A stretch of DNA of 64,000 nt from Verrucomicrobium sp. BvORR106 (GTDB taxonomy: Bacteria; Verrucomicrobiota; Verrucomicrobiia; Verrucomicrobiales; Verrucomicrobiaceae). Position 1 is the first letter of the stretch. The number at the start of each line of letters is the position of its first letter. The stretch spans positions 1 to 64,000 of the forward strand of contig NZ_BATR01000137.1 of assembly GCF_000739655.1 (NCBI RefSeq), read 5' to 3'. Shown piece after piece: positions 1 to 64,000 of this stretch. Below the pieces are notes generated by a model. The model made no database searches. It had not been told where the DNA came from and saw only the letters and a program-made list of their open reading frames with translations. A program made the translations under genes and the position numbers.

Positions 1-1
1 C

Positions 2-829
2 AATCCCCTCACCGCCCGAGTGCTCGTGAACCGCACGTGGATGTGGCTGCATGGTGAAGGCCTGGTGCGCACGGTGGACAACTTCGGCACCACGGGTGAG
101 AAGCCCACGCACCCCGAGCTGCTCGACGCGCTGGCGGTCGAGTTCATGGAGGATGGCTGGAGCTTGAAGCGACTGGTGAAACGGCTTGTGATGGGCCGCA
201 CCTACCGCATGGCCTCGACCGGCCCAGACGCCAGTCTTCAGGCCGATCCCGACAATCGCCACTGGTGGCGACAGAATCGCCGTCGCATGGACGCGGAGTC
301 TATTCGCGACTCCATCCTGGTGATGAGCGGTCAACTGGACCCCAAGGTGGGAGGCCCAAACGTCAAGGCAGACGCCATCGACTCCAACTCCGGGGCCGCG
401 CAGAACCTGGAGTACAACTACGTCTTCACCGACGTGCGCCGCAGCGTGTACACCCCGGCCTTTCGCAACAAGCGACTGGAGCTCTTTGAGACCTTCGACT
501 TTGCGGATATCAACCAGCCCATTGGCCGCCGCAGCAGCAGCACGGTGGCCCCGCAGGCGCTCTATTTCCTGAACCACCCCTTCATGCTGGAGCAGTCCCG
601 GCTGGCAGCGCAGCGTCTCGTCGCGTCCGACTTGGGTGACGAGGCCTTGGTCCGGCAGGCTTACCGGGAGATTCTGGGCCGATCACCTGGTCCGCGTGAA
701 CTGCGCCTGGCGCTCGATTTCGTCACGGTCTCCGCCTCCGAACAGGACGCCGAGGCCCGCCGACTCGACAACTGGTCCCTTCTGATCCAGACGCTCTTCG
801 CCTCTGTGGACTTCCGCTACCTCAACTGA
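2..829 (+). CDS. DUF1553 (PSD1-type) protein, C-terminal part, 5' end outside window
   Basis: The frame is open from the first bases and begins with NPLTARVLVNRTW, a segment typical of the C-terminal DUF1553 domain, so the true start lies upstream. About 275 residues are visible. Members of this family are large secreted proteins of Planctomycetes and Verrucomicrobia, often with an N-terminal cytochrome-c-like domain and DUF1549; their biochemical role is unproven, with polysaccharide use often suggested. The motif RRMDAESIRDSIL and the late NHPFMLEQSRLAAQRL stretch fit the family. The DUF1501 gene starts 22 bp downstream, the usual pairing, so the two are probably co-transcribed and act together outside the cytoplasm. 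The family is confident; the function is not. Confidence 0.88.
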   Translation, partial: NPLTARVLVNRTWMWLHGEGLVRTVDNFGTTGEKPTHPELLDALAVEFMEDGWSLKRLVKRLVMGRTYRMASTGPDASLQADPDNRHWWRQNRRRMDAESIRDSILVMSGQLDPKVGGPNVKADAIDSNSGAAQNLEYNYVFTDVRRSVYTPAFRNKRLELFETFDFADINQPIGRRSSSTVAPQALYFLNHPFMLEQSRLAAQRLVASDLGDEALVRQAYREILGRSPGPRELRLALDFVTVSASEQDAEARRLDNWSLLIQTLFASVDFRYLN

Positions 830-851
830 CGCCTTCAGCCCCTCTCCCACC

Positions 852-2267
852 ATGCTTGACCGCCGCCACTTCCTCCAGACCACCGCCTGTGGTTTCGGCT
901 CCCTGGCTCTCGCCGCCATGGCCCAGGGCGCCCCCAATCCCCTCGCCGCCCGGCACACCCACTTCCCACCCAAGGCGAAACGGGTCATCTTCCTGTTCAT
1001 GGCAGGCGGCGTGAGCCATGTGGACTCCTTCGACTACAAGCCCCGGCTTATCCGCGACAACGGGAAGATGATGGAGTTCGAGGATCAACGCGCCATCGCC
1101 AAAACCGGCATGGGCGCCGCCCAGCGCATCATGCAGCCGCTCTGGGAGTTCAAGCAGCAGGGCGAGTCCGGACGCTGGGCTTCCAGCCTCTTCCCCCACA
1201 TGTCCCAGAAGGTGGATGAGATGTGCTTTGTGCACTCCATGCACACGGAGGGCGTGGCCCACGGGCCGGCCACGTTGTTTCTCCACACCGGCACCACCAA
1301 CTTCATTCGCCCCAGCATGGGCTCATGGATCAGCTACGGGCTGGGCACGGAGAATGAAAACCTGCCCTCATTCGTCAGCATCAGTCCCAGTCTGAGCAAC
1401 GGCGGCCCGCGCAACTACGGCACCGCCTTCCTCCCCGCCGTGCACCAGGGCACGACGTTAGGCCGCGCCGGGCTACCCGCGCGGGAGGCCACCATCCGGA
1501 ACCTGCGCAATCCGCTCCTCACGCCGGAGCAACAGGGGCGGCAGTTCGACCTGCTGCGATCCCTCAATGATGAGCAGATGCGCCGTGCATCATCCTTGGC
1601 CCAGGGGCAGGCGGACGCCGAGCTCGATGCGGTGATCAACTCCTATGAACTCGCCTGGCGGCTCCAGACGAACGCGCCCGACACGCTCGACGTGACCAAC
1701 GAGTCCCCCGCCACCTTGGACCTGTACGGGATCAACGAAAAGGCCAGCGAGAACTTTGGCCGTCAGTGTCTGATGGCCCGCAAGCTCGCCGAGTCCGGCG
1801 TGCGCTACATCCAGGTGAACTACACGGACAACTCCAACAATCCCGCCTGGGACCAGCATTCCAACCTGCCCAAGCACGCCGACCATGCCGCTGCGGTGGA
1901 CAAGCCAATCGCCGGTCTCCTGGCAGATCTGAAACAGCGCGGGCTCCTGGAAGACACCCTCGTCTGGTGGGGTGGAGAGTTTGGCCGTACCCCATATGCC
2001 GAGCGAAATGGGACCGGTCGCGATCACAACCCCGTGGGCTTCACCCAATGGCTGGCTGGCGCAGGGGTGAAAGCCGGCTACGCCCACGGTGCCACCGATG
2101 ACTTCGGCCACTTCGCCGTGCAGGACAAGGTGCACATGCACGACATGCACGCCACCATCCTGCACCTGCTGGGACTGGATCACGAGAAGCTCACGTTTAG
2201 GTATGCGGGAAGAGACTTCCGGCTCACGGACGTGCACGGGCACGTGGTGAAGGAGTTGTTGACCTGA
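852..2267 (+). CDS. DUF1501 family secreted protein
   Basis: 471 residues. The N-terminus MLDRRHFLQTTACGFGS is a twin-arginine-type signal followed by an Ala-rich hydrophobic stretch, so export in folded form is likely. The body shows the DUF1501 hallmarks: an early segment on viewing a video-like VIFLFMAGGVSHVDSFDYKP, the DQHSNLPKHADHAAAVDKP region, and the WWGGEFGRTP and GRDHNP motifs near the C-terminus. The fold is related to alkaline phosphatase/sulfatase enzymes, with His and Asp residues that could bind metal. It follows the DUF1553 gene closely and is the standard partner. Catalytic activity and substrate cannot be read from sequence. An 8-bp-period array begins five bases after the TGA stop. 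Confidence 0.9.
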   Translation: MLDRRHFLQTTACGFGSLALAAMAQGAPNPLAARHTHFPPKAKRVIFLFMAGGVSHVDSFDYKPRLIRDNGKMMEFEDQRAIAKTGMGAAQRIMQPLWEFKQQGESGRWASSLFPHMSQKVDEMCFVHSMHTEGVAHGPATLFLHTGTTNFIRPSMGSWISYGLGTENENLPSFVSISPSLSNGGPRNYGTAFLPAVHQGTTLGRAGLPAREATIRNLRNPLLTPEQQGRQFDLLRSLNDEQMRRASSLAQGQADAELDAVINSYELAWRLQTNAPDTLDVTNESPATLDLYGINEKASENFGRQCLMARKLAESGVRYIQVNYTDNSNNPAWDQHSNLPKHADHAAAVDKPIAGLLADLKQRGLLEDTLVWWGGEFGRTPYAERNGTGRDHNPVGFTQWLAGAGVKAGYAHGATDDFGHFAVQDKVHMHDMHATILHLLGLDHEKLTFRYAGRDFRLTDVHGHVVKELLT

Positions 2268-2271
2268 GGGT

Positions 2272-2335
2272 CGGTGATTTAGTGATTCAGTAATTCAGTA
2301 AACCGGTAACTCAGCAGGCCAGTGAGTCGGTGGAT
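2272..2335 (+). repeat. Degenerate 8-bp-period tandem array, 8 units
   Basis: Eight consecutive octamers without any indel: CGGTGATT, TAGTGATT, CAGTAATT, CAGTAAAC, CGGTAACT, CAGCAGGC, CAGTGAGT, CGGTGGAT. The consensus is about CRGTRNNT. The array starts 5 nt after the DUF1501 stop codon and decays away from the gene. Confidence 0.85.
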
Positions 2336-2386
2336 CGCGCTTGGGACGGGAAACGCGTTAGGAAAAACTTCGGCCGCCTGAAGATA

Positions 2387-2457
2387 CTCCAACCCTCTCC
2401 GCTCCATCGGCAGGGTTGGAGTTCCGCGTTTACGCGGTCAGGACGCGCCACCCCTGA
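2387..2457 (+). repeat. Dispersed repeat family A, copy 1 (short)
   Basis: The copy starts with CCAACCCTCTCCGCTCC and then jumps to the conserved GGGTTGGAGTTCCGCG-TTTA-CGCGGTCAGGACG segment, ending CCCCTGAC. It lacks the middle third (GGACAGCCGGACTAC) present in the longer copies. Confidence 0.7.
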
Positions 2458-2497
2458 CGAACCAGACGGTCAGCACGAACAATGGCATTTGAACGTC

Positions 2498-2604
2498 ACC
2501 CCCTCCGCTCCCAACCCGGCTGGGGACAGCCGGACTACACCCTCCCTTCCGCAGCAGGGTTGGAGTACCGCATTTATGCGGCTCAGGACGCGCTGCCCCT
2601 GACG
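2498..2604 (+). repeat. Dispersed repeat family A, copy 2
   Basis: The unit begins CACCCCCTCCGCTCCCAACC, passes through GGACAGCCGGACTAC, and ends with GGGTTGGAGTACCGC, a loop, GCGG and a terminal CCCCTGAC. The core CCGCrTTTAyGCGG can form a hairpin. A shorter copy lies just upstream at about 2387-2457; other copies are at 22041-22144, 27744-27859 and 26894-26950. Confidence 0.75.
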
Positions 2605-2695
2605 TGGCATGCGGTAACACCGTCTATCAGCGATCAAACATCTCCCCACTCCGCTCTCACGCGGGGCTGGGAACCCCCGCCTCCTTTACTCCCGA

Positions 2696-2751
2696 GCACA
2701 CTGCCCCACGGATCTACTGAATTACTGAGCTACTGAATCACCGATTTACTG
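2696..2751 (-). repeat. Degenerate 8-bp-period tandem array overlapping a stop codon, 7 units
   Basis: Read on the minus strand: CAGTAAAT, CGGTGATT, CAGTAGCT, CAGTAATT, CAGTAGAT, CCGTGGGG, CAGTGTGC, in exact 8-bp register. The second unit contains the TGA stop of the glycosyltransferase gene, so the last residues of that protein (about SVNR) are encoded by the array. Confidence 0.85.
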
Positions 2752-4024
2752 AACTCAGTACGTCATCAAAATCCGCCGCCATCTTCTCCGCGCTAAACCG
2801 CGCCCGCGTATTCTCCCTCCCCTTCCGGCTCAACGCCGTGCGGTGCTCGTGATCCACCAGCACTTTTTCCAGCGTCTGGCTGAGGCTCTTCACGTCATCT
2901 GGATCGCACAACTCGCCACCTTGGGTAATATCCAACAACTCCGGGAAAGCACCATGACGGGGCTGGACGACGGGCAGACCTGCGGCCTGGGCCTCCACCA
3001 CATACAGCCCGAAGGCTTCGCCGTAGGTGGCGGGCACGGAAAAGACAGTGACCTCGTGTAGGAACTTAGTCTTCTCCTCGAAACTCACATTGGGCTCCCA
3101 AGTCACGCGATCCGCCAGACCGGCGGCAGCGAGCTTGGATTGCAGCCCTTCAATGTACTTGTCGTCCGCAGGGGTCTTGGCTCCGGCGATACGCAGCTTC
3201 ACGCCGGGTACGCTGCCGCGTCGGGCGAGTTCGATGAAAGCGTCAACCAAGGTCGTCAGCCCCTTGCCATGGATCATGCGGGCCAGGTAACCGATGGTGG
3301 GAACCTCCGGTTCGCGACGGTCATGCGACCAGCCCTCATAGTTCAGGCCGTTGTACACCACACTCACCCGCTCCGCAGGAACCGCAAGACGTTGCGCCAT
3401 GACCCTGGCGTAGAAGTCACTGGGGGAAATGAAGCGAGCCACGGACTGGGCGTTCTTCTGCATGAGATCCCAAGCCTGCGTGCGATAGGGCTCAGTGAGC
3501 GTGTCCAGAAACGAATCCTCCCCCTGAAGGGAGACCACCACGGGCGCTTTGACCCGACGGACCAGCGCAGGGGCCAATCCGATGAGCAGCGAGTTGGACA
3601 AGGAAATCACGTCGGGCTTGCCCTCAGTCTCCAGCCACTGGATGAGGCGATCCCACTCTGACCACTGACGCCCCTCCTCCCCCAGCAGGCTGCCCACGGT
3701 CATCTCCCCCAAGTCGCGGGCACTGGTCATGCCCATGAACCGCGAAGCCCAGCGCAGCAGATTCTCGCCATCCAGCCAGGTGCGCAGGAAACGCGGCAGG
3801 AACCGAAAGCCGGGCAGGCGCTGCTGCAGGTACAAGGAAACTCCCCCCACTTTCACTGACTGCTCAGGGTTCGCCTCGTCTGCATCCGTCATCAGGGGGA
3901 GGTAGAGCGGGATGATCATCGCATCGTGCCCCCGGGCTCGCAGCGCCTTGATGAGGGCGTTGTCCCGCAGACAGCTTCCGCAGTGAAAGGAACCGGTGCC
4001 AGGCGTGAGGTGAATGATGCGCAT
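2738..4024 (-). CDS. Glycosyltransferase family 4-type protein
   Basis: 428 residues from the ATG at 4024, which begins MRIIHLTPGTGSFHCGSCLRDN; the in-frame extension to 4129 is low-complexity and was not used. The N-terminal half matches the donor-independent lobe of GT-B glycosyltransferases (GSFHCGSCLRDNAL). The C-terminal half has the family 4 region: VVYNGLNYEGW, PTIGYLARMIHGKGLTTLVDAF and the E-x7-E nucleotide-sugar motif within EAFGLYVVEAQAAGLPVV. It likely transfers a sugar from an activated donor during surface polysaccharide or glycolipid synthesis; the substrate is unknown. No biosynthetic neighbours are present. The C-terminus runs into an octamer repeat array that supplies the stop codon. 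Confidence 0.88.
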   Translation of the reverse strand: MRIIHLTPGTGSFHCGSCLRDNALIKALRARGHDAMIIPLYLPLMTDADEANPEQSVKVGGVSLYLQQRLPGFRFLPRFLRTWLDGENLLRWASRFMGMTSARDLGEMTVGSLLGEEGRQWSEWDRLIQWLETEGKPDVISLSNSLLIGLAPALVRRVKAPVVVSLQGEDSFLDTLTEPYRTQAWDLMQKNAQSVARFISPSDFYARVMAQRLAVPAERVSVVYNGLNYEGWSHDRREPEVPTIGYLARMIHGKGLTTLVDAFIELARRGSVPGVKLRIAGAKTPADDKYIEGLQSKLAAAGLADRVTWEPNVSFEEKTKFLHEVTVFSVPATYGEAFGLYVVEAQAAGLPVVQPRHGAFPELLDITQGGELCDPDDVKSLSQTLEKVLVDHEHRTALSRKGRENTRARFSAEKMAADFDDVLSSVNR

Positions 4025-4153
4025 CGGGCAAGAGCAGGCGGGAGAAAGCGGTGATGAAGGAGGGCGGGCAGTGAGGTCAGGGAAATACGTGCGCGAACGC
4101 GCATCCCTTCCGTGGTTCTTACGTCCCACAGCATCGAAATTGTCGCGCCTCAG

Positions 4154-4191
4154 ACAAACAAAAAGCCGGAAACCTTACGGTATCCGGCTTT
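4154..4191 (-). terminator. Rho-independent terminator of rplS
   Basis: Read on the minus strand, AAAGCCGGA pairs perfectly with TCCGGCTTT around a 12-nt loop (stem arms 4162-4170 and 4183-4191), followed by TTTTTGTTTG. It sits 30 bp after the rplS stop codon. Confidence 0.85.
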
Positions 4192-4220
4192 GAGAAATGT
4201 CTTGGAGACGTCCTGCCAAA

Positions 4221-4589
4221 TTAGCTCGCGGCGCTGGTGCGCTCGCTGGCACGCTCTTTCACCGTCACAGCTTCCTTGCCGAGGCGGCCACGGAGGTAGT
4301 GAAGACGGGCGCGACGCACCTTGCCCTGACGGACGATTTCGATCTTGGCGATCTTGGGGGTGTGAAGGGGGAACACGCGTTCGACGCCTTCACCGTTGGA
4401 GATTTTGCGAACCGTGAAAGCCTTGTTGAGACCGCGACCTTTACGGGCGATGACAATGCCAGCGAAAATCTGGATACGCTCTTTCTCGCCCTCAATAACG
4501 CGGGTATGGACTTTGACACTGTCACCCACATTGAATGCGGGGAGGGTCGACTTCAGTTGTTCTTGTTCGATCTTGGCGATAATGCTCAT
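4221..4589 (-). CDS. rplS: 50S ribosomal protein L19
   Basis: 122 residues from the ATG at 4589, preceded at good spacing by AGGAG, one of the few clear ribosome-binding sites in the window. The sequence [19 protein letters not shown], then [19 protein letters not shown] and [19 protein letters not shown], is diagnostic of bL19, which contributes to the 30S-50S interface. The C-terminal Ala/Ser/Arg tail is slightly longer than in the minimal protein. It is followed by its own terminator. The usual partners rpsP, rimM and trmD are not adjacent in this window. Confidence 0.97.
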
Positions 4590-4890
4590 GACGGGGTCTC
4601 CTGCGATGAGGGTGGCCGCTTCACAGCGGCGGGAAAGGGCGCATAGACTGCCAGCATTCCTATTCCGTGCAAGTCTTTTGTTTCGGAAATCCGAAGGAGC
4701 GAAGCTGAAATTCCAGAGTCGCCGATGTCCCGCAATCCCTGATAATTTTGCAATCTTTACACCATATGAACCCACTCGCAAGACACGCCCCGAAAATTCT
4801 TAAATAAACCCCCGCGAAACGCGACCCGCGACGCCATTGACGCAAAACACACGGCCGCCAGGACACCATTCTAAAAAATTCCCTTTCCCG
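4590..4890. other. Intergenic region upstream of rplS
   Basis: About 300 bp with A+T-richer stretches than the flanking genes. It contains a perfect hairpin TTCGGA-AA-TCCGAA (about 4680-4694) 90 bp upstream of the rplS start, which could be a leader structure. No gene or clear sigma-70 hexamer pair was identified; the rplS promoter is presumably here. Confidence 0.5.
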
Positions 4891-5778
4891 TCACTTCCTG
4901 CCTGACGCTCGAATCTTGGCGATTTCTGCTTTGATCTGCTCAATCCGGTTCTTGGAGCTGGGATGGGTGCTCAGAAACTCGGGCGGCCCGCCCCCTCCCC
5001 CGCTGGCCTGCTTGAGGATCTCCATCACCTTGATAAGGGCCTCTGGATTGTAGCCAGCCTCATAGAGGAACTTCACGCCCAGCCGGTCGGACTCCAGTTC
5101 ATCATCGCGACCGTACTTGGTGTTCACCACCTGGTTCACCAGTTGGGCGAGTTGCGCATTGGTGTTGCTGGAGCCGTCACTGGAGGCCACGACAAACGCC
5201 GTGGTGAGGCCCCCCACCAGCTCGGACTTGGCGATCTGCTCGGAGCTGTGCCGACCGACCACGTGACCGATCTCATGCCCCAGCACCCCGGCCAGTTCAT
5301 CCTCCGTCTTGAGCAGGCGGAACAGCGCCTCCGTGATGAAGATCTGCCCACCCGGCAGGGCGAAGGCATTCACCGTGTTGCGATCCGCCAGGAGGTGGAA
5401 CTCAAACTTGTAGGCTGTCTCATCAGCATCCGTGTCCTTCACCAGCTTCTGTCCGACCCGATTGACGAACTCCCTGGCCTGCTCATCGCTGGAAACCCCG
5501 CCGTGCATGGCAGCCATCTTTTGCCGGGAGGCCAGACCGAGCTGGATCTCCTGCTGGGGATTCAGTTTCAGCCGCTGGGTGCGACCCGTGAAGTTGTTCG
5601 TCTCCGAGCTGGTGCTGCTAAAGTAGCTGAAGAGGGCAAAGGCTGCGATGGCGAGGCCGATGGCCACCCGCATGCCGCACCCGGACATCTGCGGTCGGCG
5701 TCCCCCGCTGTATCCGGTCTCGTACGCACTGTGCACGGTGGGGGCCATCAACTGGTCCAGGAAGCTCCGGATTTTCAT
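4891..5778 (-). CDS. M48 family zinc metallopeptidase, membrane-anchored
   Basis: 295 residues from ATG 5778 (MKIRSFLDQL); a TTG 48 bp upstream is less likely. One hydrophobic segment (GCGMRVAIGLAIAAFALFSYF, about residues 33-54) follows a short cytoplasmic part. The catalytic zinc motif HEIGH lies in DELAGVLGHEIGHVVGRHS, and the downstream E of DDELESDRLGVKFLYEAGY is the third ligand. The C-terminal STHPSSKNRIEQI motif is typical of M48C/LoiP/BepA-like proteases, which act on envelope proteins. The predicted site of action is the periplasmic face of the inner membrane or the periplasm. Divergent from asnS with 124 bp between them. Confidence 0.92.
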   Translation of the reverse strand: MKIRSFLDQLMAPTVHSAYETGYSGGRRPQMSGCGMRVAIGLAIAAFALFSYFSSTSSETNNFTGRTQRLKLNPQQEIQLGLASRQKMAAMHGGVSSDEQAREFVNRVGQKLVKDTDADETAYKFEFHLLADRNTVNAFALPGGQIFITEALFRLLKTEDELAGVLGHEIGHVVGRHSSEQIAKSELVGGLTTAFVVASSDGSSNTNAQLAQLVNQVVNTKYGRDDELESDRLGVKFLYEAGYNPEALIKVMEILKQASGGGGGPPEFLSTHPSSKNRIEQIKAEIAKIRASGRK

Positions 5779-5902
5779 GAGGATGTGGTTGGTATGTTTA
5801 TCTTTGTATCGCGTTTGGTGTGACAAGCCAAGCTACAAACTTTCCCTGAGCCTCTGGCAGATGGTAGGTCTTGCTTTTCCCCCGGCCTGATTACCTTCGC
5901 AT

Positions 5903-7267
<1,365 letters not shown>

Positions 7268-7295
7268 TTCGATTTCCCCCAGACTGATTGATTTG

Positions 7296-8195
7296 ATGCC
7301 TGCCTTGTCTTTTCGCTCCTCCCTCCCTGCTCTTCTGGCGGTTCCCGCCGCTCTGGTTCTCACCCTGGCTGGCTCCCCGGCGCGTGCCGCCGAGCCCCTG
7401 GACGTGACCCTGGTGGCGAATGTGACCCAGGTGAAACCCGGCGTCCCCTTCTACGCAGGGCTGCACCTGGTGCATCGCGAGGGCTACCACACCTATTGGA
7501 AGTTCCCCGGCATCGTCGGTGTGCCCACCAGCATGGACTGGACGCTCCCTCCCGGCTGGAAGGCAGACGACATCACCTGGCCAGAGCCGAAGCAGGTCCA
7601 CATGTTTCAGATCCGGGCTCAAGGGTACCACGGGGACATGCTCCTCCCCGTCCGCCTGACCCCACCCAGTGATTTGGCAGCTGGTACGAAGGTCACCTTG
7701 AAAGGCAAGACCTCCTGGATGTGCTGCGGTCGGGACTGCAATCCTGGGTTCAATGAATTGACACTGGACCTGCCTGTCGCGGCAGCGGACGCAGCTCCGG
7801 AGACCTTGGTGAATACGAAGTGGCAGGAGCGCTTTGATGCCACCCTGGCCTCCAGCCCCAAGCCGCTCAAGGGTTGGACGGTGCTGGCGAGCCGGGATGA
7901 AAAGCATGTCACCGTCACCCTGACCCCTAATAGCGAAGGCATGCCCAAAGGCAAGATTAAGGACGTGCTGTTCTTCACCGACGACGGCCTGGTGAATGCC
8001 GACAAAGATCAGGTGCTGGAGCCACTCGCCAACGGAGCCCTGAGGCTCACCCTTGAAGTTTCCCAGTACGCCGAACAACCCTTGGCGAAGCGACTGGTGG
8101 GCGTGTTGCAGTCAAAGCAAGGTTGGGATGCAAAAGGCACGAACTCCGTGGCGATCGATGTGCCGTTGATTGTCATCGAACCGGTGGATCCATAG
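7296..8195 (+). CDS. Secreted DsbD N-terminal-domain (DsbD-alpha)-like protein
   Basis: 299 residues from ATG 7296; this start gives a clean signal peptide (MPALSFRSSLPALLAVPAAL, ending near SPARAAEP), whereas the longer frame overlaps asnS. The mature protein resembles the periplasmic domain of DsbD/ScsB-type disulfide reductases: GVPFYAGLHLVHREGYHTYW, then a Cys-rich SWMCCGRDCNPG positioned like the redox pair. The transmembrane electron-transfer domain and thioredoxin domain are absent, so if it shuttles electrons it needs separate partners not seen here. Function as a stand-alone DsbD-alpha is inferred from motif similarity alone. Confidence 0.75.
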   Translation: MPALSFRSSLPALLAVPAALVLTLAGSPARAAEPLDVTLVANVTQVKPGVPFYAGLHLVHREGYHTYWKFPGIVGVPTSMDWTLPPGWKADDITWPEPKQVHMFQIRAQGYHGDMLLPVRLTPPSDLAAGTKVTLKGKTSWMCCGRDCNPGFNELTLDLPVAAADAAPETLVNTKWQERFDATLASSPKPLKGWTVLASRDEKHVTVTLTPNSEGMPKGKIKDVLFFTDDGLVNADKDQVLEPLANGALRLTLEVSQYAEQPLAKRLVGVLQSKQGWDAKGTNSVAIDVPLIVIEPVDP

Positions 8196-8228
8196 GCGAA
8201 CACGAATCTCGTGGCTGCACTTGTGAGA

Positions 8229-8246
8229 GCGGTTGGGCCCAACCGC
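8229..8246. other. 18-bp perfect palindrome downstream of the DsbD-like gene
   Basis: GCGGTTGGGCCCAACCGC is a perfect 18-bp inverted repeat 33 bp after the stop codon. It lacks a T-tract, so intrinsic termination is uncertain; a protein-binding site is equally possible. Confidence 0.45.
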
Positions 8247-8305
8247 CGAACGTAGATCAGCCCATCAATCAATCAAACCTTGCCCCCTAGCGAGGGCGAA
8301 CCCGT

Positions 8306-8381
8306 CATGCCGAAGGCATCCCAGAAGGTAGCCTGGGACCGGGCGAGTTTGACGAGCCCTGTACCTGGAAATGCCCCATCC
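8306..8381 (+). repeat. Dispersed repeat family B, copy 1
   Basis: The unit reads CATGCCGAAGGCATCCCAGA, then GGTAGCCTGGGACCGGGCGAG, TTTGACGAGCCCTGTACCTGG. TGCCGAAGGCA and the CCAGG/CCTGG pair form two hairpins. It ends against the stop codon of the gene at 8382. Other copies: 18001-18116 (minus strand), 18193-18306 and 41650-41758. Confidence 0.8.
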
Positions 8382-8855
8382 TCAATTCTCCGGCTTCAAC
8401 TGCAGGCTTCCATCGGGCTCCTCGGCCATCGATTTACCGAAAGCATGGATCAGCAGGCAAAAGGCGAGACCTGCCCACCAGACCCAACCGAGGAAATGCG
8501 CGGTGGGCTCCAGCTCACCCAACAACACGAGCGAGGCAAGGCCGAAGAAGCTCAACAGCGTCACGCAGGCGAGCCGCTCGTACTGGTCGCGACCCAGCTT
8601 CAACCAACGGCTGGGGAGAGCGGCCAGACAGAGGGCCACCATGGTGACGGCTACCAACACGAAAAAGCAAACCACCGGAACATACAGAAACGTGAGGGCA
8701 AACCTCAACGTGCTGTCCCCTGCCCACAGGGAGAAATAGTGCTCGATCACCAGGAAGGTCCACAGTGAAACCCCGGCGGCAAACCCGTACACTTCCTTCT
8801 CCGGGCGACGCACGCTGGCGGGAATGACCGTGTCGATGGCAGAATCGTGGCTCAT
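8382..8855 (-). CDS. Small integral membrane protein, unknown function
   Basis: 157 residues with four hydrophobic segments (about residues 23-42, 50-80, 93-112 and 118-138). No catalytic motif was recognised. The start codon overlaps the stop of the acyltransferase gene upstream by 4 bp (ATGA-type), implying translational coupling and a shared role in the envelope. It may be an accessory membrane protein for lipid modification, but that rests on position alone. Its 3' end abuts a family B repeat. Confidence 0.75.
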   Translation of the reverse strand: MSHDSAIDTVIPASVRRPEKEVYGFAAGVSLWTFLVIEHYFSLWAGDSTLRFALTFLYVPVVCFFVLVAVTMVALCLAALPSRWLKLGRDQYERLACVTLLSFFGLASLVLLGELEPTAHFLGWVWWAGLAFCLLIHAFGKSMAEEPDGSLQLKPEN

Positions 8856-9799
8856 ACAGCGGGAGGAGCAGTGGGAGTTTTCGCTGCATCCGGTTGGGAT
8901 GCAAACACATCTTCAAAGACAAACCATTGATACCAGTACTGCTCGATCACGGAGCGCAGCACTTGGTTCCACTGGCTCGCGGCCTTCATCTGAGATTCGT
9001 TTCTGTCCAGGCCCGCGGTCGCCACACCAAAGGAGGGCTCCGCATGCACCCGGTAGCGCCGATACCCCATACGGATGATAAAAACGGGGTGGATCGTGGT
9101 ACGAGCCACGGTGGCTAGAATGAATGGACCGCGGGGAATATTCCACTCCACGCCGGGCTTGAAGTCTAGACGCATGGGCGAGACATCGAAGAGCACACGA
9201 TCGCCCTGAATGGCGACGATGCCGCCCTCGCCAATGGCTCGAGCGAGCTCTACCCCGAGCATGCTGCCAGGCTCGTTGTAGTGCACGACGAAGTCTTCTG
9301 ACTCTTGCCGCTCTCTCTTGTTTTTCTGGAATTCCTGACTCTCCCGCATGCGCTCAGGAGCGCGCACCATGTGGATGGGACACTTGAACCGATTGGCGAA
9401 CATGGGTGCCGCCACATCGTAGCTGCCCATGTGAGCCGTCATCAGCACAGCACCGTCTTCCTTGGCCTGAAGCTTGAGCAGGTCCGGCATGCCAGAGACC
9501 TCCCAAGTGATGATGTCATCCCCGTTTCTCACATGGGCCAGATCCGTCATGGTCCAGGCGAAATTCCAGAACACACGAAACGCCCGGAACTGGTTGCCCA
9601 GCAGGGAAGTTCCGGGCAGGACGAAGGTCAAGTTCCGCGCCACCGCATTTCGGGCGGTGCCACACAGCGCCCAGAAGATAAAGGTGAATCCCGCCATGAA
9701 GACCGGCTCCATGAACCAGGGGCAGTGCCGGGCCCCCCAGTGCAGGTAGCGCATCCAGATATCCCCATAGACAGAAAAACGACGCAACCAGCTTAACAT
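8852..9799 (-). CDS. LpxL/HtrB-like lipid acyltransferase
   Basis: 315 residues from ATG 9799 (MLSWLRRFSVYG); an in-frame ATG at 9877 is an alternative, and neither has a good ribosome-binding site. The protein has the H-x4-D acyltransferase motif in TAHMGSYD, followed by GGIVAIQGDR and IPRGPFILA, the pattern of the lysophospholipid acyltransferase superfamily branch that includes LpxL/LpxM and related ornithine-lipid or glycolipid acyltransferases. It is predicted to sit on the cytoplasmic face of the inner membrane and transfer an acyl chain from acyl-ACP. The acceptor, whether lipid A or another lipid, cannot be told. It is translationally coupled to the four-helix membrane protein downstream. 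Confidence 0.85.
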   Translation of the reverse strand: MLSWLRRFSVYGDIWMRYLHWGARHCPWFMEPVFMAGFTFIFWALCGTARNAVARNLTFVLPGTSLLGNQFRAFRVFWNFAWTMTDLAHVRNGDDIITWEVSGMPDLLKLQAKEDGAVLMTAHMGSYDVAAPMFANRFKCPIHMVRAPERMRESQEFQKNKRERQESEDFVVHYNEPGSMLGVELARAIGEGGIVAIQGDRVLFDVSPMRLDFKPGVEWNIPRGPFILATVARTTIHPVFIIRMGYRRYRVHAEPSFGVATAGLDRNESQMKAASQWNQVLRSVIEQYWYQWFVFEDVFASQPDAAKTPTAPPAV

Positions 9800-9934
9800 G
9801 TGCTCGGTGGAAAATGGGAACAGAGATGGAGATACAGCATCGGCAGGGCACTGAGAAAAGCCGATTTCGCGCATCATTCAACCACTGCTTGTGAATGAGG
9901 GCGGCACTGTGACAGCCCAAACCCGAAATTTCCG

Positions 9935-11968
9935 TCAAAACGCAAAACCGAAGGTGATATGCAACGCCCCCATGTCCTCCCCCTCCCTGCGGTCAGGATT
10001 GAAGCCGTAGTCCACCCGGAGCGGACCGATGGGAAGCTTGTATCGGATCCCCAGGCCGATGGCATAGCGCAGGTCTGAAGGAGAGGCGAAGACGTTGTCC
10101 TCCTCCCGGCTGACCGTGCCGGCATCGCCAAAGAGGGCCAGTTCCAGATTGGGCCGGATCTCGTAGGACAGCTCCACGCTGAAGACATGGGTGGCGGTGC
10201 CGCCCAGAGGCGTGCCTGACTTGGACTTGGGTCCCATCTCGCGCTCCGCGAAGCTGCGGACCGAGGTGGCCCCGCCGTTGAAGAGGCGCAGGTCGATGGG
10301 CAACTCGTCCACGCCGCCGCTGATCTGCACCGCCCTCGCCCGGGCTGCGGCCGCGATGCGGAGCTTCTTGGTAAGCGGTTGATACACGGCCAGGGAGATC
10401 TCGCTCTTGAGAAACTGCACGTCCCCTCCAGATGTCGTCACTCCCGCACTGGCCATCCATCCGTCTGTCGGCACCACCGGACTGTTCCGGTAGTCAAACA
10501 CCAACGCCATCCCCACGGACCCCAGATTGTACTCATCCGGCCCCAGTTCCTCTGGCGTCAGCTCTGTGGACTCCGTGCTGTTTGCCGAGACCTGGCCGAA
10601 GAGGCTGGCGGTGATGTGCTTGTTCCAGCGACGCTCCAGGGCCAGCTTGCCAAAATAGGACTGCCGGTCGTAGTCAAAGATGGAGAAGGTCTCCGCCCCC
10701 ACCTCGGCCGCCAGACTGTAGCGGGATCCAAAGAGGGCTGGATCAAGCAGTTTCAACGAACCGTTGATGCCCCGCCCGGTGTACTCCGCCTTCGCACTGG
10801 CGGTGTTCCCGCTGTCCATGAAGTTCACCTGCCGCACCTCGGCACCGATGATGGGTCCCTGGAAGGTCTCGTAGCCGCCATAGAATCCCACCGTGGTGCG
10901 CATGCCCTCCTCCCCCTTCACCTGTAGCACGAGGGTGCCTCCGGGTTGGGCCACGGGTTCCAGCTCCATCCGGGCAAACACCCCCGTATCCAGCAGACGA
11001 CGGTTCATGATCTCCAGTTCCGAGGGCGAGTACGTGGTACCCACGGCAGGCTTGAAGCTGGCCTTGATGAGTCGCTGGGCTCCTGCGGAGAACTTGGGGT
11101 CGATCTCCACTGCGCTGATCTCGTACACGGGGCCGGCCTGGATCTGGTACAAGACCGGAACCGTGCCCGAGGCATTGGCAGCCGGATTGGCCACGGCGTT
11201 GACGACGGCGGCAAAGTGGCCGCGCATTTGATAAACGCTGGCGATCTTCGCACGGGCGGTCTCCACTTTTACCTCACTGAACGGTTGCCCGGAGAACTCC
11301 GACACGGCCTCCTGCACCTCCTTGTCCCGCCCCAGCAGATCACCGGTGAACTGCACGCTGCCGAAGAGATACTTCCGGCCCTCTGTGATCTTCACCAGGA
11401 CGCCCACCTGCATGGTAGCCTTGTTGTAGTCGAACACCGGCTCCGCCACCGCGGCCTCCAGATACCCTTGAGCCTGGAAATAGCGCTGCACCAACTGGGC
11501 ACCCGCCTTGATGTCGGCCTCCACAAAGACCGGGCTGGCACTGCTGCCGCCCAGCTTGTCATGCGTAGGCCGCAAGAGATACCGCGTGAGCTGGACCTCC
11601 TCCTGGCTGGTATTTCCCTCGTACCGGATGGCTCCCACCTTGAAGACATCCCCCTCGGTCACCGCCAGCAGGGCCGCCCCACCCTGGATCTCCCAGTTCA
11701 CCACCGCGTCCGGATAGCCCAGATCCAGATAGCGCTGCCGGACAAAGAAGGCCAGGTCATCCGCCAGCGGCGCACTCATCTCCTTGTCCTCCGTGAGCTG
11801 GATCTGCTCCTGCACCACCGCCTTCACATCATCCGCCGCCCCCTTGCCCACGCCCGTCAGCTCCACACGCAGCCCCTGGGTCTCGATCACAAACGCCTGC
11901 CCATGCGCCAGCCCGGCCATGGCCAATGCCACCACCAATACCAGCAGACATGGAGGAAGTAATTTCAT
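9935..11968 (-). CDS. TamA/Omp85-family outer membrane protein
   Basis: 677 residues. A signal peptide (MKLLPPCLLVLVVALAMAGL, ending near AHGQA) is followed by several POTRA-like repeats over roughly residues 30-340 and a 16-strand surface-antigen (Bac_surface_Ag) barrel to the end. The terminal strand finishes LHITFGFAF, with the C-terminal Phe expected for BAM substrates. The start has AGGATAAG just upstream. With the TamB-like gene immediately upstream on the same strand this makes a TamA/TamB pair, thought to link inner and outer membranes for protein insertion or phospholipid transport. The gene is three residues-classes removed from BamA, which would normally be near lpxD or skp, so TamA is preferred. 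Confidence 0.88.
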   Translation of the reverse strand: MKLLPPCLLVLVVALAMAGLAHGQAFVIETQGLRVELTGVGKGAADDVKAVVQEQIQLTEDKEMSAPLADDLAFFVRQRYLDLGYPDAVVNWEIQGGAALLAVTEGDVFKVGAIRYEGNTSQEEVQLTRYLLRPTHDKLGGSSASPVFVEADIKAGAQLVQRYFQAQGYLEAAVAEPVFDYNKATMQVGVLVKITEGRKYLFGSVQFTGDLLGRDKEVQEAVSEFSGQPFSEVKVETARAKIASVYQMRGHFAAVVNAVANPAANASGTVPVLYQIQAGPVYEISAVEIDPKFSAGAQRLIKASFKPAVGTTYSPSELEIMNRRLLDTGVFARMELEPVAQPGGTLVLQVKGEEGMRTTVGFYGGYETFQGPIIGAEVRQVNFMDSGNTASAKAEYTGRGINGSLKLLDPALFGSRYSLAAEVGAETFSIFDYDRQSYFGKLALERRWNKHITASLFGQVSANSTESTELTPEELGPDEYNLGSVGMALVFDYRNSPVVPTDGWMASAGVTTSGGDVQFLKSEISLAVYQPLTKKLRIAAAARARAVQISGGVDELPIDLRLFNGGATSVRSFAEREMGPKSKSGTPLGGTATHVFSVELSYEIRPNLELALFGDAGTVSREEDNVFASPSDLRYAIGLGIRYKLPIGPLRVDYGFNPDRREGEDMGALHITFGFAF

Positions 11969-11990
11969 CTTATCCTGATCAATCTTAATA

Positions 11991-12038
11991 CTCAGTGCTC
12001 TGTGCTCTCTGTGCTCTCTGTGTCTCTGTGGTTAAATC
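11991..12038 (-). repeat. 9-bp-period tandem array between tamB-like and tamA-like genes
   Basis: On the minus strand the spacer reads TTTAACCACAGAGACACAGA followed by GAGCACAGA, GAGCACAGA and GCACTGAG, that is a period of about 9 bp with a CACAGAGAG core. It fills most of the 89-bp gap between the two genes. Confidence 0.75.
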
Positions 12039-12057
12039 TCATCCCGCCCGCCCTCGA

Positions 12058-15000
12058 CTACCTGAACCTCACCAGATAGTGCAACAGCCCGCGGAAGGTC
12101 CCCCGCTCGCTCACCTCACCGATGGCCTGGAGCCGGGGATTGATCTCATAAGTGGCCGTCACCGCGCGCTGGGTGTTCCCCGTGCTCAGGGGGGAGAAAC
12201 TGAAGCTTAGCTTGGGCGGCTCTTCGTCGATGCGCCGCGGGGCCGCCTTGCGGAAGAGCTTGCGGTACGTCTGACTCAGCAGAAGGAACGCGGCTCGGTT
12301 GGCCGCCACGCCCTCGGACGAGGTAAGGTCACCGGCCGTGGACCCGGTAGCCAGGAGCGTGGCAATCTCTCCCTCTGAAAGAGGCGGGTTCGAGGTAAAT
12401 CTCACCTTGGGTTTCAACGCCGGGCCATAGGCAAAAACGTTCACGACATAGTTTCCCACGACCGAGTCCCCCTGGAGGTCCAGCTCCGGGTCCAGCGGGC
12501 GCTCCTTGGTAAAGAGGATGTTCCCCCGGGTGATGTTCAGGCGGCTGAAGGGAAGCTGCACCCTGGCATTGTCCAGCGTGGAGCGGCCTGTCACTTCTGG
12601 GCTGCCCCCGGTGCCTCCGACGTGCAGGTCCACCACGACGGCGCCGTTGAGCACATTGCCCAGAAGGCGAACGGGATCACGAGTCACCACCTTCACGTCC
12701 AGCTTCCATTTATCAAACGGCGGTGGCGCAGCCGGTTTACCGGTGCTCCGCTTCACGGGCGGAGGTGGCGGAGGCAATTGCTCTGGCAGGGACAGCGGCA
12801 GGAACTCGATCTCTTTGAAGACGCGTCCTCGCACCAGCTCTACGCGACCGGAGACGGATGCGCCATCCAGCGGGCCTCGGATGGCCAGATTGCCATCGGC
12901 CCGCAGGCTCATCGTGTCATCCCGCAGGATGAGTGCCTGCCGCGCCACCACGTTGACGTTGATGTCCGGCTTGGCGAGGTCTTCCACATTCACCCCACCC
13001 GAGGCACGGATCTCGCCCCCAGCCAGGATTGCCGAAGCGTCCTCGATGGTGATCTTCTTCTCCACGAAGGAGAGATTGGTCCGCACATCCCGCACACTCA
13101 TCTGGCCCTTGGCGAGCTCAGCGGAGGGCACGTTCAGACGCAGCCTGCCCCGCCAGCTGGGCCGACGCAGCGGCCCCTCCAGTTTCACCTCCGCCCCCAC
13201 CGTCCCCTGCACCCGCTCCATGGTGGGCACCAGACGGGCGACAAAGCCCAGGTCGGACTCCGGCAGGCTCAGCTCTGCCTGCAAAGGGGCGTCCTGCAGG
13301 GTGGCGGGATCAGCCAGCACCTTCTCCACCTCCAGCGGCAGCGCGGCCTTGATGACCATGGGCTTCAGCGGGCTTTGCACCACCTCCGCTTCCACGCTCA
13401 GCCTGCCCGGCACCAGCTTCCCTTGCAGACGCACGCTGGCGGGCTCCAGCTTGCCCTTCAACGCCGCAGAGGCCAGATCGCTGACCTTCACATCCACATC
13501 CCCCGTCAGCTCCGCCAGGAGCCCCTGCAACTGCACCTTCCCCGCCACGGTGCCGCTGACTGGAGGCGACTTCCGCCCCAGGGCCGCGAAAAGCTCCTCG
13601 AACTTCAGGTCCTTCATCTCCAAGGCGACCTCCACGGGACGGGTGCGGTCCACGGGGATCTTAGGCCGCGGCTGCGCCCCCAGCGCGAGCGGGATGGTAA
13701 CCTTCCCGGATGCCAGGGCAACCGCACCCGACTTCACAGAGAGTCCGGTGAGCTTCAGATCGGTGTCCGAGACCGAACCCGCCGCCTCCAGCCGAAACTT
13801 CCCAAACTGGGCAAAGAGACGGGTGAGCTCCGCCGTGCGCCCCTCATGCCGGGTCTTCAGGTCCAGATCGTAGTGGTTGGGATTGCCCGCGAGGGCGAAG
13901 TCCTTGACCCGCACCACGCCGTTGCCCTTCACCTCCAGAGGCTTCAGTTTCCCAGAACCCGACCAGTCGAGCACCACCGACCCGCTGTTGATGGTCGGCC
14001 CCTTGAACAGCTCCAGCCAGCCGGAAAGTCCAGGCAGATCCGTCAGCCCCCCTTTCAGATCAGCGGTGAACGCATTCGGCTGGGCCAGCTCCATGGAGGC
14101 CACGCCGTGGACCTGGTTCTTTTCATCGAACCGGATGTCCAGCTTCTTCGCCGAGACCTTGCCCTGCTGCACCTCCAGATCCAGGCCGGCGTCTGCCAGC
14201 ACGGCGTTGAGCCACTGAACCTCCTTCAGATTCAGCGTTGCCACCGCCGCCACCCGACTGTGGTCACGCGCTTTCAGATCCGAGAGGTTGACACTCGCCC
14301 TCCCTTCCGTCACCAGCGCCCCGGCTTGAGGGGGAGGCAGACTTTCCACCGACTCCGTCTGGATCCAGCTGGTGAGCGCAGAGATCTGGGCAAACTCCGC
14401 CTTCCAGGCCACATTCGCGGGACGAGGCTCATCCAGGCTCATGTCTCCGGTGAGATGCAACGTGTTCTGGCCGTCAAACGCGAGGTCCAATGCCCGGATC
14501 TGCACCTTGTTTTCCTTGAATTCAAAGTTCACCTCCCCCTTCTCCAGAGAGCCTTGATTCCACTTCAGATCGGTGAGCCCCACAACCCCCGTGGCCTGAA
14601 TCCGGCGGAAGTTCTTCTCCCGCAGATCAGCGATGTCGAAGCGGACATCCGCCGTCCCATCCAGCACCCCAGAGGCGGGAGGGTAGATGTTCAGCCACTG
14701 CTTGAGGTCAGAGAGAGTGTTGAGATCTTCACCACGTAGGGTGACCTTCAGCGCCGCCTGTTGACGCCCCTCCAGATTCACCTGCCCGACCACCACCGCG
14801 CTCGTCTGGTCATTCAGATTGGCGCGTATTTCATGAACCGTGACCACCTTGGCATCCGTGGCGATGTTGACCTGAAAGTCGCTGAAGGCGTACTGCGAGA
14901 TCGTGAGATCCCTGCTGCCCAGCTTGAGATCCGCTCCGGCCAGGAGGGCATCTTTGACCGAGACGGTGCCACCGCCTTTGACGCCCCCGGTTAATATCGC

Positions 15001-16221
15001 GCGACCGGGCATGAGTTCCTCCAGCGCGGGCGCATCCAGCTCAAACTTGACCGTGGCAGGACTCCTGGCCGTTTCACGCCAGGAGGGCGGCAGGTCAGTC
15101 TGCCCCGTGAGTTTGACGTTGTTCCGCCCTGCCTTAATGATGGCATCATGAAGCTCGAGCCTCCCGGAGTTGATGGTGAGACGCGTGTTGAGATCATCCA
15201 CCTTGAAGCCATTCTGCCCGGTGATGAAGGAGGTGGCATGCAGGGCCAGGTCCGCCGTCAAAGCCTGCGGTTCAGCGGGCGGCCCTGAGACATGCCCGGC
15301 CAGCCGATCCACCTGCCAAGTCATCCCTGCGGGCAAGGCGACCCAGCGCCGCAAGTCAACATCGCCGAATTGATCCACCGCCAGTTCCAGATCCAGAGAA
15401 AGCTTTTCCTTCCCCACACCCTTCAGGCTCCCGTTCGTCTGCAGGTGACTGGCACCTGAGGTGAGGTCCAGCTCCAGAGGCAGTTCCCCTGCACTGAGTT
15501 GTGCCAGATTCACCGCGAGTTTCTTGATCGCCAGATCCGGCATCACCTCCAGATCCTGAAAGCGGATCCAGCGGTCCTGAAGAGCGGTGATGCCTCGCAC
15601 CTGCTCCAGATGCAGACTCTTCTGGGGGACCACCAATTCCTCGATCCGCAGTTCCCCGGTCTGCCCCTGTTTCAGGACGAGCGTGAGGTTCTTCAGGACG
15701 ATCTCTCCGTCCTGGGTGATGGCCCGCACGGTGACATTACGCAGGGCCAGATCATCCAGCCAGATATCGGGCAGGCTCTTCTTCTCGGCGGAAGGCTTGG
15801 GCTCCAGCCGAGGCTTCTGGTTGCGCAGATCCAGCACCACCACCGCGTCTGAAAGCTCAAAGCGATCCACGAACCGCCCCAGTCCCTGCCTCAGCAACTT
15901 CATGAGGCTGTACTCCGCACCCGCATTTTTGAGCTCGATGGACTGGAGCACCCCATCCTTCGGCCCCACGACGCGGACTTTTCCCACCTCAAAACCGGAG
16001 ATCACAGAGCCGCCAAACTGCCAGTCCAGCTGATAGCCAGCCTTCCCGGCAAAGTGATGTGCCCCCCAGTCCACGCCCCACCTCAGGAGCGGACGGTGAA
16101 AGATCACCAACACCAGCACAAGAGCCGCAATGCCCAGCAACACCCGCTTCAGCCAGACCCACCAGCGCGGGCGGGGCGCTTTACGGGGTTGCTTGGCTTC
16201 GGCAGAGGCGTTTTCACTCAC
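12058..16221 (-). CDS. TamB-like translocation/assembly module protein (DUF490)
   Basis: 1387 residues, the expected size for TamB/YtfN. After a basic N-terminus there is one membrane anchor (about residues 23-43, RVLLGIAALVLVLVIFHRPL), then a very long beta-rich repetitive region with many short DL/LK/VKG strands, as in the hydrophobic-groove taco of AsmA/TamB proteins. The C-terminus carries the DUF490 domain (LNNARVQLPFSRLNITRGNI, VNVFAYGPALKPKVRFTSNPPLSEGEI, LLATGSTAG). It spans the periplasm and probably works with the downstream TamA-like barrel. Two Pro-rich patches (PPPPPPVKRS) are present late in the protein. Confidence 0.9.
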   Translation of the reverse strand: MSENASAEAKQPRKAPRPRWWVWLKRVLLGIAALVLVLVIFHRPLLRWGVDWGAHHFAGKAGYQLDWQFGGSVISGFEVGKVRVVGPKDGVLQSIELKNAGAEYSLMKLLRQGLGRFVDRFELSDAVVVLDLRNQKPRLEPKPSAEKKSLPDIWLDDLALRNVTVRAITQDGEIVLKNLTLVLKQGQTGELRIEELVVPQKSLHLEQVRGITALQDRWIRFQDLEVMPDLAIKKLAVNLAQLSAGELPLELDLTSGASHLQTNGSLKGVGKEKLSLDLELAVDQFGDVDLRRWVALPAGMTWQVDRLAGHVSGPPAEPQALTADLALHATSFITGQNGFKVDDLNTRLTINSGRLELHDAIIKAGRNNVKLTGQTDLPPSWRETARSPATVKFELDAPALEELMPGRAILTGGVKGGGTVSVKDALLAGADLKLGSRDLTISQYAFSDFQVNIATDAKVVTVHEIRANLNDQTSAVVVGQVNLEGRQQAALKVTLRGEDLNTLSDLKQWLNIYPPASGVLDGTADVRFDIADLREKNFRRIQATGVVGLTDLKWNQGSLEKGEVNFEFKENKVQIRALDLAFDGQNTLHLTGDMSLDEPRPANVAWKAEFAQISALTSWIQTESVESLPPPQAGALVTEGRASVNLSDLKARDHSRVAAVATLNLKEVQWLNAVLADAGLDLEVQQGKVSAKKLDIRFDEKNQVHGVASMELAQPNAFTADLKGGLTDLPGLSGWLELFKGPTINSGSVVLDWSGSGKLKPLEVKGNGVVRVKDFALAGNPNHYDLDLKTRHEGRTAELTRLFAQFGKFRLEAAGSVSDTDLKLTGLSVKSGAVALASGKVTIPLALGAQPRPKIPVDRTRPVEVALEMKDLKFEELFAALGRKSPPVSGTVAGKVQLQGLLAELTGDVDVKVSDLASAALKGKLEPASVRLQGKLVPGRLSVEAEVVQSPLKPMVIKAALPLEVEKVLADPATLQDAPLQAELSLPESDLGFVARLVPTMERVQGTVGAEVKLEGPLRRPSWRGRLRLNVPSAELAKGQMSVRDVRTNLSFVEKKITIEDASAILAGGEIRASGGVNVEDLAKPDINVNVVARQALILRDDTMSLRADGNLAIRGPLDGASVSGRVELVRGRVFKEIEFLPLSLPEQLPPPPPPVKRSTGKPAAPPPFDKWKLDVKVVTRDPVRLLGNVLNGAVVVDLHVGGTGGSPEVTGRSTLDNARVQLPFSRLNITRGNILFTKERPLDPELDLQGDSVVGNYVVNVFAYGPALKPKVRFTSNPPLSEGEIATLLATGSTAGDLTSSEGVAANRAAFLLLSQTYRKLFRKAAPRRIDEEPPKLSFSFSPLSTGNTQRAVTATYEINPRLQAIGEVSERGTFRGLLHYLVRFR

Positions 16222-16376
16222 GGTTGCTTTGATTACGGATCTGACGGGTGGAGTGAGCGCAGCGAACCCTCAAGGTGCCCCTCTGGAATTCTCGACCGAG
16301 AACAGCCCACTGCGCAACTCGTGGGATACTCCTTGTCAAAACCGTCACCTGACCCACCTTTCCCTACGACTCCCCT
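16222..16376. other. Divergent promoter region between tamB-like and phospholipase D-like genes
   Basis: 155 bp between two divergent start codons; both promoters must lie here. No convincing hexamer pair or operator was seen. Confidence 0.4.
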
Positions 16377-17969
16377 ATGGCCCGCTCGGCAGCCTTTCCC
16401 CTCCTTCCCTTCTGGCTGTGCCTCCTGGCGCTCTGTCAGATGACCGCCTGTCGCACCGCCGTGCTGCCTGCGAGCAGCCTGGCCAAGGCGGTGCCGGTGG
16501 AGCCCTCCGCGCCAACCAGGACGGTGAAGGGCGAGAGCACGCTGACCCAGCACGTGCAGCGGGAGGTGAAGCAACATCCCGGTGAGGCGGGATTCTACGC
16601 CATCCGCAGCGGGGTGAATGCCTTGGGGCTGCGCCTTGCCCTCATCGACCGCGCCCGTACCAGCATCGACCTTCAGTATTACATCTGGAAGTCGGACACG
16701 GCCGGCCAACTGCTGGAAAGCCGCCTCCTCGCGGCAGCTGACCGGGGTGTGAAGGTGCGTCTGCTGCTGGACGATGTCGGGATCAAGCCCTCCGACTCGT
16801 ATCTCCGCATCCTGGACTCGCACCCCAACATTGAGGTGCGTGTCTTCAATCCCCTCTCCCTGCGCACGCTGCCCAAGCTGGGCTTTCTGCTGGAGTTCCA
16901 CCGCGTGAACCGGCGCATGCACAACAAGTCCCTCACCGTGGACGGCCAGCTCACCGTCATTGGCGGACGCAACGTGGGTGACGAGTATTTTGAAGCGCGT
17001 CAGGACATGGACCACGATGACCTGGACGTCCTGGTGGTGGGGCCGCCCGTGCCCGAGGTGACCCACTCGTACAATCTCTACTGGAACAGTCCCGCGGCGG
17101 CCCCGGCGGCCCTGCTCACCTGGACCGGCCCGACGTCTGACGATCTGCCACTTTTGAGGAAACAACTGGCCCAGCACGAGGCCCAGATGAAAGGCACCGC
17201 TTACTACCGTGCCCTCATGGAGAACCCTTTCCGCGACTGGCCCCGTACTCCGGCCCGCCTCCTGTGGGGACAAGCGCGCGTGTACTGCGACCCGCCGGAG
17301 AAGGCAGATGTCTGGGCAGGCCCCAGCACCCCGCATCTGATGCCCCAGCTCATCCCCCTCGCGGACAAGACGCACAAGGAGCTCTTCATCGTCTCCGCCT
17401 ACTTCATCCCCGGCAAGGACGGCATGAAGTACCTCAAGAAGCTGCGCCAGCGTGGGATCCGGGTAGTGGTGTTCACCAACTCCCTCTCCTCCACCGAGGT
17501 CCCGTGGGTTCACTGTGGTTATGCGAAGTATCGCAAGCCCCTGCTGCGCATGGGTGTGGAGCTGCATGAGGCCAAGCCCAACGCCTCCCTCATCTCCCGC
17601 TCGCCCACTGGAGCCCGTCGCGCCGGGCTGCGGGGATCCTCCGGTGCCAGCCTTCACGCCAAAACCTTCGTGGCCGACCGCCACCGCGCTTTCATTGGCT
17701 CGCTCAACTTCGATCCCCGCTCATTGAACCTCAACACCGAGCTCGGCATGGTGTTTGAGAATCAGGAGCTCGGCACCCGCATGGCCCAGGCCATCGATGA
17801 GCATCTCAAAACGGATTCGTACAAGCTGCAATTGGAAGGCAACCGGCTCGTGTGGGTGACGCTGGAGAACGGCAAGGAGGTGCGTTATCTCGACGAACCC
17901 GCCACCACCTGGAGCAAGCGGCTGTTTATCCGCACCGTGGCGCTGTTGCCGATTGAAAGTCAGTTGTAG
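16377..17969 (+). CDS. Phospholipase D/cardiolipin synthase-like lipoprotein
   Basis: 530 residues. The N-terminus has a hydrophobic stretch ending LCQMTACRTA, which can act as a lipobox, so a lipidated, exported protein is likely. Two HKD motifs are intact: HNKSLTVDGQLTVIGGRN near residue 180 and HAKTFVADRHRAFIGSLNFD near residue 425, the duplicated catalytic halves of the PLD superfamily. IDLQYYIWKSDTAG is also typical of cardiolipin-synthase-like members. It could cleave or exchange phospholipid head groups in the periplasm, which fits the surrounding envelope genes. The substrate is not determined. Confidence 0.9.
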   Translation: MARSAAFPLLPFWLCLLALCQMTACRTAVLPASSLAKAVPVEPSAPTRTVKGESTLTQHVQREVKQHPGEAGFYAIRSGVNALGLRLALIDRARTSIDLQYYIWKSDTAGQLLESRLLAAADRGVKVRLLLDDVGIKPSDSYLRILDSHPNIEVRVFNPLSLRTLPKLGFLLEFHRVNRRMHNKSLTVDGQLTVIGGRNVGDEYFEARQDMDHDDLDVLVVGPPVPEVTHSYNLYWNSPAAAPAALLTWTGPTSDDLPLLRKQLAQHEAQMKGTAYYRALMENPFRDWPRTPARLLWGQARVYCDPPEKADVWAGPSTPHLMPQLIPLADKTHKELFIVSAYFIPGKDGMKYLKKLRQRGIRVVVFTNSLSSTEVPWVHCGYAKYRKPLLRMGVELHEAKPNASLISRSPTGARRAGLRGSSGASLHAKTFVADRHRAFIGSLNFDPRSLNLNTELGMVFENQELGTRMAQAIDEHLKTDSYKLQLEGNRLVWVTLENGKEVRYLDEPATTWSKRLFIRTVALLPIESQL

Positions 17970-18000
17970 GCCGCGGCATTTTCCCTGCGTCCACGTCTTC

Positions 18001-18116
18001 TGGCACACCTTCAGGGTGCATTCAATTCATCAGTATCCAGGAGTATCGCTACGCTCAACCCCTGGCTACCATCTGAGATGCCTTCGGCATAGTAACAAGA
18101 ATACACCAGCATCCCT
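18001..18116 (-). repeat. Dispersed repeat family B, copy 2
   Basis: On the minus strand: TATGCCGAAGGCATCTCAGA, GGTAGCCAGGGGTTGAGCGTAG, a variable centre, TCCTGGATACTG, then CACCCTGAAGGTGTGCCAGAAG. The last part, a second hairpin CACC-CTGAA-GGTG, is also in copies 3 and 4, showing the full unit is about 110 bp. Confidence 0.75.
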
Positions 18117-18192
18117 ATCAGAACGCGATTGCACCTTCAAGTCAGGCGGAGCATTCCGACAGTCCGTGGCTCGCCCCTTCAAGAACCTCCTC

Positions 18193-18306
18193 AGCCATGC
18201 TGAAGGCATTGCAGATAGTAGCCAGGGGCCGGGCCAGTTTTACGAGCTCTGCCCCTGGTTTCCAGAAAATTTCATCGCACCCTGAAGGGGTGCCAGAAGG
18301 CACGTC
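18193..18306 (+). repeat. Dispersed repeat family B, copy 3
   Basis: Contains CCATGCTGAAGGCATTGCAG, GTAGCCAGGGGCCGGGCCAG, GAGCTCTGCCCCTGGTTTCC and CACCCTGAAGGGGTGCCAGAAG. The arms CCAGGGGC and GCCCCTGG are perfectly complementary, so the centre forms a long hairpin. Confidence 0.8.
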
Positions 18307-18347
18307 AATCACTCCTGATTTTCTCCCGTCTCCATGCCGGATCACCT

Positions 18348-19382
18348 CTACCGCATGAACTCCCCATGGAGCATATCAGACACGATCCCGGCCCCGGCAG
18401 TGACGCCGTGACCGCTGGCATGGAGAACGGAGTGCTGCCGGGTCATGTTGTCCCCTGCCGCGTACACACCTTTCACCGTGGTCTCGTTCATCTCGTTCAC
18501 CTTGAACAATCCCAACTCGGTCTTTTCGCAGCCCAGCATCTCACCTAACTTGGACTTGGTCTCAAACGGCGGCACGGGCGCTGCAAAGAGCGCATCGCGC
18601 TTGATGATGCGACCGTCCTCCAGCGCCACGGCCTTCAGCACCGTGCCCTCATGCAACAACTCCCGAATGGGCGACTCCACGAGCTGGACTTTTCGACGGT
18701 CGATGGCCTCCCGTAGTTCCACAGGCAGGTCCGCCTTGCCGTTGGTGAAGAGGATCAGGTCCTGGGTCAGGCCAAAGTGCATCGGCAACGCATGTGCCGC
18801 CATTGCACCATTGGCCACGGTGCCCAAAGCCAGCCCCCTCGCTTCATAGCCATGGCAGAACGGACAGTGAAAGACGGCCTTGCCCCACAATTCCTTGAAC
18901 CCTGGGGCACTGGGAAGCCGGTCCTGCACACCATCGGCCAGGATTACCCTGCTGAACGTCTGGCGAGCCCCCGTGGAAAGCTCCGCGATGAAGCCGCCCT
19001 CGTTTCTCCGCTCGACGGATAGCACCGTCGCATCGGCGAACTGGATCGTGTCATACTTCCCGAGATTCTTGCGCGCCTCCTTTCTCCATTCGGCGGGGTG
19101 AATGCCCTCACGGGTGGGAAAGTTGTTCAGGTGCTCGGACGGGGCATTTCGGGGACGGCTGTCGTCACAGATCAATGCGGAACGCAGCATGCGGCCCAGG
19201 GTCATGCCGGCGCTCAGTCCCGCGGGACCGCCGCCGACGATCAAAACATCGTGGTCGTATTTCATCTTAAGGTGGGGTTCAGCCCCCTTCACCGCCGCCT
19301 CCGCACGCATCGGAGTCTGCAGGAGCGCCCCGGTGCCTAGCACGGTGGCTTTGAGGGCTTGGCGTCGGCTCAGGGCGGGCAT
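18348..19382 (-). CDS. FAD-dependent oxidoreductase, thioredoxin reductase-like, exported
   Basis: 344 residues from ATG 19382, which exposes a twin-arginine-like signal (MPALSRRQALKATVLGTGAL). The Rossmann FAD motif VLIVGGGPAGLSAG, the CPFCHGYE redox-type motif and the terminal GVYAAGDNMTRQHSVLHASG region place it with the thioredoxin reductase-like flavoproteins. The second (NADPH) motif is degenerate: the expected GxGxxG is read as GTVANGAMA, so it may use another donor or act as an oxidase. FAD-bound export through Tat would be consistent. It is divergent from a LysR regulator 106 bp away, which probably controls it. Confidence 0.87.
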   Translation of the reverse strand: MPALSRRQALKATVLGTGALLQTPMRAEAAVKGAEPHLKMKYDHDVLIVGGGPAGLSAGMTLGRMLRSALICDDSRPRNAPSEHLNNFPTREGIHPAEWRKEARKNLGKYDTIQFADATVLSVERRNEGGFIAELSTGARQTFSRVILADGVQDRLPSAPGFKELWGKAVFHCPFCHGYEARGLALGTVANGAMAAHALPMHFGLTQDLILFTNGKADLPVELREAIDRRKVQLVESPIRELLHEGTVLKAVALEDGRIIKRDALFAAPVPPFETKSKLGEMLGCEKTELGLFKVNEMNETTVKGVYAAGDNMTRQHSVLHASGHGVTAGAGIVSDMLHGEFMR

Positions 19383-19488
19383 GGGTGGGAAAAAGGTGTA
19401 TGAATCGCCCTTCAACTTACCTGCGACCACACAAGAGAGAATTACCAATAGGCTTGACTTTTTGATACCCAAACGGCATCAATCGATC
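19383..19488. promoter_or_regulatory. Divergent LysR/oxidoreductase control region
   Basis: 106 bp between the two start codons, somewhat A/T rich, with TTGACTTTTTGATA near 19453-19466. LysR regulators usually bind T-N11-A sites in such a gap and repress their own gene while activating the neighbour; an exact operator was not resolved. Confidence 0.5.
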
Positions 19489-20406
19489 ATGGACCTCTCC
19501 AAGCTCAAGGCTTTTGTGGTGGTGGCTGAGGAGCTCAACTTCCGGCGCAGCGCCGAGATCCTCGGCATGACCCAGCCTCCCCTCACCCGCCTGATCGCCG
19601 GGCTGGAGGATGATCTGGGAACCAAACTCTTCGAGCGCACCACCCGCCAGGTGAAGCTCACTGGCACCGGTATCTTCCTCCTCAAAGAAGGTCGCGAGAT
19701 CATCGCCCGCGCTGATAAACTGGAGCACGAGGTGCGCGCCATCAGCCGCATCAAGGGCGGAGCTCTCTCGGTGGCGTTCTCCACCACCGTCTTTTTGGCC
19801 AGCTTGCCCAAAATCATGGGCGCGTTTCAAGAGCGGTTCCCAAAGGTAGTGATCCAACTCCACCAGGAGACACGACAACGCCTCTTTGCCGGGCTACGAC
19901 AAGGCCGGTTCGACGTCGGGTTCGTGGAAGGCAGCGTGGACGAGGAGGACCTGGCGTCCGACACGGTGCACGATGAGGCACTCGGCGTGCTCCTGCCCAA
20001 ACAACACTCGTTTGCCCGGAGGAAACAGCTCGAATTCTCTGAGCTGAAAGACGAGACGATCATCCTCCACCCCAGGAAGGACAACGACCGCTTTCACGAT
20101 ACCGTTCATCAACTGTTCCGCCAGAGTGGCATCAAGCCAAGGGTGTACGTCAAGAGTGACTGGGAGAGCTGCCCGGTGCTGGTCGCCATCGGCAAAGGCG
20201 TCTCGCTTACGATTCTGGGAACTCAGCAGTGCACGTTTCCCGAAACCAAGTTCGTGCCCATCAGACAGCTCTCTCTGCCGGTTTCAGTCGTATGGAGCCG
20301 GGAGAATCCCAATTCCACGCTCAAAGGTATGCTGAGCTTCGTGGCAGAAAATGCCGCCCTGCGTAGGAAGAATGCCGTGTGCCTGGAAGAGGGATTGAGA
20401 TTTTAG
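19489..20406 (+). CDS. LysR-family transcriptional regulator
   Basis: 305 residues from ATG 19489 (MDLSKLKAFVVVAEELNFRR); the longer in-frame extension back to 19102 is antisense to the oxidoreductase gene and was rejected. The N-terminal winged helix-turn-helix AEILGMTQPPLTRLIAGLED and the LGTKLFERTTRQVKLTGTG wing are classic LysR. Residues about 90-300 form the periplasmic-binding-protein-like inducer domain. The inducer is unknown. The divergent oxidoreductase is the likely target; the N-acetyltransferase gene converges on its 3' end 30 bp away. Confidence 0.95.
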   Translation: MDLSKLKAFVVVAEELNFRRSAEILGMTQPPLTRLIAGLEDDLGTKLFERTTRQVKLTGTGIFLLKEGREIIARADKLEHEVRAISRIKGGALSVAFSTTVFLASLPKIMGAFQERFPKVVIQLHQETRQRLFAGLRQGRFDVGFVEGSVDEEDLASDTVHDEALGVLLPKQHSFARRKQLEFSELKDETIILHPRKDNDRFHDTVHQLFRQSGIKPRVYVKSDWESCPVLVAIGKGVSLTILGTQQCTFPETKFVPIRQLSLPVSVVWSRENPNSTLKGMLSFVAENAALRRKNAVCLEEGLRF

Positions 20407-20436
20407 GAGAGTGTGTGCGTTCGAGGCCACCACCAC

Positions 20437-21267
20437 CTACGCCAAGTCTGCCAACTCCGGCACGATGAAACGCACCTCGGGATCAAGCTTCAGGCCAAAC
20501 TCCTCGTCCAACACCTCCAGCAACTCGCCTTTCGTGTGCAGTTCCCGCTTCACGGCTTTCCCCTCTGCATCACGCACGGAAAACTCGTTGTTCAGCATCG
20601 TGTATCGCCTTCCACCGGAGGCGGCACGGGCAACCATCAGCCGATCCCGGAAATGGGACTGAGGGTGCATACTGGTGTACCAGTTGGCGACCTCACGGTC
20701 GATCGGCGGCATGACCTCCAACGTGAATTCCGAGACATCTGTCCAGTCGTTGCCCAACAGGGCCTGATGATAATACACGCCGTTTTCGTGGATGATCCTT
20801 CGCGTCTCGTGGGGCGTCTTTTGCGGAACATCCAGTTCCAGCCGAAGGGCGGCAGTGGCGCTAAGGCCTCCCACCCCCACATCGGTCAGCCAGGATGCCC
20901 CATCCAGCTCTACCCGCACAAACAAGTGGGTGCGAGGCGGCGTTATGTCGCGAGTGCGACCAATGCGCACGCGAGCACTGATGGGTTGAGCCTCGAAGCC
21001 CATGGCGAGCAACACCTGGAGCAAGAGGCCATTTTGCTCAAAGCAGTAGCCTCCCCGGCGTGCCTGAATGAGCTTCTGCTGCACGGATGTCATGTCGAGC
21101 GAGACCCCACGGCCTGAGATCACGTCCAGATTCTCAAACGGGATGGCCTGGGCATGCCCCAAGGCAATGCCGTTCAGGACCTGCAAGCAGGCCTCCCGTG
21201 GCCCAGTGTAGCCGATGCGGGCGAAATAGGCGTCGAGATCCAGGGGTGGGAGTAGGTTTTCAGACAT
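20437..21267 (-). CDS. nat: Arylamine N-acetyltransferase
   Basis: 276 residues from ATG 21267 (MSENLLPPLDLDAYFARIGY), the normal NAT length. The Cys-His-Asp triad is visible: Cys in RRGGYCFEQN, His in PPRTHLFVRV and Asp in WLTDVGVGG. The enzyme transfers acetyl from acetyl-CoA to arylamines and hydrazines in the cytoplasm, commonly read as xenobiotic handling. It lies between a LysR regulator and an SMR exporter gene, a grouping that would suit detoxification. Its upstream region is shared with the riboswitch-bearing leader of the exporter. Confidence 0.95.
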   Translation of the reverse strand: MSENLLPPLDLDAYFARIGYTGPREACLQVLNGIALGHAQAIPFENLDVISGRGVSLDMTSVQQKLIQARRGGYCFEQNGLLLQVLLAMGFEAQPISARVRIGRTRDITPPRTHLFVRVELDGASWLTDVGVGGLSATAALRLELDVPQKTPHETRRIIHENGVYYHQALLGNDWTDVSEFTLEVMPPIDREVANWYTSMHPQSHFRDRLMVARAASGGRRYTMLNNEFSVRDAEGKAVKRELHTKGELLEVLDEEFGLKLDPEVRFIVPELADLA

Positions 21268-21420
21268 GGGGAGGAGACGGAGCGCTGCCAGAATCGAGGG
21301 CTGCGTGTGGATACGTCCCAAACTCCGAGGGCGACAAGGTGCAGAAAATAAAATGCAGACACCATGCATCTATTTCTGCCGACACCCCGTAATGCTTAAT
21401 ACCCGGCACCACCGGGTCCT

Positions 21421-21467
21421 CATGAGGACGACCTCGTGTAGCAAATCCCATCTCCAGGACGGCCTGG
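21421..21467 (+). promoter_or_regulatory. Guanidine-II (mini-ykkC) riboswitch candidate
   Basis: Two short hairpins with the diagnostic ACGR tetraloops stand in tandem. P1 is CATGAGG-ACGA-CCTCGTG (21421-21438), seven pairs including one G-T wobble. P2 is TCCAGG-ACGG-CCTGGA (21453-21468), six pairs. The 14-nt linker is within the known range. The element ends 30 nt before the start of an SMR-family exporter of the SugE/Gdx type, the classic target of guanidine riboswitches. Both loops and both stems agree with the consensus, so the call is strong even without a covariance-model search. Confidence 0.88.
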
Positions 21468-21497
21468 ACTAGCACTTGCACACACCTCGTACCTCTT

Positions 21498-21818
21498 ATG
21501 GCATGGATCATCCTTCTGTTGGCCGGCATTTTTGAAATCGCCTGGACCATTGGCCTGAAATACAGCCAAGGCTTCACCAAGCTTGGCCCTTCGCTTTTGA
21601 CCGGCGCGGCGCTGATCATCAGTTTCGCGTTGTTGGGCAACGCCGTCCGCACCCTGCCGCTGGGCACCGCCTACGCGATCTGGACGGGCATCGGTGCCGT
21701 GGGGGCCATCATCGCGGGCATCGTGCTTTTCCACGAGCCTCTGACCCTGGCGCGTTGTTTATTCGCGCTCATGATCGTCGCCGGCATGGTCGGGCTGAAG
21801 TTTACCTCAGGGCAATGA
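21498..21818 (+). CDS. SMR-family exporter, guanidinium exporter (Gdx/SugE) type
   Basis: 106 residues with four transmembrane helices. The conserved membrane-embedded Glu is in IFEIAWTIGLKYSQGF, and GTAYAIWTGIGAVGA plus the late GLKFTSG are SugE/Gdx features rather than EmrE. Gdx proteins are dual-topology homodimers that export guanidinium in exchange for protons. The preceding two-hairpin guanidine-II riboswitch candidate independently supports guanidinium as substrate. No clear Shine-Dalgarno is visible (ACCTCTT precedes ATG), which would fit translational control by the leader. An octamer array begins 3 nt after the stop. Confidence 0.93.
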   Translation: MAWIILLLAGIFEIAWTIGLKYSQGFTKLGPSLLTGAALIISFALLGNAVRTLPLGTAYAIWTGIGAVGAIIAGIVLFHEPLTLARCLFALMIVAGMVGLKFTSGQ

Positions 21819-21821
21819 GTT

Positions 21822-21861
21822 CGGTAGTTCAGTAATCCGGTGGGTCTGTAAGTCGGTAGAC
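21822..21861 (+). repeat. Degenerate 8-bp-period tandem array, 5 units
   Basis: CGGTAGTT, CAGTAATC, CGGTGGGT, CTGTAAGT, CGGTAGAC in exact register, starting 4 nt after the exporter stop codon; a sixth weaker unit CTGGAGGC follows. Confidence 0.82.
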
Positions 21862-21892
21862 CTGGAGGCACCTCGATAACGTGGCGGGCGTC

Positions 21893-22023
21893 TGCCGTGG
21901 GGCCACCCAATGGGTCTACCGCTCCGCGGTAGGGGCTCCCGGCCTGCATTCCATGGGTTGCACTCGCTACGCTCGCTTCACCCATGGCTACGCATGGCGA
22001 ACCCTCCGGGTTCATGAGACAAC
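21893..22023 (+). repeat. Dispersed repeat family C, copy 1
   Basis: Contains GGGTCTACCGCTCCGCGGTA (a TACCGC-TCC-GCGGTA hairpin), CCATGGGTTGCACTCGCTAC, GCTCGCTTCACCCATGGCTA and CATGGCGAACCCTCCGGGTT followed by CATGAGA. CCATGGGT and ACCCATGG are complementary arms. The second copy is at 41856-41976. Confidence 0.8.
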
Positions 22024-22040
22024 ACATCCGGAGAGAGTCG

Positions 22041-22144
22041 CACCCCCTCCGCTCCCAACCCGGCTGGGACAGCCGGACTACATCATCCGTCTCGCACCGG
22101 GGTTGGAGTTCCGCGTTTACGCGGTCAGTACGCCCCCCCTGACA
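22041..22144 (+). repeat. Dispersed repeat family A, copy 3
   Basis: A full-length unit from CACCCCCTCCGCTCCCAACC through GGGACAGCCGGACTAC to GGGTTGGAGTTCCGCG-TTTA-CGCGGTCAG and CCCCCTGAC. It follows the family C copy by 17 bp. Confidence 0.8.
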
Positions 22145-22181
22145 TAGCAAGCAGTGATGACAACCATCCACATAATGACGT

Positions 22182-22237
22182 CATCACCGCTCCACTGAAT
22201 TACTGTCCTACCGAATTACTGATTTACCGAATCACCG
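22182..22237 (-). repeat. Degenerate 8-bp-period tandem array overlapping a stop codon, 7 units
   Basis: Minus strand: CGGTGATT, CGGTAAAT, CAGTAATT, CGGTAGGA, CAGTAATT, CAGTGGAG, CGGTGATG, no indels. The first unit holds the TGA stop of the PA14-like gene, in the same position as the unit that stops the glycosyltransferase gene. Confidence 0.85.
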
Positions 22238-23676
22238 CCCTCCTGCGCGCATCCGGTCGAGCGGCGACTCGTCCATCATGGACTTCTTCACTTCGAACAC
22301 CGGGATGTTCTCCAGTTCCAGTTCAAACTCGGGCTTGGTATTGATGAACTGCTTCATGCGCTCGATATCACCCACATCCGGCTTGGTGGTGGTAAAAACG
22401 GGCAGAATAGGGCTGCCATCCGGCCGTTCGCGGTATTTGCCTTTCTTGCTCTGCACGAGCAGCAGGCCACCCACGCGACCCCCGGGACGCTCGCCCACCA
22501 CAATGTCAATCTTGGCAGGGCCGGTGAAGCGCACCCACTTGCCTGCATAGCAGTGCTGAGTACCGGTCAAGACGGGCGGGCCGCCAAAGGCCTGCTTGAT
22601 CTCGGGATCAGGAGTCTGCACGCCGTGATTGCCGATGTTCAACCACGAACCGTCAAACACGCACTTGTTGTTGATGTAGATCACCAGGGCGTCGTCAAAG
22701 TTCCCGACGAAGCGCCACTCGCCGTTCGTGGGCGGGTTGATGACGCCGGTGTAATGCACGTACCAGCACGGGGCTGCACTTCTTTTTCCACGTTGAAGGC
22801 CTTGGGCCCCTCCTCTGCCGCCATGTACGGCACGGTCAGGAAGGTGAAGCTCATCTGCTGGCTGGCGTGGTAATACTCCTTCATCGCCGTAGGGGCGAAC
22901 TTCTTCTCAGCCGCCTTGGCAATGATGGCCGCGTAGTTGTTCGGGTTGTAGTCAATGGGCTTGCGGTCGCCATCCTGCTTCAGGTCATAAAGCGTGCCTG
23001 CCAGGCCATCCCCACCCCGCTTGCCGAAGAAGGTGACTGGCGCAAACCCGCTCACCCCGCCGATACCCTGACCGGTGCCGAAACCGCCACCAGCCCCAGC
23101 CTTGCCAAAACCACCACTACCGGCCATGCCACCCATGAGGCTGCTCGTATCCGGCATAGAGAGGCTGTCCGCCGGGGCGTCTGGCAGGGAGATCGCCGCC
23201 GTGTTGTTCTGGGAAACAATCCGCCGGATCGGCATGGACTTGTTCAAGGTGGTGCGCTTTTTCTGCTGCACTTGCTGGCTGAGGGCCTTGGAGGCCTCCT
23301 GACCCGCCTTGCCACCGCCTGGCAGGAAGTCCACCTTCTTCTCCTGCACGATGGTCTGCACCATGAAGTAGGCCGCCACCAGGATGGCCACGTGAATAAG
23401 CAGGCTCAGCGCGAGGGATCCGCCACCCACCTTGCGCCAGTAGCGGACGACCGCATTTGGCTGCTTGGTGGGGGCGATGTGTGTGGCACCATGGAAATGA
23501 ACCGGGCCCGCCGGGGCGGTCACCACCACCTGCTGGGGAGCTTGCGGCACTGGGGCGGCAGACTGGACCGGGGCTGAGGGGGCAGCTGACTCCGGGACGA
23601 GGCCGGAGACGGTTCCAGAGAGGCTTTGGATCTTGACGGGCCGGGAGGCTGGCGAGGGTGAGTTCTGTGAGTCCAT
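22232..23676 (-). pseudogene. TonB-like-anchored PA14-like protein, frameshifted paralogue 1
   Basis: Two overlapping frames make one ~482-residue protein matching the intact paralogue at 25103-26581. The N-terminal frame reads to GPKAFNVEKEVQPR and then loses homology; the next frame resumes at WYVHYTGVINPP. Comparison shows one missing C on the plus strand near 22767 (GTACCAGCACGG where GTACCAGCCACGG is expected). The N-terminus has a Pro/Ala-rich cytoplasmic stretch, one membrane helix with SLLIHVAIL (Ser91, His95), the shared EKKVDFLPGGG segment, a Gly-rich linker and a PA14-like domain near the break. It could be a real lesion or a sequencing error. The C-terminus ends in an octamer array. 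Confidence 0.8.
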
Positions 23677-23711
23677 GGTGCGATGAAATAGTCCAAGCCG
23701 AAGGAGGATCG

Positions 23712-24977
23712 CTAATCCTTCAGCTCCTTGTCGTACTTGGCCTTGTTGCCGAAGTACATGTCCCCGGGGATGGTGGTTCCGTCGTTCTTCACGATGGTGA
23801 ACCGGCCCCCGGTCTTGTCAGCGATCTCTTTCATGAGCGGCGCGCCCGCACTGGTGTGCATGAGGAAGGTGTTGAGCGTGGCCTTGGCCTTCTTCTTGTT
23901 GTAGTCCAGGATGAGCTCCACATTGGAGCCGCCCAATCCGTCCGTCATGAAGTATACGACCTTCGGCGGTGGGCTCATGTTCAGCGCCGTTTTGAAGGCC
24001 CAGCGCCAGTCAGTGCCGCCCCAGGTTTCCTTCTTGTCGAGCTCCTCCTTGGTTCGCTCCACATTCACGGGATTCGAGGTGAGCCAGTCATCCTTGGGCA
24101 GCTCGTTGTCAGAGCCGTCAAAAGCGTAGTCCGTGTGCGACTTGGTGGGCGAGAAGAAGCGGTACTTCTGCTTGCCCCGGTGCACCATGATGCGCTCGAA
24201 CGTGCTGGGCTGCTCCACCTTCCAGTTGCGATCTGCGAATCGGGCGCCGCCCGCAAAGAGGATCACCTGATACTGCGAACGCATGGGCAGCAACTTGAGA
24301 GTCTTACCCATTTCATTCACCACCAGTTCCACCTGGTTCTTCTTCATCGAGGCGGAGAAATCCAGCACGAAAACCACGCGATCCAATGGCGAGCTCATAC
24401 CGAAGAAGGTGACGCCTTTCATGCCGCCAGTGCCGATGCCTGTGCCAAAGCCCCCACCCGCCCCCTGGTTGCCAAATCCGGCACTGCCGCTCATGCCGCC
24501 GCCCATCATGCTGCTCATCTCCGGCATCTCCAGATTGTCTGAAGGCATGTCTGGCAGGGCAATCGCGGCGTTCGCGCTGGTGCTCACCACCTTGCGTATC
24601 GGCAGCATCTTGCTGATGTTGGTGCGCTTCTTCTGCTGCACCTGCTGCGCGAGCGACTGCGAGGCCTCCTGGCCCGCCTTGCTGCCACCACCGGGCAGGA
24701 AGTCCACCTTCTTCTCCAGAACGATAGTCTCCACCAGGAAGTAAGCCGCCACGAGGATGGCCAAGTGGATCAGCAGGCTCAGCGCCAGCGAGCCTCCACC
24801 CACCTTGCGCCAGTATTTCACCATGGCGTTAGGCTCCTTGGAAGGCACGGGTGGAATGAGCCCTTGCGGCACTTGCGGTGCGACATGCACCACCACGGGA
24901 GTGCCCGCAGGGGCAGGATTTCCGCCCACGGGCGGCACGGCGGCGTCAAGCGCGTCGGCAGTCGGTTCTGTACTCAT
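23712..24977 (-). CDS. TonB-like-anchored von Willebrand factor A domain protein, paralogue 2
   Basis: 421 residues from ATG 24977 (MSTEPTADALDAAVPPVGGN). A Pro-rich cytoplasmic segment leads to YWRKVGGGSLALSLLIH and a membrane helix at about residues 62-84, then EKKVDFLPGGGSKAGQEA, a Met/Gly-rich linker, and a vWA domain from about residue 190 to 400. The MIDAS begins DFSAS (D-x-S-x-S), with T in GGTDWRW and D in MTDGLGGSN as later ligands, so divalent metal binding is likely. The N-terminal 150 residues are shared with both neighbours while the outer domain differs. A 9-bp hairpin ends one base before the start codon. The function is unknown; see findings. Confidence 0.85.
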   Translation of the reverse strand: MSTEPTADALDAAVPPVGGNPAPAGTPVVVHVAPQVPQGLIPPVPSKEPNAMVKYWRKVGGGSLALSLLIHLAILVAAYFLVETIVLEKKVDFLPGGGSKAGQEASQSLAQQVQQKKRTNISKMLPIRKVVSTSANAAIALPDMPSDNLEMPEMSSMMGGGMSGSAGFGNQGAGGGFGTGIGTGGMKGVTFFGMSSPLDRVVFVLDFSASMKKNQVELVVNEMGKTLKLLPMRSQYQVILFAGGARFADRNWKVEQPSTFERIMVHRGKQKYRFFSPTKSHTDYAFDGSDNELPKDDWLTSNPVNVERTKEELDKKETWGGTDWRWAFKTALNMSPPPKVVYFMTDGLGGSNVELILDYNKKKAKATLNTFLMHTSAGAPLMKEIADKTGGRFTIVKNDGTTIPGDMYFGNKAKYDKELKD

Positions 24978-24978
24978 A

Positions 24979-25002
24979 TTGTAAGGACAAGGTTCCTTAC
25001 AA
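24979..25002 (-). promoter_or_regulatory. Hairpin abutting the start codon of the vWA gene
   Basis: On the transcript TTGTAAGGA-ACCTTG-TCCTTACAA forms a perfect 9-bp stem whose 3' foot is 1 nt from the ATG. The AAGGA that could serve as ribosome-binding site is inside the 5' arm, so folding would hide it. Confidence 0.6.
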
Positions 25003-25102
25003 GAGTTGTCGCCAGCCAGATGGATCAGCACATCCAGTGCTGTTCCACCTGACACATTTCTTTGGGCGACTGCAACCATTGGCGAAGAATCAAAAATCCG
25101 CG

Positions 25103-26581
25103 TCAGCGCATGGGGAGCAGTCCCAGCCCGCGAGGGTTCTCATCATTCAGGGCCGAACGACGCACCCCGAACACGGGTGGATTGGCGGCAAGCTGCACCC
25201 GCTTGGCAAATGGGTCGTTCTGCACGCGAGTGAGATCTGCCATTTCCAGATTGGTTGTGGTGAAAAGCGGCAGGATCGGCGTGCCGTCGGGACGGGTCTC
25301 GTATTTCTCATCCTTGTTCTGCACCATGAGCAGACCACCCACCAGCCCCCCGGGCGTCTCCCCCACAACGATGTCGAGCTTGAACGGCTCGTTCATCTTC
25401 ACCCATTTGCCGAAGTAGGCGGTGCGGTTCCCGGAAATAGACGGGCCTTTGAACTCCTGGCGGATGTCTGGATCGCGATCCTTGCCGTCGCCCGCCATCG
25501 GCACCCAGGAGCCGTCCAGCACTGGCTTGTTGTTGATGTACACGATGAGCAGGTCGTCAAAGAACCCGACGAAACGCCACTGCCCCGCCTTGGGCGGTGT
25601 GATCATGCCGCTGTAGTGCACGAACCACCCGCGTGGCTCCACCTCCTTCTCGGCATTGAAGCACTTGGGCCCCTCCGCCGCAGGGAGGTTGGCCGGCACG
25701 AGGAGATAAGTGAAGCTCACCTGCTGGTTGGCCTTGTAGTAATCCTTCAGAGAGGTGGGTGAGAAGCGCTTGTCCGCCGCCTTGTTGATGTTCGCCGCGT
25801 ACTCGGGGAAGGAACCAGAGTACGGCAGAGGCTTCCGGTCGCGGTCCTGCTTCATGTCATAGAAGGCGCCCGGCAGGCCATCACTCTGCCCGGTGCGGCC
25901 AAAGAACGTCATGCCCGTGAACCCCTTCACGCTGCCCATGCCGATGCCATTGCCCGAGCCGCCGCCCGAACCCATGCCACCGAATCCGCCGCCGCTCATC
26001 CCACCCCCCAAGGGGCTGCTGGTCTGGGGCATGTCCAGGCTGTCCATCGGAGCATCCGGCAGGGAGATCGCCGCCATGTTCGACTGGGTGACCACCCGCT
26101 TCACCTGGATGGACTTGTTTAAGGCAGACTGCTTCTTCTTCTGCCTCTGAGTATTGAGAGCGGCCGAGGCATCCTGGCCCGCCTTGCTGCCGCCACCGGG
26201 CAGGAAGTCCACCTTCTTCTCCTGCACGATGGTCTGCACCATGAAGTAGGCGATCACCAGTATGCCCGCGTGAATGAGCAGGCTGAGCGCCAGCGATCCC
26301 CCACCCACCTTGCGCCAGTAGGCCACCAGGAGATTAGGCTTCTTGTTTTGCGACGAGTACGCGGGTGGTGGCAGTACCGGACCGGGAGCATGCTGCACGT
26401 GCACCTTCTGGATCGGCACGGGTGTAGATGAGGCGGCGGGAGTAGCAGGCACACTTGAGACGGCTGCTGGCGTCGTCTCCCCCTCCACTCCCCCCATCGT
26501 TCCAGACAGGGACTGAACTCTGATTTGGGGGGTAGGACCGGTTCCTGTGGAAGGTATTTGGGAGGAGGAAGATGCGTCCAT
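25103..26581 (-). CDS. TonB-like-anchored PA14-like domain protein, paralogue 3
   Basis: 492 residues. Residues 1-85 are Ser/Pro/Thr/Ala-rich and cytoplasmic, the helix at about 95-118 contains SLLIHAGILVIAYF (Ser100, His104), and the shared EKKVDFLPGGGSKAGQDA follows. After a KKK-rich and a Gly-rich linker come a conserved KRFSPTSLKDYYKANQQVSF region and a PA14-like segment around residues 300-350 (VHYSGMITPPKAGQWRFVG, FFDDLLIVYINNKPVLDGSW). PA14 domains usually bind carbohydrate. It is the first gene of the three-paralogue set. The Ser-x3-His helix resembles the TonB anchor that contacts ExbB/ExbD, but no TonB C-terminal domain is present. Function unknown. Confidence 0.83.
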   Translation of the reverse strand: MDASSSSQIPSTGTGPTPQIRVQSLSGTMGGVEGETTPAAVSSVPATPAASSTPVPIQKVHVQHAPGPVLPPPAYSSQNKKPNLLVAYWRKVGGGSLALSLLIHAGILVIAYFMVQTIVQEKKVDFLPGGGSKAGQDASAALNTQRQKKKQSALNKSIQVKRVVTQSNMAAISLPDAPMDSLDMPQTSSPLGGGMSGGGFGGMGSGGGSGNGIGMGSVKGFTGMTFFGRTGQSDGLPGAFYDMKQDRDRKPLPYSGSFPEYAANINKAADKRFSPTSLKDYYKANQQVSFTYLLVPANLPAAEGPKCFNAEKEVEPRGWFVHYSGMITPPKAGQWRFVGFFDDLLIVYINNKPVLDGSWVPMAGDGKDRDPDIRQEFKGPSISGNRTAYFGKWVKMNEPFKLDIVVGETPGGLVGGLLMVQNKDEKYETRPDGTPILPLFTTTNLEMADLTRVQNDPFAKRVQLAANPPVFGVRRSALNDENPRGLGLLPMR

Positions 26582-26917
26582 ACAGGCGTAACTTTCAGAA
26601 GGGAAATCTCTTTGAAAATAGTCAAAAATTCCGACGAATCTGCCTATAAGGCAAAGCTTATGCCACAGGCGAAACTATTCTCTTATAGCTCTGAAATAGA
26701 GATGGTTACAATCATTTTAAACTCAGCCCCTTCGCCAAATCTGATCAATAATCACCCATGATTTTCACCGCCATGAACAACATCCATCCACCTTCCCAAA
26801 ATGCGCAGACGTGATGGTCAATTTGCGCATTGAGAAGGGACATAAATGGACGCGTTTGCTCGCCGTATCGGGGCTTGTACCACGGTCCTGCGCCGCAGCA
26901 GGTTTGGAGCGCCGCGT
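26582..26917. other. A/T-rich upstream region of the three-paralogue set
   Basis: 336 bp, with about 26600-26770 distinctly richer in A/T than any surrounding gene, as expected for a promoter region or possibly for acquired DNA. It contains the palindrome GCCTATAAGGC (26642-26652) and ends in family A repeat copy 5. No gene is supported. Confidence 0.55.
26682..26711 (-). promoter_or_regulatory. Possible sigma-70 promoter for the paralogue set
   Basis: Minus strand TTGTAA, 18-bp spacer, TATAAG, about 100 bp upstream of the ATG at 26581. The fit to consensus is moderate. Confidence 0.35.
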
Positions 26918-26950
26918 TTACGCGATCAGGCCGGGCTGCTTCCTGACATG
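26894..26950 (+). repeat. Dispersed repeat family A, copy 5 (3' part)
   Basis: GCAGGTTTGGAGCGCCGCGT, TTACGCGATCAGGCC and CTTCCTGAC match the 3' half of family A. It overlaps the last codons of the gene on the minus strand. Confidence 0.65.
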
Positions 26951-27613
26951 AAAGGCCGAGTCAATTGCCGACAGCTCCTCGACGATTCCCGACTCAACCT
27001 CTGGCTGGCCAAGCCAGTCTTCTGGCATGACCGCGCCCTCATAGAGCCTCTGGGGTGAGTAGAAGACCGCTGGGAGAAAGAGCCCCTGCCCCCAGAGGTA
27101 GGCCAGAAGATCGGGCACCAAGTCCCTGAGATCGTCGGTTCGGATGAATGGACAGACGGGGACATCGCGTGGCACCACCCGAGACCGACGTTGCCGGTGC
27201 AGAACAAAGCACAAGCCAGGAGTTTGATCGTCGCGATTCCAATCCGTCCCGAGTCGCAGGTGGTCCAACTCGTGCGCGGGCAGGAACTTGAAGCGGGTAC
27301 GGGAGACGGATCCTCCTCGCAGCCAGATGCCTTCGGGCGTGGCAAAGATTTCCTGCTGCCAGACACTGCGCCAGAGATGAAGCGCAAAAGAGATGACCCC
27401 TGCATAGCCGAGGTAGAGCCATATCACGAGAAACAAGTGGCCTCCCGCCAGGGCAAACACAGTGCCAAATACCGTGGCTCCCGTCCAGACGAGCCAGACG
27501 ACCATGTGCACTATGAACCAGATCCAATCCCGGCCTTTCTCTTCGGGATCGATGACAAAACTCGGCGTCCCGACTGGCGGAGTACGTGGGATGGAAACTG
27601 AGACTGATGACAT
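26918..27613 (-). CDS. Membrane protein with a PH-like cytosolic part, unknown function
   Basis: 231 residues from ATG 27613 (MSSVSVSIPRTPPVGTPSFV). Two hydrophobic helices (about residues 32-55 and 58-82) precede a soluble part: EIFATPEGIWLRGGSVSRTR and FKFLPAHELDHLRLGTDW look like a bacterial PH-type or YcxB-like membrane domain, but this is a weak resemblance. No catalytic motif was recognised. The last residues (about KQPGLIA) are encoded inside a family A repeat, which supplies the TAA stop. The function is not assigned. Confidence 0.7.
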   Translation of the reverse strand: MSSVSVSIPRTPPVGTPSFVIDPEEKGRDWIWFIVHMVVWLVWTGATVFGTVFALAGGHLFLVIWLYLGYAGVISFALHLWRSVWQQEIFATPEGIWLRGGSVSRTRFKFLPAHELDHLRLGTDWNRDDQTPGLCFVLHRQRRSRVVPRDVPVCPFIRTDDLRDLVPDLLAYLWGQGLFLPAVFYSPQRLYEGAVMPEDWLGQPEVESGIVEELSAIDSAFHVRKQPGLIA

Positions 27614-27743
27614 GCAGAGCGGCAGCTGATGTGATCCAGCGGCCAATATTATTTACGCCATGAGCATGCGTGATTCCCGCGAATTTGCAATGCCGCACTC
27701 AGTGACAAGCGCGTCACATGAGGGTGATTTGCTTGACGAGTCT

Positions 27744-27859
27744 CCCCTTTCCGCTCCCATCCCGGACCGACTGGACCAGCCGGACTACGCCCTCCGTTTC
27801 GCGCCGGGGTTGGAGTTCCGTCCCGCATGCGGGACGGCTCAGAACGCGCGTTACCCATG
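27744..27859 (+). repeat. Dispersed repeat family A, copy 4
   Basis: CCCCTTTCCGCTCCCATCCC, GGACCAGCCGGACTACGCCC, GGGGTTGGAGTTCCGTCCCG. Here the hairpin has changed to CCGTCCCGCATGCGGGACGG, a longer stem with different bases, so structure rather than sequence seems to be kept. It ends TTACCCATGAC. Confidence 0.75.
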
Positions 27860-27873
27860 ACACACAAGCGAGG

Positions 27874-27978
27874 TCAAGCGCATCGCCTTGGTGCCTGTGG
27901 CACCGTTCTCATCCAACTCCCCCCACCCGCCCCAGCAAGAAAAACCAGAACGAGTCCGAGTGCAGGCTTGAGTTTCAT
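27874..27978 (-). CDS. Possible 34-residue secreted or membrane peptide
   Basis: A short frame, MKLKPALGLVLVFLAGAGGG followed by SWMRTVPQAPRRCA, is preceded by AGGAG six bases before the ATG, a better ribosome-binding site than most genes here. The Lys-start and hydrophobic core look like a signal peptide or single membrane helix. Its stop is 15 bp from a family A repeat, so it may instead be the remaining 5' end of a gene broken by the repeat. No homologue is recognised. Confidence 0.35.
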   Translation of the reverse strand: MKLKPALGLVLVFLAGAGGGSWMRTVPQAPRRCA

Positions 27979-28136
27979 CGCAGGCTCCTATGTAATTCGG
28001 GGGCTGCCGGTCCGGAGTAGACGCAGCAAGATCAAATTCCCCCGCAACCTGTTCGCGGCCGGGGAGTTGAAGCTTGTTTGGCTGACTCTGTTTTTCGCAA
28101 TTCCTGACTGCTTGCTGCGTTTAGCGTTCTGTCCCA

Positions 28137-29831
28137 ATGTCCTTTTCCCTTACCGATCTCCTGGCCCAGACAGCTACTGAAGCTGGCTGCACCCAGTCCC
28201 AACTCTGCCGCCAGACTCTGGAGGAAGCGGTTTCCCGCCGTAGTTCCCTGGTGGAAGCCCTGCTGGACTCCAATCTGGTTGATGAAGACCTCTTCATTGA
28301 GCACCTCGGCCGGTCATTGAGCCTGCCGTTCACCTCGGACGAAAGCCTGGAGCCTGCGGACAATCTGCACAATCGCTTCCCTGCCAAGCTGGCCCTGCGC
28401 CACCGGGTGTACCCGGCGCACTTGAGCGGAGCTGACCTGACCCTGCTGACCTACGATCCCTTCAATCTGGATGCCCGGCAAGCCGTGGGCCAGGAGGTGC
28501 GCAAGCGCATCACCTGGGGTCTGGCCACGCGCCGTCGCATCCTGGAAGCCCTGCACCAGGGCTATGGCGTGGGGGCTGAGAACTTCGAGGAGTTGCTGGA
28601 AGGCCGCGATGGCGACTCCAGCCACGACGACATGAAGCAAGAGGTGAACGTCCTCGACGAGGCGGATGAGGAGGCGACGGTCATGAACTTCGTGAACCAG
28701 ATCTTCCGCGAAGCCTTGAAGGAACGGGCCACCGACATTCACGTGGAGCCTCTGGAGCGCGACCTGCGCATCCGCTACCGCATCGACGGCAAGCTGCAGG
28801 AAGTCCCGGTGCCGCCCAACATGCGGCTGCTGCAGGCCTCCCTCATCTCGCGCCTCAAGATCATGGCGCACCTGGATATCGCCGAGCGCCGGCTGCCCCA
28901 GGATGGTCGTATCAACCTCGAACTCGATGGCGACCCGATCGACGTCCGCGTGGCAACCATCCCCTCCGTCAATGGCGAGAGCGTGAGCCTTCGTCTGCTC
29001 ACCCGCCAGAAGTTCGACTTTGAGAAACTGGGCCTCACACCCCACATCGAGACCAGCATTCGTCGCCTGCTCGGCTCACCCAACGGCATCATTCTCGTGA
29101 CGGGCCCCACCGGAAGCGGGAAGAGCACCACGCTCTATACCTTCCTCCGGCAACTCAACACCAAAGAACGCCGCATCGTCACCATCGAGGATCCGGTGGA
29201 AAACAAGCTGGATGGCGTGATCCAGATCGCCGTGAAGCCGGAGATCAACCTCACCTTCGCTGCGGGTCTGCGCAGCATCCTGCGCGGCGACCCCAACGTC
29301 GTGATGGTGGGGGAAATGCGAGACCTGGAGACCACCGAGATTGCGATCCGCGCCGCCCTCACCGGCCACTTGGTCTTCTCCACCCTGCACACCAACGATG
29401 CCGTTGGCGGCATCAGCCGCCTGCTGGACATGGGCATCGAGCCCTTCCTTATTTCCTCTTCCGTCCGCGCCTTCCAGGCCCAGCGGCTCGTGCGCACGCT
29501 CTGTCCCTTCTGCAAGCAGCCCACCCAGCTTGAGAAGAGCTACCTGGAAGCCATCGGATTCCCCCTCTCTGAAGCAGACAAACTCCGCCGTCCCGAAGGC
29601 TGCCGCCAGTGCCGTGGCACCGGCTACCAGGGCCGTCTCGCCATCATGGAGATCTGCGAAGTCACCTCCCAGATGGGTGAGAAGATCAACCTCCGCGCGC
29701 CCATCGCCGAACTCAAGGCCCAGGCCTTCAAGGACGGCATGATCCCCATGCGCCAGTACGGCTTCATGAAAGCCATCCAGGGCGTCACGACCGTGGAGGA
29801 GGTAATGACGGTGACGGCAAGCTCAGATTGA
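28137..29831 (+). CDS. gspE: Type II secretion ATPase GspE
   Basis: 564 residues. The N-terminal MshEN-type domain (LLAQTATEAGCTQSQLCRQT) is followed by the secretion ATPase core: GPTGSGKSTTLYTF (Walker A), ERRIVTIEDPVE (Asp box), RGDPNVVMVGEMRDLETTEIA (Walker B region), and a late His box (TGHLVFSTLHTNDA). Paired CPFC and CRQC motifs form the Zn-binding tetracysteine typical of GspE/PilB. It powers pseudopilus assembly from the cytoplasmic face of the inner membrane. PilB of type IV pili is the alternative, but the following gspF-M and secretin genes favour type II secretion. Confidence 0.94.
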   Translation: MSFSLTDLLAQTATEAGCTQSQLCRQTLEEAVSRRSSLVEALLDSNLVDEDLFIEHLGRSLSLPFTSDESLEPADNLHNRFPAKLALRHRVYPAHLSGADLTLLTYDPFNLDARQAVGQEVRKRITWGLATRRRILEALHQGYGVGAENFEELLEGRDGDSSHDDMKQEVNVLDEADEEATVMNFVNQIFREALKERATDIHVEPLERDLRIRYRIDGKLQEVPVPPNMRLLQASLISRLKIMAHLDIAERRLPQDGRINLELDGDPIDVRVATIPSVNGESVSLRLLTRQKFDFEKLGLTPHIETSIRRLLGSPNGIILVTGPTGSGKSTTLYTFLRQLNTKERRIVTIEDPVENKLDGVIQIAVKPEINLTFAAGLRSILRGDPNVVMVGEMRDLETTEIAIRAALTGHLVFSTLHTNDAVGGISRLLDMGIEPFLISSSVRAFQAQRLVRTLCPFCKQPTQLEKSYLEAIGFPLSEADKLRRPEGCRQCRGTGYQGRLAIMEICEVTSQMGEKINLRAPIAELKAQAFKDGMIPMRQYGFMKAIQGVTTVEEVMTVTASSD

Positions 29832-29854
29832 ACACTACAGGAGATGAAGAACGG

Positions 29855-29882
29855 GGTAAGTGGTGAGAGGTAAATGGTAAGC
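29855..29882 (+). repeat. Heptamer tandem array, left flank of the inserted four-helix gene
   Basis: GGTAAGT, GGTGAGA, GGTAAAT, GGTAAGC: four 7-bp units with consensus GGTRAGT, 24 bp after the gspE stop. The inverse array lies at 30327-30362. Confidence 0.82.
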
Positions 29883-29894
29883 AGTGGAATTCTC

Positions 29895-30323
29895 ATGGAC
29901 TTGGAAGCAACAGGGACAACAAAGCGTGCAGGTGGATTTGCAGAATCGTTCGGCGATCTGGAAGTCTACAAGCTCGCGTTTGCCCTGCAGCTCGACATCT
30001 ACAAAGCCAGCCGCGCCTGGCCTCGCGAGGAGACGTACGCTCTGACGGATCAGATCCGTCGCAGCAGTCGCTCTGTGGGAGCTTGCATTGCAGAGGCTTG
30101 GGGAAAGCGCCGTTACGAAGCCCACTTTTACAGCAAGCTGTCCGATGCAGACTCGGAGTTGAATGAGACTCTGCATTGGCTCCGCACCGCGTTCACCTGC
30201 CAGTACATCGCATTGGAAGAATGCGAGCCCTTTGCCGACCGCATCAAATCGATTGGAAAGATGCTCAACCGCATGATGGCGAATGCCTCTTCTTTCTGCC
30301 TGCCGAATCCCTATCGTGCCTAG
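29895..30323 (+). CDS. Four-helix-bundle protein (23S rRNA intervening-sequence type)
   Basis: 142 residues from ATG 29895. FGDLEVYKLAFALQLDIYKA, RSSRSVGACIAEAWGKRRYE and a late ADRIKSIGKMLNRMM match the family named after the protein encoded in intervening sequences of 23S rRNA genes (S23 family), which folds as a pentameric four-helix bundle; its role is unknown. Here it stands between gspE and gspF, where no such gene is normal, and is bordered by heptamer arrays in inverted orientation. That suggests insertion as a cassette. The operon is not interrupted on the coding strand, so downstream genes can still be transcribed. Confidence 0.9.
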   Translation: MDLEATGTTKRAGGFAESFGDLEVYKLAFALQLDIYKASRAWPREETYALTDQIRRSSRSVGACIAEAWGKRRYEAHFYSKLSDADSELNETLHWLRTAFTCQYIALEECEPFADRIKSIGKMLNRMMANASSFCLPNPYRA

Positions 30324-30326
30324 CGC

Positions 30327-30362
30327 CATCACCACTTACCCACCTACCACTCACCACTTACC
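30327..30362 (-). repeat. Heptamer tandem array, right flank of the inserted four-helix gene
   Basis: Read on the minus strand: GGTAAGT, GGTGAGT, GGTAGGT, one extra G, GGTAAGT, GGTGATG. It is the inverse of the left array, begins 4 nt after the four-helix stop codon and ends 6 nt before the gspF start, so it covers the ribosome-binding region. Confidence 0.82.
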
Positions 30363-30368
30363 GGACTG

Positions 30369-31604
30369 ATGCCTGCTTTCGCCTACACTGCCCTCGACAC
30401 CTCTGGCAAACAGGTCACGGGATCGCTTGCCGTCTCGACCCGGGCGGAGGTGTACCGTCAACTCGAGTCGCAGCGACTGACGCCGATCAAGGTGGCAGAG
30501 GAAACGACTGCGGCAGCGAAAGCGGCCAAGGAGGAGGCGAAGGACACCTCCCCCGCCCCGGTGTTGAAGCGGGCGCAGTTGATTCTCTTCACCGAGGAAC
30601 TGGCCGACCTCATGGATGGCGGCTTGCAGCTGGAGCAGGCGCTGCGCGTGATGCATGAACGCCAGGAGTCTCCCGTGCTGCGAAAGGTGAGCGGTCGCAT
30701 CCGGGAGCAGTTGCGAGAAGGTGCCACCTTCTCCAAGGCACTGCTGCAAGCCTCGCCCAGCTTTGATGAGATGTACTGCAACCTCGCCACAGCTGGTGAG
30801 GTGTCAGGTTCCCTGCCCCAGATCCTGCGACGTCTCTCCGCCAGCATCACCCAGATGCATGAGCTGCAGAGCCGCGTGGTCGCGGCCCTGGTGTATCCCG
30901 CCTTCATGTTTGGCGCGCTCATCATGCTGCTGATCGTATTCAGCACCGTGTTGCTACCCGGCTTTGTGGACATGTTGTCCAAGAGCCGCACGAAGTTGCC
31001 CTTCGTGATGGAGATGCTGGGCACCTTCTCAGACCTGGTCAAACACTGGTGGTGGCTCGCGCTGGCCGTCATTGTCTCTTCCGTACTGCTCTTCCGCTCC
31101 TACATCGCCAAGGAGTCAGGGCGGATGTGGTGGGATCGCGCGAAGCTGAAAATCCCCCTTTTTGGCCCCGTACTCACGGCCCGATTCAACGCCCAGTTCG
31201 CCGCCTCTCTGGGGAACTTGGTGAACAACGGTATCCCCCTGCTCAACGCGCTCAAGCTTACCGCCAAGTCCACGGCGAATGTGTTCCTCCGTGGCCTCCT
31301 CAACCAGGCGGCTGGGATCATCGGGGAGGGCGTTTCTCTCTCGTCTGCGCTGCGCAAGGTCGGCCACCTTCCCGTCCTGCTGGTGGACATGGTCGCCATG
31401 GGCGAGCAGACCGGTCGCCTGGGGAAATCGCTCGAAAAGATTGCTGCCCGTTATGACAAGGAGCTCGATGGCAGGGTCAAACGAGTGACAGCTCTCATCA
31501 CGCCCATCGTTTTGGTCATCCTGTTCGTTGTGGTGGGTGTCGTCGCCATCTCCATCGTCACTGCCATCTTCGAAACCATGACCAGCGTGCGAGCCAGATC
31601 CTGA
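30369..31604 (+). CDS. gspF: Type II secretion inner membrane protein GspF
   Basis: 411 residues, the normal length. The N-terminal MPAFAYTALDTSGKQVTGSL and SRAEVYRQLESQ are characteristic. Two duplicated T2SSF domains (FTEELADLMDGGLQLEQALR and FAASLGNLVNNGIPLLNALK) alternate with three membrane helices, the last near the C-terminus (ITPIVLVILFVVVGVVAISI). GspF is the platform protein that connects the GspE ATPase to the growing pseudopilus. Its translation start is only 6 nt from a heptamer repeat array. Confidence 0.95.
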   Translation: MPAFAYTALDTSGKQVTGSLAVSTRAEVYRQLESQRLTPIKVAEETTAAAKAAKEEAKDTSPAPVLKRAQLILFTEELADLMDGGLQLEQALRVMHERQESPVLRKVSGRIREQLREGATFSKALLQASPSFDEMYCNLATAGEVSGSLPQILRRLSASITQMHELQSRVVAALVYPAFMFGALIMLLIVFSTVLLPGFVDMLSKSRTKLPFVMEMLGTFSDLVKHWWWLALAVIVSSVLLFRSYIAKESGRMWWDRAKLKIPLFGPVLTARFNAQFAASLGNLVNNGIPLLNALKLTAKSTANVFLRGLLNQAAGIIGEGVSLSSALRKVGHLPVLLVDMVAMGEQTGRLGKSLEKIAARYDKELDGRVKRVTALITPIVLVILFVVVGVVAISIVTAIFETMTSVRARS

Positions 31605-31670
31605 TCCCTCTTACCCTTTTTTCCTCAACACAACCGCAACCCACGACCCCTCCAACCCACACCCCATCAC

Positions 31671-32135
31671 ATGACTACGACCTTTGCCAACCCGCTTCGC
31701 CGTCGCCGATCTGCGCGCGGCTTCACCCTTATTGAACTCGTGCTCGTGCTCACGCTGCTGGCCCTCATCATGGGGGCAGCCATCACCGTTCTGAACCGCG
31801 GCGGCCTGGTAGAAGGCGCCCAGGAAGACCGTGTGAAAGGCGACATCCAGACCATCAGCACCGCGCTGGACGCTTACTCCTACGGAGCTGGCCGTTATCC
31901 CACCACGGAGCAGGGCATCCTGGCCCTCACGGAGAAGCCCACCACCGCTCCGGTACCGGACCGCTGGCACCGCTACATGAACGAGATCCCCAGCGATCCG
32001 TGGAAGCAGCCCTACAAGTACCGCTACCCAGCCCAGAAGTCCAAGGACCCCTATGATGTGTACTCGGTGGGCAAAGACGGGCAGGAAAATACGGCCGATG
32101 ACATCGGCAACTGGAAGGCCGCGGAGGCCAAGTAG
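31671..32135 (+). CDS. gspG: Major pseudopilin GspG
   Basis: 154 residues with the type III prepilin signal RRRRSARGFTLIELVLVLTL; cleavage is expected between G and F, with Glu at +5. The downstream YSYGAGRYPTTEQGILALTE and SDPWKQPYKYRYPAQ motifs, and a late Asp cluster that binds calcium (SVGKDGQENTADDIG), are specific to GspG. It forms the bulk of the periplasmic pseudopilus. Confidence 0.96.
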   Translation: MTTTFANPLRRRRSARGFTLIELVLVLTLLALIMGAAITVLNRGGLVEGAQEDRVKGDIQTISTALDAYSYGAGRYPTTEQGILALTEKPTTAPVPDRWHRYMNEIPSDPWKQPYKYRYPAQKSKDPYDVYSVGKDGQENTADDIGNWKAAEAK

Positions 32136-32167
32136 CCCCCGCCCCCTCTTCAGGAAGAAAGCCCCTC

Positions 32168-32878
32168 ATGAATTCCCGGATCACCAGGCACGACCAGACC
32201 ACTGGAGGCCCTCCTCACAAGAGAGCCATCCGTGGGCATAGGCGTGCCGGCAGGTCACGGGGATTCACACTGCTCGAGCTGGTGCTGGTGCTCACGCTCC
32301 TGGCCCTGCTCGCAGCGGCCTCCATCCCCAGTGTGTACGGTCTGCGGGAGGCCGCCCAGGCCCGGGAGCCACTGACCGCCCTGGCCAAGCTGGCCAAGGA
32401 GACCCGCCTGCGGGCCATGCGAGACCGCAGGCCCTACCAGATCGCCTTCACCAGCACCGGGTTCAAGGCCACCCGTTACATCAGCCCGTACCTCCAGGCA
32501 GCGCAGATCGAGGAATTCATCCAGCGCTCCGCCATCGAGACCCAGCAGAAGGAGGAAGCTGGACTGCTCCCCAACGGGAACTCACCCGTCGTTTCCGCGC
32601 CCACCGGCGCTGGAGAAGCTGCCCCAGCCCCTGCTCCCGTCTTCAAAGAATGGACGGAATCCGTCGCCCTGCCCGAAGGCATGACCGTGAGCGTGCGCGA
32701 GTGGCATGAGAGCGAATCCGTGCCCGTCTCGGCCGATGCTGTAAAGCTGTGGGTCTTCCAACCCAGCGGCATGGTCACTCCCATCACGGTCACCCTGCAG
32801 TTGCAGGAACACCTGCTGACCGCTGATTTCAGCGCCCTGACTGCCGACATCGTGAAGGAAACCGCGACCAGCCCCTGA
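32168..32878 (+). CDS. Minor pseudopilin, GspH-like
   Basis: 236 residues with a prepilin signal (SRGFTLLELVLVLTLLALLA). Position after gspG and the helix AREPLTALAKLAKETRLRAMRD fit GspH. It is longer than usual, with an Ala/Pro-rich insert (TGAGEAAPAPAPV, about residues 140-155). The first ~30 residues before the signal are Arg/His-rich, so a later start near the RSRGF motif is possible, though no better start codon is evident. Confidence 0.82.
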   Translation: MNSRITRHDQTTGGPPHKRAIRGHRRAGRSRGFTLLELVLVLTLLALLAAASIPSVYGLREAAQAREPLTALAKLAKETRLRAMRDRRPYQIAFTSTGFKATRYISPYLQAAQIEEFIQRSAIETQQKEEAGLLPNGNSPVVSAPTGAGEAAPAPAPVFKEWTESVALPEGMTVSVREWHESESVPVSADAVKLWVFQPSGMVTPITVTLQLQEHLLTADFSALTADIVKETATSP

Positions 32879-32891
32879 CCTTCTTTTCGCC

Positions 32892-33329
32892 ATGACTCCT
32901 GTGCCCATCCACCTCTCCCGCCCCGGCCTCCGCCGTCGGCGCGGCGGTTATGTGCTGCTGGAGTTGATCCTTTCCCTTATCATCTTCTCCATTGCGGTGA
33001 TGAGCCTGGCCCGCACGCTGCAGATGGCCATCCAGACGTCCTCCGTGCTCAATCGGGAGAACGACATCCGCATGGGCCTGCGTTCCTTTTTGGAGGAAGT
33101 CCGCCGCAAGCCGCTCGCAGAGCTGGCCCAGACTTACACCGATCAACGTCTCGGCGTGACCTATAACAGCACAGCCGAACCTCTGACTTTGAAAGACCGT
33201 AATGGCACCGTGCTCAGCGACCTCTACACCCTGCGGGTCGCAGTGACTTTTGACGTCGGGGCCGAGCAGCGGGAGGAGGCGCTGGACATCTATGTTTACA
33301 AGAAACAGACCCAATCCGGCAACAACTAG
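32892..33329 (+). CDS. Minor pseudopilin, GspI-like
   Basis: 145 residues. The signal is atypical, RRRGGYVLLELILSLIIFSI, with Tyr instead of Phe/Met after the expected cleavage glycine but Glu at +5 kept. The rest is short and beta-rich, ending KKQTQSGNN. The order between GspH and GspJ supports GspI. It overlaps the next gene by 38 bp, which suggests translational coupling. Confidence 0.8.
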   Translation: MTPVPIHLSRPGLRRRRGGYVLLELILSLIIFSIAVMSLARTLQMAIQTSSVLNRENDIRMGLRSFLEEVRRKPLAELAQTYTDQRLGVTYNSTAEPLTLKDRNGTVLSDLYTLRVAVTFDVGAEQREEALDIYVYKKQTQSGNN

Positions 33330-34368
33330 CCGTTCATGCGCCGGCGGCTTCACGCTGCTGGAGATGATCATGGCGCTCACCCTGCTCGCCCTGCTGAGCG
33401 GCATGGTGTTCGGCATTGTGCGCGTGTCCGTGCGCACCGCGGTGGATACCCGCCAGATCCAGCAGGAGAATGATGAAGTGAACCGCTACGTGGCGCTCTG
33501 CCGCCACATGTTCCAGAACCTGCCGGTGACCGCCATCCTGACGCTGAAGGTGACCGAGTCCGGCACCCCCGCGGTTCAGGAGCTTACCATCAGCGGTGCC
33601 CCGGAGGCCTTCAGCTATGGGTACTCCCCCATGAGCTACAAGGACACCATCCTGGGCATCCGGCCGGACTACCCCGCCACAGAATCCGCGGAGACCAATC
33701 CCGAGGGCACCCGTCTCTATTATCTGGGCCTGAGCCGTGAGGACATCATCCCCACCCAGGTGGGCCAGTCGGCAGGCGTCACCCGCGCCGTCGGCGCTGG
33801 CCTGGCTGCACCGGACGATCAGGGCCGCTACTGGATGCCCCTGCTGAGCAACGTGGTGAGCCTGAACTGGCGCTTCTACAAACAAGATGAGGATGTCTGG
33901 GAAGAGGAATGGGAGGACACTGACCTCCCCCCGCTGGTGGAGATGAACCTCCTTTTGAAAGATCGCACCCTGCCCCTGCGGGCCGTCTTTGCCCTGCCTA
34001 CCACGAAGCTGACTGAGGCCAATGCCGCCCTGCGGCCCAGTACCAGCACCTCCAGCTCCACCCAGACCGGGGGCGGCAACAACAATCAAGGCGGCGGTGG
34101 GAACAACAACCAGGGTGGTGGCGATCGCGGTGGGCGCGGCGGCGGCGACCGGGGTGGCCGGGGAGATCGTGGCGGTGGTGGTGGCCGTGATGGCGGCGGC
34201 CAAGGCCAGGGCCAAGGACAAGGTGGTCAGGGTCAGGGCCAAGGTCAGGGCGGCCCACGCGGCGGCGGCGGTGGTCCCCGCGGTGGTGGCGGCGGCGCTT
34301 CTGGAAATTCCGGCGGCGGCGCGCAACCAAGTGGCGGCGGCGGTGGTTCAACGGGAGGCGGCAGGTAG
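33292..34368 (+). CDS. Minor pseudopilin GspJ-like with a glycine-rich tail
   Basis: 358 residues from ATG 33292 (MFTRNRPNPATTSRS); the prepilin signal is CAGGFTLLEMIMALTLLALL. Residues about 25-250 form the pseudopilin body. From about residue 257 the sequence becomes a Gly/Asn/Gln/Arg low-complexity tail of roughly 100 residues (GGGNNNQGGG, GGRGDRGGGGG, GQGQGQGGQGQ). Such a tail is not part of ordinary GspJ. It could be a surface-exposed or binding extension of the pseudopilus tip. The start at 33250 in the overlapping frame is less likely because it would extend further into gspI. Confidence 0.82.
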   Translation: MFTRNRPNPATTSRSCAGGFTLLEMIMALTLLALLSGMVFGIVRVSVRTAVDTRQIQQENDEVNRYVALCRHMFQNLPVTAILTLKVTESGTPAVQELTISGAPEAFSYGYSPMSYKDTILGIRPDYPATESAETNPEGTRLYYLGLSREDIIPTQVGQSAGVTRAVGAGLAAPDDQGRYWMPLLSNVVSLNWRFYKQDEDVWEEEWEDTDLPPLVEMNLLLKDRTLPLRAVFALPTTKLTEANAALRPSTSTSSSTQTGGGNNNQGGGGNNNQGGGDRGGRGGGDRGGRGDRGGGGGRDGGGQGQGQGQGGQGQGQGQGGPRGGGGGPRGGGGGASGNSGGGAQPSGGGGGSTGGGR

Positions 34369-34379
34369 AAGTTCCTCAA

Positions 34380-35327
34380 ATGGTGACACTTGCACATGAG
34401 CACACAGCAGCGGGAAAACGCGGGCGCAGACCTCGCGGCTCCGCCCTCATGCTCGTGCTGGCCGCCATCATCATGATGTCCCTCACCGTCATGGGCACGG
34501 TGGAGTTCATGCACTACAGCCAGGCGGAAAACGGCCGGGAGGCCCAGGCCTTTCGCGCGCTGAATCTGGCGGAGTGCGGCATCGCACTCGGGCTGCACCC
34601 CCAGATCAAACCAGGCGATCCGGCGCTGAAGCAGCAGATGGGCACGGACAGCGGCTTTGAGGTGGTTATTTCCTCGGAAGGCTCCCGCATCCCCATCAAC
34701 TACATCACCGACGTCAAGTATCGGGAAATAATCTACAATCTCTTCATCCTCTGGAAGCTCACCCCGGAGGAGGCCAACGTGGCCGCCGACTCCCTGGCGG
34801 ACTGGGTGGATACCAACGAAGACCTGCGCTCCCAGGGCGCGGAGAAGGACTACTATGAGTCCCGCGGCTTCGCCGACTTCCCCCGCCAGCAGGGCTTCAC
34901 CTCCCTGGAGGAGATGCTCCTGGTCCGTGGTATGGATGCAGTGGAGCGCGCCAAGCCCGACTGGCGGAACTTCTTCAGCATCTATGGCGATGGCTTGATC
35001 GATCTCAACTACGCTCCGGCCGATGTGCTCATGGCGGTGGCAGATGCCGAGCAGGGCGATGCCGACACGCTCATCCGCGAGCGCAACGGCCCCGACAGTG
35101 TGGCTGGGACGGAGGATGACGTCACCCTCACCACCACGAAGGCGGAGCAACTCCTGGGCATGGACTCCGCCACGTCCACCTCCCTCGCTTCTTACATCAC
35201 CACCGATCACCTCACCCGCCGCGTGGAAAGCACGGGCCGGGTCGGTGAACAACGATACAAAATCGTCGTGATTGCCAGACGGCAGGATGACGGCTCGTTG
35301 AACTATCTCGCACGCACCGAAGAGTAG
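34380..35327 (+). CDS. gspK: Type II secretion protein GspK
   Basis: 315 residues. An N-terminal basic region precedes GSALMLVLAAIIMMSLTVMG, a hydrophobic segment without the usual +5 Glu, as is normal for GspK. The DSLADWVDTNEDLRSQGAEK region and FTSLEEMLLVRGMD, then the LIDLNYAPADVLMAV helix-hairpin-helix, are GspK features; the protein caps the pseudopilus tip. It begins 12 bp after gspJ. Confidence 0.9.
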   Translation: MVTLAHEHTAAGKRGRRPRGSALMLVLAAIIMMSLTVMGTVEFMHYSQAENGREAQAFRALNLAECGIALGLHPQIKPGDPALKQQMGTDSGFEVVISSEGSRIPINYITDVKYREIIYNLFILWKLTPEEANVAADSLADWVDTNEDLRSQGAEKDYYESRGFADFPRQQGFTSLEEMLLVRGMDAVERAKPDWRNFFSIYGDGLIDLNYAPADVLMAVADAEQGDADTLIRERNGPDSVAGTEDDVTLTTTKAEQLLGMDSATSTSLASYITTDHLTRRVESTGRVGEQRYKIVVIARRQDDGSLNYLARTEE

Positions 35328-35337
35328 CCCTTCTCAC

Positions 35338-36555
35338 ATGTCCTCAGGCGCCGCCAGCTTCCTCCTTCCCGATTCCGAGCTCTCTTGGAGACTCTGGAAA
35401 TCCACTTCCGCCACCACCTCCGAGCAGGTGGAGGCGCCGGCGCAATGCCGCGAAACGTCCAAGCCCATCGTCGTCGGACTTCCTGCCACCGCCTGTCGCA
35501 CGGTCGGTCTCCTCCTCCCACAGGTGGAGACAGCCCTGCTGGGCTCCATGGTGGAGGCCCAGCTGGAGCGACGTGGCATACTGGTGGAGAAAGCCCCCGT
35601 GCCAAACTTCGTCTGGCACGTGCTGAGCAATCAAGGTGGTCAGATGCTCGTGAGCGTGGACGTGTTGCTGCAGCCCTTCCCTGCCGAACTGGCGGTGAAG
35701 CATGCGGCGAAGTACACCGCTGCCCTCCGCCTGCTGGCCCTGCCACCGGGTGAACTCGTGGTGTTGGAGGAACAGGGGCATCTGGTCCTGGCGGCCAGCC
35801 AGTCGGGCAAGCTCTGGCACTGCCACATTCTTGGCACCAGCGATATGGCCCCCGTCGATCTGGCGCGTGAGTTGGAGATCGCCCGGCTTAGCCTGGAGGC
35901 ACAAGAAGGCTTCGGCGTCCTGCGGGGTGCCACTCTCGTGGGTGCCCATCTCGGCTCCCTGCGAGCTGAGCTGCGCAAGCACACGCCGATTGCTCTCGAG
36001 CACGTGCCCGCGCTCCAGCCCAATCGCACGCAGAGCCTTGATGCCTTCCCCAAGCTGCTGCCCGTCGCGGTCTTCCAAGCCCAGGCCAGCAAGGAAAAGC
36101 GACGCCGCCTCATGTCCGTGCTCATGCTGATGGCGCTCATCTACGCAGTGGTCTGCGCCATGGCCTGGTGGTACCTGCAACAGCTGCAGAAAGATGCCGC
36201 CACACTCGAGAACAAGGCGGCTGTGATCAAGCAGCCAGCCGCAGATGTGCGCTCCACCGCGCAGCGCTGGAGATCGCTGGAGGCAGCCACCGATGTGCAG
36301 CGCTACCCCATGGTGCAGCTCAGCCACATCACGAACCTCATGCCCCCCAGCGGCATCGTGCTGAAGCGCTTCGAAGCCAAGCTGGCCGAGGTCGAACTCC
36401 GCGGTGAGGCCCGTGATGCGCAGACTGCCTCCCAGTTTCTCGAAGACTTGAAGAAGCACGCCACGTTGAGCCGCTACACGTGGTCCATGCCCACCCCCAC
36501 CATGAAGGACAAGGTCGCCTCCTTCCGCATTCAGGGGAAGCTTGAAGGCGCATAA
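35338..36555 (+). CDS. GspL-like assembly protein (PilN-type C-terminus)
   Basis: 405 residues. The N-terminal part looks like the actin-like cytoplasmic domain of GspL (KPIVVGLPATACRTVGLLLP). One helix (RRLMSVLMLMALIYAVVCAM, about residues 260-285) is followed by a coiled region and a periplasmic ferredoxin-like fold (PSGIVLKRFEAKLAEVELRG), as in GspL and PilN. The similarity is weak, but the place between K and M is decisive. It links GspE to the membrane platform. Confidence 0.8.
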   Translation: MSSGAASFLLPDSELSWRLWKSTSATTSEQVEAPAQCRETSKPIVVGLPATACRTVGLLLPQVETALLGSMVEAQLERRGILVEKAPVPNFVWHVLSNQGGQMLVSVDVLLQPFPAELAVKHAAKYTAALRLLALPPGELVVLEEQGHLVLAASQSGKLWHCHILGTSDMAPVDLARELEIARLSLEAQEGFGVLRGATLVGAHLGSLRAELRKHTPIALEHVPALQPNRTQSLDAFPKLLPVAVFQAQASKEKRRRLMSVLMLMALIYAVVCAMAWWYLQQLQKDAATLENKAAVIKQPAADVRSTAQRWRSLEAATDVQRYPMVQLSHITNLMPPSGIVLKRFEAKLAEVELRGEARDAQTASQFLEDLKKHATLSRYTWSMPTPTMKDKVASFRIQGKLEGA

Positions 36556-36608
36556 CCCCGGGACGTGATACCACCAGCCCACTTTCCTTTTCCCCTTTTC
36601 CTCCACCA

Positions 36609-37307
36609 GTGAAACGAAGCCTCAACACCCGTGAAAAACGCCTGCTTACGCTGTGCGTGGTCACCATCGTTCTGGGCGTCAACGCCTTCGCCTTCCAGGA
36701 GTTCAACTCCCGGCGCAAAGCACTGACCTCGAACCTGGACACGCTCAAGAAACAGACGGTGGGCGACAGCATGCTGCTCAACGACCGTCCGTTCTGGGCG
36801 AAGCGGCAAGCCTGGCTGAACAAGGCCATGCCCTACACGAACTCCGCCGGGAAGTCGCAAGGCCAGCTGCTGGAAGACTTGCGCAACCAGGCGCTGGATC
36901 TCGGTCTGAAGGTGGAAAACGAAACCCTGCTCGAAGCGCTGGCGCTGGACCACGCCAATGAAGTGGCCGTCAATCTGCGCCTTAAGGGCGACCAGGAGAT
37001 CATGCTGCGCTGGCTGCTGACGCTGCAGTCTCCGGAGAAGTTCACCGCGGTGAAGAACATCGAACTCGAGCTGGACGCCCGCTCTCGTGAAAAGACTCCG
37101 CAAGCTCAGTGCAACATCACGGTCGCACGGTGGTTCAATCCTAATCCGCCCCCGAATGCCGCCCCGCCGGAACCGCACATCCCGCCCCAGCCTGCTGCTG
37201 AGCCTGTGCCTGCATCCGCACCAGCCCCGGCTCCCGCTCCGGTCCCGGTGGACAATCCTTTGGAAATGACGTCGCCCCTGGATGTCCCCAACCCCCTTGC
37301 CAGCTAA
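36609..37307 (+). CDS. GspM-like assembly protein
   Basis: 232 residues starting with GTG (36609). A short cytoplasmic stretch MKRSLNTREKRLL leads into a helix (TLCVVTIVLGVNAFAFQEF) and then a periplasmic domain with VENETLLEALALDHANEVAV, matching GspM topology. The C-terminus is Pro/Ala-rich (PPPNAAPPEPHIPP, PASAPAPAPAP), a possible flexible extension. The assignment rests on topology and position. Confidence 0.78.
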   Translation: MKRSLNTREKRLLTLCVVTIVLGVNAFAFQEFNSRRKALTSNLDTLKKQTVGDSMLLNDRPFWAKRQAWLNKAMPYTNSAGKSQGQLLEDLRNQALDLGLKVENETLLEALALDHANEVAVNLRLKGDQEIMLRWLLTLQSPEKFTAVKNIELELDARSREKTPQAQCNITVARWFNPNPPPNAAPPEPHIPPQPAAEPVPASAPAPAPAPVPVDNPLEMTSPLDVPNPLAS

Positions 37308-37321
37308 ACCCAAGCCCTGCC

Positions 37322-37978
37322 ATGAAAGCTTCCTCCTTCCTCCGACTCGCCGCCGTCCTCGGCCTGGCACCCGTGTTGGTCATGGCTGCGGATCAGCCGG
37401 CCGCGGATCCCGATCTTCCCAAGACGTTTGACCCCAGTGTCGCCGATGGCTTGCTGGCAGCCCCGCCCTTCACCCGCTCGCTTGATCTTTCCGATTCCCT
37501 GGTGCTCACCGGCATCGCGTACATCGAGGGCAAGCCCGTGGCCACCATCCTGAACAAGCAGACCAAGGAGAACTTCGTAGTCAGCGAGACGCCTAATGCC
37601 CAGGGCTGGAAGCTGGCCGAGACCAGCGCCACCGTGCAGCTCAATCGCACGCAAGCCAAGATCATGGTCGGGGCGGAGATGGTCACTGTCCGCTACAGCA
37701 ACGAGCAACTCTCCCCAGAGTCCATGAAGAAGGGCGGCTATCGCCCCGGCGGTTCCGACCACCGCGGAGGCGGCGATGGTCCGAGCCGCGAACGCCGCGG
37801 CCCCAGCGAGGAAGATCGCCAGCGCTTTATGTCCCTCTCAGAAAAAGCTCGTGAGAAATTCATCCACGAAATGCGCGACTCCCGCGAGAAAATGCAGAAC
37901 GCCACTCCTGAAGAGCGATCGTCTTACGCCAAGAAAATCTTCGAACGCGTGGAACGGGAGGACAAAGGCGGACGTTAA
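37322..37978 (+). CDS. Exported type II secretion accessory protein, GspC/P-like
   Basis: 218 residues with a signal peptide (MKASSFLRLAAVLGLAPVLV, ending near MAADQP). Residues about 45-125 form a short beta domain (LVLTGIAYIEGKPVATILNK, FVVSETPNAQGWKLAE, AKIMVGAEMVTVRY) that resembles the homology region of GspC/PilP, which contacts the secretin. The C-terminal third is highly charged and Arg/Glu-rich (SEEDRQRFMSLSEKAREKFI), probably a helical region. It sits directly before the secretin gene, as expected for a GspC/P-type partner. True homology was not shown. Confidence 0.65.
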   Translation: MKASSFLRLAAVLGLAPVLVMAADQPAADPDLPKTFDPSVADGLLAAPPFTRSLDLSDSLVLTGIAYIEGKPVATILNKQTKENFVVSETPNAQGWKLAETSATVQLNRTQAKIMVGAEMVTVRYSNEQLSPESMKKGGYRPGGSDHRGGGDGPSRERRGPSEEDRQRFMSLSEKAREKFIHEMRDSREKMQNATPEERSSYAKKIFERVEREDKGGR

Positions 37979-38082
37979 TCGCCACACCGCCTCAGTCAGA
38001 ACGGGCCCTCCCAGCCGCTCCCCTCTTCTCTTCGTTTCGCCATCGCATCGACCGACTCCCCTTTTCACTCTCTCACTTCCTC

Positions 38083-40755
38083 ATGCGTCTCCCCATCCTT
38101 TCGCATAGTCCCAGCCTGAAACATTGCCTGCCCCTTCTGGCGGGATGTCTCCTGAGCACTGCGGCCCAAGCGCAGATTCGAGGTAACACCTCGAACCCCA
38201 GCACTTCCACCAGTCCTTCCCAGTTCCGGGCGCTGCAGAGCGTGCCCGCCGGTGATCGACTGGAGACCAAGGGCCTGGTGGCACAGAACGATGCACCCGC
38301 TCCCCCTCCCGGCGGCCCTACCAGCCCCGGAGGTCCGGGTGGACCGGCCAGTCCCGGCGGCCCAGGAGGTCCCGGTGGTGGCTCACCCTTCGGTGGTGGC
38401 GGCGGTTTTGGCGGAAGGGGCAGCTTCCGCGGCGGCGGTTCCGGCCCCGGCGGCAGTTCAGAGGTAGAGACCTTCCGCATCGAGGGTGACAAGGTATCTC
38501 TCCAGTTTCCCAACAACACGATCACCGACATCCTCGGCATCTATGAGCGCCTGACGGAGAAGACGCTGATCAAGGACACCGCCATCTTTGAGGGCCAGAC
38601 CATCAGTCTCGTCACCCCCAAGCCGGTGGACAAGGGCGAGGCCATCAAGTTGATCGAGGCCGCCCTGCTCACCAACGGCTACGCCATCGTGGCGGAGCCC
38701 GGTGGCACCAGTTCCCGCATCCTCTCGACCAAGGCTCAGGGCACCTCCGGCGCCCAGTTCTCCCAGGGGGTCCGCTTTTACCAGAGCGCTTCCGATCTGC
38801 CCAGCAATGAGACGATCGTGAGTTATTTCATGCCCCTCACGTACCTGAACCCCACGGAGGCAGCGACGATGCTCGGCGGCCATGTGGGGCTCAACCCGTA
38901 CGGACGCATCACTCCGGTGCTGGCTCCCGCAGGTCTTCTCATCACAGAAAACGCCAACATCGTGAAGCAACTGGTGGCCATTCGTGAGGTCATCGACGCT
39001 CCCGCCACCTCCAGCGCCCTGGTGACGAAATTTGTGGCCCTGAAGTATGCCGATGCCGCCACGGTCGCGCAGATTGTGCAGGCCACGCTGGATGCCCAGG
39101 CCACCGATTCCCAGACCAAGGGCATCACCACCATCCGCGGCCAGGCCATCAATCTGGGAGGAAACAACCAGCAGCCCCAGCAACAGCAGCAGCCCCAGAT
39201 CCAGATCACCCAGGGCAACCGCGGCAACCCCAACGATCCGAACGCCCAGAAGGTGCGCGCCAGTTCCCAGGTGGTCGCTGACACGCGACTGAACCAGGTT
39301 CTCATCGTCGCGGAGCCGGATGACTACACGTACATCACCAGCCTCATCCTGGAGTTCGACAAACCCGTGGATGTGCCCACTCCCTACGAGCGCAAGTTGA
39401 AGAACATCTACTCCGTGGATGTGATTTCCGTGCTGGCCGATCTCCTGCGCGAGTCCACTGGAGGCTCCACCCAGCTCCCCGGAGGTGGCACCCTCACTCA
39501 GCAGAACCAAGCGCTCACCACCAGCAGCAACCAGTTCCTCACTGGCCGCAGCACCACCACGGCTCGTGGCGGCACGTTCAGCGGAGCTTCCACCTCCAGT
39601 TCCACCACAGGCACTTCCACCGGCGTGGGCAGCCGTCCTGACCAGTTGATCGAGTCCGAGGAGGACAACGCTCCCATCTCGATCATGATCAACAAGACCC
39701 GCATCATTGCCGATCCGCTGGCGAACGCGATCATCGTTATCGGGCCCAAGGAAAACCAGGACAAGGTGGACCAACTCCTCGACAAACTCGACCGCAAGTC
39801 TCCCCAAGTGTACCTGGCCACCGTCATTGGCCAACTCACGTTGGGCGATGGCATGAAGATGGGCGTCGACTATCTTCAGAAGTTCGCCAGCACCGGCAGC
39901 AACAGCGGCGTTAGCAGCGCCTTCCTTGCCGGGCGTGAAGACATCATCACCAACAACAACGTCGCCGACATGCGCGACAACCTGATCACCACCGCGATTG
40001 CCAACGCAAAGGGCTTCAACCTCTATGGCCAACTCGGTGAATCCCTGGATGTCTTTGTGTCCGCTCTGGAGACCACCAACAACTTCAAGGTGCTCTCCCG
40101 TCCCAGCGTGTTTGCCTTGAACAACAAGCGCGCCGTGATCACCAGCGGTCAAAGCATTCCCGTCCCGGAGTCCAGCCTGGCCAACGCTAGCAGCAACAAC
40201 AACGGCACGGGCAACGTCACCACGACCATCACCTACAAGGACGTGGTGCTGAAGCTGGAAGTCATCCCGCTCATCAATCCTGATGGCGATGTGACGCTCC
40301 GCGTGGCTCAAGTGAATGACACCGTGGTCGGCAATCAGGTCGTGGCCCAGAACAACGTGCCCATCATCGGCACAGAACAGATCGCCACCACCGTCACGGT
40401 TCCCACCGGCAACACCGTCGTGCTTGGCGGGCTCATCACCGAGACCGAGAAGAAAGACACCGAAGGCATCCCTGTCCTTAGCCGAATCCCCGGACTTGGC
40501 CGTCTTTTCCGCGAAGACGTCACCAGCAAGGAGCGCAAGGAACTGGTCATCTTCATCCAGCCCATGGTGGTGAATGACGACGGCTCCCTCCAGCGCGCCA
40601 GTCTGCGCGAAGACCTTCGCACCAAGGTGGGCGAAGATGCGTACAAGGTCTTCCCGGACCGCGTCGTGCCCAAGGCGACCCTCGTGGATCCGGAGCCTCA
40701 GCGCGAAGAGAAGCGCAAATGGTTTAACTTCAACCGCAAGCCTGCGGCCAAGTAA
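38083..40755 (+). CDS. gspD: Type II secretion secretin GspD
   Basis: 890 residues. After a signal peptide (ending near STAAQAQI) there is a Gly/Pro-rich stretch at about residues 70-125 (GGPTSPGGPGGPASPGGPGG) that is not typical. N0-N3 domains follow, containing DITDILGIYERLTEKT-like and PATSSALVTKFVALKYADAA segments, with Gln- and Ser/Thr-rich loops. The secretin core ends with VPTGNTVVLGGLITETEKKD and GIPVLSRIPGLGRLFR, the conserved secretin signature. It forms the outer membrane pore. A strong terminator is 33 bp after the stop, so this is probably the last gene of the operon. Confidence 0.96.
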   Translation: MRLPILSHSPSLKHCLPLLAGCLLSTAAQAQIRGNTSNPSTSTSPSQFRALQSVPAGDRLETKGLVAQNDAPAPPPGGPTSPGGPGGPASPGGPGGPGGGSPFGGGGGFGGRGSFRGGGSGPGGSSEVETFRIEGDKVSLQFPNNTITDILGIYERLTEKTLIKDTAIFEGQTISLVTPKPVDKGEAIKLIEAALLTNGYAIVAEPGGTSSRILSTKAQGTSGAQFSQGVRFYQSASDLPSNETIVSYFMPLTYLNPTEAATMLGGHVGLNPYGRITPVLAPAGLLITENANIVKQLVAIREVIDAPATSSALVTKFVALKYADAATVAQIVQATLDAQATDSQTKGITTIRGQAINLGGNNQQPQQQQQPQIQITQGNRGNPNDPNAQKVRASSQVVADTRLNQVLIVAEPDDYTYITSLILEFDKPVDVPTPYERKLKNIYSVDVISVLADLLRESTGGSTQLPGGGTLTQQNQALTTSSNQFLTGRSTTTARGGTFSGASTSSSTTGTSTGVGSRPDQLIESEEDNAPISIMINKTRIIADPLANAIIVIGPKENQDKVDQLLDKLDRKSPQVYLATVIGQLTLGDGMKMGVDYLQKFASTGSNSGVSSAFLAGREDIITNNNVADMRDNLITTAIANAKGFNLYGQLGESLDVFVSALETTNNFKVLSRPSVFALNNKRAVITSGQSIPVPESSLANASSNNNGTGNVTTTITYKDVVLKLEVIPLINPDGDVTLRVAQVNDTVVGNQVVAQNNVPIIGTEQIATTVTVPTGNTVVLGGLITETEKKDTEGIPVLSRIPGLGRLFREDVTSKERKELVIFIQPMVVNDDGSLQRASLREDLRTKVGEDAYKVFPDRVVPKATLVDPEPQREEKRKWFNFNRKPAAK

Positions 40756-40787
40756 GACCGGAGCCATCGTCCCCTCCACTCATTCCA

Positions 40788-40822
40788 AGCCCTGCTGGTT
40801 GCCAAGCCAGCAGGGCTTTTTT
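40788..40822 (+). terminator. Rho-independent terminator of the type II secretion operon
   Basis: AGCCCTGCTGG and CCAGCAGGGCT form a perfect 11-bp stem (40788-40798 with 40807-40817) with an 8-nt loop, followed by six T. It closes the operon that starts at gspE. Confidence 0.93.
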
Positions 40823-40926
40823 GCTTCCGGAGTTCGCAGAATCTTCACGAGGGCTTCACGGCGAATTCATCCTTCCCTGCTGGCCACTCCAAGGGCGGAG
40901 ACTACGGTGCTGGATGCCATCAACGC

Positions 40927-41484
40927 ATGGCAATGACTGGCCCTATGGACGCCCCGGAATCAGCCTCTACTGCAATCTCTCTCGAATCCCGCTCCGCCCC
41001 AGCATCGGACTATTCCCGGGAGCAACCTGGCCCGCGACTGCGGTTCCCCGTGCTTTATTTCCTCCTCGCCATCGTCCTCGGATTTCTACTGTCTCTCGTC
41101 GTTCTGGGGGCATTCCGTTGGGAGGTGCGCGAGATGTGTGAATGGACAGGTTCGAGGCGCGACTACATCGCGTATCCCTTGGGCATCCATACCAGCATGG
41201 TGTACACCCCCTCCGCCTTGGAGTTTCATCTTGCCAAGCATCACTCGGAAAAGCTGGAGCATCGGTGGAAGAGCTATTCGCGGATTTCTCGAAGCGTGCT
41301 GGGGACCACCTACTCATGCGGACGCCCCAAGGGATTCTTCGAACTCCCCGGCTTCTGCATCGACAAGTTCATGGAAACCGCCAACGATGCCGAGGTCATG
41401 GCGCTATATGAGTTGGTGCGGTCAGGCAACGAGCCCGCCATTGAGATGCGGTTCGAGCAGTTGATGAATGCCGCCATCCCGTGA
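40927..41484 (+). CDS. Bitopic membrane protein of unknown function
   Basis: 185 residues. A cytoplasmic N-terminal stretch (about 40 residues) precedes one helix (FPVLYFLLAIVLGFLLSLVVLGAF, about residues 41-63) and an extracytoplasmic part of about 120 residues with two Cys (SCGRPKGFFELPGFC) that could form a disulfide. No family was recognised. It stands alone after the secretion operon terminator and converges with the sialidase-fold gene across an 800-bp repeat region. Confidence 0.65.
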   Translation: MAMTGPMDAPESASTAISLESRSAPASDYSREQPGPRLRFPVLYFLLAIVLGFLLSLVVLGAFRWEVREMCEWTGSRRDYIAYPLGIHTSMVYTPSALEFHLAKHHSEKLEHRWKSYSRISRSVLGTTYSCGRPKGFFELPGFCIDKFMETANDAEVMALYELVRSGNEPAIEMRFEQLMNAAIP

Positions 41485-41649
41485 GCAGGCCAGTAAGCGG
41501 CGGCTGCTTTTGCAAAAAACGCGGTCGGGCCCATGCCAAATGATTCACCGCTTGGACATCACCCGACCAAGTCGCCCTGCTGATCGCGTTCTCACGAACG
41601 CAACCTAGAGCATCGCCCGCTCAATTTTGTTCGTGGCCCGACTATCCGG

Positions 41650-41758
41650 CCATGCCGAAGGCATCCCAGACGGTAGCCAGGGATCGGGCGAGTTTGACGA
41701 GCCCTATCCCTGGAACAGGCAGAAAAGTGCATGCATCCTGAAGGGATGCCAGAGTGGT
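41650..41758 (+). repeat. Dispersed repeat family B, copy 4
   Basis: CCATGCCGAAGGCATCCCAG, GGTAGCCAGGGATCGGGCGAG, TTTGACGAGCCCTATCCCTGG and CATCCTGAAGGGATGCCAGAG. The centre forms CCAGGGAT/ATCCCTGG and the 3' part CATCC-TGAA-GGGATG, so both stems carry compensatory changes relative to copy 3. Confidence 0.82.
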
Positions 41759-41855
41759 CCGCAAGCCCGCCAGACCTCAACACCTCCTTCGAAGCAGGTT
41801 CCCTCCCCCATCAACTCCCGACGACATTTCCGCGATGCATCCGGCAGATCCATCG

Positions 41856-41976
41856 GACCCCATGGGCCTACCGCTCCGCGGTAGAATTCACACCCCGTCA
41901 CACCATGGGTAGTCCTCGCTCCGCTCGGCCGACCCATGGCTATGCATGGCGAACCCTCCGGGTTCATGAGATAACG
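41856..41976 (+). repeat. Dispersed repeat family C, copy 2
   Basis: CCCCATGGGCCTACCGCTCC, GCGGTAGAATTCACACC, CCATGGGTAGTCCTCGCTCC, GCTCGGCCGACCCATGGCTA, CATGGCGAACCCTCCGGGTT followed by CATGAGAT. The CCATGGGT/ACCCATGG arms and the TACCGC-TCC-GCGGTA hairpin agree with copy 1. Confidence 0.8.
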
Positions 41977-41988
41977 CAAGCCGACTGC

Positions 41989-42049
41989 CCGCACGCCGCC
42001 TCGCCTGGCGCCCTACGCCGCACGCCGCCTCGCCTGGCGCCCTACGCCG
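41989..42049 (+). repeat. Two tandem copies of a 29-bp unit
   Basis: CCGCACGCCGCCTCGCCTGG-CGCCCTACG is repeated head to tail directly before the octamer array, with a third truncated start (CCGCGCGCC). Confidence 0.75.
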
Positions 42050-42075
42050 CGCGCCCCTCTCACTGCCCGCACCGG

Positions 42076-42270
42076 ACGCACCGACGCACCGGACGCACCG
42101 ACGCACCGACGCACCGACGCACCGACGCACCGACGCACCGACGCACCGACGCACCGACGCACCGACGCACCGACGCACCGACGCACCGACGCACCGACGC
42201 ACCGACGCACCGACGCACCGACGCACCGACGCACCGACGCACCGACGCACCGGACGCACCGGACGCACCG
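42076..42270 (-). repeat. 24-copy octamer array (CGGTGCGT on the minus strand)
   Basis: On the plus strand the unit is ACGCACCG. Twenty copies run without a single mismatch or indel from 42093 to 42252; two more precede and two follow, each set off by one extra G. Read from the adjacent minus-strand gene, the unit CGGTGCGT fits the CRGTRNNT consensus and 8-bp spacing of the degenerate arrays elsewhere. Confidence 0.95.
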
Positions 42271-42280
42271 ACTCCCCCCC

Positions 42281-43489
42281 TTACTCCAATCTCCCAAACA
42301 TAATCCGCTCCTTGCGGCTCGCGTCGTGATCGCCCTGCGTCACGGTCACATAGATCTCGCCTGCTCCATCGTCATGGAATGCCGGGTACTGGAACGATTT
42401 CTCGGTTTCAAACCGGTACTTCCTCTCCCAGGCTTTGCCGTCCTTGGACACCTCCACGTTGAAAACACTGCGGGACACGTTGTTGATCCGGGTGCTCTCC
42501 TGCCAGCCGAGGTAGTAAACGTCCCTGAACTTGTCCAAGGTCGGTTTCGAACTGGAGCCGTTCGGCACCAGCGTCCGGTGCTCATTCACACTCCACGCCT
42601 TTCCATCCGGGCTGGTGCTGAAGGTGTAGTTTCCATTGCCTCCCTCCTGTCGGCAAATGGCCAGCCAGCTTCCATCGGGCAGGCGGTTCGCGGAAGATTC
42701 CGTGAGCTTCAGTTCCGTCGGCTGATTGTAGTGTCCCAAGACCTCAAAGGTATCGCCTGCCGCATTGAGCCGACCCAAGGCGTTCTGTCCGCCGGGATAG
42801 TTGTTCAGCGTCACATGCCACTGGCCGTCGATCCACTTGAATGAATCAAAGATGTAGAGACCGAAATCCACGGGCTTCCGCGTGAAGCCTGCCGTGACGG
42901 CATCCGCATGGAAGTACTGGGGCTCCATGTCAAAGGTCCCGGCCGCGGTCTTGATCTTCGTTTTGTGAAGCTCATTCGCCAACTTCCCGGTCTTCACATC
43001 ATAGTCCAGGTACCAGGTCACCGATTGCCGTTTCCCAGGTTCCTCGCTCGCGAAGTAGATCCGCAGGGTGCTCTCGTTGAGTTTCAAGATCCGCGGCACA
43101 AAGCAGGCTCCCACAGGCAGCGTCACATTGCCAAAGGCCTGCCCACCCCGGGCGAAGTCATGCTGCGCCTCCACCTTCATGCTGGGCACATCCACGACCG
43201 TCAGCGTGACATAGACAAAGGGCCATGCCGCAGCTTCACCCGGCTTTTCGTCATTGGCCTCGGCCACAATGTACGCCTTGTCCCCCACGATCACGAACTC
43301 CGCATCGTGCGCCCCCTTTACTTGAGGCTTGGTCACATTGACCAGTCGCCCCATCACCTTATCCGCCTCTGCCTTGGCATCCCAGGCCGCAGGCAACAAC
43401 TTGGACTCCACAGCAAAAAGACCGCCACCAAAACCGGTAAAGGCACAAACAGCAATGAAGGGTAAGAGGAGCGTGTTTCTCGTGAGCAT
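42281..43489 (-). CDS. Secreted sialidase-fold (BNR-type beta-propeller) protein
   Basis: 402 residues from ATG 43489, giving a signal peptide (MLTRNTLLLPFIAVCAFTGF). Repeated short motifs such as YTFSTSPDGKAW, FNVEVSKDGKAW and the blade-like GNVTLPVGACFVPRIL and SANRLPDGSWLAICRQEGG resemble the Asp-box/BNR repeats of six-bladed propellers. This suggests a glycan-binding or exo-sialidase-like protein outside the cytoplasm, but catalytic Arg and Tyr residues cannot be confirmed. The 3' end meets the octamer array 10 bp after the stop codon. Confidence 0.75.
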   Translation of the reverse strand: MLTRNTLLLPFIAVCAFTGFGGGLFAVESKLLPAAWDAKAEADKVMGRLVNVTKPQVKGAHDAEFVIVGDKAYIVAEANDEKPGEAAAWPFVYVTLTVVDVPSMKVEAQHDFARGGQAFGNVTLPVGACFVPRILKLNESTLRIYFASEEPGKRQSVTWYLDYDVKTGKLANELHKTKIKTAAGTFDMEPQYFHADAVTAGFTRKPVDFGLYIFDSFKWIDGQWHVTLNNYPGGQNALGRLNAAGDTFEVLGHYNQPTELKLTESSANRLPDGSWLAICRQEGGNGNYTFSTSPDGKAWSVNEHRTLVPNGSSSKPTLDKFRDVYYLGWQESTRINNVSRSVFNVEVSKDGKAWERKYRFETEKSFQYPAFHDDGAGEIYVTVTQGDHDASRKERIMFGRLE

Positions 43490-43536
43490 GGACGAGACCA
43501 TACGCCCCTGGAACAACTGCCCTATCACCCCACCGC

Positions 43537-44820
43537 CTACAATCTCCGCTCTTCCAGGACCTCGAGCCCGGTCATCTTCCAGGCACCATCCACGGGTTCG
43601 ACATCAATCTTGGCCGTGTAGCGATTCAAACGCTGATGCAAGTGCCCCCAGTGGCCGACCGTGCCGCGCGCGGTCCACTGGCAATCCGCCACAAAGCCCT
43701 CGCGACCTTGCAGAGGAGTCACATTTTCCACGTGCACGTAGAGGTCGTTCACCTTCACCCGGGTGCCATCCTGCCCATCCAGCGTGAGGGCTTGGGAGGT
43801 CTGCAAATAGAGATTCTGCAACAGTGGGCCGTTCACGCTCCGCTTCAGCACATCGTACACCGCGGACTCACTGTTCTGATCAAACGACCGGTAAACATTC
43901 TCCACCAAGCTGGAGAGAATGCCCGTCGCCTGGGCGGTGGTGACTTCCGGGGCTTTGGCTCCTGGAACCGCCACCGGCACCTGCCAGACCGGCCAGAGCA
44001 GCCAGGTGCCGGCCACCACCATGAGCAACACCCCGCCCAAGACGACCGGCTTCTGTCGCAAAGGACGCCCTGCAACAATCACCGAGACCACACCCAGCAC
44101 CATCCACACCATCGCCCCGGCAGGCAGAGGATAGGAGGCTTTCCCCGCGACCAGAGGAACTGCAGCCAGCGGCGGTGGATCGGGCAAAAGGCCATCGTTC
44201 TTCCACGACAACGCGGGTCCGTCCGGTGTGAGCTCCTGCCCTGATTCTGCCTGCGATCCAAAGAAAATCGTGACTGGCACCTTGGTAACGGTGCCGTCGA
44301 AGCCTGCCCACTCTAGCTCCACACTCTCCACGTGGGGAGGCAGGTCAAAATGCCATATCAACCCCATCATCCCCTCAATCACCGGAGTGGCATCCTTGGC
44401 CCCGATCGTCTCACTGCGCCCCGGCATGCCCTTGAGCACGGTGGCGGAGACGATGCCCCCCTGTTGGTTCACCCGATTCACCCGCAGGCGACACCAGGAC
44501 GGGGCGGTCTCCCGGGCGGCCGCGATCAATCGCGCCCGCGCCTCATCCGGCAGCAGCAGATCCTGCACTGCCGGATGCCCGAGCCGCTCCAGCGCGGCGG
44601 GCAGCCACATCAGACACTCCACCCGGGCCAGGCCGGGCTCCAGATACAGGTACACCTGCGTGTTCCGGCTGGCATCGGCCGCCTCCCCCGCCCCGTCCCC
44701 GTCAAAGGGATGAGCCAAGGTGGTTGCCGCCAACGCCAGCGCCAGCCACGTACCCACAATCCACCGGATCCAGCCCCTGCCGGATCCGGTAGTTTCCTGA
44801 TGCTGAGTTTTTCCTCTCAC
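43537..44820 (-). CDS. Membrane protein with exported domain, unknown function
   Basis: About 427 residues from a GTG at 44820; an earlier GTG at 44856 would overlap the upstream gene by 28 bp. An N-terminal signal or anchor (RWIVGTWLALALAATTLAHP) leads to an extracytoplasmic domain of about 180 residues, two hydrophobic helices near residues 230-280 (AMVWMVLGVVSVIVAG and VLGGVLLMVVAGTWLLWP) and a C-terminal domain with VADCQWTARGTVGHWGHLHQ. No family was recognised. It follows the Gfo/Idh/MocA gene closely and may be co-transcribed. Confidence 0.7.
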   Translation of the reverse strand: MRGKTQHQETTGSGRGWIRWIVGTWLALALAATTLAHPFDGDGAGEAADASRNTQVYLYLEPGLARVECLMWLPAALERLGHPAVQDLLLPDEARARLIAAARETAPSWCRLRVNRVNQQGGIVSATVLKGMPGRSETIGAKDATPVIEGMMGLIWHFDLPPHVESVELEWAGFDGTVTKVPVTIFFGSQAESGQELTPDGPALSWKNDGLLPDPPPLAAVPLVAGKASYPLPAGAMVWMVLGVVSVIVAGRPLRQKPVVLGGVLLMVVAGTWLLWPVWQVPVAVPGAKAPEVTTAQATGILSSLVENVYRSFDQNSESAVYDVLKRSVNGPLLQNLYLQTSQALTLDGQDGTRVKVNDLYVHVENVTPLQGREGFVADCQWTARGTVGHWGHLHQRLNRYTAKIDVEPVDGAWKMTGLEVLEERRL

Positions 44821-44828
44821 CGTGCTGA

Positions 44829-46268
44829 TTATGCCAGCACCCAGGGCTTGCGCCACTCCCGACTGCGCAGGCCGTTCGCATCCTCATCACCCGCAAAGGA
44901 TTCCGCCTTGGGATCCCACTTCAGGGAAGTGCGCCCCAGACGCAGGCCGATGTTGCCCAGGTGGGAGATGCTGATCGTGCGGTGCGCCGTCTCGACCGGA
45001 GCCACTGGCGGCTTGCCGGAGTACACGCAGTCCAGGAAGTTGTCGGTGTGATCCTTGCTCTCGTAGAGATGCACTTCCTCAGGGCGGATCTTGTCGCGGA
45101 AGAGGTTGGGATCGCTCGCCAGCAGCTTGCCGCGGTTCACCCAGATCCACTTGCCACCTTCACCTTCGAAGAAGATGCCCGTTTGATCCGCGGGTTTGCT
45201 CTTGTCCTTCTGCAGAGCTTCGAGCTCCGGCATCAGCTTCTCGCTTTCGTCCGCGATGATGTACTGGGTGCCGTTCTCGAAGGTGCACTCATAGTGGAAC
45301 TTGGAGGCCGTGTTGTAGAGCGCCTTCTTGTCAGGGAGTTCGCCGCGGATGTTGTTGATCTCCACCGGGCCAGTGCTCTCCAGGTCCATCGCCCACTGGG
45401 CGATGTCGATATGGTGCGCGCCGAAGTCGGTGATCATGCCGCCGGAGAAGTTGAAGTTGTGACGCCAGTTCAGCGGCAGCAACGCAGGGCGATACTCCAT
45501 CTGCTCGGCTGGGCCCAGCCACATGTCATAGTCAAAATCGGCCGGCACGGGGGCGGGATCCGTCTTGTCCCCCAGCTTGCTCCAGTTTTTGTGACCGCCG
45601 GGCAGGCCGATACGCACGCGCTTGACCTTGCCGATGCGGCCGTTGCGGACGAACTCGCACGCCATGCGGAAGTAAGCGTCACTGCGCTGCTGGCTGCCGG
45701 TCTGCCAGGTAATGCCAGCCTCGTTGATGGCGTTCACCATCTGACGGCCTTCGCCGATGTTCAGCGAGAGCGGCTTCTGGCCGTAGAGGTGCTTGCCTTT
45801 GCGCGCGCTGTAGATCGTCTGGTAGCCGTGCCAGTGATCAGGCGTGCAGATCTGCACGGCATCGATGTCTTCCTTCTCCAGCAGCTCGCGGAAGTCGGTG
45901 TAGGCCGCACAGGCTTTGACCTTGGTCTTGGCGTTCTCGGAGTAGAACTTGTCGATGAACTGGCGACCCACTTCGCGGCCCCCTTTGAGTTCACCACTGT
46001 ACCCATAGTTCGAGCCCTCTTTCATGGGGTCGGCCACGGCCACCACCTGGCACTTCTCGTTGTTCAGAAAGCTGGGAGTCCAGTGCGTGGCGATGGTGCC
46101 CCAGCCCAGCACGGCGACCGTGATGCGCTCCGACGGGGCCGGGCGTCCGGCTTTCCCCAGCGCGCTAGCGGGAATGATGGCGGGAAATCCGAGTGCCGCA
46201 GCACTCTGGAAAAGGAACCGACGACGAGACGTGGTGGAGGCGGTGGTATCAGGGCGTGTGGCTTTCAT
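44829..46268 (-). CDS. Gfo/Idh/MocA family oxidoreductase, Tat-exported
   Basis: 479 residues from ATG 46268 (MKATRPDTTASTTSRRRFLF). The twin-arginine signal SRRRFLFQSAAALGF is clear. The Rossmann part (ITVAVLGWGTIATHW) lacks the exact GxGxxG but keeps the fold pattern; AVQICTPDHWHGYQT and GQKPLSLNIGEGRQMV are the Gfo/Idh/MocA EKP-type catalytic region, with Gln replacing Glu in EKP. The C-terminal half is the substrate domain (MITDFGAHHIDIAQWAMD). Exported members are numerous in Verrucomicrobia and Planctomycetes; they act on sugars or inositol with tightly bound NAD(P). The substrate is unknown. Confidence 0.9.
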   Translation of the reverse strand: MKATRPDTTASTTSRRRFLFQSAAALGFPAIIPASALGKAGRPAPSERITVAVLGWGTIATHWTPSFLNNEKCQVVAVADPMKEGSNYGYSGELKGGREVGRQFIDKFYSENAKTKVKACAAYTDFRELLEKEDIDAVQICTPDHWHGYQTIYSARKGKHLYGQKPLSLNIGEGRQMVNAINEAGITWQTGSQQRSDAYFRMACEFVRNGRIGKVKRVRIGLPGGHKNWSKLGDKTDPAPVPADFDYDMWLGPAEQMEYRPALLPLNWRHNFNFSGGMITDFGAHHIDIAQWAMDLESTGPVEINNIRGELPDKKALYNTASKFHYECTFENGTQYIIADESEKLMPELEALQKDKSKPADQTGIFFEGEGGKWIWVNRGKLLASDPNLFRDKIRPEEVHLYESKDHTDNFLDCVYSGKPPVAPVETAHRTISISHLGNIGLRLGRTSLKWDPKAESFAGDEDANGLRSREWRKPWVLA

Positions 46269-46338
46269 GGAGGAAACAAATGCAAAAACCGCGCTCATGG
46301 TAGCGGGACCAACCGGGCGCGGGCAAGTGCAAAGCCGC

Positions 46339-50049
<3,711 letters not shown>

Positions 50050-50217
50050 GATTTACATTTGCAAATCACACCCTAGAGCATCCGGCCTCCGCCGGGAAGC
50101 TTCTGGCAAAAAAATCTTTAATCAGGTGGGTAGAGGACGATTCCATCGGCGAAGTGAGATTCCACTCCGCCACTAGCAAGTTGATTGCCAATCGACATTA
50201 TGGATTGCAATCAAGTG

Positions 50218-50233
50218 GGCCGGAGGTCCGGCC
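50218..50233 (-). terminator. Hairpin downstream of murC-murB, terminator-like
   Basis: GGCCGGA-GG-TCCGGCC is a perfect stem 38 bp after the murC-murB stop, followed by a second 8-bp inverted pair TTGATTGC/GCAATCAA (50181-50188 and 50207-50214). There is no T-tract, so intrinsic termination is uncertain. Confidence 0.35.
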
Positions 50234-50270
50234 ACATCAACCCTGCCCACGCCCCCTTGACGGCATGCGG

Positions 50271-52583
50271 CTATAGCGGAATCGGCTCCTCTTCACCAAT
50301 GATCTGGACTTCTGTCTCCAGCATGATGCCCCGCTCCTGCAGCGCCACCTGCTTGATATCGGCAATGAGATCCTGCACCTCCCGGGCGGTGCCGCCACCG
50401 GAGTTCAGGATGAAGTTTCCATGCACATCCGAGACGATGGCCTTGCCAAACGAGCGCCCCTTCAGGCCCAGCTCGTCCACCAGCTTGCCCGCTGGCACCG
50501 GCCCAGGATTCTTGAAGATGCAACCCGCGCTGGCCCCGATGGGCTGTGAGCCGCGGCGCTTCTGATGGGAGGCCGCCAGCTTCTCGTCAATCTCTGCCGC
50601 TTCCGCAGGCCGCCCCTGCAGCACCGCGCTCACGGCGAAGTGCCGGTCCAATTCCGGAACACTCCGATACTGGTGGTCGATCTCATGTTTCATCTTCTCC
50701 CGCAGCTCGCCGTTGCCATCCAGGAAACGGACACTCACCACCTGGTCAAAGGTCTGCAGGCCCATGGCCCCGGCATTCATGCGCAAGGCGCCGCCGAGAT
50801 TTCCAGGGATGCCTTCCATCCATTCGAAGCCACCCAGCCCGGCCGCACGTGCCGCGCTGGCGATCTTCTTGAGACGGACACCGGTGGCCGCAAAGATGAA
50901 GTTGCCCTCTACGCGTACTTCATCGAACTCGCCCTTGCTGGGGTGCAGGACCGCCCCCTTGATGCCGCCATCGCGCACGAGCAGGTTCGAGCCCCGACCG
51001 ATGACACGGATCGGGATCAAAGCCGCACGCAGCGCCTTCACCACCTCGGCAAAGCCCTGGATGGTCATGGGTTCGATCCAATACTGCGCGGGTCCCCCCA
51101 ATCGGATGGTGGTGTGGTTGGCCATCGGCTCATAGAGCTTCACCGTGCCACCGCCCTCACGGTTGAGCACCGTCGTGAGTTGCTCGGCCACCTTGAGATC
51201 TTTGGCCAGGGCACCGCCCACTTCGTGGACGTTCCCTGCACCGAGGGTGATGAGGAGATCACCAGGGCGCAGCTTACTGCCGATGAGGTCACGGGCGTCC
51301 AGCAACTTCGGCGTGCTGTGGCACTCCACGCTTGGTGCCTGGAGCTTCACTTCCTCCAGGATGGTCTCGCCAGAGACACCAGGCAGCGGTTTCTCGCTGG
51401 CGGCATACACATCCGTCACGCAGAGCACATCCACATCGTTAAAGGCCCCGCCAAACTCCTGCTTCAGCAACTGGGTGCGGGAGTAGCGGTGCGGCTGGAA
51501 GAGGCAGACAATGCGCTTGGGATTGAGCGCCTTCGCCGTCGCCAGGGTGGCCTTGATCTCCGTGGGATGGTGACCGTAGTCGTCGATGATCTGGTAGTGG
51601 GCACCGGAGTACTTGACCTCAAAACGCCGGCGGGCCCCGCGGAAGGACTCCAGCGCCTGCTTGATGCTGGCAAATGGCACGCCCACGCTGGTGGCCAGAC
51701 TGATGGCGGCCAGGGAGTTCAAAACGTTGTGCCGCCCGGGAATGCCCAGCAACACCTCCCCGATGAGTTCCCCTTTTTGGAAAACCTCATAGCGGGTCTG
51801 AGCCGGACGCAGCTCCAAGATGTTCGCCGAGAAGTCGTGATCGAGGCTCCAGCCGTAGCTGATGCCATTCTTCCGGCCTTGGCAGAGTTCCGTGGCGACT
51901 GGATCCTCCGCGCAGTACACGCTGTAGCCGCTGGTCTTCTCCAGGAGCTGGCGGAAGACAAGCTTGATCTCGTTCAGATCTTCATAGTAGTCGAGGTGCT
52001 CGGCCTCGATGTTCAGGATGATGGCGTGCCGCGGCTCGAACTTGACGAGAGTGCCGTCGCTTTCATCCCCCTCAGCCACGAAGAGCTCGCCGGCGTCATC
52101 CCAGTGGGCATTGCTCCCCAGGATGGGGATCTCCGCTCCGACGTAGTGCGAAGGCTTGGCTCCGCCCACTCGCAGCACGTGCGCCGCCATGGAGGAGGTC
52201 GTCGTCTTTCCGTGGGTGCCGGCCACTACCACGCCGTGTTTGCGTGCCATGATGGCCGCGAGAGCTTCCGCCCGGCGGACGAGCGGGATGCCGTGCCGGT
52301 ACGCCGCCTCATAGGCAGGGTTCCCCGGCTTCACCGCGCTGGAGTAGATGACCATGTCGGCCCCCTCCACCTCGCGCTCGCTCTGCGGGCAGTGGAAGAT
52401 CAGCCCCTTCTTCTCCATCCGCTCTGTCTCCAGAGTCGTCACTTTGTCTGAGCCGCTGACCTTGTGCCCAAGCTCCATGAGCAACAGGGCGAGTCCGCTC
52501 ATGCCAGAGCCCGCCACCCCAATGAGGTGCACGTGCATCTTGTGGCGACCTTCCTTCAACAAACTGACGACGGCGTGATTCAT
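50271..52583 (-). CDS. murC-murB: MurC-MurB fusion: UDP-MurNAc-L-alanine ligase and UDP-GlcNAc-enolpyruvate reductase
   Basis: 770 residues combining two normally separate enzymes. MurC covers about residues 16-460: MHVHLIGVAGSGMSGLALLL, the ATP-binding AGTHGKTTTSSM, and HHPTEIKATLATAK. MurB covers about 475-770: the FAD-binding VIGRGSNLLVRDGG and GFEWMEGIPGNLGGALRMNA, then SAGCIFKNPGP and GNFILNSGGG. The position of the catalytic Ser in MurB is occupied by Cys in SAGCIFKNP. The enzymes act two steps apart in cytoplasmic peptidoglycan precursor synthesis, MurB making UDP-MurNAc and MurC adding L-Ala. The start at ATG 52583 is used; ATG 52538 is an alternative. A 7-bp hairpin lies just upstream of the start. 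Confidence 0.96.
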   Translation of the reverse strand: MNHAVVSLLKEGRHKMHVHLIGVAGSGMSGLALLLMELGHKVSGSDKVTTLETERMEKKGLIFHCPQSEREVEGADMVIYSSAVKPGNPAYEAAYRHGIPLVRRAEALAAIMARKHGVVVAGTHGKTTTSSMAAHVLRVGGAKPSHYVGAEIPILGSNAHWDDAGELFVAEGDESDGTLVKFEPRHAIILNIEAEHLDYYEDLNEIKLVFRQLLEKTSGYSVYCAEDPVATELCQGRKNGISYGWSLDHDFSANILELRPAQTRYEVFQKGELIGEVLLGIPGRHNVLNSLAAISLATSVGVPFASIKQALESFRGARRRFEVKYSGAHYQIIDDYGHHPTEIKATLATAKALNPKRIVCLFQPHRYSRTQLLKQEFGGAFNDVDVLCVTDVYAASEKPLPGVSGETILEEVKLQAPSVECHSTPKLLDARDLIGSKLRPGDLLITLGAGNVHEVGGALAKDLKVAEQLTTVLNREGGGTVKLYEPMANHTTIRLGGPAQYWIEPMTIQGFAEVVKALRAALIPIRVIGRGSNLLVRDGGIKGAVLHPSKGEFDEVRVEGNFIFAATGVRLKKIASAARAAGLGGFEWMEGIPGNLGGALRMNAGAMGLQTFDQVVSVRFLDGNGELREKMKHEIDHQYRSVPELDRHFAVSAVLQGRPAEAAEIDEKLAASHQKRRGSQPIGASAGCIFKNPGPVPAGKLVDELGLKGRSFGKAIVSDVHGNFILNSGGGTAREVQDLIADIKQVALQERGIMLETEVQIIGEEEPIPL

Positions 52584-52593
52584 GCTTTGTGCC

Positions 52594-52614
52594 GTGCATT
52601 ACAATGGAATGCAC
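52594..52614 (-). promoter_or_regulatory. Leader hairpin upstream of murC-murB
   Basis: GTGCATT and AATGCAC form a perfect 7-bp stem with a 7-nt loop, 10 bp before the start codon. A role in translation control or protein binding is possible. Confidence 0.4.
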
Positions 52615-52675
52615 GAATGACAAAGGGCAAAAATCACGGTCGAGGTGGCAAGGTGTTGGGCACACTCCCCAAGCT

Positions 52676-53401
52676 TCAAGCTACCCCTCCCCCCTCCAGC
52701 CTCGCTGCCCTACGGGCCGCCTCGGCAGCCGCTTCCCCCGCCCCTGCCGCCTGCCCTCTCCGCCAGAGGTTGTCTTTCCAGCTGCCGGACAAGGCTGGAC
52801 ACTCCGCCAGCTGCCGGGCGCTCTCTGCGTCCTGACGCTGGTGGTGCATGATCTCGTTGCAGCGTTGCAGGGTCCACTGAGGCCAGGGACGATCCTTCAG
52901 CACCAGCTCATTCCCGACCGCGACATGACCGTGCCGCAGCACCCGAAAGTAAAATCCCGTGAATCCCGTGCGCTCCACTTGGGCACTCAGATCCTTCATC
53001 TTCCAACGGCGAGCCAGTTTCCAGCACGGCTGTCGGGGTTGGGACACCTGCACGATGGCTTCTCCCAGTTCATACACGTCCCCAACCGAAACCCCGGATT
53101 CCAATAGGCCGCTGGTGGTCAGGTTTTCGCCAAAGGCCCCATGAGGCAGCGCCAGTTCCGGCAGATGCTCATGCCAGTAGTCGTAGTGCTCCACCGGGTA
53201 CACGCAGACGGCTTTTTCCACTCCACCGTGATGCTTGCGATCCGCCTGCTCATCTCCGCTGAAGCCCTCGTACCCCAGCCAGACGGAGCCTGACTGAGCG
53301 GACTTCACAAATCCGGAACGCCAGTCCTTGTCCCACCATTCTCCCGTGCCTGTCGCTGCGATCTCCCTGGCCGCGCCAGTGTGCAACGCGAGAACCTTCA
53401 C
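52676..53401 (-). CDS. MOSC domain protein
   Basis: 241 residues from a GTG at 53401 whose codon overlaps the TGA of the HxlR gene upstream (GTGA overlap), so the pair is translationally coupled. The MOSC signature is visible in DRKHHGGVEKAVCVYPVEHY and LPHGAFGENLTTSGL, followed by PRQPCWKLARRW with the conserved Cys expected to carry sulfur or bind molybdopterin, and a C-terminal FYFRVLRHGHV region. YiiM-type proteins of this family reduce N-hydroxylated compounds with molybdenum cofactor. The last ~40 residues are Ala/Arg-rich (AAGAGEAAAEAARRAARL). Confidence 0.9.
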   Translation of the reverse strand: MKVLALHTGAAREIAATGTGEWWDKDWRSGFVKSAQSGSVWLGYEGFSGDEQADRKHHGGVEKAVCVYPVEHYDYWHEHLPELALPHGAFGENLTTSGLLESGVSVGDVYELGEAIVQVSQPRQPCWKLARRWKMKDLSAQVERTGFTGFYFRVLRHGHVAVGNELVLKDRPWPQWTLQRCNEIMHHQRQDAESARQLAECPALSGSWKDNLWRRGQAAGAGEAAAEAARRAARLEGGGVA

Positions 53402-53757
53402 GGCGCGCCCTCCTTGTCGGCCAAGGTGGCCTGATGTTCCCCGTTGAGCACGCGAAGCTGCCCCAGAATCTCTGCCAGCCGAACTCCGGAGGGAGTGAGG
53501 TGATACTCCACATGCGCGGGCAGTCCGGTGCTTTCTTCCCGGATGATGAGCCCGTAGGCGAGCAGCTTGCGCAGTCGTTCGTTGAGCACCTTCGTGGAGA
53601 TGCCGGGAATGTAGCGCTCCAGCGCTCCGGGCCGGTGCACGCCTTGGGAAAGCGCGGCAACCACTCCCGCGCTCCATTTGCAGCCCACCACGTCCTCCAG
53701 ACTGTGGTAGGCCGAACGCTCGCTCAACGTGAGAAACTTTTTGGGCTTGGCAGGCAT
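53398..53757 (-). CDS. HxlR-family transcriptional regulator
   Basis: 119 residues, the normal length. The winged helix segment GCKWSAGVVAALSQGVHRPG, IPGISTKVLNERLRKLLAYG and VEYHLTPSGVRLAEILGQ are diagnostic. HxlR proteins respond to reactive aldehydes, quinones or oxidants. The gene is coupled to the MOSC gene downstream and divergent from a thioredoxin-like gene. A candidate operator (GTGGGTACT/AGTACCCAC) lies in the shared upstream region. Confidence 0.95.
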   Translation of the reverse strand: MPAKPKKFLTLSERSAYHSLEDVVGCKWSAGVVAALSQGVHRPGALERYIPGISTKVLNERLRKLLAYGLIIREESTGLPAHVEYHLTPSGVRLAEILGQLRVLNGEHQATLADKEGAP

Positions 53758-53800
53758 GATGAGGTTTTCCCACCATGGCAGATCGGCCGCCGGGTGTCAT

Positions 53801-53841
53801 GTGGGTACTTTTCGGTACCCTCCCTCCCAAATAGTACCCAC
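53801..53841. promoter_or_regulatory. Candidate HxlR operator in the divergent promoter region
   Basis: GTGGGTACT (53801-53809) and AGTACCCAC (53833-53841) are perfect inverted 9-mers, with a third half-site GGTACCC (53814-53820) between them. The repeat of GTACCC in both orientations is what a dimeric winged-helix regulator would bind. It lies 44 bp from the hxlR-type start and 99 bp from the thioredoxin-like start. Confidence 0.65.
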
Positions 53842-53939
53842 TCGCGGGTCTGGCACAGGAGTCGTTTCCTCTACAAGCACCGGTCATCAATCCGGTGAAA
53901 CCAAATCAAAACAAACCAACTCGAACAACGACTACTGCC

Positions 53940-54176
53940 ATGAAATCCAAAGCCATCTTCTTCCACGCCGGTTGTCCTGTCTGTGTTGCTGCGGAACAAA
54001 CCGTCGCCCAGGCTCTCGATCCCTCCCGCTATGACGTGGAGGTGGTGCATCTGGGTGAGGCCAAAGGCAGGATCCCCGAGGCTGAACAGGCCGGGGTGCA
54101 ATCCGTGCCCGCCCTCGTGCTGTCCGGTCAGCCGTTCCACATCAACTTTGGAGCGGCTCTGTCGGATCTCAAATAA
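53940..54176 (+). CDS. Small thioredoxin-fold (glutaredoxin-like) protein
   Basis: 78 residues from ATG 53940 (MKSKAIFFHAGCPVCVAAEQ). The CPVC redox motif follows the first beta strand and a cis-Pro position is present in VQSVPALVLSG, so the minimal thioredoxin fold is complete. It is a cytoplasmic dithiol protein. It is divergent from the HxlR regulator, which probably controls it, a common pairing for oxidative-stress genes. Its 3' end converges with the metal-binding peptide gene across an 11-bp hairpin. Confidence 0.88.
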   Translation: MKSKAIFFHAGCPVCVAAEQTVAQALDPSRYDVEVVHLGEAKGRIPEAEQAGVQSVPALVLSGQPFHINFGAALSDLK

Positions 54177-54189
54177 CCCACGGCCTCTG

Positions 54190-54217
54190 GGTGCCAGCCG
54201 TTGATCCGGCTGGCACC
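54190..54217. terminator. Bidirectional hairpin between convergent genes
   Basis: GGTGCCAGCCG-TTGATC-CGGCTGGCACC, an 11-bp perfect stem with a 6-nt loop in the 67-bp gap between two convergent genes. It lacks a clear T-tract in either direction, but placement suggests a shared terminator. Confidence 0.6.
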
Positions 54218-54243
54218 AAAGGGTCAGGCCTCAGAAGCCCAAC

Positions 54244-54498
54244 TTACTTGAGCTTGCCGAGGTACTTGGCAGGGGCCTTGTCGAACTTCTTCACACAAGG
54301 TTTGCAGCAGAATTTCACCTCCTGTCCCTCATGGGACTTGGTGACGACTTTCCCCATGCTGCCCAACTCATTGCCGCTGACGATGCACTCCTTCGACGGA
54401 TAAGGTTTGGCAGGGGCCGCTGAGGCGGCGGGAACGCCCATGGTCAGCGCCAGAGCCACTGCAGCGAGGGTACTGATAAGAGTAAGCTTCGTTTTCAT
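54244..54498 (-). CDS. Exported TRASH/YHS-like small metal-binding protein
   Basis: 84 residues with a signal peptide (MKTKLTLISTLAAVALALTM, ending near ASAAPAK). The mature ~55 residues contain KECIVSGNELGSMGK and a late EVKFCCKPCVKKFDKAPAKY, the C-x2-C / C-C-x2-C pattern and F-x3-P of YHS/TRASH metal-binding domains. Such small proteins may bind copper or another soft metal in the periplasm. It is the last gene on the strand of the copper oxidase set, 60 bp after it. Confidence 0.78.
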   Translation of the reverse strand: MKTKLTLISTLAAVALALTMGVPAASAAPAKPYPSKECIVSGNELGSMGKVVTKSHEGQEVKFCCKPCVKKFDKAPAKYLGKLK

Positions 54499-54558
54499 AG
54501 TCTTGGGTTCTTTCTGTTCTATTAGGTTTGTGTGGTGTTTTAGGGAGGGTGTTCACCC

Positions 54559-56733
54559 TCAAAATCGAATTTGCAGACCTCCGCCCAGGCCGTACTCGGA
54601 GTGGTACTGGCCGATGAGGGAGAATTCCTTGGTCAGGGTGTAGTCCACCCCGGCGGTCCATTCCCACTCGGTGTTGGTGTCGTATTCCACCTCGCCAAAG
54701 GCGCCGAGCCGGGAGGTGATCTGGAAGCGCTTTGCCAACGCGAGCCGGAAGTCGCCCTCACTGTCCACGCTGGCACTGGCCCAGGTGATCAGCGGCAGGC
54801 GATAGTTCACCCCGGCCACCGCCCGGTTTTCGGCATCCTCGTCATTGGTGAGACGCGCCCCGACGAAGACCTGCCAGTCGGGTGAGAGATAGCGCTGGTA
54901 GAGCGCTTCGATCTCGTACTGGGTATCATCCACATCCTGCCAGCCGACCTCCCAGCCGAGGATGAGGTCGTTGCGGGCATTCATGAGGGTGATGTTCCCC
55001 TCGCTCATATGAGACTGGGCCGAGGCCGCGCCGAAGAGGAACCACATGTCATGAGCATGCTCGCCCAAGCTCCCGCCATGGTGACCACTTGACGATCCGG
55101 CAGCCGCCGAGGAGGCCGTGTGAGAGGCATGAACCATCTGAGGCTCCGCGGCACTGCCTTCAGCAGGATTCGCGGGCTTGTCATAGCTGAACACCCGGGC
55201 CATTCCGGACATCATGTGATAGAGGATGTGGCAGTGGAACATCCAGTCCTTTTCCTCATTGGCCTCGAACTCGACCGTGCGACGACTCATGGGTGGCACA
55301 TCCACCGTGTGCTTGAGTGGTGAACGCTGCCCCTGCCCATTGATCAAACGCACAAAGTGCCCGTGAAGGTGAATGGGGTGGTGCATCATGGTGTCATTCA
55401 CCAGCTCAAGCTGGATCACCTCGCCATGATGCAGGCGCACATAGGGATCCTCCGCCATCGTCTTGTCGTCGAAGGACCAGACGTACCGGGTCATGTCGCC
55501 CGTCAGGCGCATGGTGATCTTGCGTTGCGGCCGCCCCTTGGGCAGCGTGGTGTCCTCCACCGCCTTCAGCAGGCGGTACGGCGAGCCGGGACGGGGCAGG
55601 TTCAAGGAAGCACGCGGATCATCCTCCTGCTCCTCCAGGGTGAGGTTCAGCATCTCGTCCATGGTGTACACATTCGGCCGCGGAGGATCGCTTGCCGGAT
55701 GATCCTCCCCTGCCCCGAGGTACGCCGAGGCATGACCTGTGCCGTCCTGGGCCGTGGCCCGCACTTCCCAGCGTCCTGACTTGGGGATGGTGACGATCAC
55801 GTCATACGTCTCCGCGATTGCCACAAAGAGCCGGTCCACCTTCACAGGCTGCACAGCGGGGCCGTCCGCAGCCACGATCGTCATGGGCCCGGTGGAAGAG
55901 GTGACGTAGAAGTAGGTGGCCGCCGCAGCGTTGATCAACCGCAGGCGCACCCGTTCACCGGGTTTGCCTTCGATCTGCGACTCCTTCCGGCCATTGATCA
56001 AGAAGGCGTCATAGCCCACATCGGACACGTCCATGGGGCTCATGCGTCCCCATTCCCGCTCCCAGTATTCCTTCGATGCGCCGTGCTTCCATGCCCCTAC
56101 GATGGACTGCGCATTGCCGCGCTTGAGCGCGTAGTAGTCACTGCCGCGTGCCAAGGTGCGATGCACCTCTTCGGGCTTCTCATTGGTCCAGTCAGAGAGG
56201 ACCAGGACTTGGTCGCGATCCACCTTCTCGCGTTCGCCTCCTTTGGGTGTGACGACGATGGAGCCAATCACGCCGATCTGCTCCTGCAGATGCGTGTGCG
56301 AATGGTACCAGTAGGTCCCGGCATGCCGGAGTTTGAATTCAAAAGTATGCGTGGTCCCTGGCTTGATGGGCGGGGTCGTGATATGCGGCACCCCATCTTG
56401 CTCATTGGGCAGCAACAGTCCGTGCCAGTGCGTGGAGGTCTCCTCGGACTTCAACTGATTGTGCACGCGGATACGCGCCCACTCGCCTTCGCGAAATCGC
56501 AGGGTGGGCCCGGGCAAAGTTCCATTGATCATCAGCGCCCGCACCGGCTTGCCGGCGGGGCTGATTTTCTGTTCGGTAATGTAGAGGTCGTACTCGACCA
56601 CCTTGTCAGTCGCCAGAGGGCGGGCCGACTTGCATGAATCACACAGGGCGGCGAGCGGCGCGGCCTGCAGACTGGAGGATATGAACACGGCTGCACTAAG
56701 GCACGCCGCCAGACGACGGGAGAAAGAGAGCAT
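54559..56733 (-). CDS. copA: Copper oxidase CopA fused to a CopB-like outer membrane barrel
   Basis: 724 residues from ATG 56733 (MLSFSRRLAACLSAAVFISS). The multicopper oxidase part has intact copper ligands: HWHG, HSHTHLQ, HPIHLHGH and HCHILYHMMSGMARVF, covering type 1, 2 and 3 sites. After a His/Ser-rich linker (ASHTASSAAAGSSSGHHGG) the final ~160 residues change to an amphipathic beta-barrel (MNARNDLILGWEVGWQDVD, FRLALAKRFQITSRLGAF, terminal GGGLQIRF) resembling CopB, which in other bacteria is a separate gene after copA. The N-terminus has an RR pair but a non-canonical Tat motif. It oxidises cuprous ion and stores copper in the periplasm. Confidence 0.93.
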   Translation of the reverse strand: MLSFSRRLAACLSAAVFISSSLQAAPLAALCDSCKSARPLATDKVVEYDLYITEQKISPAGKPVRALMINGTLPGPTLRFREGEWARIRVHNQLKSEETSTHWHGLLLPNEQDGVPHITTPPIKPGTTHTFEFKLRHAGTYWYHSHTHLQEQIGVIGSIVVTPKGGEREKVDRDQVLVLSDWTNEKPEEVHRTLARGSDYYALKRGNAQSIVGAWKHGASKEYWEREWGRMSPMDVSDVGYDAFLINGRKESQIEGKPGERVRLRLINAAAATYFYVTSSTGPMTIVAADGPAVQPVKVDRLFVAIAETYDVIVTIPKSGRWEVRATAQDGTGHASAYLGAGEDHPASDPPRPNVYTMDEMLNLTLEEQEDDPRASLNLPRPGSPYRLLKAVEDTTLPKGRPQRKITMRLTGDMTRYVWSFDDKTMAEDPYVRLHHGEVIQLELVNDTMMHHPIHLHGHFVRLINGQGQRSPLKHTVDVPPMSRRTVEFEANEEKDWMFHCHILYHMMSGMARVFSYDKPANPAEGSAAEPQMVHASHTASSAAAGSSSGHHGGSLGEHAHDMWFLFGAASAQSHMSEGNITLMNARNDLILGWEVGWQDVDDTQYEIEALYQRYLSPDWQVFVGARLTNDEDAENRAVAGVNYRLPLITWASASVDSEGDFRLALAKRFQITSRLGAFGEVEYDTNTEWEWTAGVDYTLTKEFSLIGQYHSEYGLGGGLQIRF

Positions 56734-56867
56734 GAGCTGAATCTGAGTTGAGTTGCGTTGCGCGAGATTTCGCGAAGCACGCTGCTGGTGGGCGGAGGTT
56801 CCCACACGTCCCTGTGAAAGCCATCAAGGTGGCATCAGGGCACAATCCATCCTGGAAGGAGGACAAC
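56734..56867. other. Gap between the Cys-rich protein gene and copA
   Basis: 134 bp on the minus strand between the two genes. No hairpin, operator or promoter was identified. Confidence 0.35.
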
Positions 56868-57263
56868 TCAGATCAAAAAGGCACAGTGCAACACCTGCAC
56901 AGGCACGGCATAAAGAGGCTTCACCACCTCCATACGACCCGCTTCCACCGGATGAAACTCACGCGGGGACTGGCTCAGCCAGAGATCGGCCAATGCCATG
57001 TAGAGCCAGACAGCCTGCTGGGATGCAAGATCCCGGCTGGAAGAGGCTGGCACCACTGGAGCTTGCGCCGGGGACTGACTCTCCTGCGAACTCTGGATGC
57101 ACGCACATCCGGTCTCTTGAATTGAAGGCGTGCTGACCGCCGGGGCGCAGCACTCATGCGGGCACTTCTGGGCGGGTGCCGCTTTCTCGCAGGGTCCGGC
57201 TACAGCAGACCCAGCCTGCGTGAGCAGGAGGAGAAGCAGCAGTGCCAGAGCGCGAAGATTCAT
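56868..57263 (-). CDS. Secreted Cys-rich protein of the copper set
   Basis: 131 residues with a signal peptide (MNLRALALLLLLLLTQAGSA, ending near VAGPCE). The N-terminal mature part holds PCEKAAPAQKCPHECCAP and TGCACIQ, eight Cys within about 40 residues and a His, a likely soft-metal site; the rest is Ser/Ala-rich with no recognised domain. Its place just before copA on the same strand suggests it is exported with CopA and takes part in copper binding. No homologue was recognised. Confidence 0.65.
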   Translation of the reverse strand: MNLRALALLLLLLLTQAGSAVAGPCEKAAPAQKCPHECCAPAVSTPSIQETGCACIQSSQESQSPAQAPVVPASSSRDLASQQAVWLYMALADLWLSQSPREFHPVEAGRMEVVKPLYAVPVQVLHCAFLI

Positions 57264-57330
57264 TTCAACTAGAGAAGATACGCTACAAATGAGAGACCTC
57301 CACTGCCGAAATGTTCAATTTAAGCCGATT

Positions 57331-59382
57331 CTATCGCTTGAGCTTTTGACGCATCCGCATCCAGGTCGGGACGTCGAGGTCCTCCCCTTCCACGATGGTC
57401 TTGTCGGTGCCCTTGAAGCGGGCAACTTCTTCCTGACTCAGGTCAAAGGTGCTCTGCTTGAAGTCAGAACCCGGTTTGCCAGGAGTACCCGGGGCAGCTG
57501 CCTGCTGAGGAGCGGCTGCGACCACCGTCGAAGCGACAGCTGCGGTAGCGGCCTCCGGACGTGACGAGGACTGGTTGGCATATTTGTCCGCCCAATGACC
57601 ACCGGGGACATCAGGATAACTCGCGGGAGCGCTGCCCCCTTCGTCTTCCTCATCTTCGATGATGGAGAAGATGGAAGACTTGGCAGGAGCCGGTGCGGGG
57701 GCTGGAGCCTCCACAGGAGCCTGGGGCTGCTGTTGGTAAAGCTGTTCCTCTGCACGGAGCACGTCTTCATTCTCCTCAGCCGGCACTTCGGCGGGAGCGG
57801 AGTAGAAGTTCTGAGGCTCCGGAGCCTGGGCCTCCACCTCCTCTTCATCCGGCGTATCGTCCGCGATGAAGAAGGATGACTTGATCGGCTCAGGTTGCGA
57901 CTGAGGCTGAGGAGCCTGCTGTGGCTGGGAGGTGACTACAGGTGCAGGCACAGGGGCCGGTGCCAGATTCTGGACCGGTGCGGGTGCATCCATGAAGAAC
58001 AAATCAGGCTCAACCACACCGGGAGACTCCAGTTGGAAAAGCTGAGGCTCAGGCTGGGGAGCGGGCTGCGGGGCCGGTGCCTGAACCTGCACCGGTGCTG
58101 TGAAAACGGGTTGAGGAGCCACCTCTGCCACAGGAGCAGGCGCTGGTGCCTGGACCGGCGCAGGAGCGGGTGCCGCGGTTACTGCGGCCTGCACGACAGG
58201 CTGCGGGGCATGACCATTCTGGCCGTTCTGATAGTAAACGGGCTCAGCAGCATGCACCGGCACGGGAGCGGGCTGCGGCTGGTATTGAGGTTGCGGAGCA
58301 ATGTAGGTCTCGGCCACGGGCACCTCCACCGCAGGAATAGCGGGGAGCGACTCCACGGGAGCGGAACGTTCCGTGCGACCCAGCACGGAGTCCGGAGACA
58401 TCTCATGCACACTCAGCGAGCTGACGAGCGTGACGGAGATCATGTCGCCCAGCTTGGGCTCGACCGCGAGGCCGAACATGATCTGCGTCTCCTCGGGCAC
58501 ATACTTGCCGAGTTGTTTCATCAAACTTTCCACCTCGGCCAGCGTCAGGCTCTCGCCGCCAGCCACATGCACCAGCAGGTTGCGGGCATTCTGCAGCAGC
58601 ATGCCCTGGTTTACCAGCGGGCTCTTGAGCGCACGCTTGAGGGCATCCGCCACGCGGTTCGTGCCACGTGCTTCGCCAAAGCCAAACAAGCAGCGGGAGT
58701 TGGGACCACGCAATGCGGTGAGGAGGTCTGCAATGCCCATACGGACAATGCCGGGCTGCATGACCATGGTGGCGATCGCACGCACACTGTGGCCAATCAG
58801 CTGATCCGCCTGGCTGAAGGCTTTTTGAATGCCCTCCTTGGGCAGCGTGAGCTCGCCCATGCGGTTATTTTCAAAGAGGATGAGCGCATCCGCCACCTGG
58901 CCCAGATGCTCCAGCGCCACCTCGGCCTGCTGGATGCGACGACGTCCTTCAAAGGAGAACGGCATCGTGGCAAACACAAACACCATGGCACCAATCTCCT
59001 TGGCCACCTCTGCCACCACCGGAGCTGCACCGGAACCGGTGCCGCCGCCGAGGCCGCAACAAACAAAAACCATGTCATGCCCCTGCAATGCCGTGCGGAT
59101 CTGCTCGCGCGTATCAATCGCCGCAGCGTAGCCGTTCTCTGGATCACCACCGCTGCCAATGCCGCGCATGCGATCAGAGCCAAGCTGAATCTTCACCGGC
59201 GTCATCGCGTGGCCAAGCACACGCACATCGGTGTGCATGGAGACCAGCGTTGCGTCCATCATACGATCCAGCGAGATGCGGTCGAGCACATTCAAGCCGC
59301 CGCCACCCACGCCAGCCACACAGATCTTCATGCGCATACTGGGAGCCAGTTCGCGTTCGTCGGTGCGTTCAAATTCTACCAT
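57331..59382 (-). CDS. ftsZ: Cell division GTPase FtsZ with a very long C-terminal linker
   Basis: 683 residues against about 380 in most bacteria. The GTPase domain is at about residues 17-325: VAGVGGGGLNVLDRI, the tubulin signature GGGTGSGAAP and PFSFEGRRRI are intact. The T7 loop is unusual: where the family has NxDxxD, this protein reads R214-x-G216-x-x-D219, losing the first acidic residue. From about 335 to 650 comes a Pro/Ala/Gln/Glu-rich linker with QPQ, PAPAPVQAP and PEPQ runs. The last 20 residues, including GEDLDVPTWMRMRQK, match the conserved peptide that binds FtsA. It lies directly after ftsA. See findings on the T7 loop. Confidence 0.96.
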   Translation of the reverse strand: MVEFERTDERELAPSMRMKICVAGVGGGGLNVLDRISLDRMMDATLVSMHTDVRVLGHAMTPVKIQLGSDRMRGIGSGGDPENGYAAAIDTREQIRTALQGHDMVFVCCGLGGGTGSGAAPVVAEVAKEIGAMVFVFATMPFSFEGRRRIQQAEVALEHLGQVADALILFENNRMGELTLPKEGIQKAFSQADQLIGHSVRAIATMVMQPGIVRMGIADLLTALRGPNSRCLFGFGEARGTNRVADALKRALKSPLVNQGMLLQNARNLLVHVAGGESLTLAEVESLMKQLGKYVPEETQIMFGLAVEPKLGDMISVTLVSSLSVHEMSPDSVLGRTERSAPVESLPAIPAVEVPVAETYIAPQPQYQPQPAPVPVHAAEPVYYQNGQNGHAPQPVVQAAVTAAPAPAPVQAPAPAPVAEVAPQPVFTAPVQVQAPAPQPAPQPEPQLFQLESPGVVEPDLFFMDAPAPVQNLAPAPVPAPVVTSQPQQAPQPQSQPEPIKSSFFIADDTPDEEEVEAQAPEPQNFYSAPAEVPAEENEDVLRAEEQLYQQQPQAPVEAPAPAPAPAKSSIFSIIEDEEDEGGSAPASYPDVPGGHWADKYANQSSSRPEAATAAVASTVVAAAPQQAAAPGTPGKPGSDFKQSTFDLSQEEVARFKGTDKTIVEGEDLDVPTWMRMRQKLKR

Positions 59383-59565
59383 AAGCCGGAGTGGTTAAAA
59401 ATTGGGTTGGAAAACGGGGTTATGGGCCGTGATTACATAAACCACAAACCGGGCAAAACTCCAAGACGAATCGAGTCTGGAAAGAAAGTTGAATCCCAGC
59501 GGGTTACGCAGGGATGTTATTTTAAAAATACCGGGCCTAATTCCACGCTCCCAAGGAGCAATTTC
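59383..59565. other. Gap between ftsA and ftsZ
   Basis: 183 bp with A/T-rich stretches, enough for an independent ftsZ promoter on the minus strand. No clear hexamer pair or hairpin was picked out. Confidence 0.4.
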
Positions 59566-60783
59566 TTAAATAGTCCAGGTGCTGAACACTTCCGCCATCC
59601 GGCGGCCCAGTTTTGCCAGAGGTGAAAGCCAGGGTTTCTCCGCATCCATGAGCTGCGCATACCGGATCAATCCGATCGGAGCCGAGTAGCAGGGGTTTTC
59701 ATAAGTGGCGGTGACCCCGCCCATCTGGGACGATCCCGCGCGAGTGACGCGGACGCCAAAGATCTCCTTCGCAACGTGCTCAATGCCACGCATCATGCTC
59801 ACGCCGCCCGTGAGGTACACGCCCGCACCAAGGCGGCCCACATGCTCCTCACACCGGTCACGAATCTGACCCAGAATCTCCTGCGTGCGCAGGCTGATGA
59901 CTTCATTCAGCAGGGCGCGCTCCACCTCGCCGACGAACATGCCGTTCTCATCCTCCACACGGATCATCTCGCCAGGAGCCACGTCTTCATAGACAGCACT
60001 CCCCTCCTCAACCTTCAGACGCTCCGCACGGCCGTGTGGGATCTGGAAGCAAAGGGAGATGTCGTTCGTGATGTGATCACCACCCAGCGGCACACAACCC
60101 GATGCGGTGAGCATGCCGTCGATATAGAGGACGTAGTCGGCGGTACCGCCGCCAAAGTCGATCATGAGAGCCCCGTGCTGCTTGGCCTCTTTATTGAGGA
60201 CCACCTGCGCTGCTGCGAGCGGCAGGAACACCACGTCCTCCACCTCCAGCGGGATCTGACGAACCAAGCGGATGGAATTCTGCACACGGCTGCGTACGCC
60301 GTGGATGATGTGAAACTCAGCCTCCAACTTCTCTGCGGGACGGCCGATCAAGGAGCGCACCTGCTCCTGACCATCCACGCTGTACTTGCGCGCGATGCGG
60401 TGCAGAAACACGTGATTCTGAGCGATATCCACGTTGCAGGCGATCTCGCGCACGTCCTCAAGATCATCTTCCGTGATGGTGTTCTGATCGGAGGGCAGGC
60501 GATACACACCAGCGTGGTTCAAGCTCTCAATGTGCGTGCCGCTCACGCCGAGGAAGACGTTGCGGATCATCACATCACTGCGGTCTTCTGCCCGCAGGAG
60601 GGCGTCATTGAGGCAGGTCTGGGCGATGTCGAAATCCGTGATCTCGCCCTTGCGAATCCCACGGGCGGGAGCCTGACCTACGCCGAGAATCTTGATGGCA
60701 CCGTCCTTCTTCACCTCGCCGACAACGACGCAGATCTTGGACGTGCCGATCTCTAGTCCTGCATAGATGGTGCTCTTGGCCAT
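59566..60783 (-). CDS. ftsA: Cell division protein FtsA
   Basis: 405 residues, normal length. The actin fold is clear: phosphate-1 segment AGLEIGTSKICVVVGEV, VDIAQNHVFLHRIARKY for the SHS2-like 1C part, phosphate-2 ALMIDFGGGTADYVLYIDG and the adenosine motif VYLTGGVSMMRGIEHVA. The C-terminus (GRRMAEVFSTWTI) is amphipathic and should bind the membrane. FtsA tethers FtsZ to the membrane. It lies between ftsQ and ftsZ. Confidence 0.97.
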   Translation of the reverse strand: MAKSTIYAGLEIGTSKICVVVGEVKKDGAIKILGVGQAPARGIRKGEITDFDIAQTCLNDALLRAEDRSDVMIRNVFLGVSGTHIESLNHAGVYRLPSDQNTITEDDLEDVREIACNVDIAQNHVFLHRIARKYSVDGQEQVRSLIGRPAEKLEAEFHIIHGVRSRVQNSIRLVRQIPLEVEDVVFLPLAAAQVVLNKEAKQHGALMIDFGGGTADYVLYIDGMLTASGCVPLGGDHITNDISLCFQIPHGRAERLKVEEGSAVYEDVAPGEMIRVEDENGMFVGEVERALLNEVISLRTQEILGQIRDRCEEHVGRLGAGVYLTGGVSMMRGIEHVAKEIFGVRVTRAGSSQMGGVTATYENPCYSAPIGLIRYAQLMDAEKPWLSPLAKLGRRMAEVFSTWTI

Positions 60784-60824
60784 GGTGGTGAAAGTGTTGA
60801 GGTTGTAGGAAATGATCTTGGGTG

Positions 60825-61838
60825 TTATTGCGCCCGGGCGAGTGTACGTCGTCCGGCGGGAGTGCGCTTGGCGGGAGTAGAAGGGGGCTCGGGTGCGAGA
60901 TTCTCTGGAGCAATCGCCGTTCCACGAAGGGTCACGGGTACGTTTTGGGCAACCAGCAAGTCAACGGTGGCCAGTTGCCATTTCTGACGCTCTGATTCTG
61001 CAAGAACCCGGTCGAATCGGGCAAGCTCTTTTTCCATGCCATCCACAGGGAGGGTCACATGGATGCGGGAATCATAGGTGACACCCAGCACATGAGCACG
61101 GGTGGCATCCACCCACTTCACCCCCAGCGTGCGGGAGGCGAGGGTGTTGTCATGCATCTTCAGCATCGACAGCGCCGCGAGCGCAGGAGCGGATTCAATC
61201 TTCTGGCCAGGGACCAGACGATGGACGCGACCCACACGAATGACGGGCAGCTTGCGACGGGACTCCGTCAGCTCCCCACTGGGAATCACGACGCCTTCCG
61301 CATCCAGCAGGCAGCCATAGCCGGAGACCTTGGCCTCAAGCTTCTGCTCCGGAGATTCCAGCCAGGCCACAGGGTGACGCTGCTCCACGTCCAGGAACAT
61401 CATGCCGGGATAACCGCGGGTGACCTTTGCGCTACGCACCTGAGGCATGGCCTCAAGACGCTCCTTCACCTGCACGAGCGAAATGCCCAGCATGTTCATG
61501 CCTTCATGCAAGCCGGTGGCGGCAACAATCTGTGAAGGGGTAATTTCACCATCCGTCACCACGGAGAAGTGCTGCAGATGGAAGCGGGAGTTGTCCACGA
61601 ACGCTTCCTTGACCACGATCTTGCCGGCACTGAAGATTCCCATGGCAGCAAGCAAACCCACAGCCAGCTTGAAGCCAAGGCGGGCCGTCTTGCGGCGGGA
61701 TTCACGGCGGGTGGCAGCAGTCTCTGGATTCAGTTCCAGGCGATGCACTTCCAGTCGCACCACCTTGCGGCGGCGACGGAACGCGTAATTACCTTTCGCC
61801 GCCCCAGGCTTGCGTCGGGTGTTTTTGGCAAAGAACAT
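60825..61838 (-). CDS. ftsQ: Cell division protein FtsQ
   Basis: 337 residues. A basic cytoplasmic region with about 60 residues precedes one helix (LGFKLAVGLLAAMGIFSAGK). The periplasmic POTRA domain begins FVDNSRFHLQHFSVVTDGEI and contains NMLGISLVQVKERLEAMPQV and YPGMMFLDVEQRHPVAW, typical FtsQ/DivIB. The C-terminus is Pro/Thr-rich. FtsQ links FtsA/FtsN-side and FtsB/L factors at the septum. It is 18 bp after ddl. Confidence 0.93.
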   Translation of the reverse strand: MFFAKNTRRKPGAAKGNYAFRRRRKVVRLEVHRLELNPETAATRRESRRKTARLGFKLAVGLLAAMGIFSAGKIVVKEAFVDNSRFHLQHFSVVTDGEITPSQIVAATGLHEGMNMLGISLVQVKERLEAMPQVRSAKVTRGYPGMMFLDVEQRHPVAWLESPEQKLEAKVSGYGCLLDAEGVVIPSGELTESRRKLPVIRVGRVHRLVPGQKIESAPALAALSMLKMHDNTLASRTLGVKWVDATRAHVLGVTYDSRIHVTLPVDGMEKELARFDRVLAESERQKWQLATVDLLVAQNVPVTLRGTAIAPENLAPEPPSTPAKRTPAGRRTLARAQ

Positions 61839-61856
61839 GTTGATGAAAGTCGGTGG

Positions 61857-62780
61857 TTAACCTGCCCTCCGCACCTCAAGCGAAAGCTCGATAATGCGCT
61901 CCATCAATTGCGGAAACTCCAGCCCGGCCACGCGTGCGGCCTTGGGCAAAAGACTGCTCACAGTCATACCGGGGATGGTGTTGATCTCCAGAACGAACGG
62001 CTGGCCGTCCTTCCGCAGCATCACATCCACGCGACCGTACACTTCCACGCCCACCGCTTTCATCGCGGCCAGCGCAGCTTCCTGAACCCGTTGGGTTGTC
62101 TCGATGTCCAGATCAGCCGGGCAATGGTAGTTGGTCTTGCCCGTGCCTGACATCCACGGATACTTGTTGTTGATGTCATAGAACCCGCTCACAGGCTCAA
62201 TGTGAATGATGGGCAGCGCTTCGCCGCCAATCACTCCCACGGTGAGTTCCTTGCCATCTACAAATTCTTCCACCAGCGTGTCCGCGCCGTACTGCTTCGC
62301 ATCGGCCAGCGCTGCGACGAGCTCCTCCTCCGTGTGGACGATGTGCACGCCCACACTGGAGCCTTCCCGCGGCGGCTTCACCACCACAGGGAGGGAAAGG
62401 CGGAGCTGATCCACGCCATCAAGCTTGAGCACCTGACTCTGCGGCGTGGGCACCCCACCGGCCACAAATTTGTCTTTGCTGAGATTTTTGTCGAAGGCCA
62501 CACGGCTGGTTTCCACACCGGCACCGGTGTAGGCCACGCCCTGTTTCTCCAGAAGAGTCTGCAATTGACCATCTTCGCCGAAGGTGCCGTGAATCATATT
62601 CACCGCAACCACCACATCACCAGGCACTGTGAAGTCCGTCGAGGTGATATCGATCTCAACCACTTCTGCACCAAGGGATTTCAACGCCTCAACCACACTC
62701 TCGGCAGACTTCAGCGACACTGCCCTCTCAGAGCCTGGTCCGCCTTTCAAGACTGCGATTTTGTGATTTGCTAGAGCCAT
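61857..62780 (-). CDS. ddl: D-alanine-D-alanine ligase
   Basis: 307 residues, normal length. The ATP-grasp fold shows GGPGSERAVSLKSAESV, HGTFGEDGQLQTLLEKQGVA, the flexible loop KPPREGSSVGVH, and the C-terminal metal and substrate-binding EINTIPGMTVSSLLPKAA. It makes D-Ala-D-Ala for the peptidoglycan pentapeptide in the cytoplasm. It is the first gene of the ddl-ftsQ-ftsA-ftsZ run. Confidence 0.97.
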   Translation of the reverse strand: MALANHKIAVLKGGPGSERAVSLKSAESVVEALKSLGAEVVEIDITSTDFTVPGDVVVAVNMIHGTFGEDGQLQTLLEKQGVAYTGAGVETSRVAFDKNLSKDKFVAGGVPTPQSQVLKLDGVDQLRLSLPVVVKPPREGSSVGVHIVHTEEELVAALADAKQYGADTLVEEFVDGKELTVGVIGGEALPIIHIEPVSGFYDINNKYPWMSGTGKTNYHCPADLDIETTQRVQEAALAAMKAVGVEVYGRVDVMLRKDGQPFVLEINTIPGMTVSSLLPKAARVAGLEFPQLMERIIELSLEVRRAG

Positions 62781-62972
62781 GGGAATCGCGCCGGTCAGTA
62801 TTGTGGGTTAAATGCTGGGAATTATGGTCCGAGTGTAAAGCCAGCACGTTAAAAATCAAGATATTCTAACTAATTTAGGACACTCATTTTTGCCTCGCAC
62901 GCCCTCTCGGACACCATATATCCTCATTTGAACAGTGGTGCAACACAACCCCTAGGGGGTCACTGGTGACAC
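62781..62972. other. Upstream region of ddl-ftsQ-ftsA-ftsZ
   Basis: 192 bp between ddl and the MFS gene, with an A/T-rich tract near 62843-62895 that is the best place for the division operon promoter. CCCCTAGGGGG at 62950-62960 is a short perfect palindrome near the end of the transporter gene. No sigma-70 hexamer pair was firmly identified. Confidence 0.45.
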
Positions 62973-64000
62973 TCAGAATTGCGAGCCAGCCGAGGCGGCC
63001 CCCTTTAAGGAGCCCAAACGCCACTTTCTAATCAGCACATAGGCCAGCAAGGTCGCCCCAAAATACCATGGCCACCAGGTGAGCGCCGCCTCGAAAACCG
63101 GAGGCGCTTCATTCGGCTGTCGGAGCCTCCCGGCAAGCCAGGCCATCTGCCAGCCAAAGAGGAGGGTCACACCACCGTAGGCCAGGTTGATGGTCATGCC
63201 CTTGAAGCTCAGGACGGTGGCCCGATGCGACGACGGTGTGACTTCGTTCAGATAGTGGGACTGGAAGAACTGCAGGAACCGGATGGCGAGAATGAGCGGC
63301 CCCAAGGCCAGCACGCCCCACCATCCCGGAATCTGGATCGCCAGAACCACCAATCCCCAGAGGGTCATGGCAATGACGACACCGAAGTTGAAGGCCGATG
63401 AGCGATGCTTCACCAGCCACTCCATCCAGCTCGTGGTGAAGAAGGCCACCACCGACCCGGCCACCGAGATCACGCCAAACGAGGCCTCGGCAATGCCGAT
63501 GAGCCGGTAGTAGTTGCTGGAGACGGTAAGGAACAGCCGGATGGTGCTGTCCAGAAGGAAACCCAGCACCACCAGCAGAAAGGGCGCTGGAGTGCTCCAG
63601 ATCCAGGCTCCGGCGTGCCGGATCCCCTGCCAGCTCTGCCGGACGGTGACCCAAAAGGCCTCCTTGGGACGCTCCGAGGCCGGCTCCTTCATCGCGAGGG
63701 TGACGGCCAGACAGGCCAGGGCAGTGAGGACACACAAGTAAATCGGGAACTTGATCGTGTCCGCCTTGGCCAAGACGCCCGCCCCTACCCCCAGCCAGCC
63801 CAGCAGGCGGTTCATCTGGTGCACGTCATAGACATACGCACCTAGCAGGGATGTCACAATGAACCCCAAAGCCATCCAGCGGCTCAGCCTGCCAATGACC
63901 GCCGGCCAGATGGTGGAGCGATCCGCCTCAGGAATGCTGTCATAGGCCAGCGCTTCATCGGCCCCGCTGGAAAACGCCTCCGCCGCCCCGCTGAGCACCC
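62973..64000 (-). CDS. MFS transporter, 5' end outside window
   Basis: At least 342 residues; the frame continues past the end of the window. The visible start, LSGAAEAFSSGADEALAYDS, matches the segment between helices 4 and 5 of sugar- or drug-type major facilitator proteins (motif SGxxEALxYD), so about 100 residues are missing. Eight or so further membrane helices follow, with a LKGMTINLAYGG-type late segment. The substrate is unknown. It is on the same strand as the division cluster but separated by 192 bp. Confidence 0.85.
   Translation of the reverse strand, partial: VLSGAAEAFSSGADEALAYDSIPEADRSTIWPAVIGRLSRWMALGFIVTSLLGAYVYDVHQMNRLLGWLGVGAGVLAKADTIKFPIYLCVLTALACLAVTLAMKEPASERPKEAFWVTVRQSWQGIRHAGAWIWSTPAPFLLVVLGFLLDSTIRLFLTVSSNYYRLIGIAEASFGVISVAGSVVAFFTTSWMEWLVKHRSSAFNFGVVIAMTLWGLVVLAIQIPGWWGVLALGPLILAIRFLQFFQSHYLNEVTPSSHRATVLSFKGMTINLAYGGVTLLFGWQMAWLAGRLRQPNEAPPVFEAALTWWPWYFGATLLAYVLIRKWRLGSLKGAASAGSQF

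Follow-up and report, generated by a model that had tools for sequence, protein, structure and literature searches.

Inverted short tandem arrays as apparent borders of IVP-gene inserts in bacterial operons

Our analysis of a 64,000-nucleotide stretch of DNA from Verrucomicrobium sp. BvORR106 (contig NZ_BATR01000137.1, positions 1 to 64,000; hereafter, the window) revealed a cassette of ~510 bp, in which a four-helix-bundle gene of the family known from 23S rRNA intervening sequences (IVS), here called IVP, stands between a left array of short repeats and an inverted right array, at a junction within a type II secretion operon. Beyond this single case, IVP-bearing inserts appear, from a comparison of their flanks, to share a recognisable general anatomy at most of the loci sampled in many bacterial groups. 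We consider it probable that IVP genes across bacteria reside mostly on one class of small element, with inverted short-tandem ends whose element-private unit is alike at both ends, located in operon junctions and in 23S rRNA, and with ends and relics that supply part of the heptamer-repeat excess long observed in bacterial genomes. For the window feature itself, the account toward which we lean is that of an IVS-type element within an mRNA operon, the ends of which would pair into a terminal stem.

The earlier note on this DNA had described inward GGTRAGT-type arrays flanking a 23S-IVP/four-helix gene between gspE and gspF, and the sequence, the alignment of the arrays, and the PF05635 profile match all bear this description out (Table 1). 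Specifically, the left array aligned to the reverse complement of the right one with a Smith-Waterman (SW) score of 33, a value matched at none of 4,824 window positions of the same geometry and in none of 5,000 shuffles. Profile searches placed the gene in PF05635 (E=1e-29) and TIGR02436, above both curated cut-offs (103.3 bits versus 33.8, and 97.2 versus 24), and its protein has relatives in the PDB (2RLD and 2GSC, the latter being XCC0516). A longer reading frame opens at ATG 29874, which falls within the left array; translation more likely starts at ATG 29895. The IVP gene is the sole gene between the arrays, where no transposase, recombinase, or reverse transcriptase was found; the right array ends 6 bp upstream of the gspF ATG, and gspG comes next after gspF. 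In silico folding of the whole unit has the arrays form a closing stem (z=-2.8), which is weak evidence, because inverted repeats always fold. Eight further genes of the same family accompany this one in the genome (8.7 Mb, 209 contigs), making nine PF05635 genes above the cut-off.

Table 1. Coordinates of the cassette, its host-operon neighbors, and two IVP-less array units in the window
Feature	Position	Strand	Remarks
gspE, upstream host-operon gene	28137..29831	+	T2SSE E=5.9e-131
Left terminal array	29853..29886	+	inward GGTRAGT-type heptamers, ~4-5 units; GGGGTAAGTGGTGAGAGGTAAATGGTAAGCAGTG; array scan score 25.3
IVP / four-helix-bundle gene	29895..30323	+	PF05635, TIGR02436
Right terminal array	30329..30362	-	inverse of left array; reverse complement GGTAAGTGGTGAGTGGTAGGTGGGTAAGTGGTGA
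gspF, downstream host-operon gene	30369..31604	+	T2SSF E=2.2e-49
Non-coding unit, no IVP	2269..2755	.	inverted octamer arrays 2269-2330 / 2714-2755, REP-like palindromes
Second non-coding unit, no IVP	21815..22240	.	inverted octamer arrays, REP-like palindromes

A search of 57 genomes found IVP genes in 51, and 100 distinct loci from the genome of the window and about 50 related genomes (the near set) were examined by aligning 300 bp of left flank to the reverse-complemented right flank. Arm scores had a median of 38.5, versus 18 for partner-swapped flanks, and 87 of the 100 loci reached at least 26, the 99th percentile of the swapped flanks, in the inverted orientation, versus 16 of 100 in the direct orientation. 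Under the same test, none of 26 ParE toxin genes and none of 29 gspF genes did so (0/55 overall; Fisher p=8e-30), and these controls rule out the arrays being general gene flanks; with the ParE flank shifted outward past the antitoxin gene, 4 of 26 reached the threshold, taking the best of two tries each. In a wide set of loci, which is a non-random sample made up of the best matches to one alignment, 51 of 80 across many phyla scored above the 99th percentile obtained with swapped flanks. Convincing arms were lacking at 13/100 near-set and 29/80 wide-set loci. Among the IVP copies on cyanobacterial plasmids, four of the five examined had such arms, of the AGCAGGGG type, with low scores (30-32) at L305 and L309. 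On two different Nostoc plasmids (L308 and L309), the IVP cassette lies immediately 5' of a tyrosine recombinase gene. The proposal that inverted arrays border an IVP-centred unit was thus largely right, given 87/100 IVP loci versus 0/55 controls; the earlier note had further suggested looking for the same heptamer pair around other four-helix genes, and here inverted arrays were indeed found at those 87 loci, but each element has its own unit.

The tandem period is mostly 7 bp, with 8, 10, and 11 bp also occurring, and the unit varies by element (GTTGATG, GTTCTTG, AGTAATC, AGACAATC, GTTTGCAGTG, and others) while being common to both ends of any one of them. The expectation that other four-helix copies would carry the same pair therefore failed, the unit being private to each element, and a single heptamer serving every IVP is ruled out. 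The arms of L054 and L166 are identical, those of L150 match near-perfectly across ~80 bp, and at site C86 (L137, L150, and L161), the plain heptamer gives way to a longer unit containing nested palindromes (GTTGAGGCGCTTCGCTGG). Read inward, the left arm is richer in G than in C at 78 of 87 loci. Of 101 same-site pairs of orthologues, 95 showed a closer match between the two arms of one element than between corresponding arms of the two elements; with arms delimited by their own alignment, this test favors the within-element score, and its pairs are non-independent. The two arms of one element appear to evolve in concert. Differences between the arms showed no bias toward sense-RNA G.U pairs (65 versus 94 in the near set, and 48 versus 59 in the wide set), and the idea that such a bias would reveal a sense-RNA helix is unsupported in either set. 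Hence, there is no visible sign of wobble-tolerant selection on an RNA helix, which leaves room for a role of the arrays as DNA ends.

The gspE-gspF junction was surveyed in 24 genomes with gspE near gspF, the genome of the window included. IVP occupied the junction in six, and array-only remnants were found in two (L080 and L083, with both arrays and no IVP gene); nine held inserts of two small genes (L085, L087, L091, L092, L094, L096, L098, L102, and L104), six were tight (3-52 bp), and one had a 1.1 kb gap. In those tested with Pfam, the two-gene inserts consisted of an addiction-module antitoxin (PF09720) and a ParE toxin (PF05016), and the junction therefore accepts small genes unrelated to IVP. 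All three congeners in which the locus was found were occupied. The statement that this place normally holds no such gene is only partly right, given the six junctions with IVP and the two with array remnants. The comparison of junctions with and without the gene came out in favor of the border idea, in that IVP-less relatives were mostly array-free and tight, or had other genes present.

Turnover is most apparent at five sites common to three congeneric genomes, where identity is mostly 90-97% (range, 86-98%) for the neighboring genes but often just 61-82% for IVP, and the unit may differ entirely. At gspE-gspF, the dS of gspF is ~0.5 in both comparisons, while that of IVP is 0.25 between G000 and G003 and saturated between G000 and G001, which points to one lineage having had its element replaced, with an extreme local rate as the formal alternative. 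The IVP changes are concentrated at third codon positions, and dN/dS is 0.01-0.12 where dS is unsaturated; the protein is therefore under purifying selection. In-place hypermutation of IVP as the source of fixed-site divergence is disfavored by these third-position changes and by the synonymous saturation. IVP lineages group by site (19 label changes, versus a least possible 14 and 49.6 when shuffled), and the array period tracks the IVP clade (11 changes, versus 26 when shuffled, with a shuffled minimum of 22), two patterns that are partly confounded. At three orthologous sites in the genus, IVP is present in some genomes and absent in others, as gain or loss alike would produce, and three IVP-less sites in the genus retain a one-sided array relic that matches the arrays found in orthologues with the gene.

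Nowhere did two sites carry near-identical IVP copies, the highest cross-site identity among those listed being 79%; likewise, no recent transposition copies were found among the IVP loci compared, and no clear target duplication was seen in the comparison of sites. Because the cassette lacks a movement enzyme and recent copies are absent, we do not claim active transposition. Support for the “mobile unit” of the earlier note is indirect: at fixed sites, the element differs precisely between otherwise near-identical neighbors, and some IVP-less sites bear array relics; its mobility fits less well with the lack of recent copies and with lineages that keep to their sites. Arrays at empty sites, which had been named as evidence against the arrays marking the borders, were found at five IVP-less sites, but three of these are the one-sided relics matching occupied orthologues. 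Gene loss from an array-bounded unit would explain the relics better than would pre-existing arrays.

Both neighbors are co-directional with IVP at 77 of 80 decidable near-set loci (31 of 34 independent sites), as called from codon usage, versus 5 of 13 for the ParE control (p=2e-6); a cruder call from ORF length gave 42 of 44 in the wide set. Several of the compared sites have a left array that touches the stop codon of the upstream gene and a right array that stops shortly 5' of the next start codon. An Rfam search of 20 wide-set loci found no rRNA host. At L310, on an Azospirillum lipoferum plasmid, IVP lies within a genuine 23S rRNA gene (Rfam LSU_rRNA_bacteria, 2596 bits), between heptamer-built arms of 36 bases, 31 of which match (arm TCAGAGGACGGATGACAGAGGACGGAGGACAG), an inverted arrangement in the style of the window element. 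This one example would tie the operon cassettes to the classic 23S IVS. In the available part of a report on Coxiella, the 23S IVS has complementary ends and an S23 ORF and is excised by RNase III (PMC4990558). Such IVSs with an S23/IVP ORF, in Leptospira, Coxiella, and others, resemble the gspE-gspF element in gene family, in the layout of one IVP ORF enclosed by complementary ends, and in sense orientation. The window element differs in that its host is a protein-coding operon and its arms are short tandem arrays of an element-private unit; since it is inserted between gspE and gspF, and not in a 23S or 16S rRNA gene, we call it IVS-like rather than a 23S IVS.

Inverted arrays are not exclusive to IVP genes. 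The window holds two non-coding units of this kind, both with REP-like palindromes GTTGGAGTTCCGCGTTTACGCGG and with the left array close behind an apparent upstream stop codon. Three inverted pairs, one with IVP and two without, emerged from a stricter scan of 464 kb, which undercounts, as it missed the gspE-gspF pair of the window itself. Hidden IVP genes do not account for the IVP-less pairs: those tested gave no IVP profile match and held REP-like palindromes instead. REP-like palindromes (CCGCCTTTAGGCGG with TTGGAGT) also lie beside or between heptamer arrays at L018, L045, and L267, and occur in G003 at a site where two relatives carry an IVP element. Small array-bounded non-coding units thus exist alongside the IVP-bearing ones, a likeness to MITEs and REP elements; unlike these, IVP units end in short tandem arrays with varying units rather than in a fixed terminal inverted repeat. 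Elsewhere in the window, an 8-bp tandem array (CGCACCGA, ~25 copies, 97% matches) at 42068-42272 adjoins a 29-bp repeat at 41989-42059.

Co-direction, the location at operon junctions, and the 23S case together lead us to favor an RNA-level, IVS-type element. Sense-oriented and placed between two cistrons, the element would presumably be co-transcribed with gspE and gspF, and in silico folding predicts that, in the transcript, the two arrays pair as a terminal stem enclosing the IVP message. By analogy with the 23S IVS, RNase III would cut this stem, freeing the IVP message and parting gspE from gspF. Short tandem units would keep the arms pairable in several registers, and arm-to-arm copying or selection for pairing may keep the arms alike in concert. 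The IVP protein probably binds the RNA or the ends of its own element. Comparison of sites shows that the elements undergo turnover in fixed positions and that the gene can be lost, with array relics staying behind.

It is possible, if rather unlikely, that the cassette is instead a mobile or homing-like element acting at the DNA level, with arrays that serve as terminal repeats recognised as DNA by an IVP ring and an enzyme supplied in trans, and with new elements taking the place of older ones between the same two cistrons. The shared inward G-rich strand of both ends (78/87 loci), the array period that follows the IVP clade, and the arms without wobble bias would all suit such an element, as would the five sites where flanks mostly 90-97% identical enclose IVPs that are often 61-82% identical, with differing units, and the saturation of IVP synonymous sites against a gspF dS of ~0.5. 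However, IVP is the only gene in the cassette, and to our knowledge no catalytic site is known in its protein; neither a clear target duplication nor near-identical IVP copies at separate sites were seen, IVP lineages keep to their sites, and a DNA element has no need of so strong a sense orientation.

We regard it as improbable that IVP is an ordinary operon-resident host gene with the arrays as a local regulatory or insulating hairpin rather than element ends, for its patchy presence, the wholesale change of unit between near-identical relatives, the one-sided relics after gene loss, and the same anatomy within a 23S rRNA gene speak against it, despite the strong purifying selection on IVP, its site fidelity across genera, and its sense orientation in operons. 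Scarcely credible, finally, is a chance flanking of the gene by independent intergenic simple repeats. Inverted pairs without IVP do exist, and matches to the GGTRAGT-type heptamer are common in the genome (122 at ≤2 mismatches, versus 93 for a reversed pattern that is a weak control, as it resembles the heptamer itself); yet the contrast between IVP loci and controls (87/100 versus 0/55) refutes this as a general account, and the orientation is inverted, with just 16/100 direct matches and with mismatched arms in partner-swapped flanks.

The favored IVS-type element can also be set beside other known systems. The accessory protein Avd of diversity-generating retroelements is a homologous four-helix bundle (bAvd E=8.7e-8, DivGenRetAVD E=5.7e-10), but the window gene scores under both Avd/bAvd cut-offs (33.1 versus 40 bits, and 39.4 versus 80), and IVP stands alone between the arrays. 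Seven-base tandem units, mostly intergenic, are described in the available parts of reports on Xanthomonas (GGGAATC, with 70-75 convergent inverted pairs; PMC4692102), Beggiatoaceae (TAACTGA; PMC4679880), and Nostoc, where the P6b stem of the trnL intron is made of heptamers (PMC4476775). In those parts, no IVP link is stated for these repeats, whereas the window arrays bound an IVP gene, and no report connecting heptamer arrays with IVP genes was found in the accessible portions of the open-access literature. IVP genes have so far had no settled role and no recognised element borders. Defined ends make RNase III cutting, IVP binding, and the joint change of both ends testable, and some of the heptamer repeats noted as over-represented in Xanthomonas, Nostoc, and other genomes may have originated as ends of IVP elements.

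Follow-up and report, generated by a model that had tools for sequence, protein, structure and literature searches.

The window, i.e. the whole analyzed stretch of 64,000 nucleotides, belongs to contig C73 of the Verrucomicrobium sp. BvORR106 draft genome (8.69 Mb in 209 contigs; hereafter G000). On its minus strand, an octamer array with the unit CGGTGCGT was found at position 42068..42272, comprising about 24-25 copies, a number that is possibly inexact in a draft assembly, and including a few 9-mers with an additional C. Tandem Repeats Finder assigned 25.1 copies with a match of 97% to the range 42068-42272. The unbroken core (42093..42252, minus strand) consists of 20 perfect CGGTGCGT units and is bordered by more units of this type, some of which are one C longer. 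The array starts approximately 10 bp past the stop codon of an ORF of 415 amino acids (42281..43528, minus strand). Both the 24-copy array and its distance to this gene, as described in the initial annotation, were confirmed. The ORF is kept in the two sister genomes of the same genus, G001 and G003, with 89-92% identity, and no Pfam family was identified for it above threshold. The folding of the unit CGGTGCGT into a hairpin was found to be no better than that of shuffled sequences, and no Rfam match was detected at the octamer arrays. A 29-bp tandem repeat with 2.5 copies (41989-42059) immediately adjoins the array.

Four degenerate arrays with the consensus CRGTRNNY could be identified in the window, all of them at gene 3′ ends, as had been claimed for four diverged arrays. 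On the plus strand, the array at 2272..2335 begins 4 bp past the stop codon of an ORF with a DUF1501 domain (852-2267) and is missing from G003, while the array at 21822..21861 follows a gene of the small multidrug resistance (SMR) family (21498-21818), 3 bp past its stop codon. On the minus strand, the second unit of the array at 2696..2751, CGGTGATT, forms the stop codon of a glycosyltransferase ORF (2738-4129), and a CGGTGATT unit of the array at 22182..22237 bears the stop codon of the ORF 22232-22759. The units of the four arrays include CAGTAATT and CAGTAAAC in addition to CGGTGATT.

Other elements were observed in the same regions. A Guanidine-II (mini-ykkC) riboswitch is located at 21420-21467 (plus strand), shortly upstream of the SMR family gene. 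A dispersed palindromic repeat, CCATGGGYCTACCGC ... GAACCCTCCGGGTTCATGAG, is present at approximately 41855-41975 and at 21905-22015; elsewhere in the genome it is a frequent 3′ neighbor of octamer arrays. A second one, GGGTTGGAGTTCCGCGTTTACGCGGTCAGGACGC, lies between paired convergent arrays at approximately 2400-2600 and 22090-22130.

The 24-copy array is a member of a dispersed octamer family, CRGTRNNY, in Verrucomicrobium. Exact runs of the perfect unit CGGTGCGT were located on 12 contigs of G000. A whole-genome search for 3.5 units (CRGTRNNYx3+CRGT) resulted in 246 matches compared to 0 for the backwards pattern, by which chance is excluded. A scoring scan of 1.18 Mb of G000 revealed 59 arrays versus 7 in the reversed sequence, a count that is no density estimate since the stretches were mostly picked for holding arrays. 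A sample of G003 taken at regular spacing and totaling 800 kb yielded nine CRGTRNNY arrays, accepted by their visibly plain units (raw count of 10 versus 5 in the reversed control), which suggests approximately 90 arrays per genome. A tandem-repeat scan free of any consensus assigned period 7 to 44 and period 8 to 45 of 151 noncoding arrays; tandem repeats in coding DNA favor periods 9 and 12. With respect to the units, 36 arrays contain AT-type units only, 14 contain GCGT-type units only and eight are mixed (e.g., C42:12099 and C127:24704). The recurrent AT-type units are AATT (33 loci), GATT (29) and AAAC (18).

Named matches to the repeat include Verrucomicrobium sp. BvORR034, and the same CRGT core was found in several phyla. 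In the literature searched, no published description of CRGTRNNY arrays in Verrucomicrobium was found. Lone single units at stop codons, sought as widespread seeds, were not detected; the arrays are all-or-none. The initial annotation had attributed the five arrays of the window to one generating process. This is supported by the same consensus and phase throughout the genome, by the mixed arrays and by perfect and degenerate forms swapping at orthologous loci. Enrichment was not missing in the genome-wide scan, nor did the consensus differ from locus to locus.

A home-made codon-based gene caller and ORF test, used instead of a standard gene-calling program, placed an ORF boundary at the CRGT-strand 5′ edge of 52 of the 59 G000 arrays, compared to 11 of 59 for the right (3′) edges and 19.5% for random intergenic positions. 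Usually, the array provides the stop codon or comes after it. In 33 arrays the stop codon lies within a unit, with offsets of 6, 14, 22 and 30 in 17, 8, 7 and 1 cases, respectively. A minority of arrays adjoin an antisense gene at its start codon, with 2-3 bp in between. The earlier statement that the arrays are always located at gene 3′ ends is therefore valid in the window but not genome-wide, and 3′-end specificity was rejected. The placement rule is that the CRGT strand has its 5′ edge at either type of ORF boundary.

In G003, inspection by eye placed a stop codon at or just ahead of the 5′ edge. Among other Verrucomicrobiales the ORF boundary was on the left edge in 17 and on the right edge in 5 cases (n = 26), and among named loci, mostly from other phyla, in 15 and 2 cases (n = 27), in a test that leans slightly to the left because the CRGT strand has more stop codons than its complement. 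The heptamer arrays of G000 are arranged alike (26 left versus 6 right; n = 55).

Of 44 arrays located in G000 stretches with clear GC skew, 38 have CRGT on the leading strand, an assignment that depends on the local skew of the draft. The genes of clear-skew stretches are split 49/51, with 321 of 658 on the leading strand. In G003, where the GC skew changes sign near 0 and 4 Mb, the CRGT strand is leading in 14 of 19 placed arrays (two-sided p ~0.06). A leading-strand bias is likewise a feature of the polar octamers AIMS and KOPS. The edge rule looks primary over the strand rule, since most strand exceptions still obey it.

The comparison with the two sister genomes, which is one between species, revealed that orthologous gene edges mostly retain an array and that copy number and units differ. 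The array at C58:19378 has 6, 8 and 2 units in G000, G001 and G003, respectively, and that at C107:24340 has 7, 10 and 2. At C33:4299, CGGTGCGT in G000 corresponds to TGGTGCGT in G003, and at C33:5491 the array is degenerate in G000 and perfect in both relatives (CAGTGCGT x6-7). Of 14 internal alignment gaps between ortholog arrays, nine are 8 or 16 bp long. Two loci are without an array in a relative; at C125:51472 the array is missing in a relative and a different repeat adjoins the same start codon. The arrays are thus inherited at orthologous gene edges, their copy number shifts in whole 8-bp steps, and units are replaced or homogenized locally. At the window locus itself, a single CGGTGCGT precedes CAGTTGG x6 in G003, and CGGTGGGT CAGTAGG is found in G001. 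Because no more than one or two units are present here in the sister genomes, the 24 copies are specific to this lineage and probably represent a recent expansion. A polar growth with young units at one end was rejected: 13 arrays have most of their variable units on the 5′ side and 27 have them on the 3′ side, and no consistent growth direction was found within the genus.

Several known repeats resemble this family. The GGGAATC / GGGGA(C/T)T heptamers of Xanthomonas and Nostoc are also dispersed, intergenic, short tandem arrays with variable copy number (Rehm et al., 2015; PMC4692102). They adjoin the 5′-neighboring ORF in any direction, after sense stops and before antisense starts, and this edge rule has already been described, without a leading or lagging preference (PMC4692102). 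CRGTRNNY arrays likewise have the 5′ side of the repeat strand beside an ORF, at the frequencies given above. In contrast, the GGGAATC unit is a quadruplex-capable G-tract of 7 nt without strand preference, whereas CRGTRNNY has 8 nt, is strongly leading-strand and, judged by sequence, lacks a GGG core. The TAACTGA heptamers of Beggiatoaceae, Cyanobacteria and Bacteroidetes often end 1 nt ahead of start codons or overlap stop codons (MacGregor, 2015; PMC4679880). They are similar in forming short arrays at start and stop codons and in having stop codons in all frames, and their reverse complement TCAGTTA has the TCAGT core in common with the octamer arrays. However, they are 7 nt long with little degeneracy and are mostly found at start codons, while the Verrucomicrobium unit is the degenerate 8-nt CRGTRNNY, mostly at stop codons.

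Heterocystous cyanobacteria carry degenerate tandem arrays with a 7-nt unit, scattered over intergenic regions and known as short tandemly repeated repetitive (STRR) sequences. CRGTRNNY arrays are alike in being dispersed, intergenic and degenerate, but differ in consensus and unit length: the period is 8 instead of the strict heptanucleotide, and G000 has heptamer arrays in addition, separate from the octamers. Long simple sequence repeats (SSRs) of 5-11 nt (Mrazek and co-workers, in the summary given in PMC4679880) are non-triplet, intergenic and ascribed to polymerase slippage. They are described there as independent repeats, whereas CRGTRNNY is one family with a consensus and an edge rule. 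As in the STRR and long-SSR classes, the tandem unit lies within 5-11 nt, the many dispersed loci are mainly intergenic, and the copy numbers of relatives differ by whole units, here between species. The CRGTRNNY family extends the STRR class of 7-letter repeats by a new octamer form, set apart from the GGGAATC and TAACTGA heptamers by unit length, degeneracy and strand bias. The comparison shows that the known, poorly understood heptamer class of bacteria and the octamers follow common placement rules.

The window array probably belongs to an octanucleotide short tandem repeat family that turns over by slippage and falls into the general class of heptamer STRR sequences and long SSRs. Replication slippage, together with unequal exchange at a local scale, would cause the unit turnover, and the recent expansion, in one lineage, of a single CGGTGCGT unit such as that present at the site in a relative would have produced the 24 perfect copies. 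The arrays may persist owing to their location in noncoding DNA and because their units end or flank reading frames harmlessly. Slippage and local homogenization account for the turnover and for the 24-copy array. Plain slippage, however, does not predict the common consensus at approximately 100 unrelated loci, the fixed 5′ edge or the strand bias. For the edge, the most likely cause would be one-way growth of the array, or erosion of its flank, until purifying selection on the CDS halts it; for the strand bias, it would be a strand-dependent stability of the G/T-rich strand. In bacteria, short tandem repeats are commonly viewed as accidents of slippage that arose independently of each other; the shared consensus, a coding-boundary edge in several phyla and the strand bias make slippage alone an incomplete account. 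Verrucomicrobium spinosum, with a single-contig genome and many arrays, is a usable model for array origin and for the stopping at genes. It is unlikely, as a joint claim, that some conserved process in the cell generates or preserves polar arrays of 7-8 nt in several phyla, with the 5′ edge set at ORF boundaries and the strand by replication, and that the heptamer and octamer families are its outputs.

The initial annotation had further regarded the 24-copy array as the fresh form of the degenerate ones. The first half of this statement is supported in part by the probable recent expansion at the window locus. The second half, that the perfect type is made first and decays into degenerate arrays, fits the lineage-specific nature of this expansion and the shared phase of the mixed arrays, but is distinctly unlikely. 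The degenerate units (CAGTAATT, CGGTGATT, CAGTAAAC) are mostly three changes away from GCGT units (154 of 286 units at three substitutions from C[AG]GTGCGT) and have a recurrent vocabulary of their own, which disfavors simple decay; moreover, at C33:5491 it is G000 that is degenerate. The AT-type units are more than worn copies of the perfect unit.

A role of the arrays as candidate DNA or RNA binding sites, in which a sequence-specific protein reads CRGT every 8 nt and selection keeps the core while removing other expansions, is possible but doubtful. A binding of translational regulators was proposed for the TAACTGA repeats (MacGregor, 2015; PMC4679880), which end 1 nt upstream of start codons, similar to the 2-3 nt between the antisense-start arrays and the ATG. 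The same core occurs across several phyla, and in aligned ortholog units the G in the third position is changed in 1 of 116 cases compared to 14 of 116 for the T in position 4; this near-invariance is a hint of constraint or selection rather than proof, since this G was part of the pattern used to select the arrays. On the other hand, the T in position 4 decays at 12%, the genes beside the arrays have no evident common function, and in relatives another repeat adjoins the start codon concerned at C125:51472. As the orientation of the arrays at stops is opposite to that at starts, no single RNA strand bears the signal. The dispersed copies, the strand bias and recurring 3′ flanks, e.g., GGGGTTCGAGGTAA and a palindromic repeat, would fit a small mobile element (RAYT/REP-like or a small dispersed repeat) that carries octamers and inserts at stop codons on one replication strand. 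This origin is very unlikely, since the flanks fall into several unrelated classes, most loci are common to the sister species and clean empty sites are few. Both enzymes considered as correlates were rejected: Y1 transposases (PF01797) are present in nearly all genomes, equally in those without arrays, and the presence of reverse transcriptases (PF00078) does not track the arrays, some array-bearing genomes with incomplete assemblies having none detected. An assembly or sequencing artefact is extremely improbable; short perfect repeats may be misassembled and the exact draft copy number is uncertain, but the same loci and family were found in three separate genomes, of which G003 consists of one contig (8,220,857 bp).

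At other loci of G000, arrays were observed that change from one homogeneous octamer block to the next. At C179:55351-55518, CGGTGTGT x9 is followed by CGGTGCGG x5, and from C144:10101 onward CGGTGCGT is followed by approximately 15 copies of GGAGGCGT. In the window, a heptamer array of ACCACTT (30331-30362) fills an intergenic gap at a distance of 6-7 nt from each gene. It represents one of many heptamer families of G000 that likewise adjoin ORF edges.
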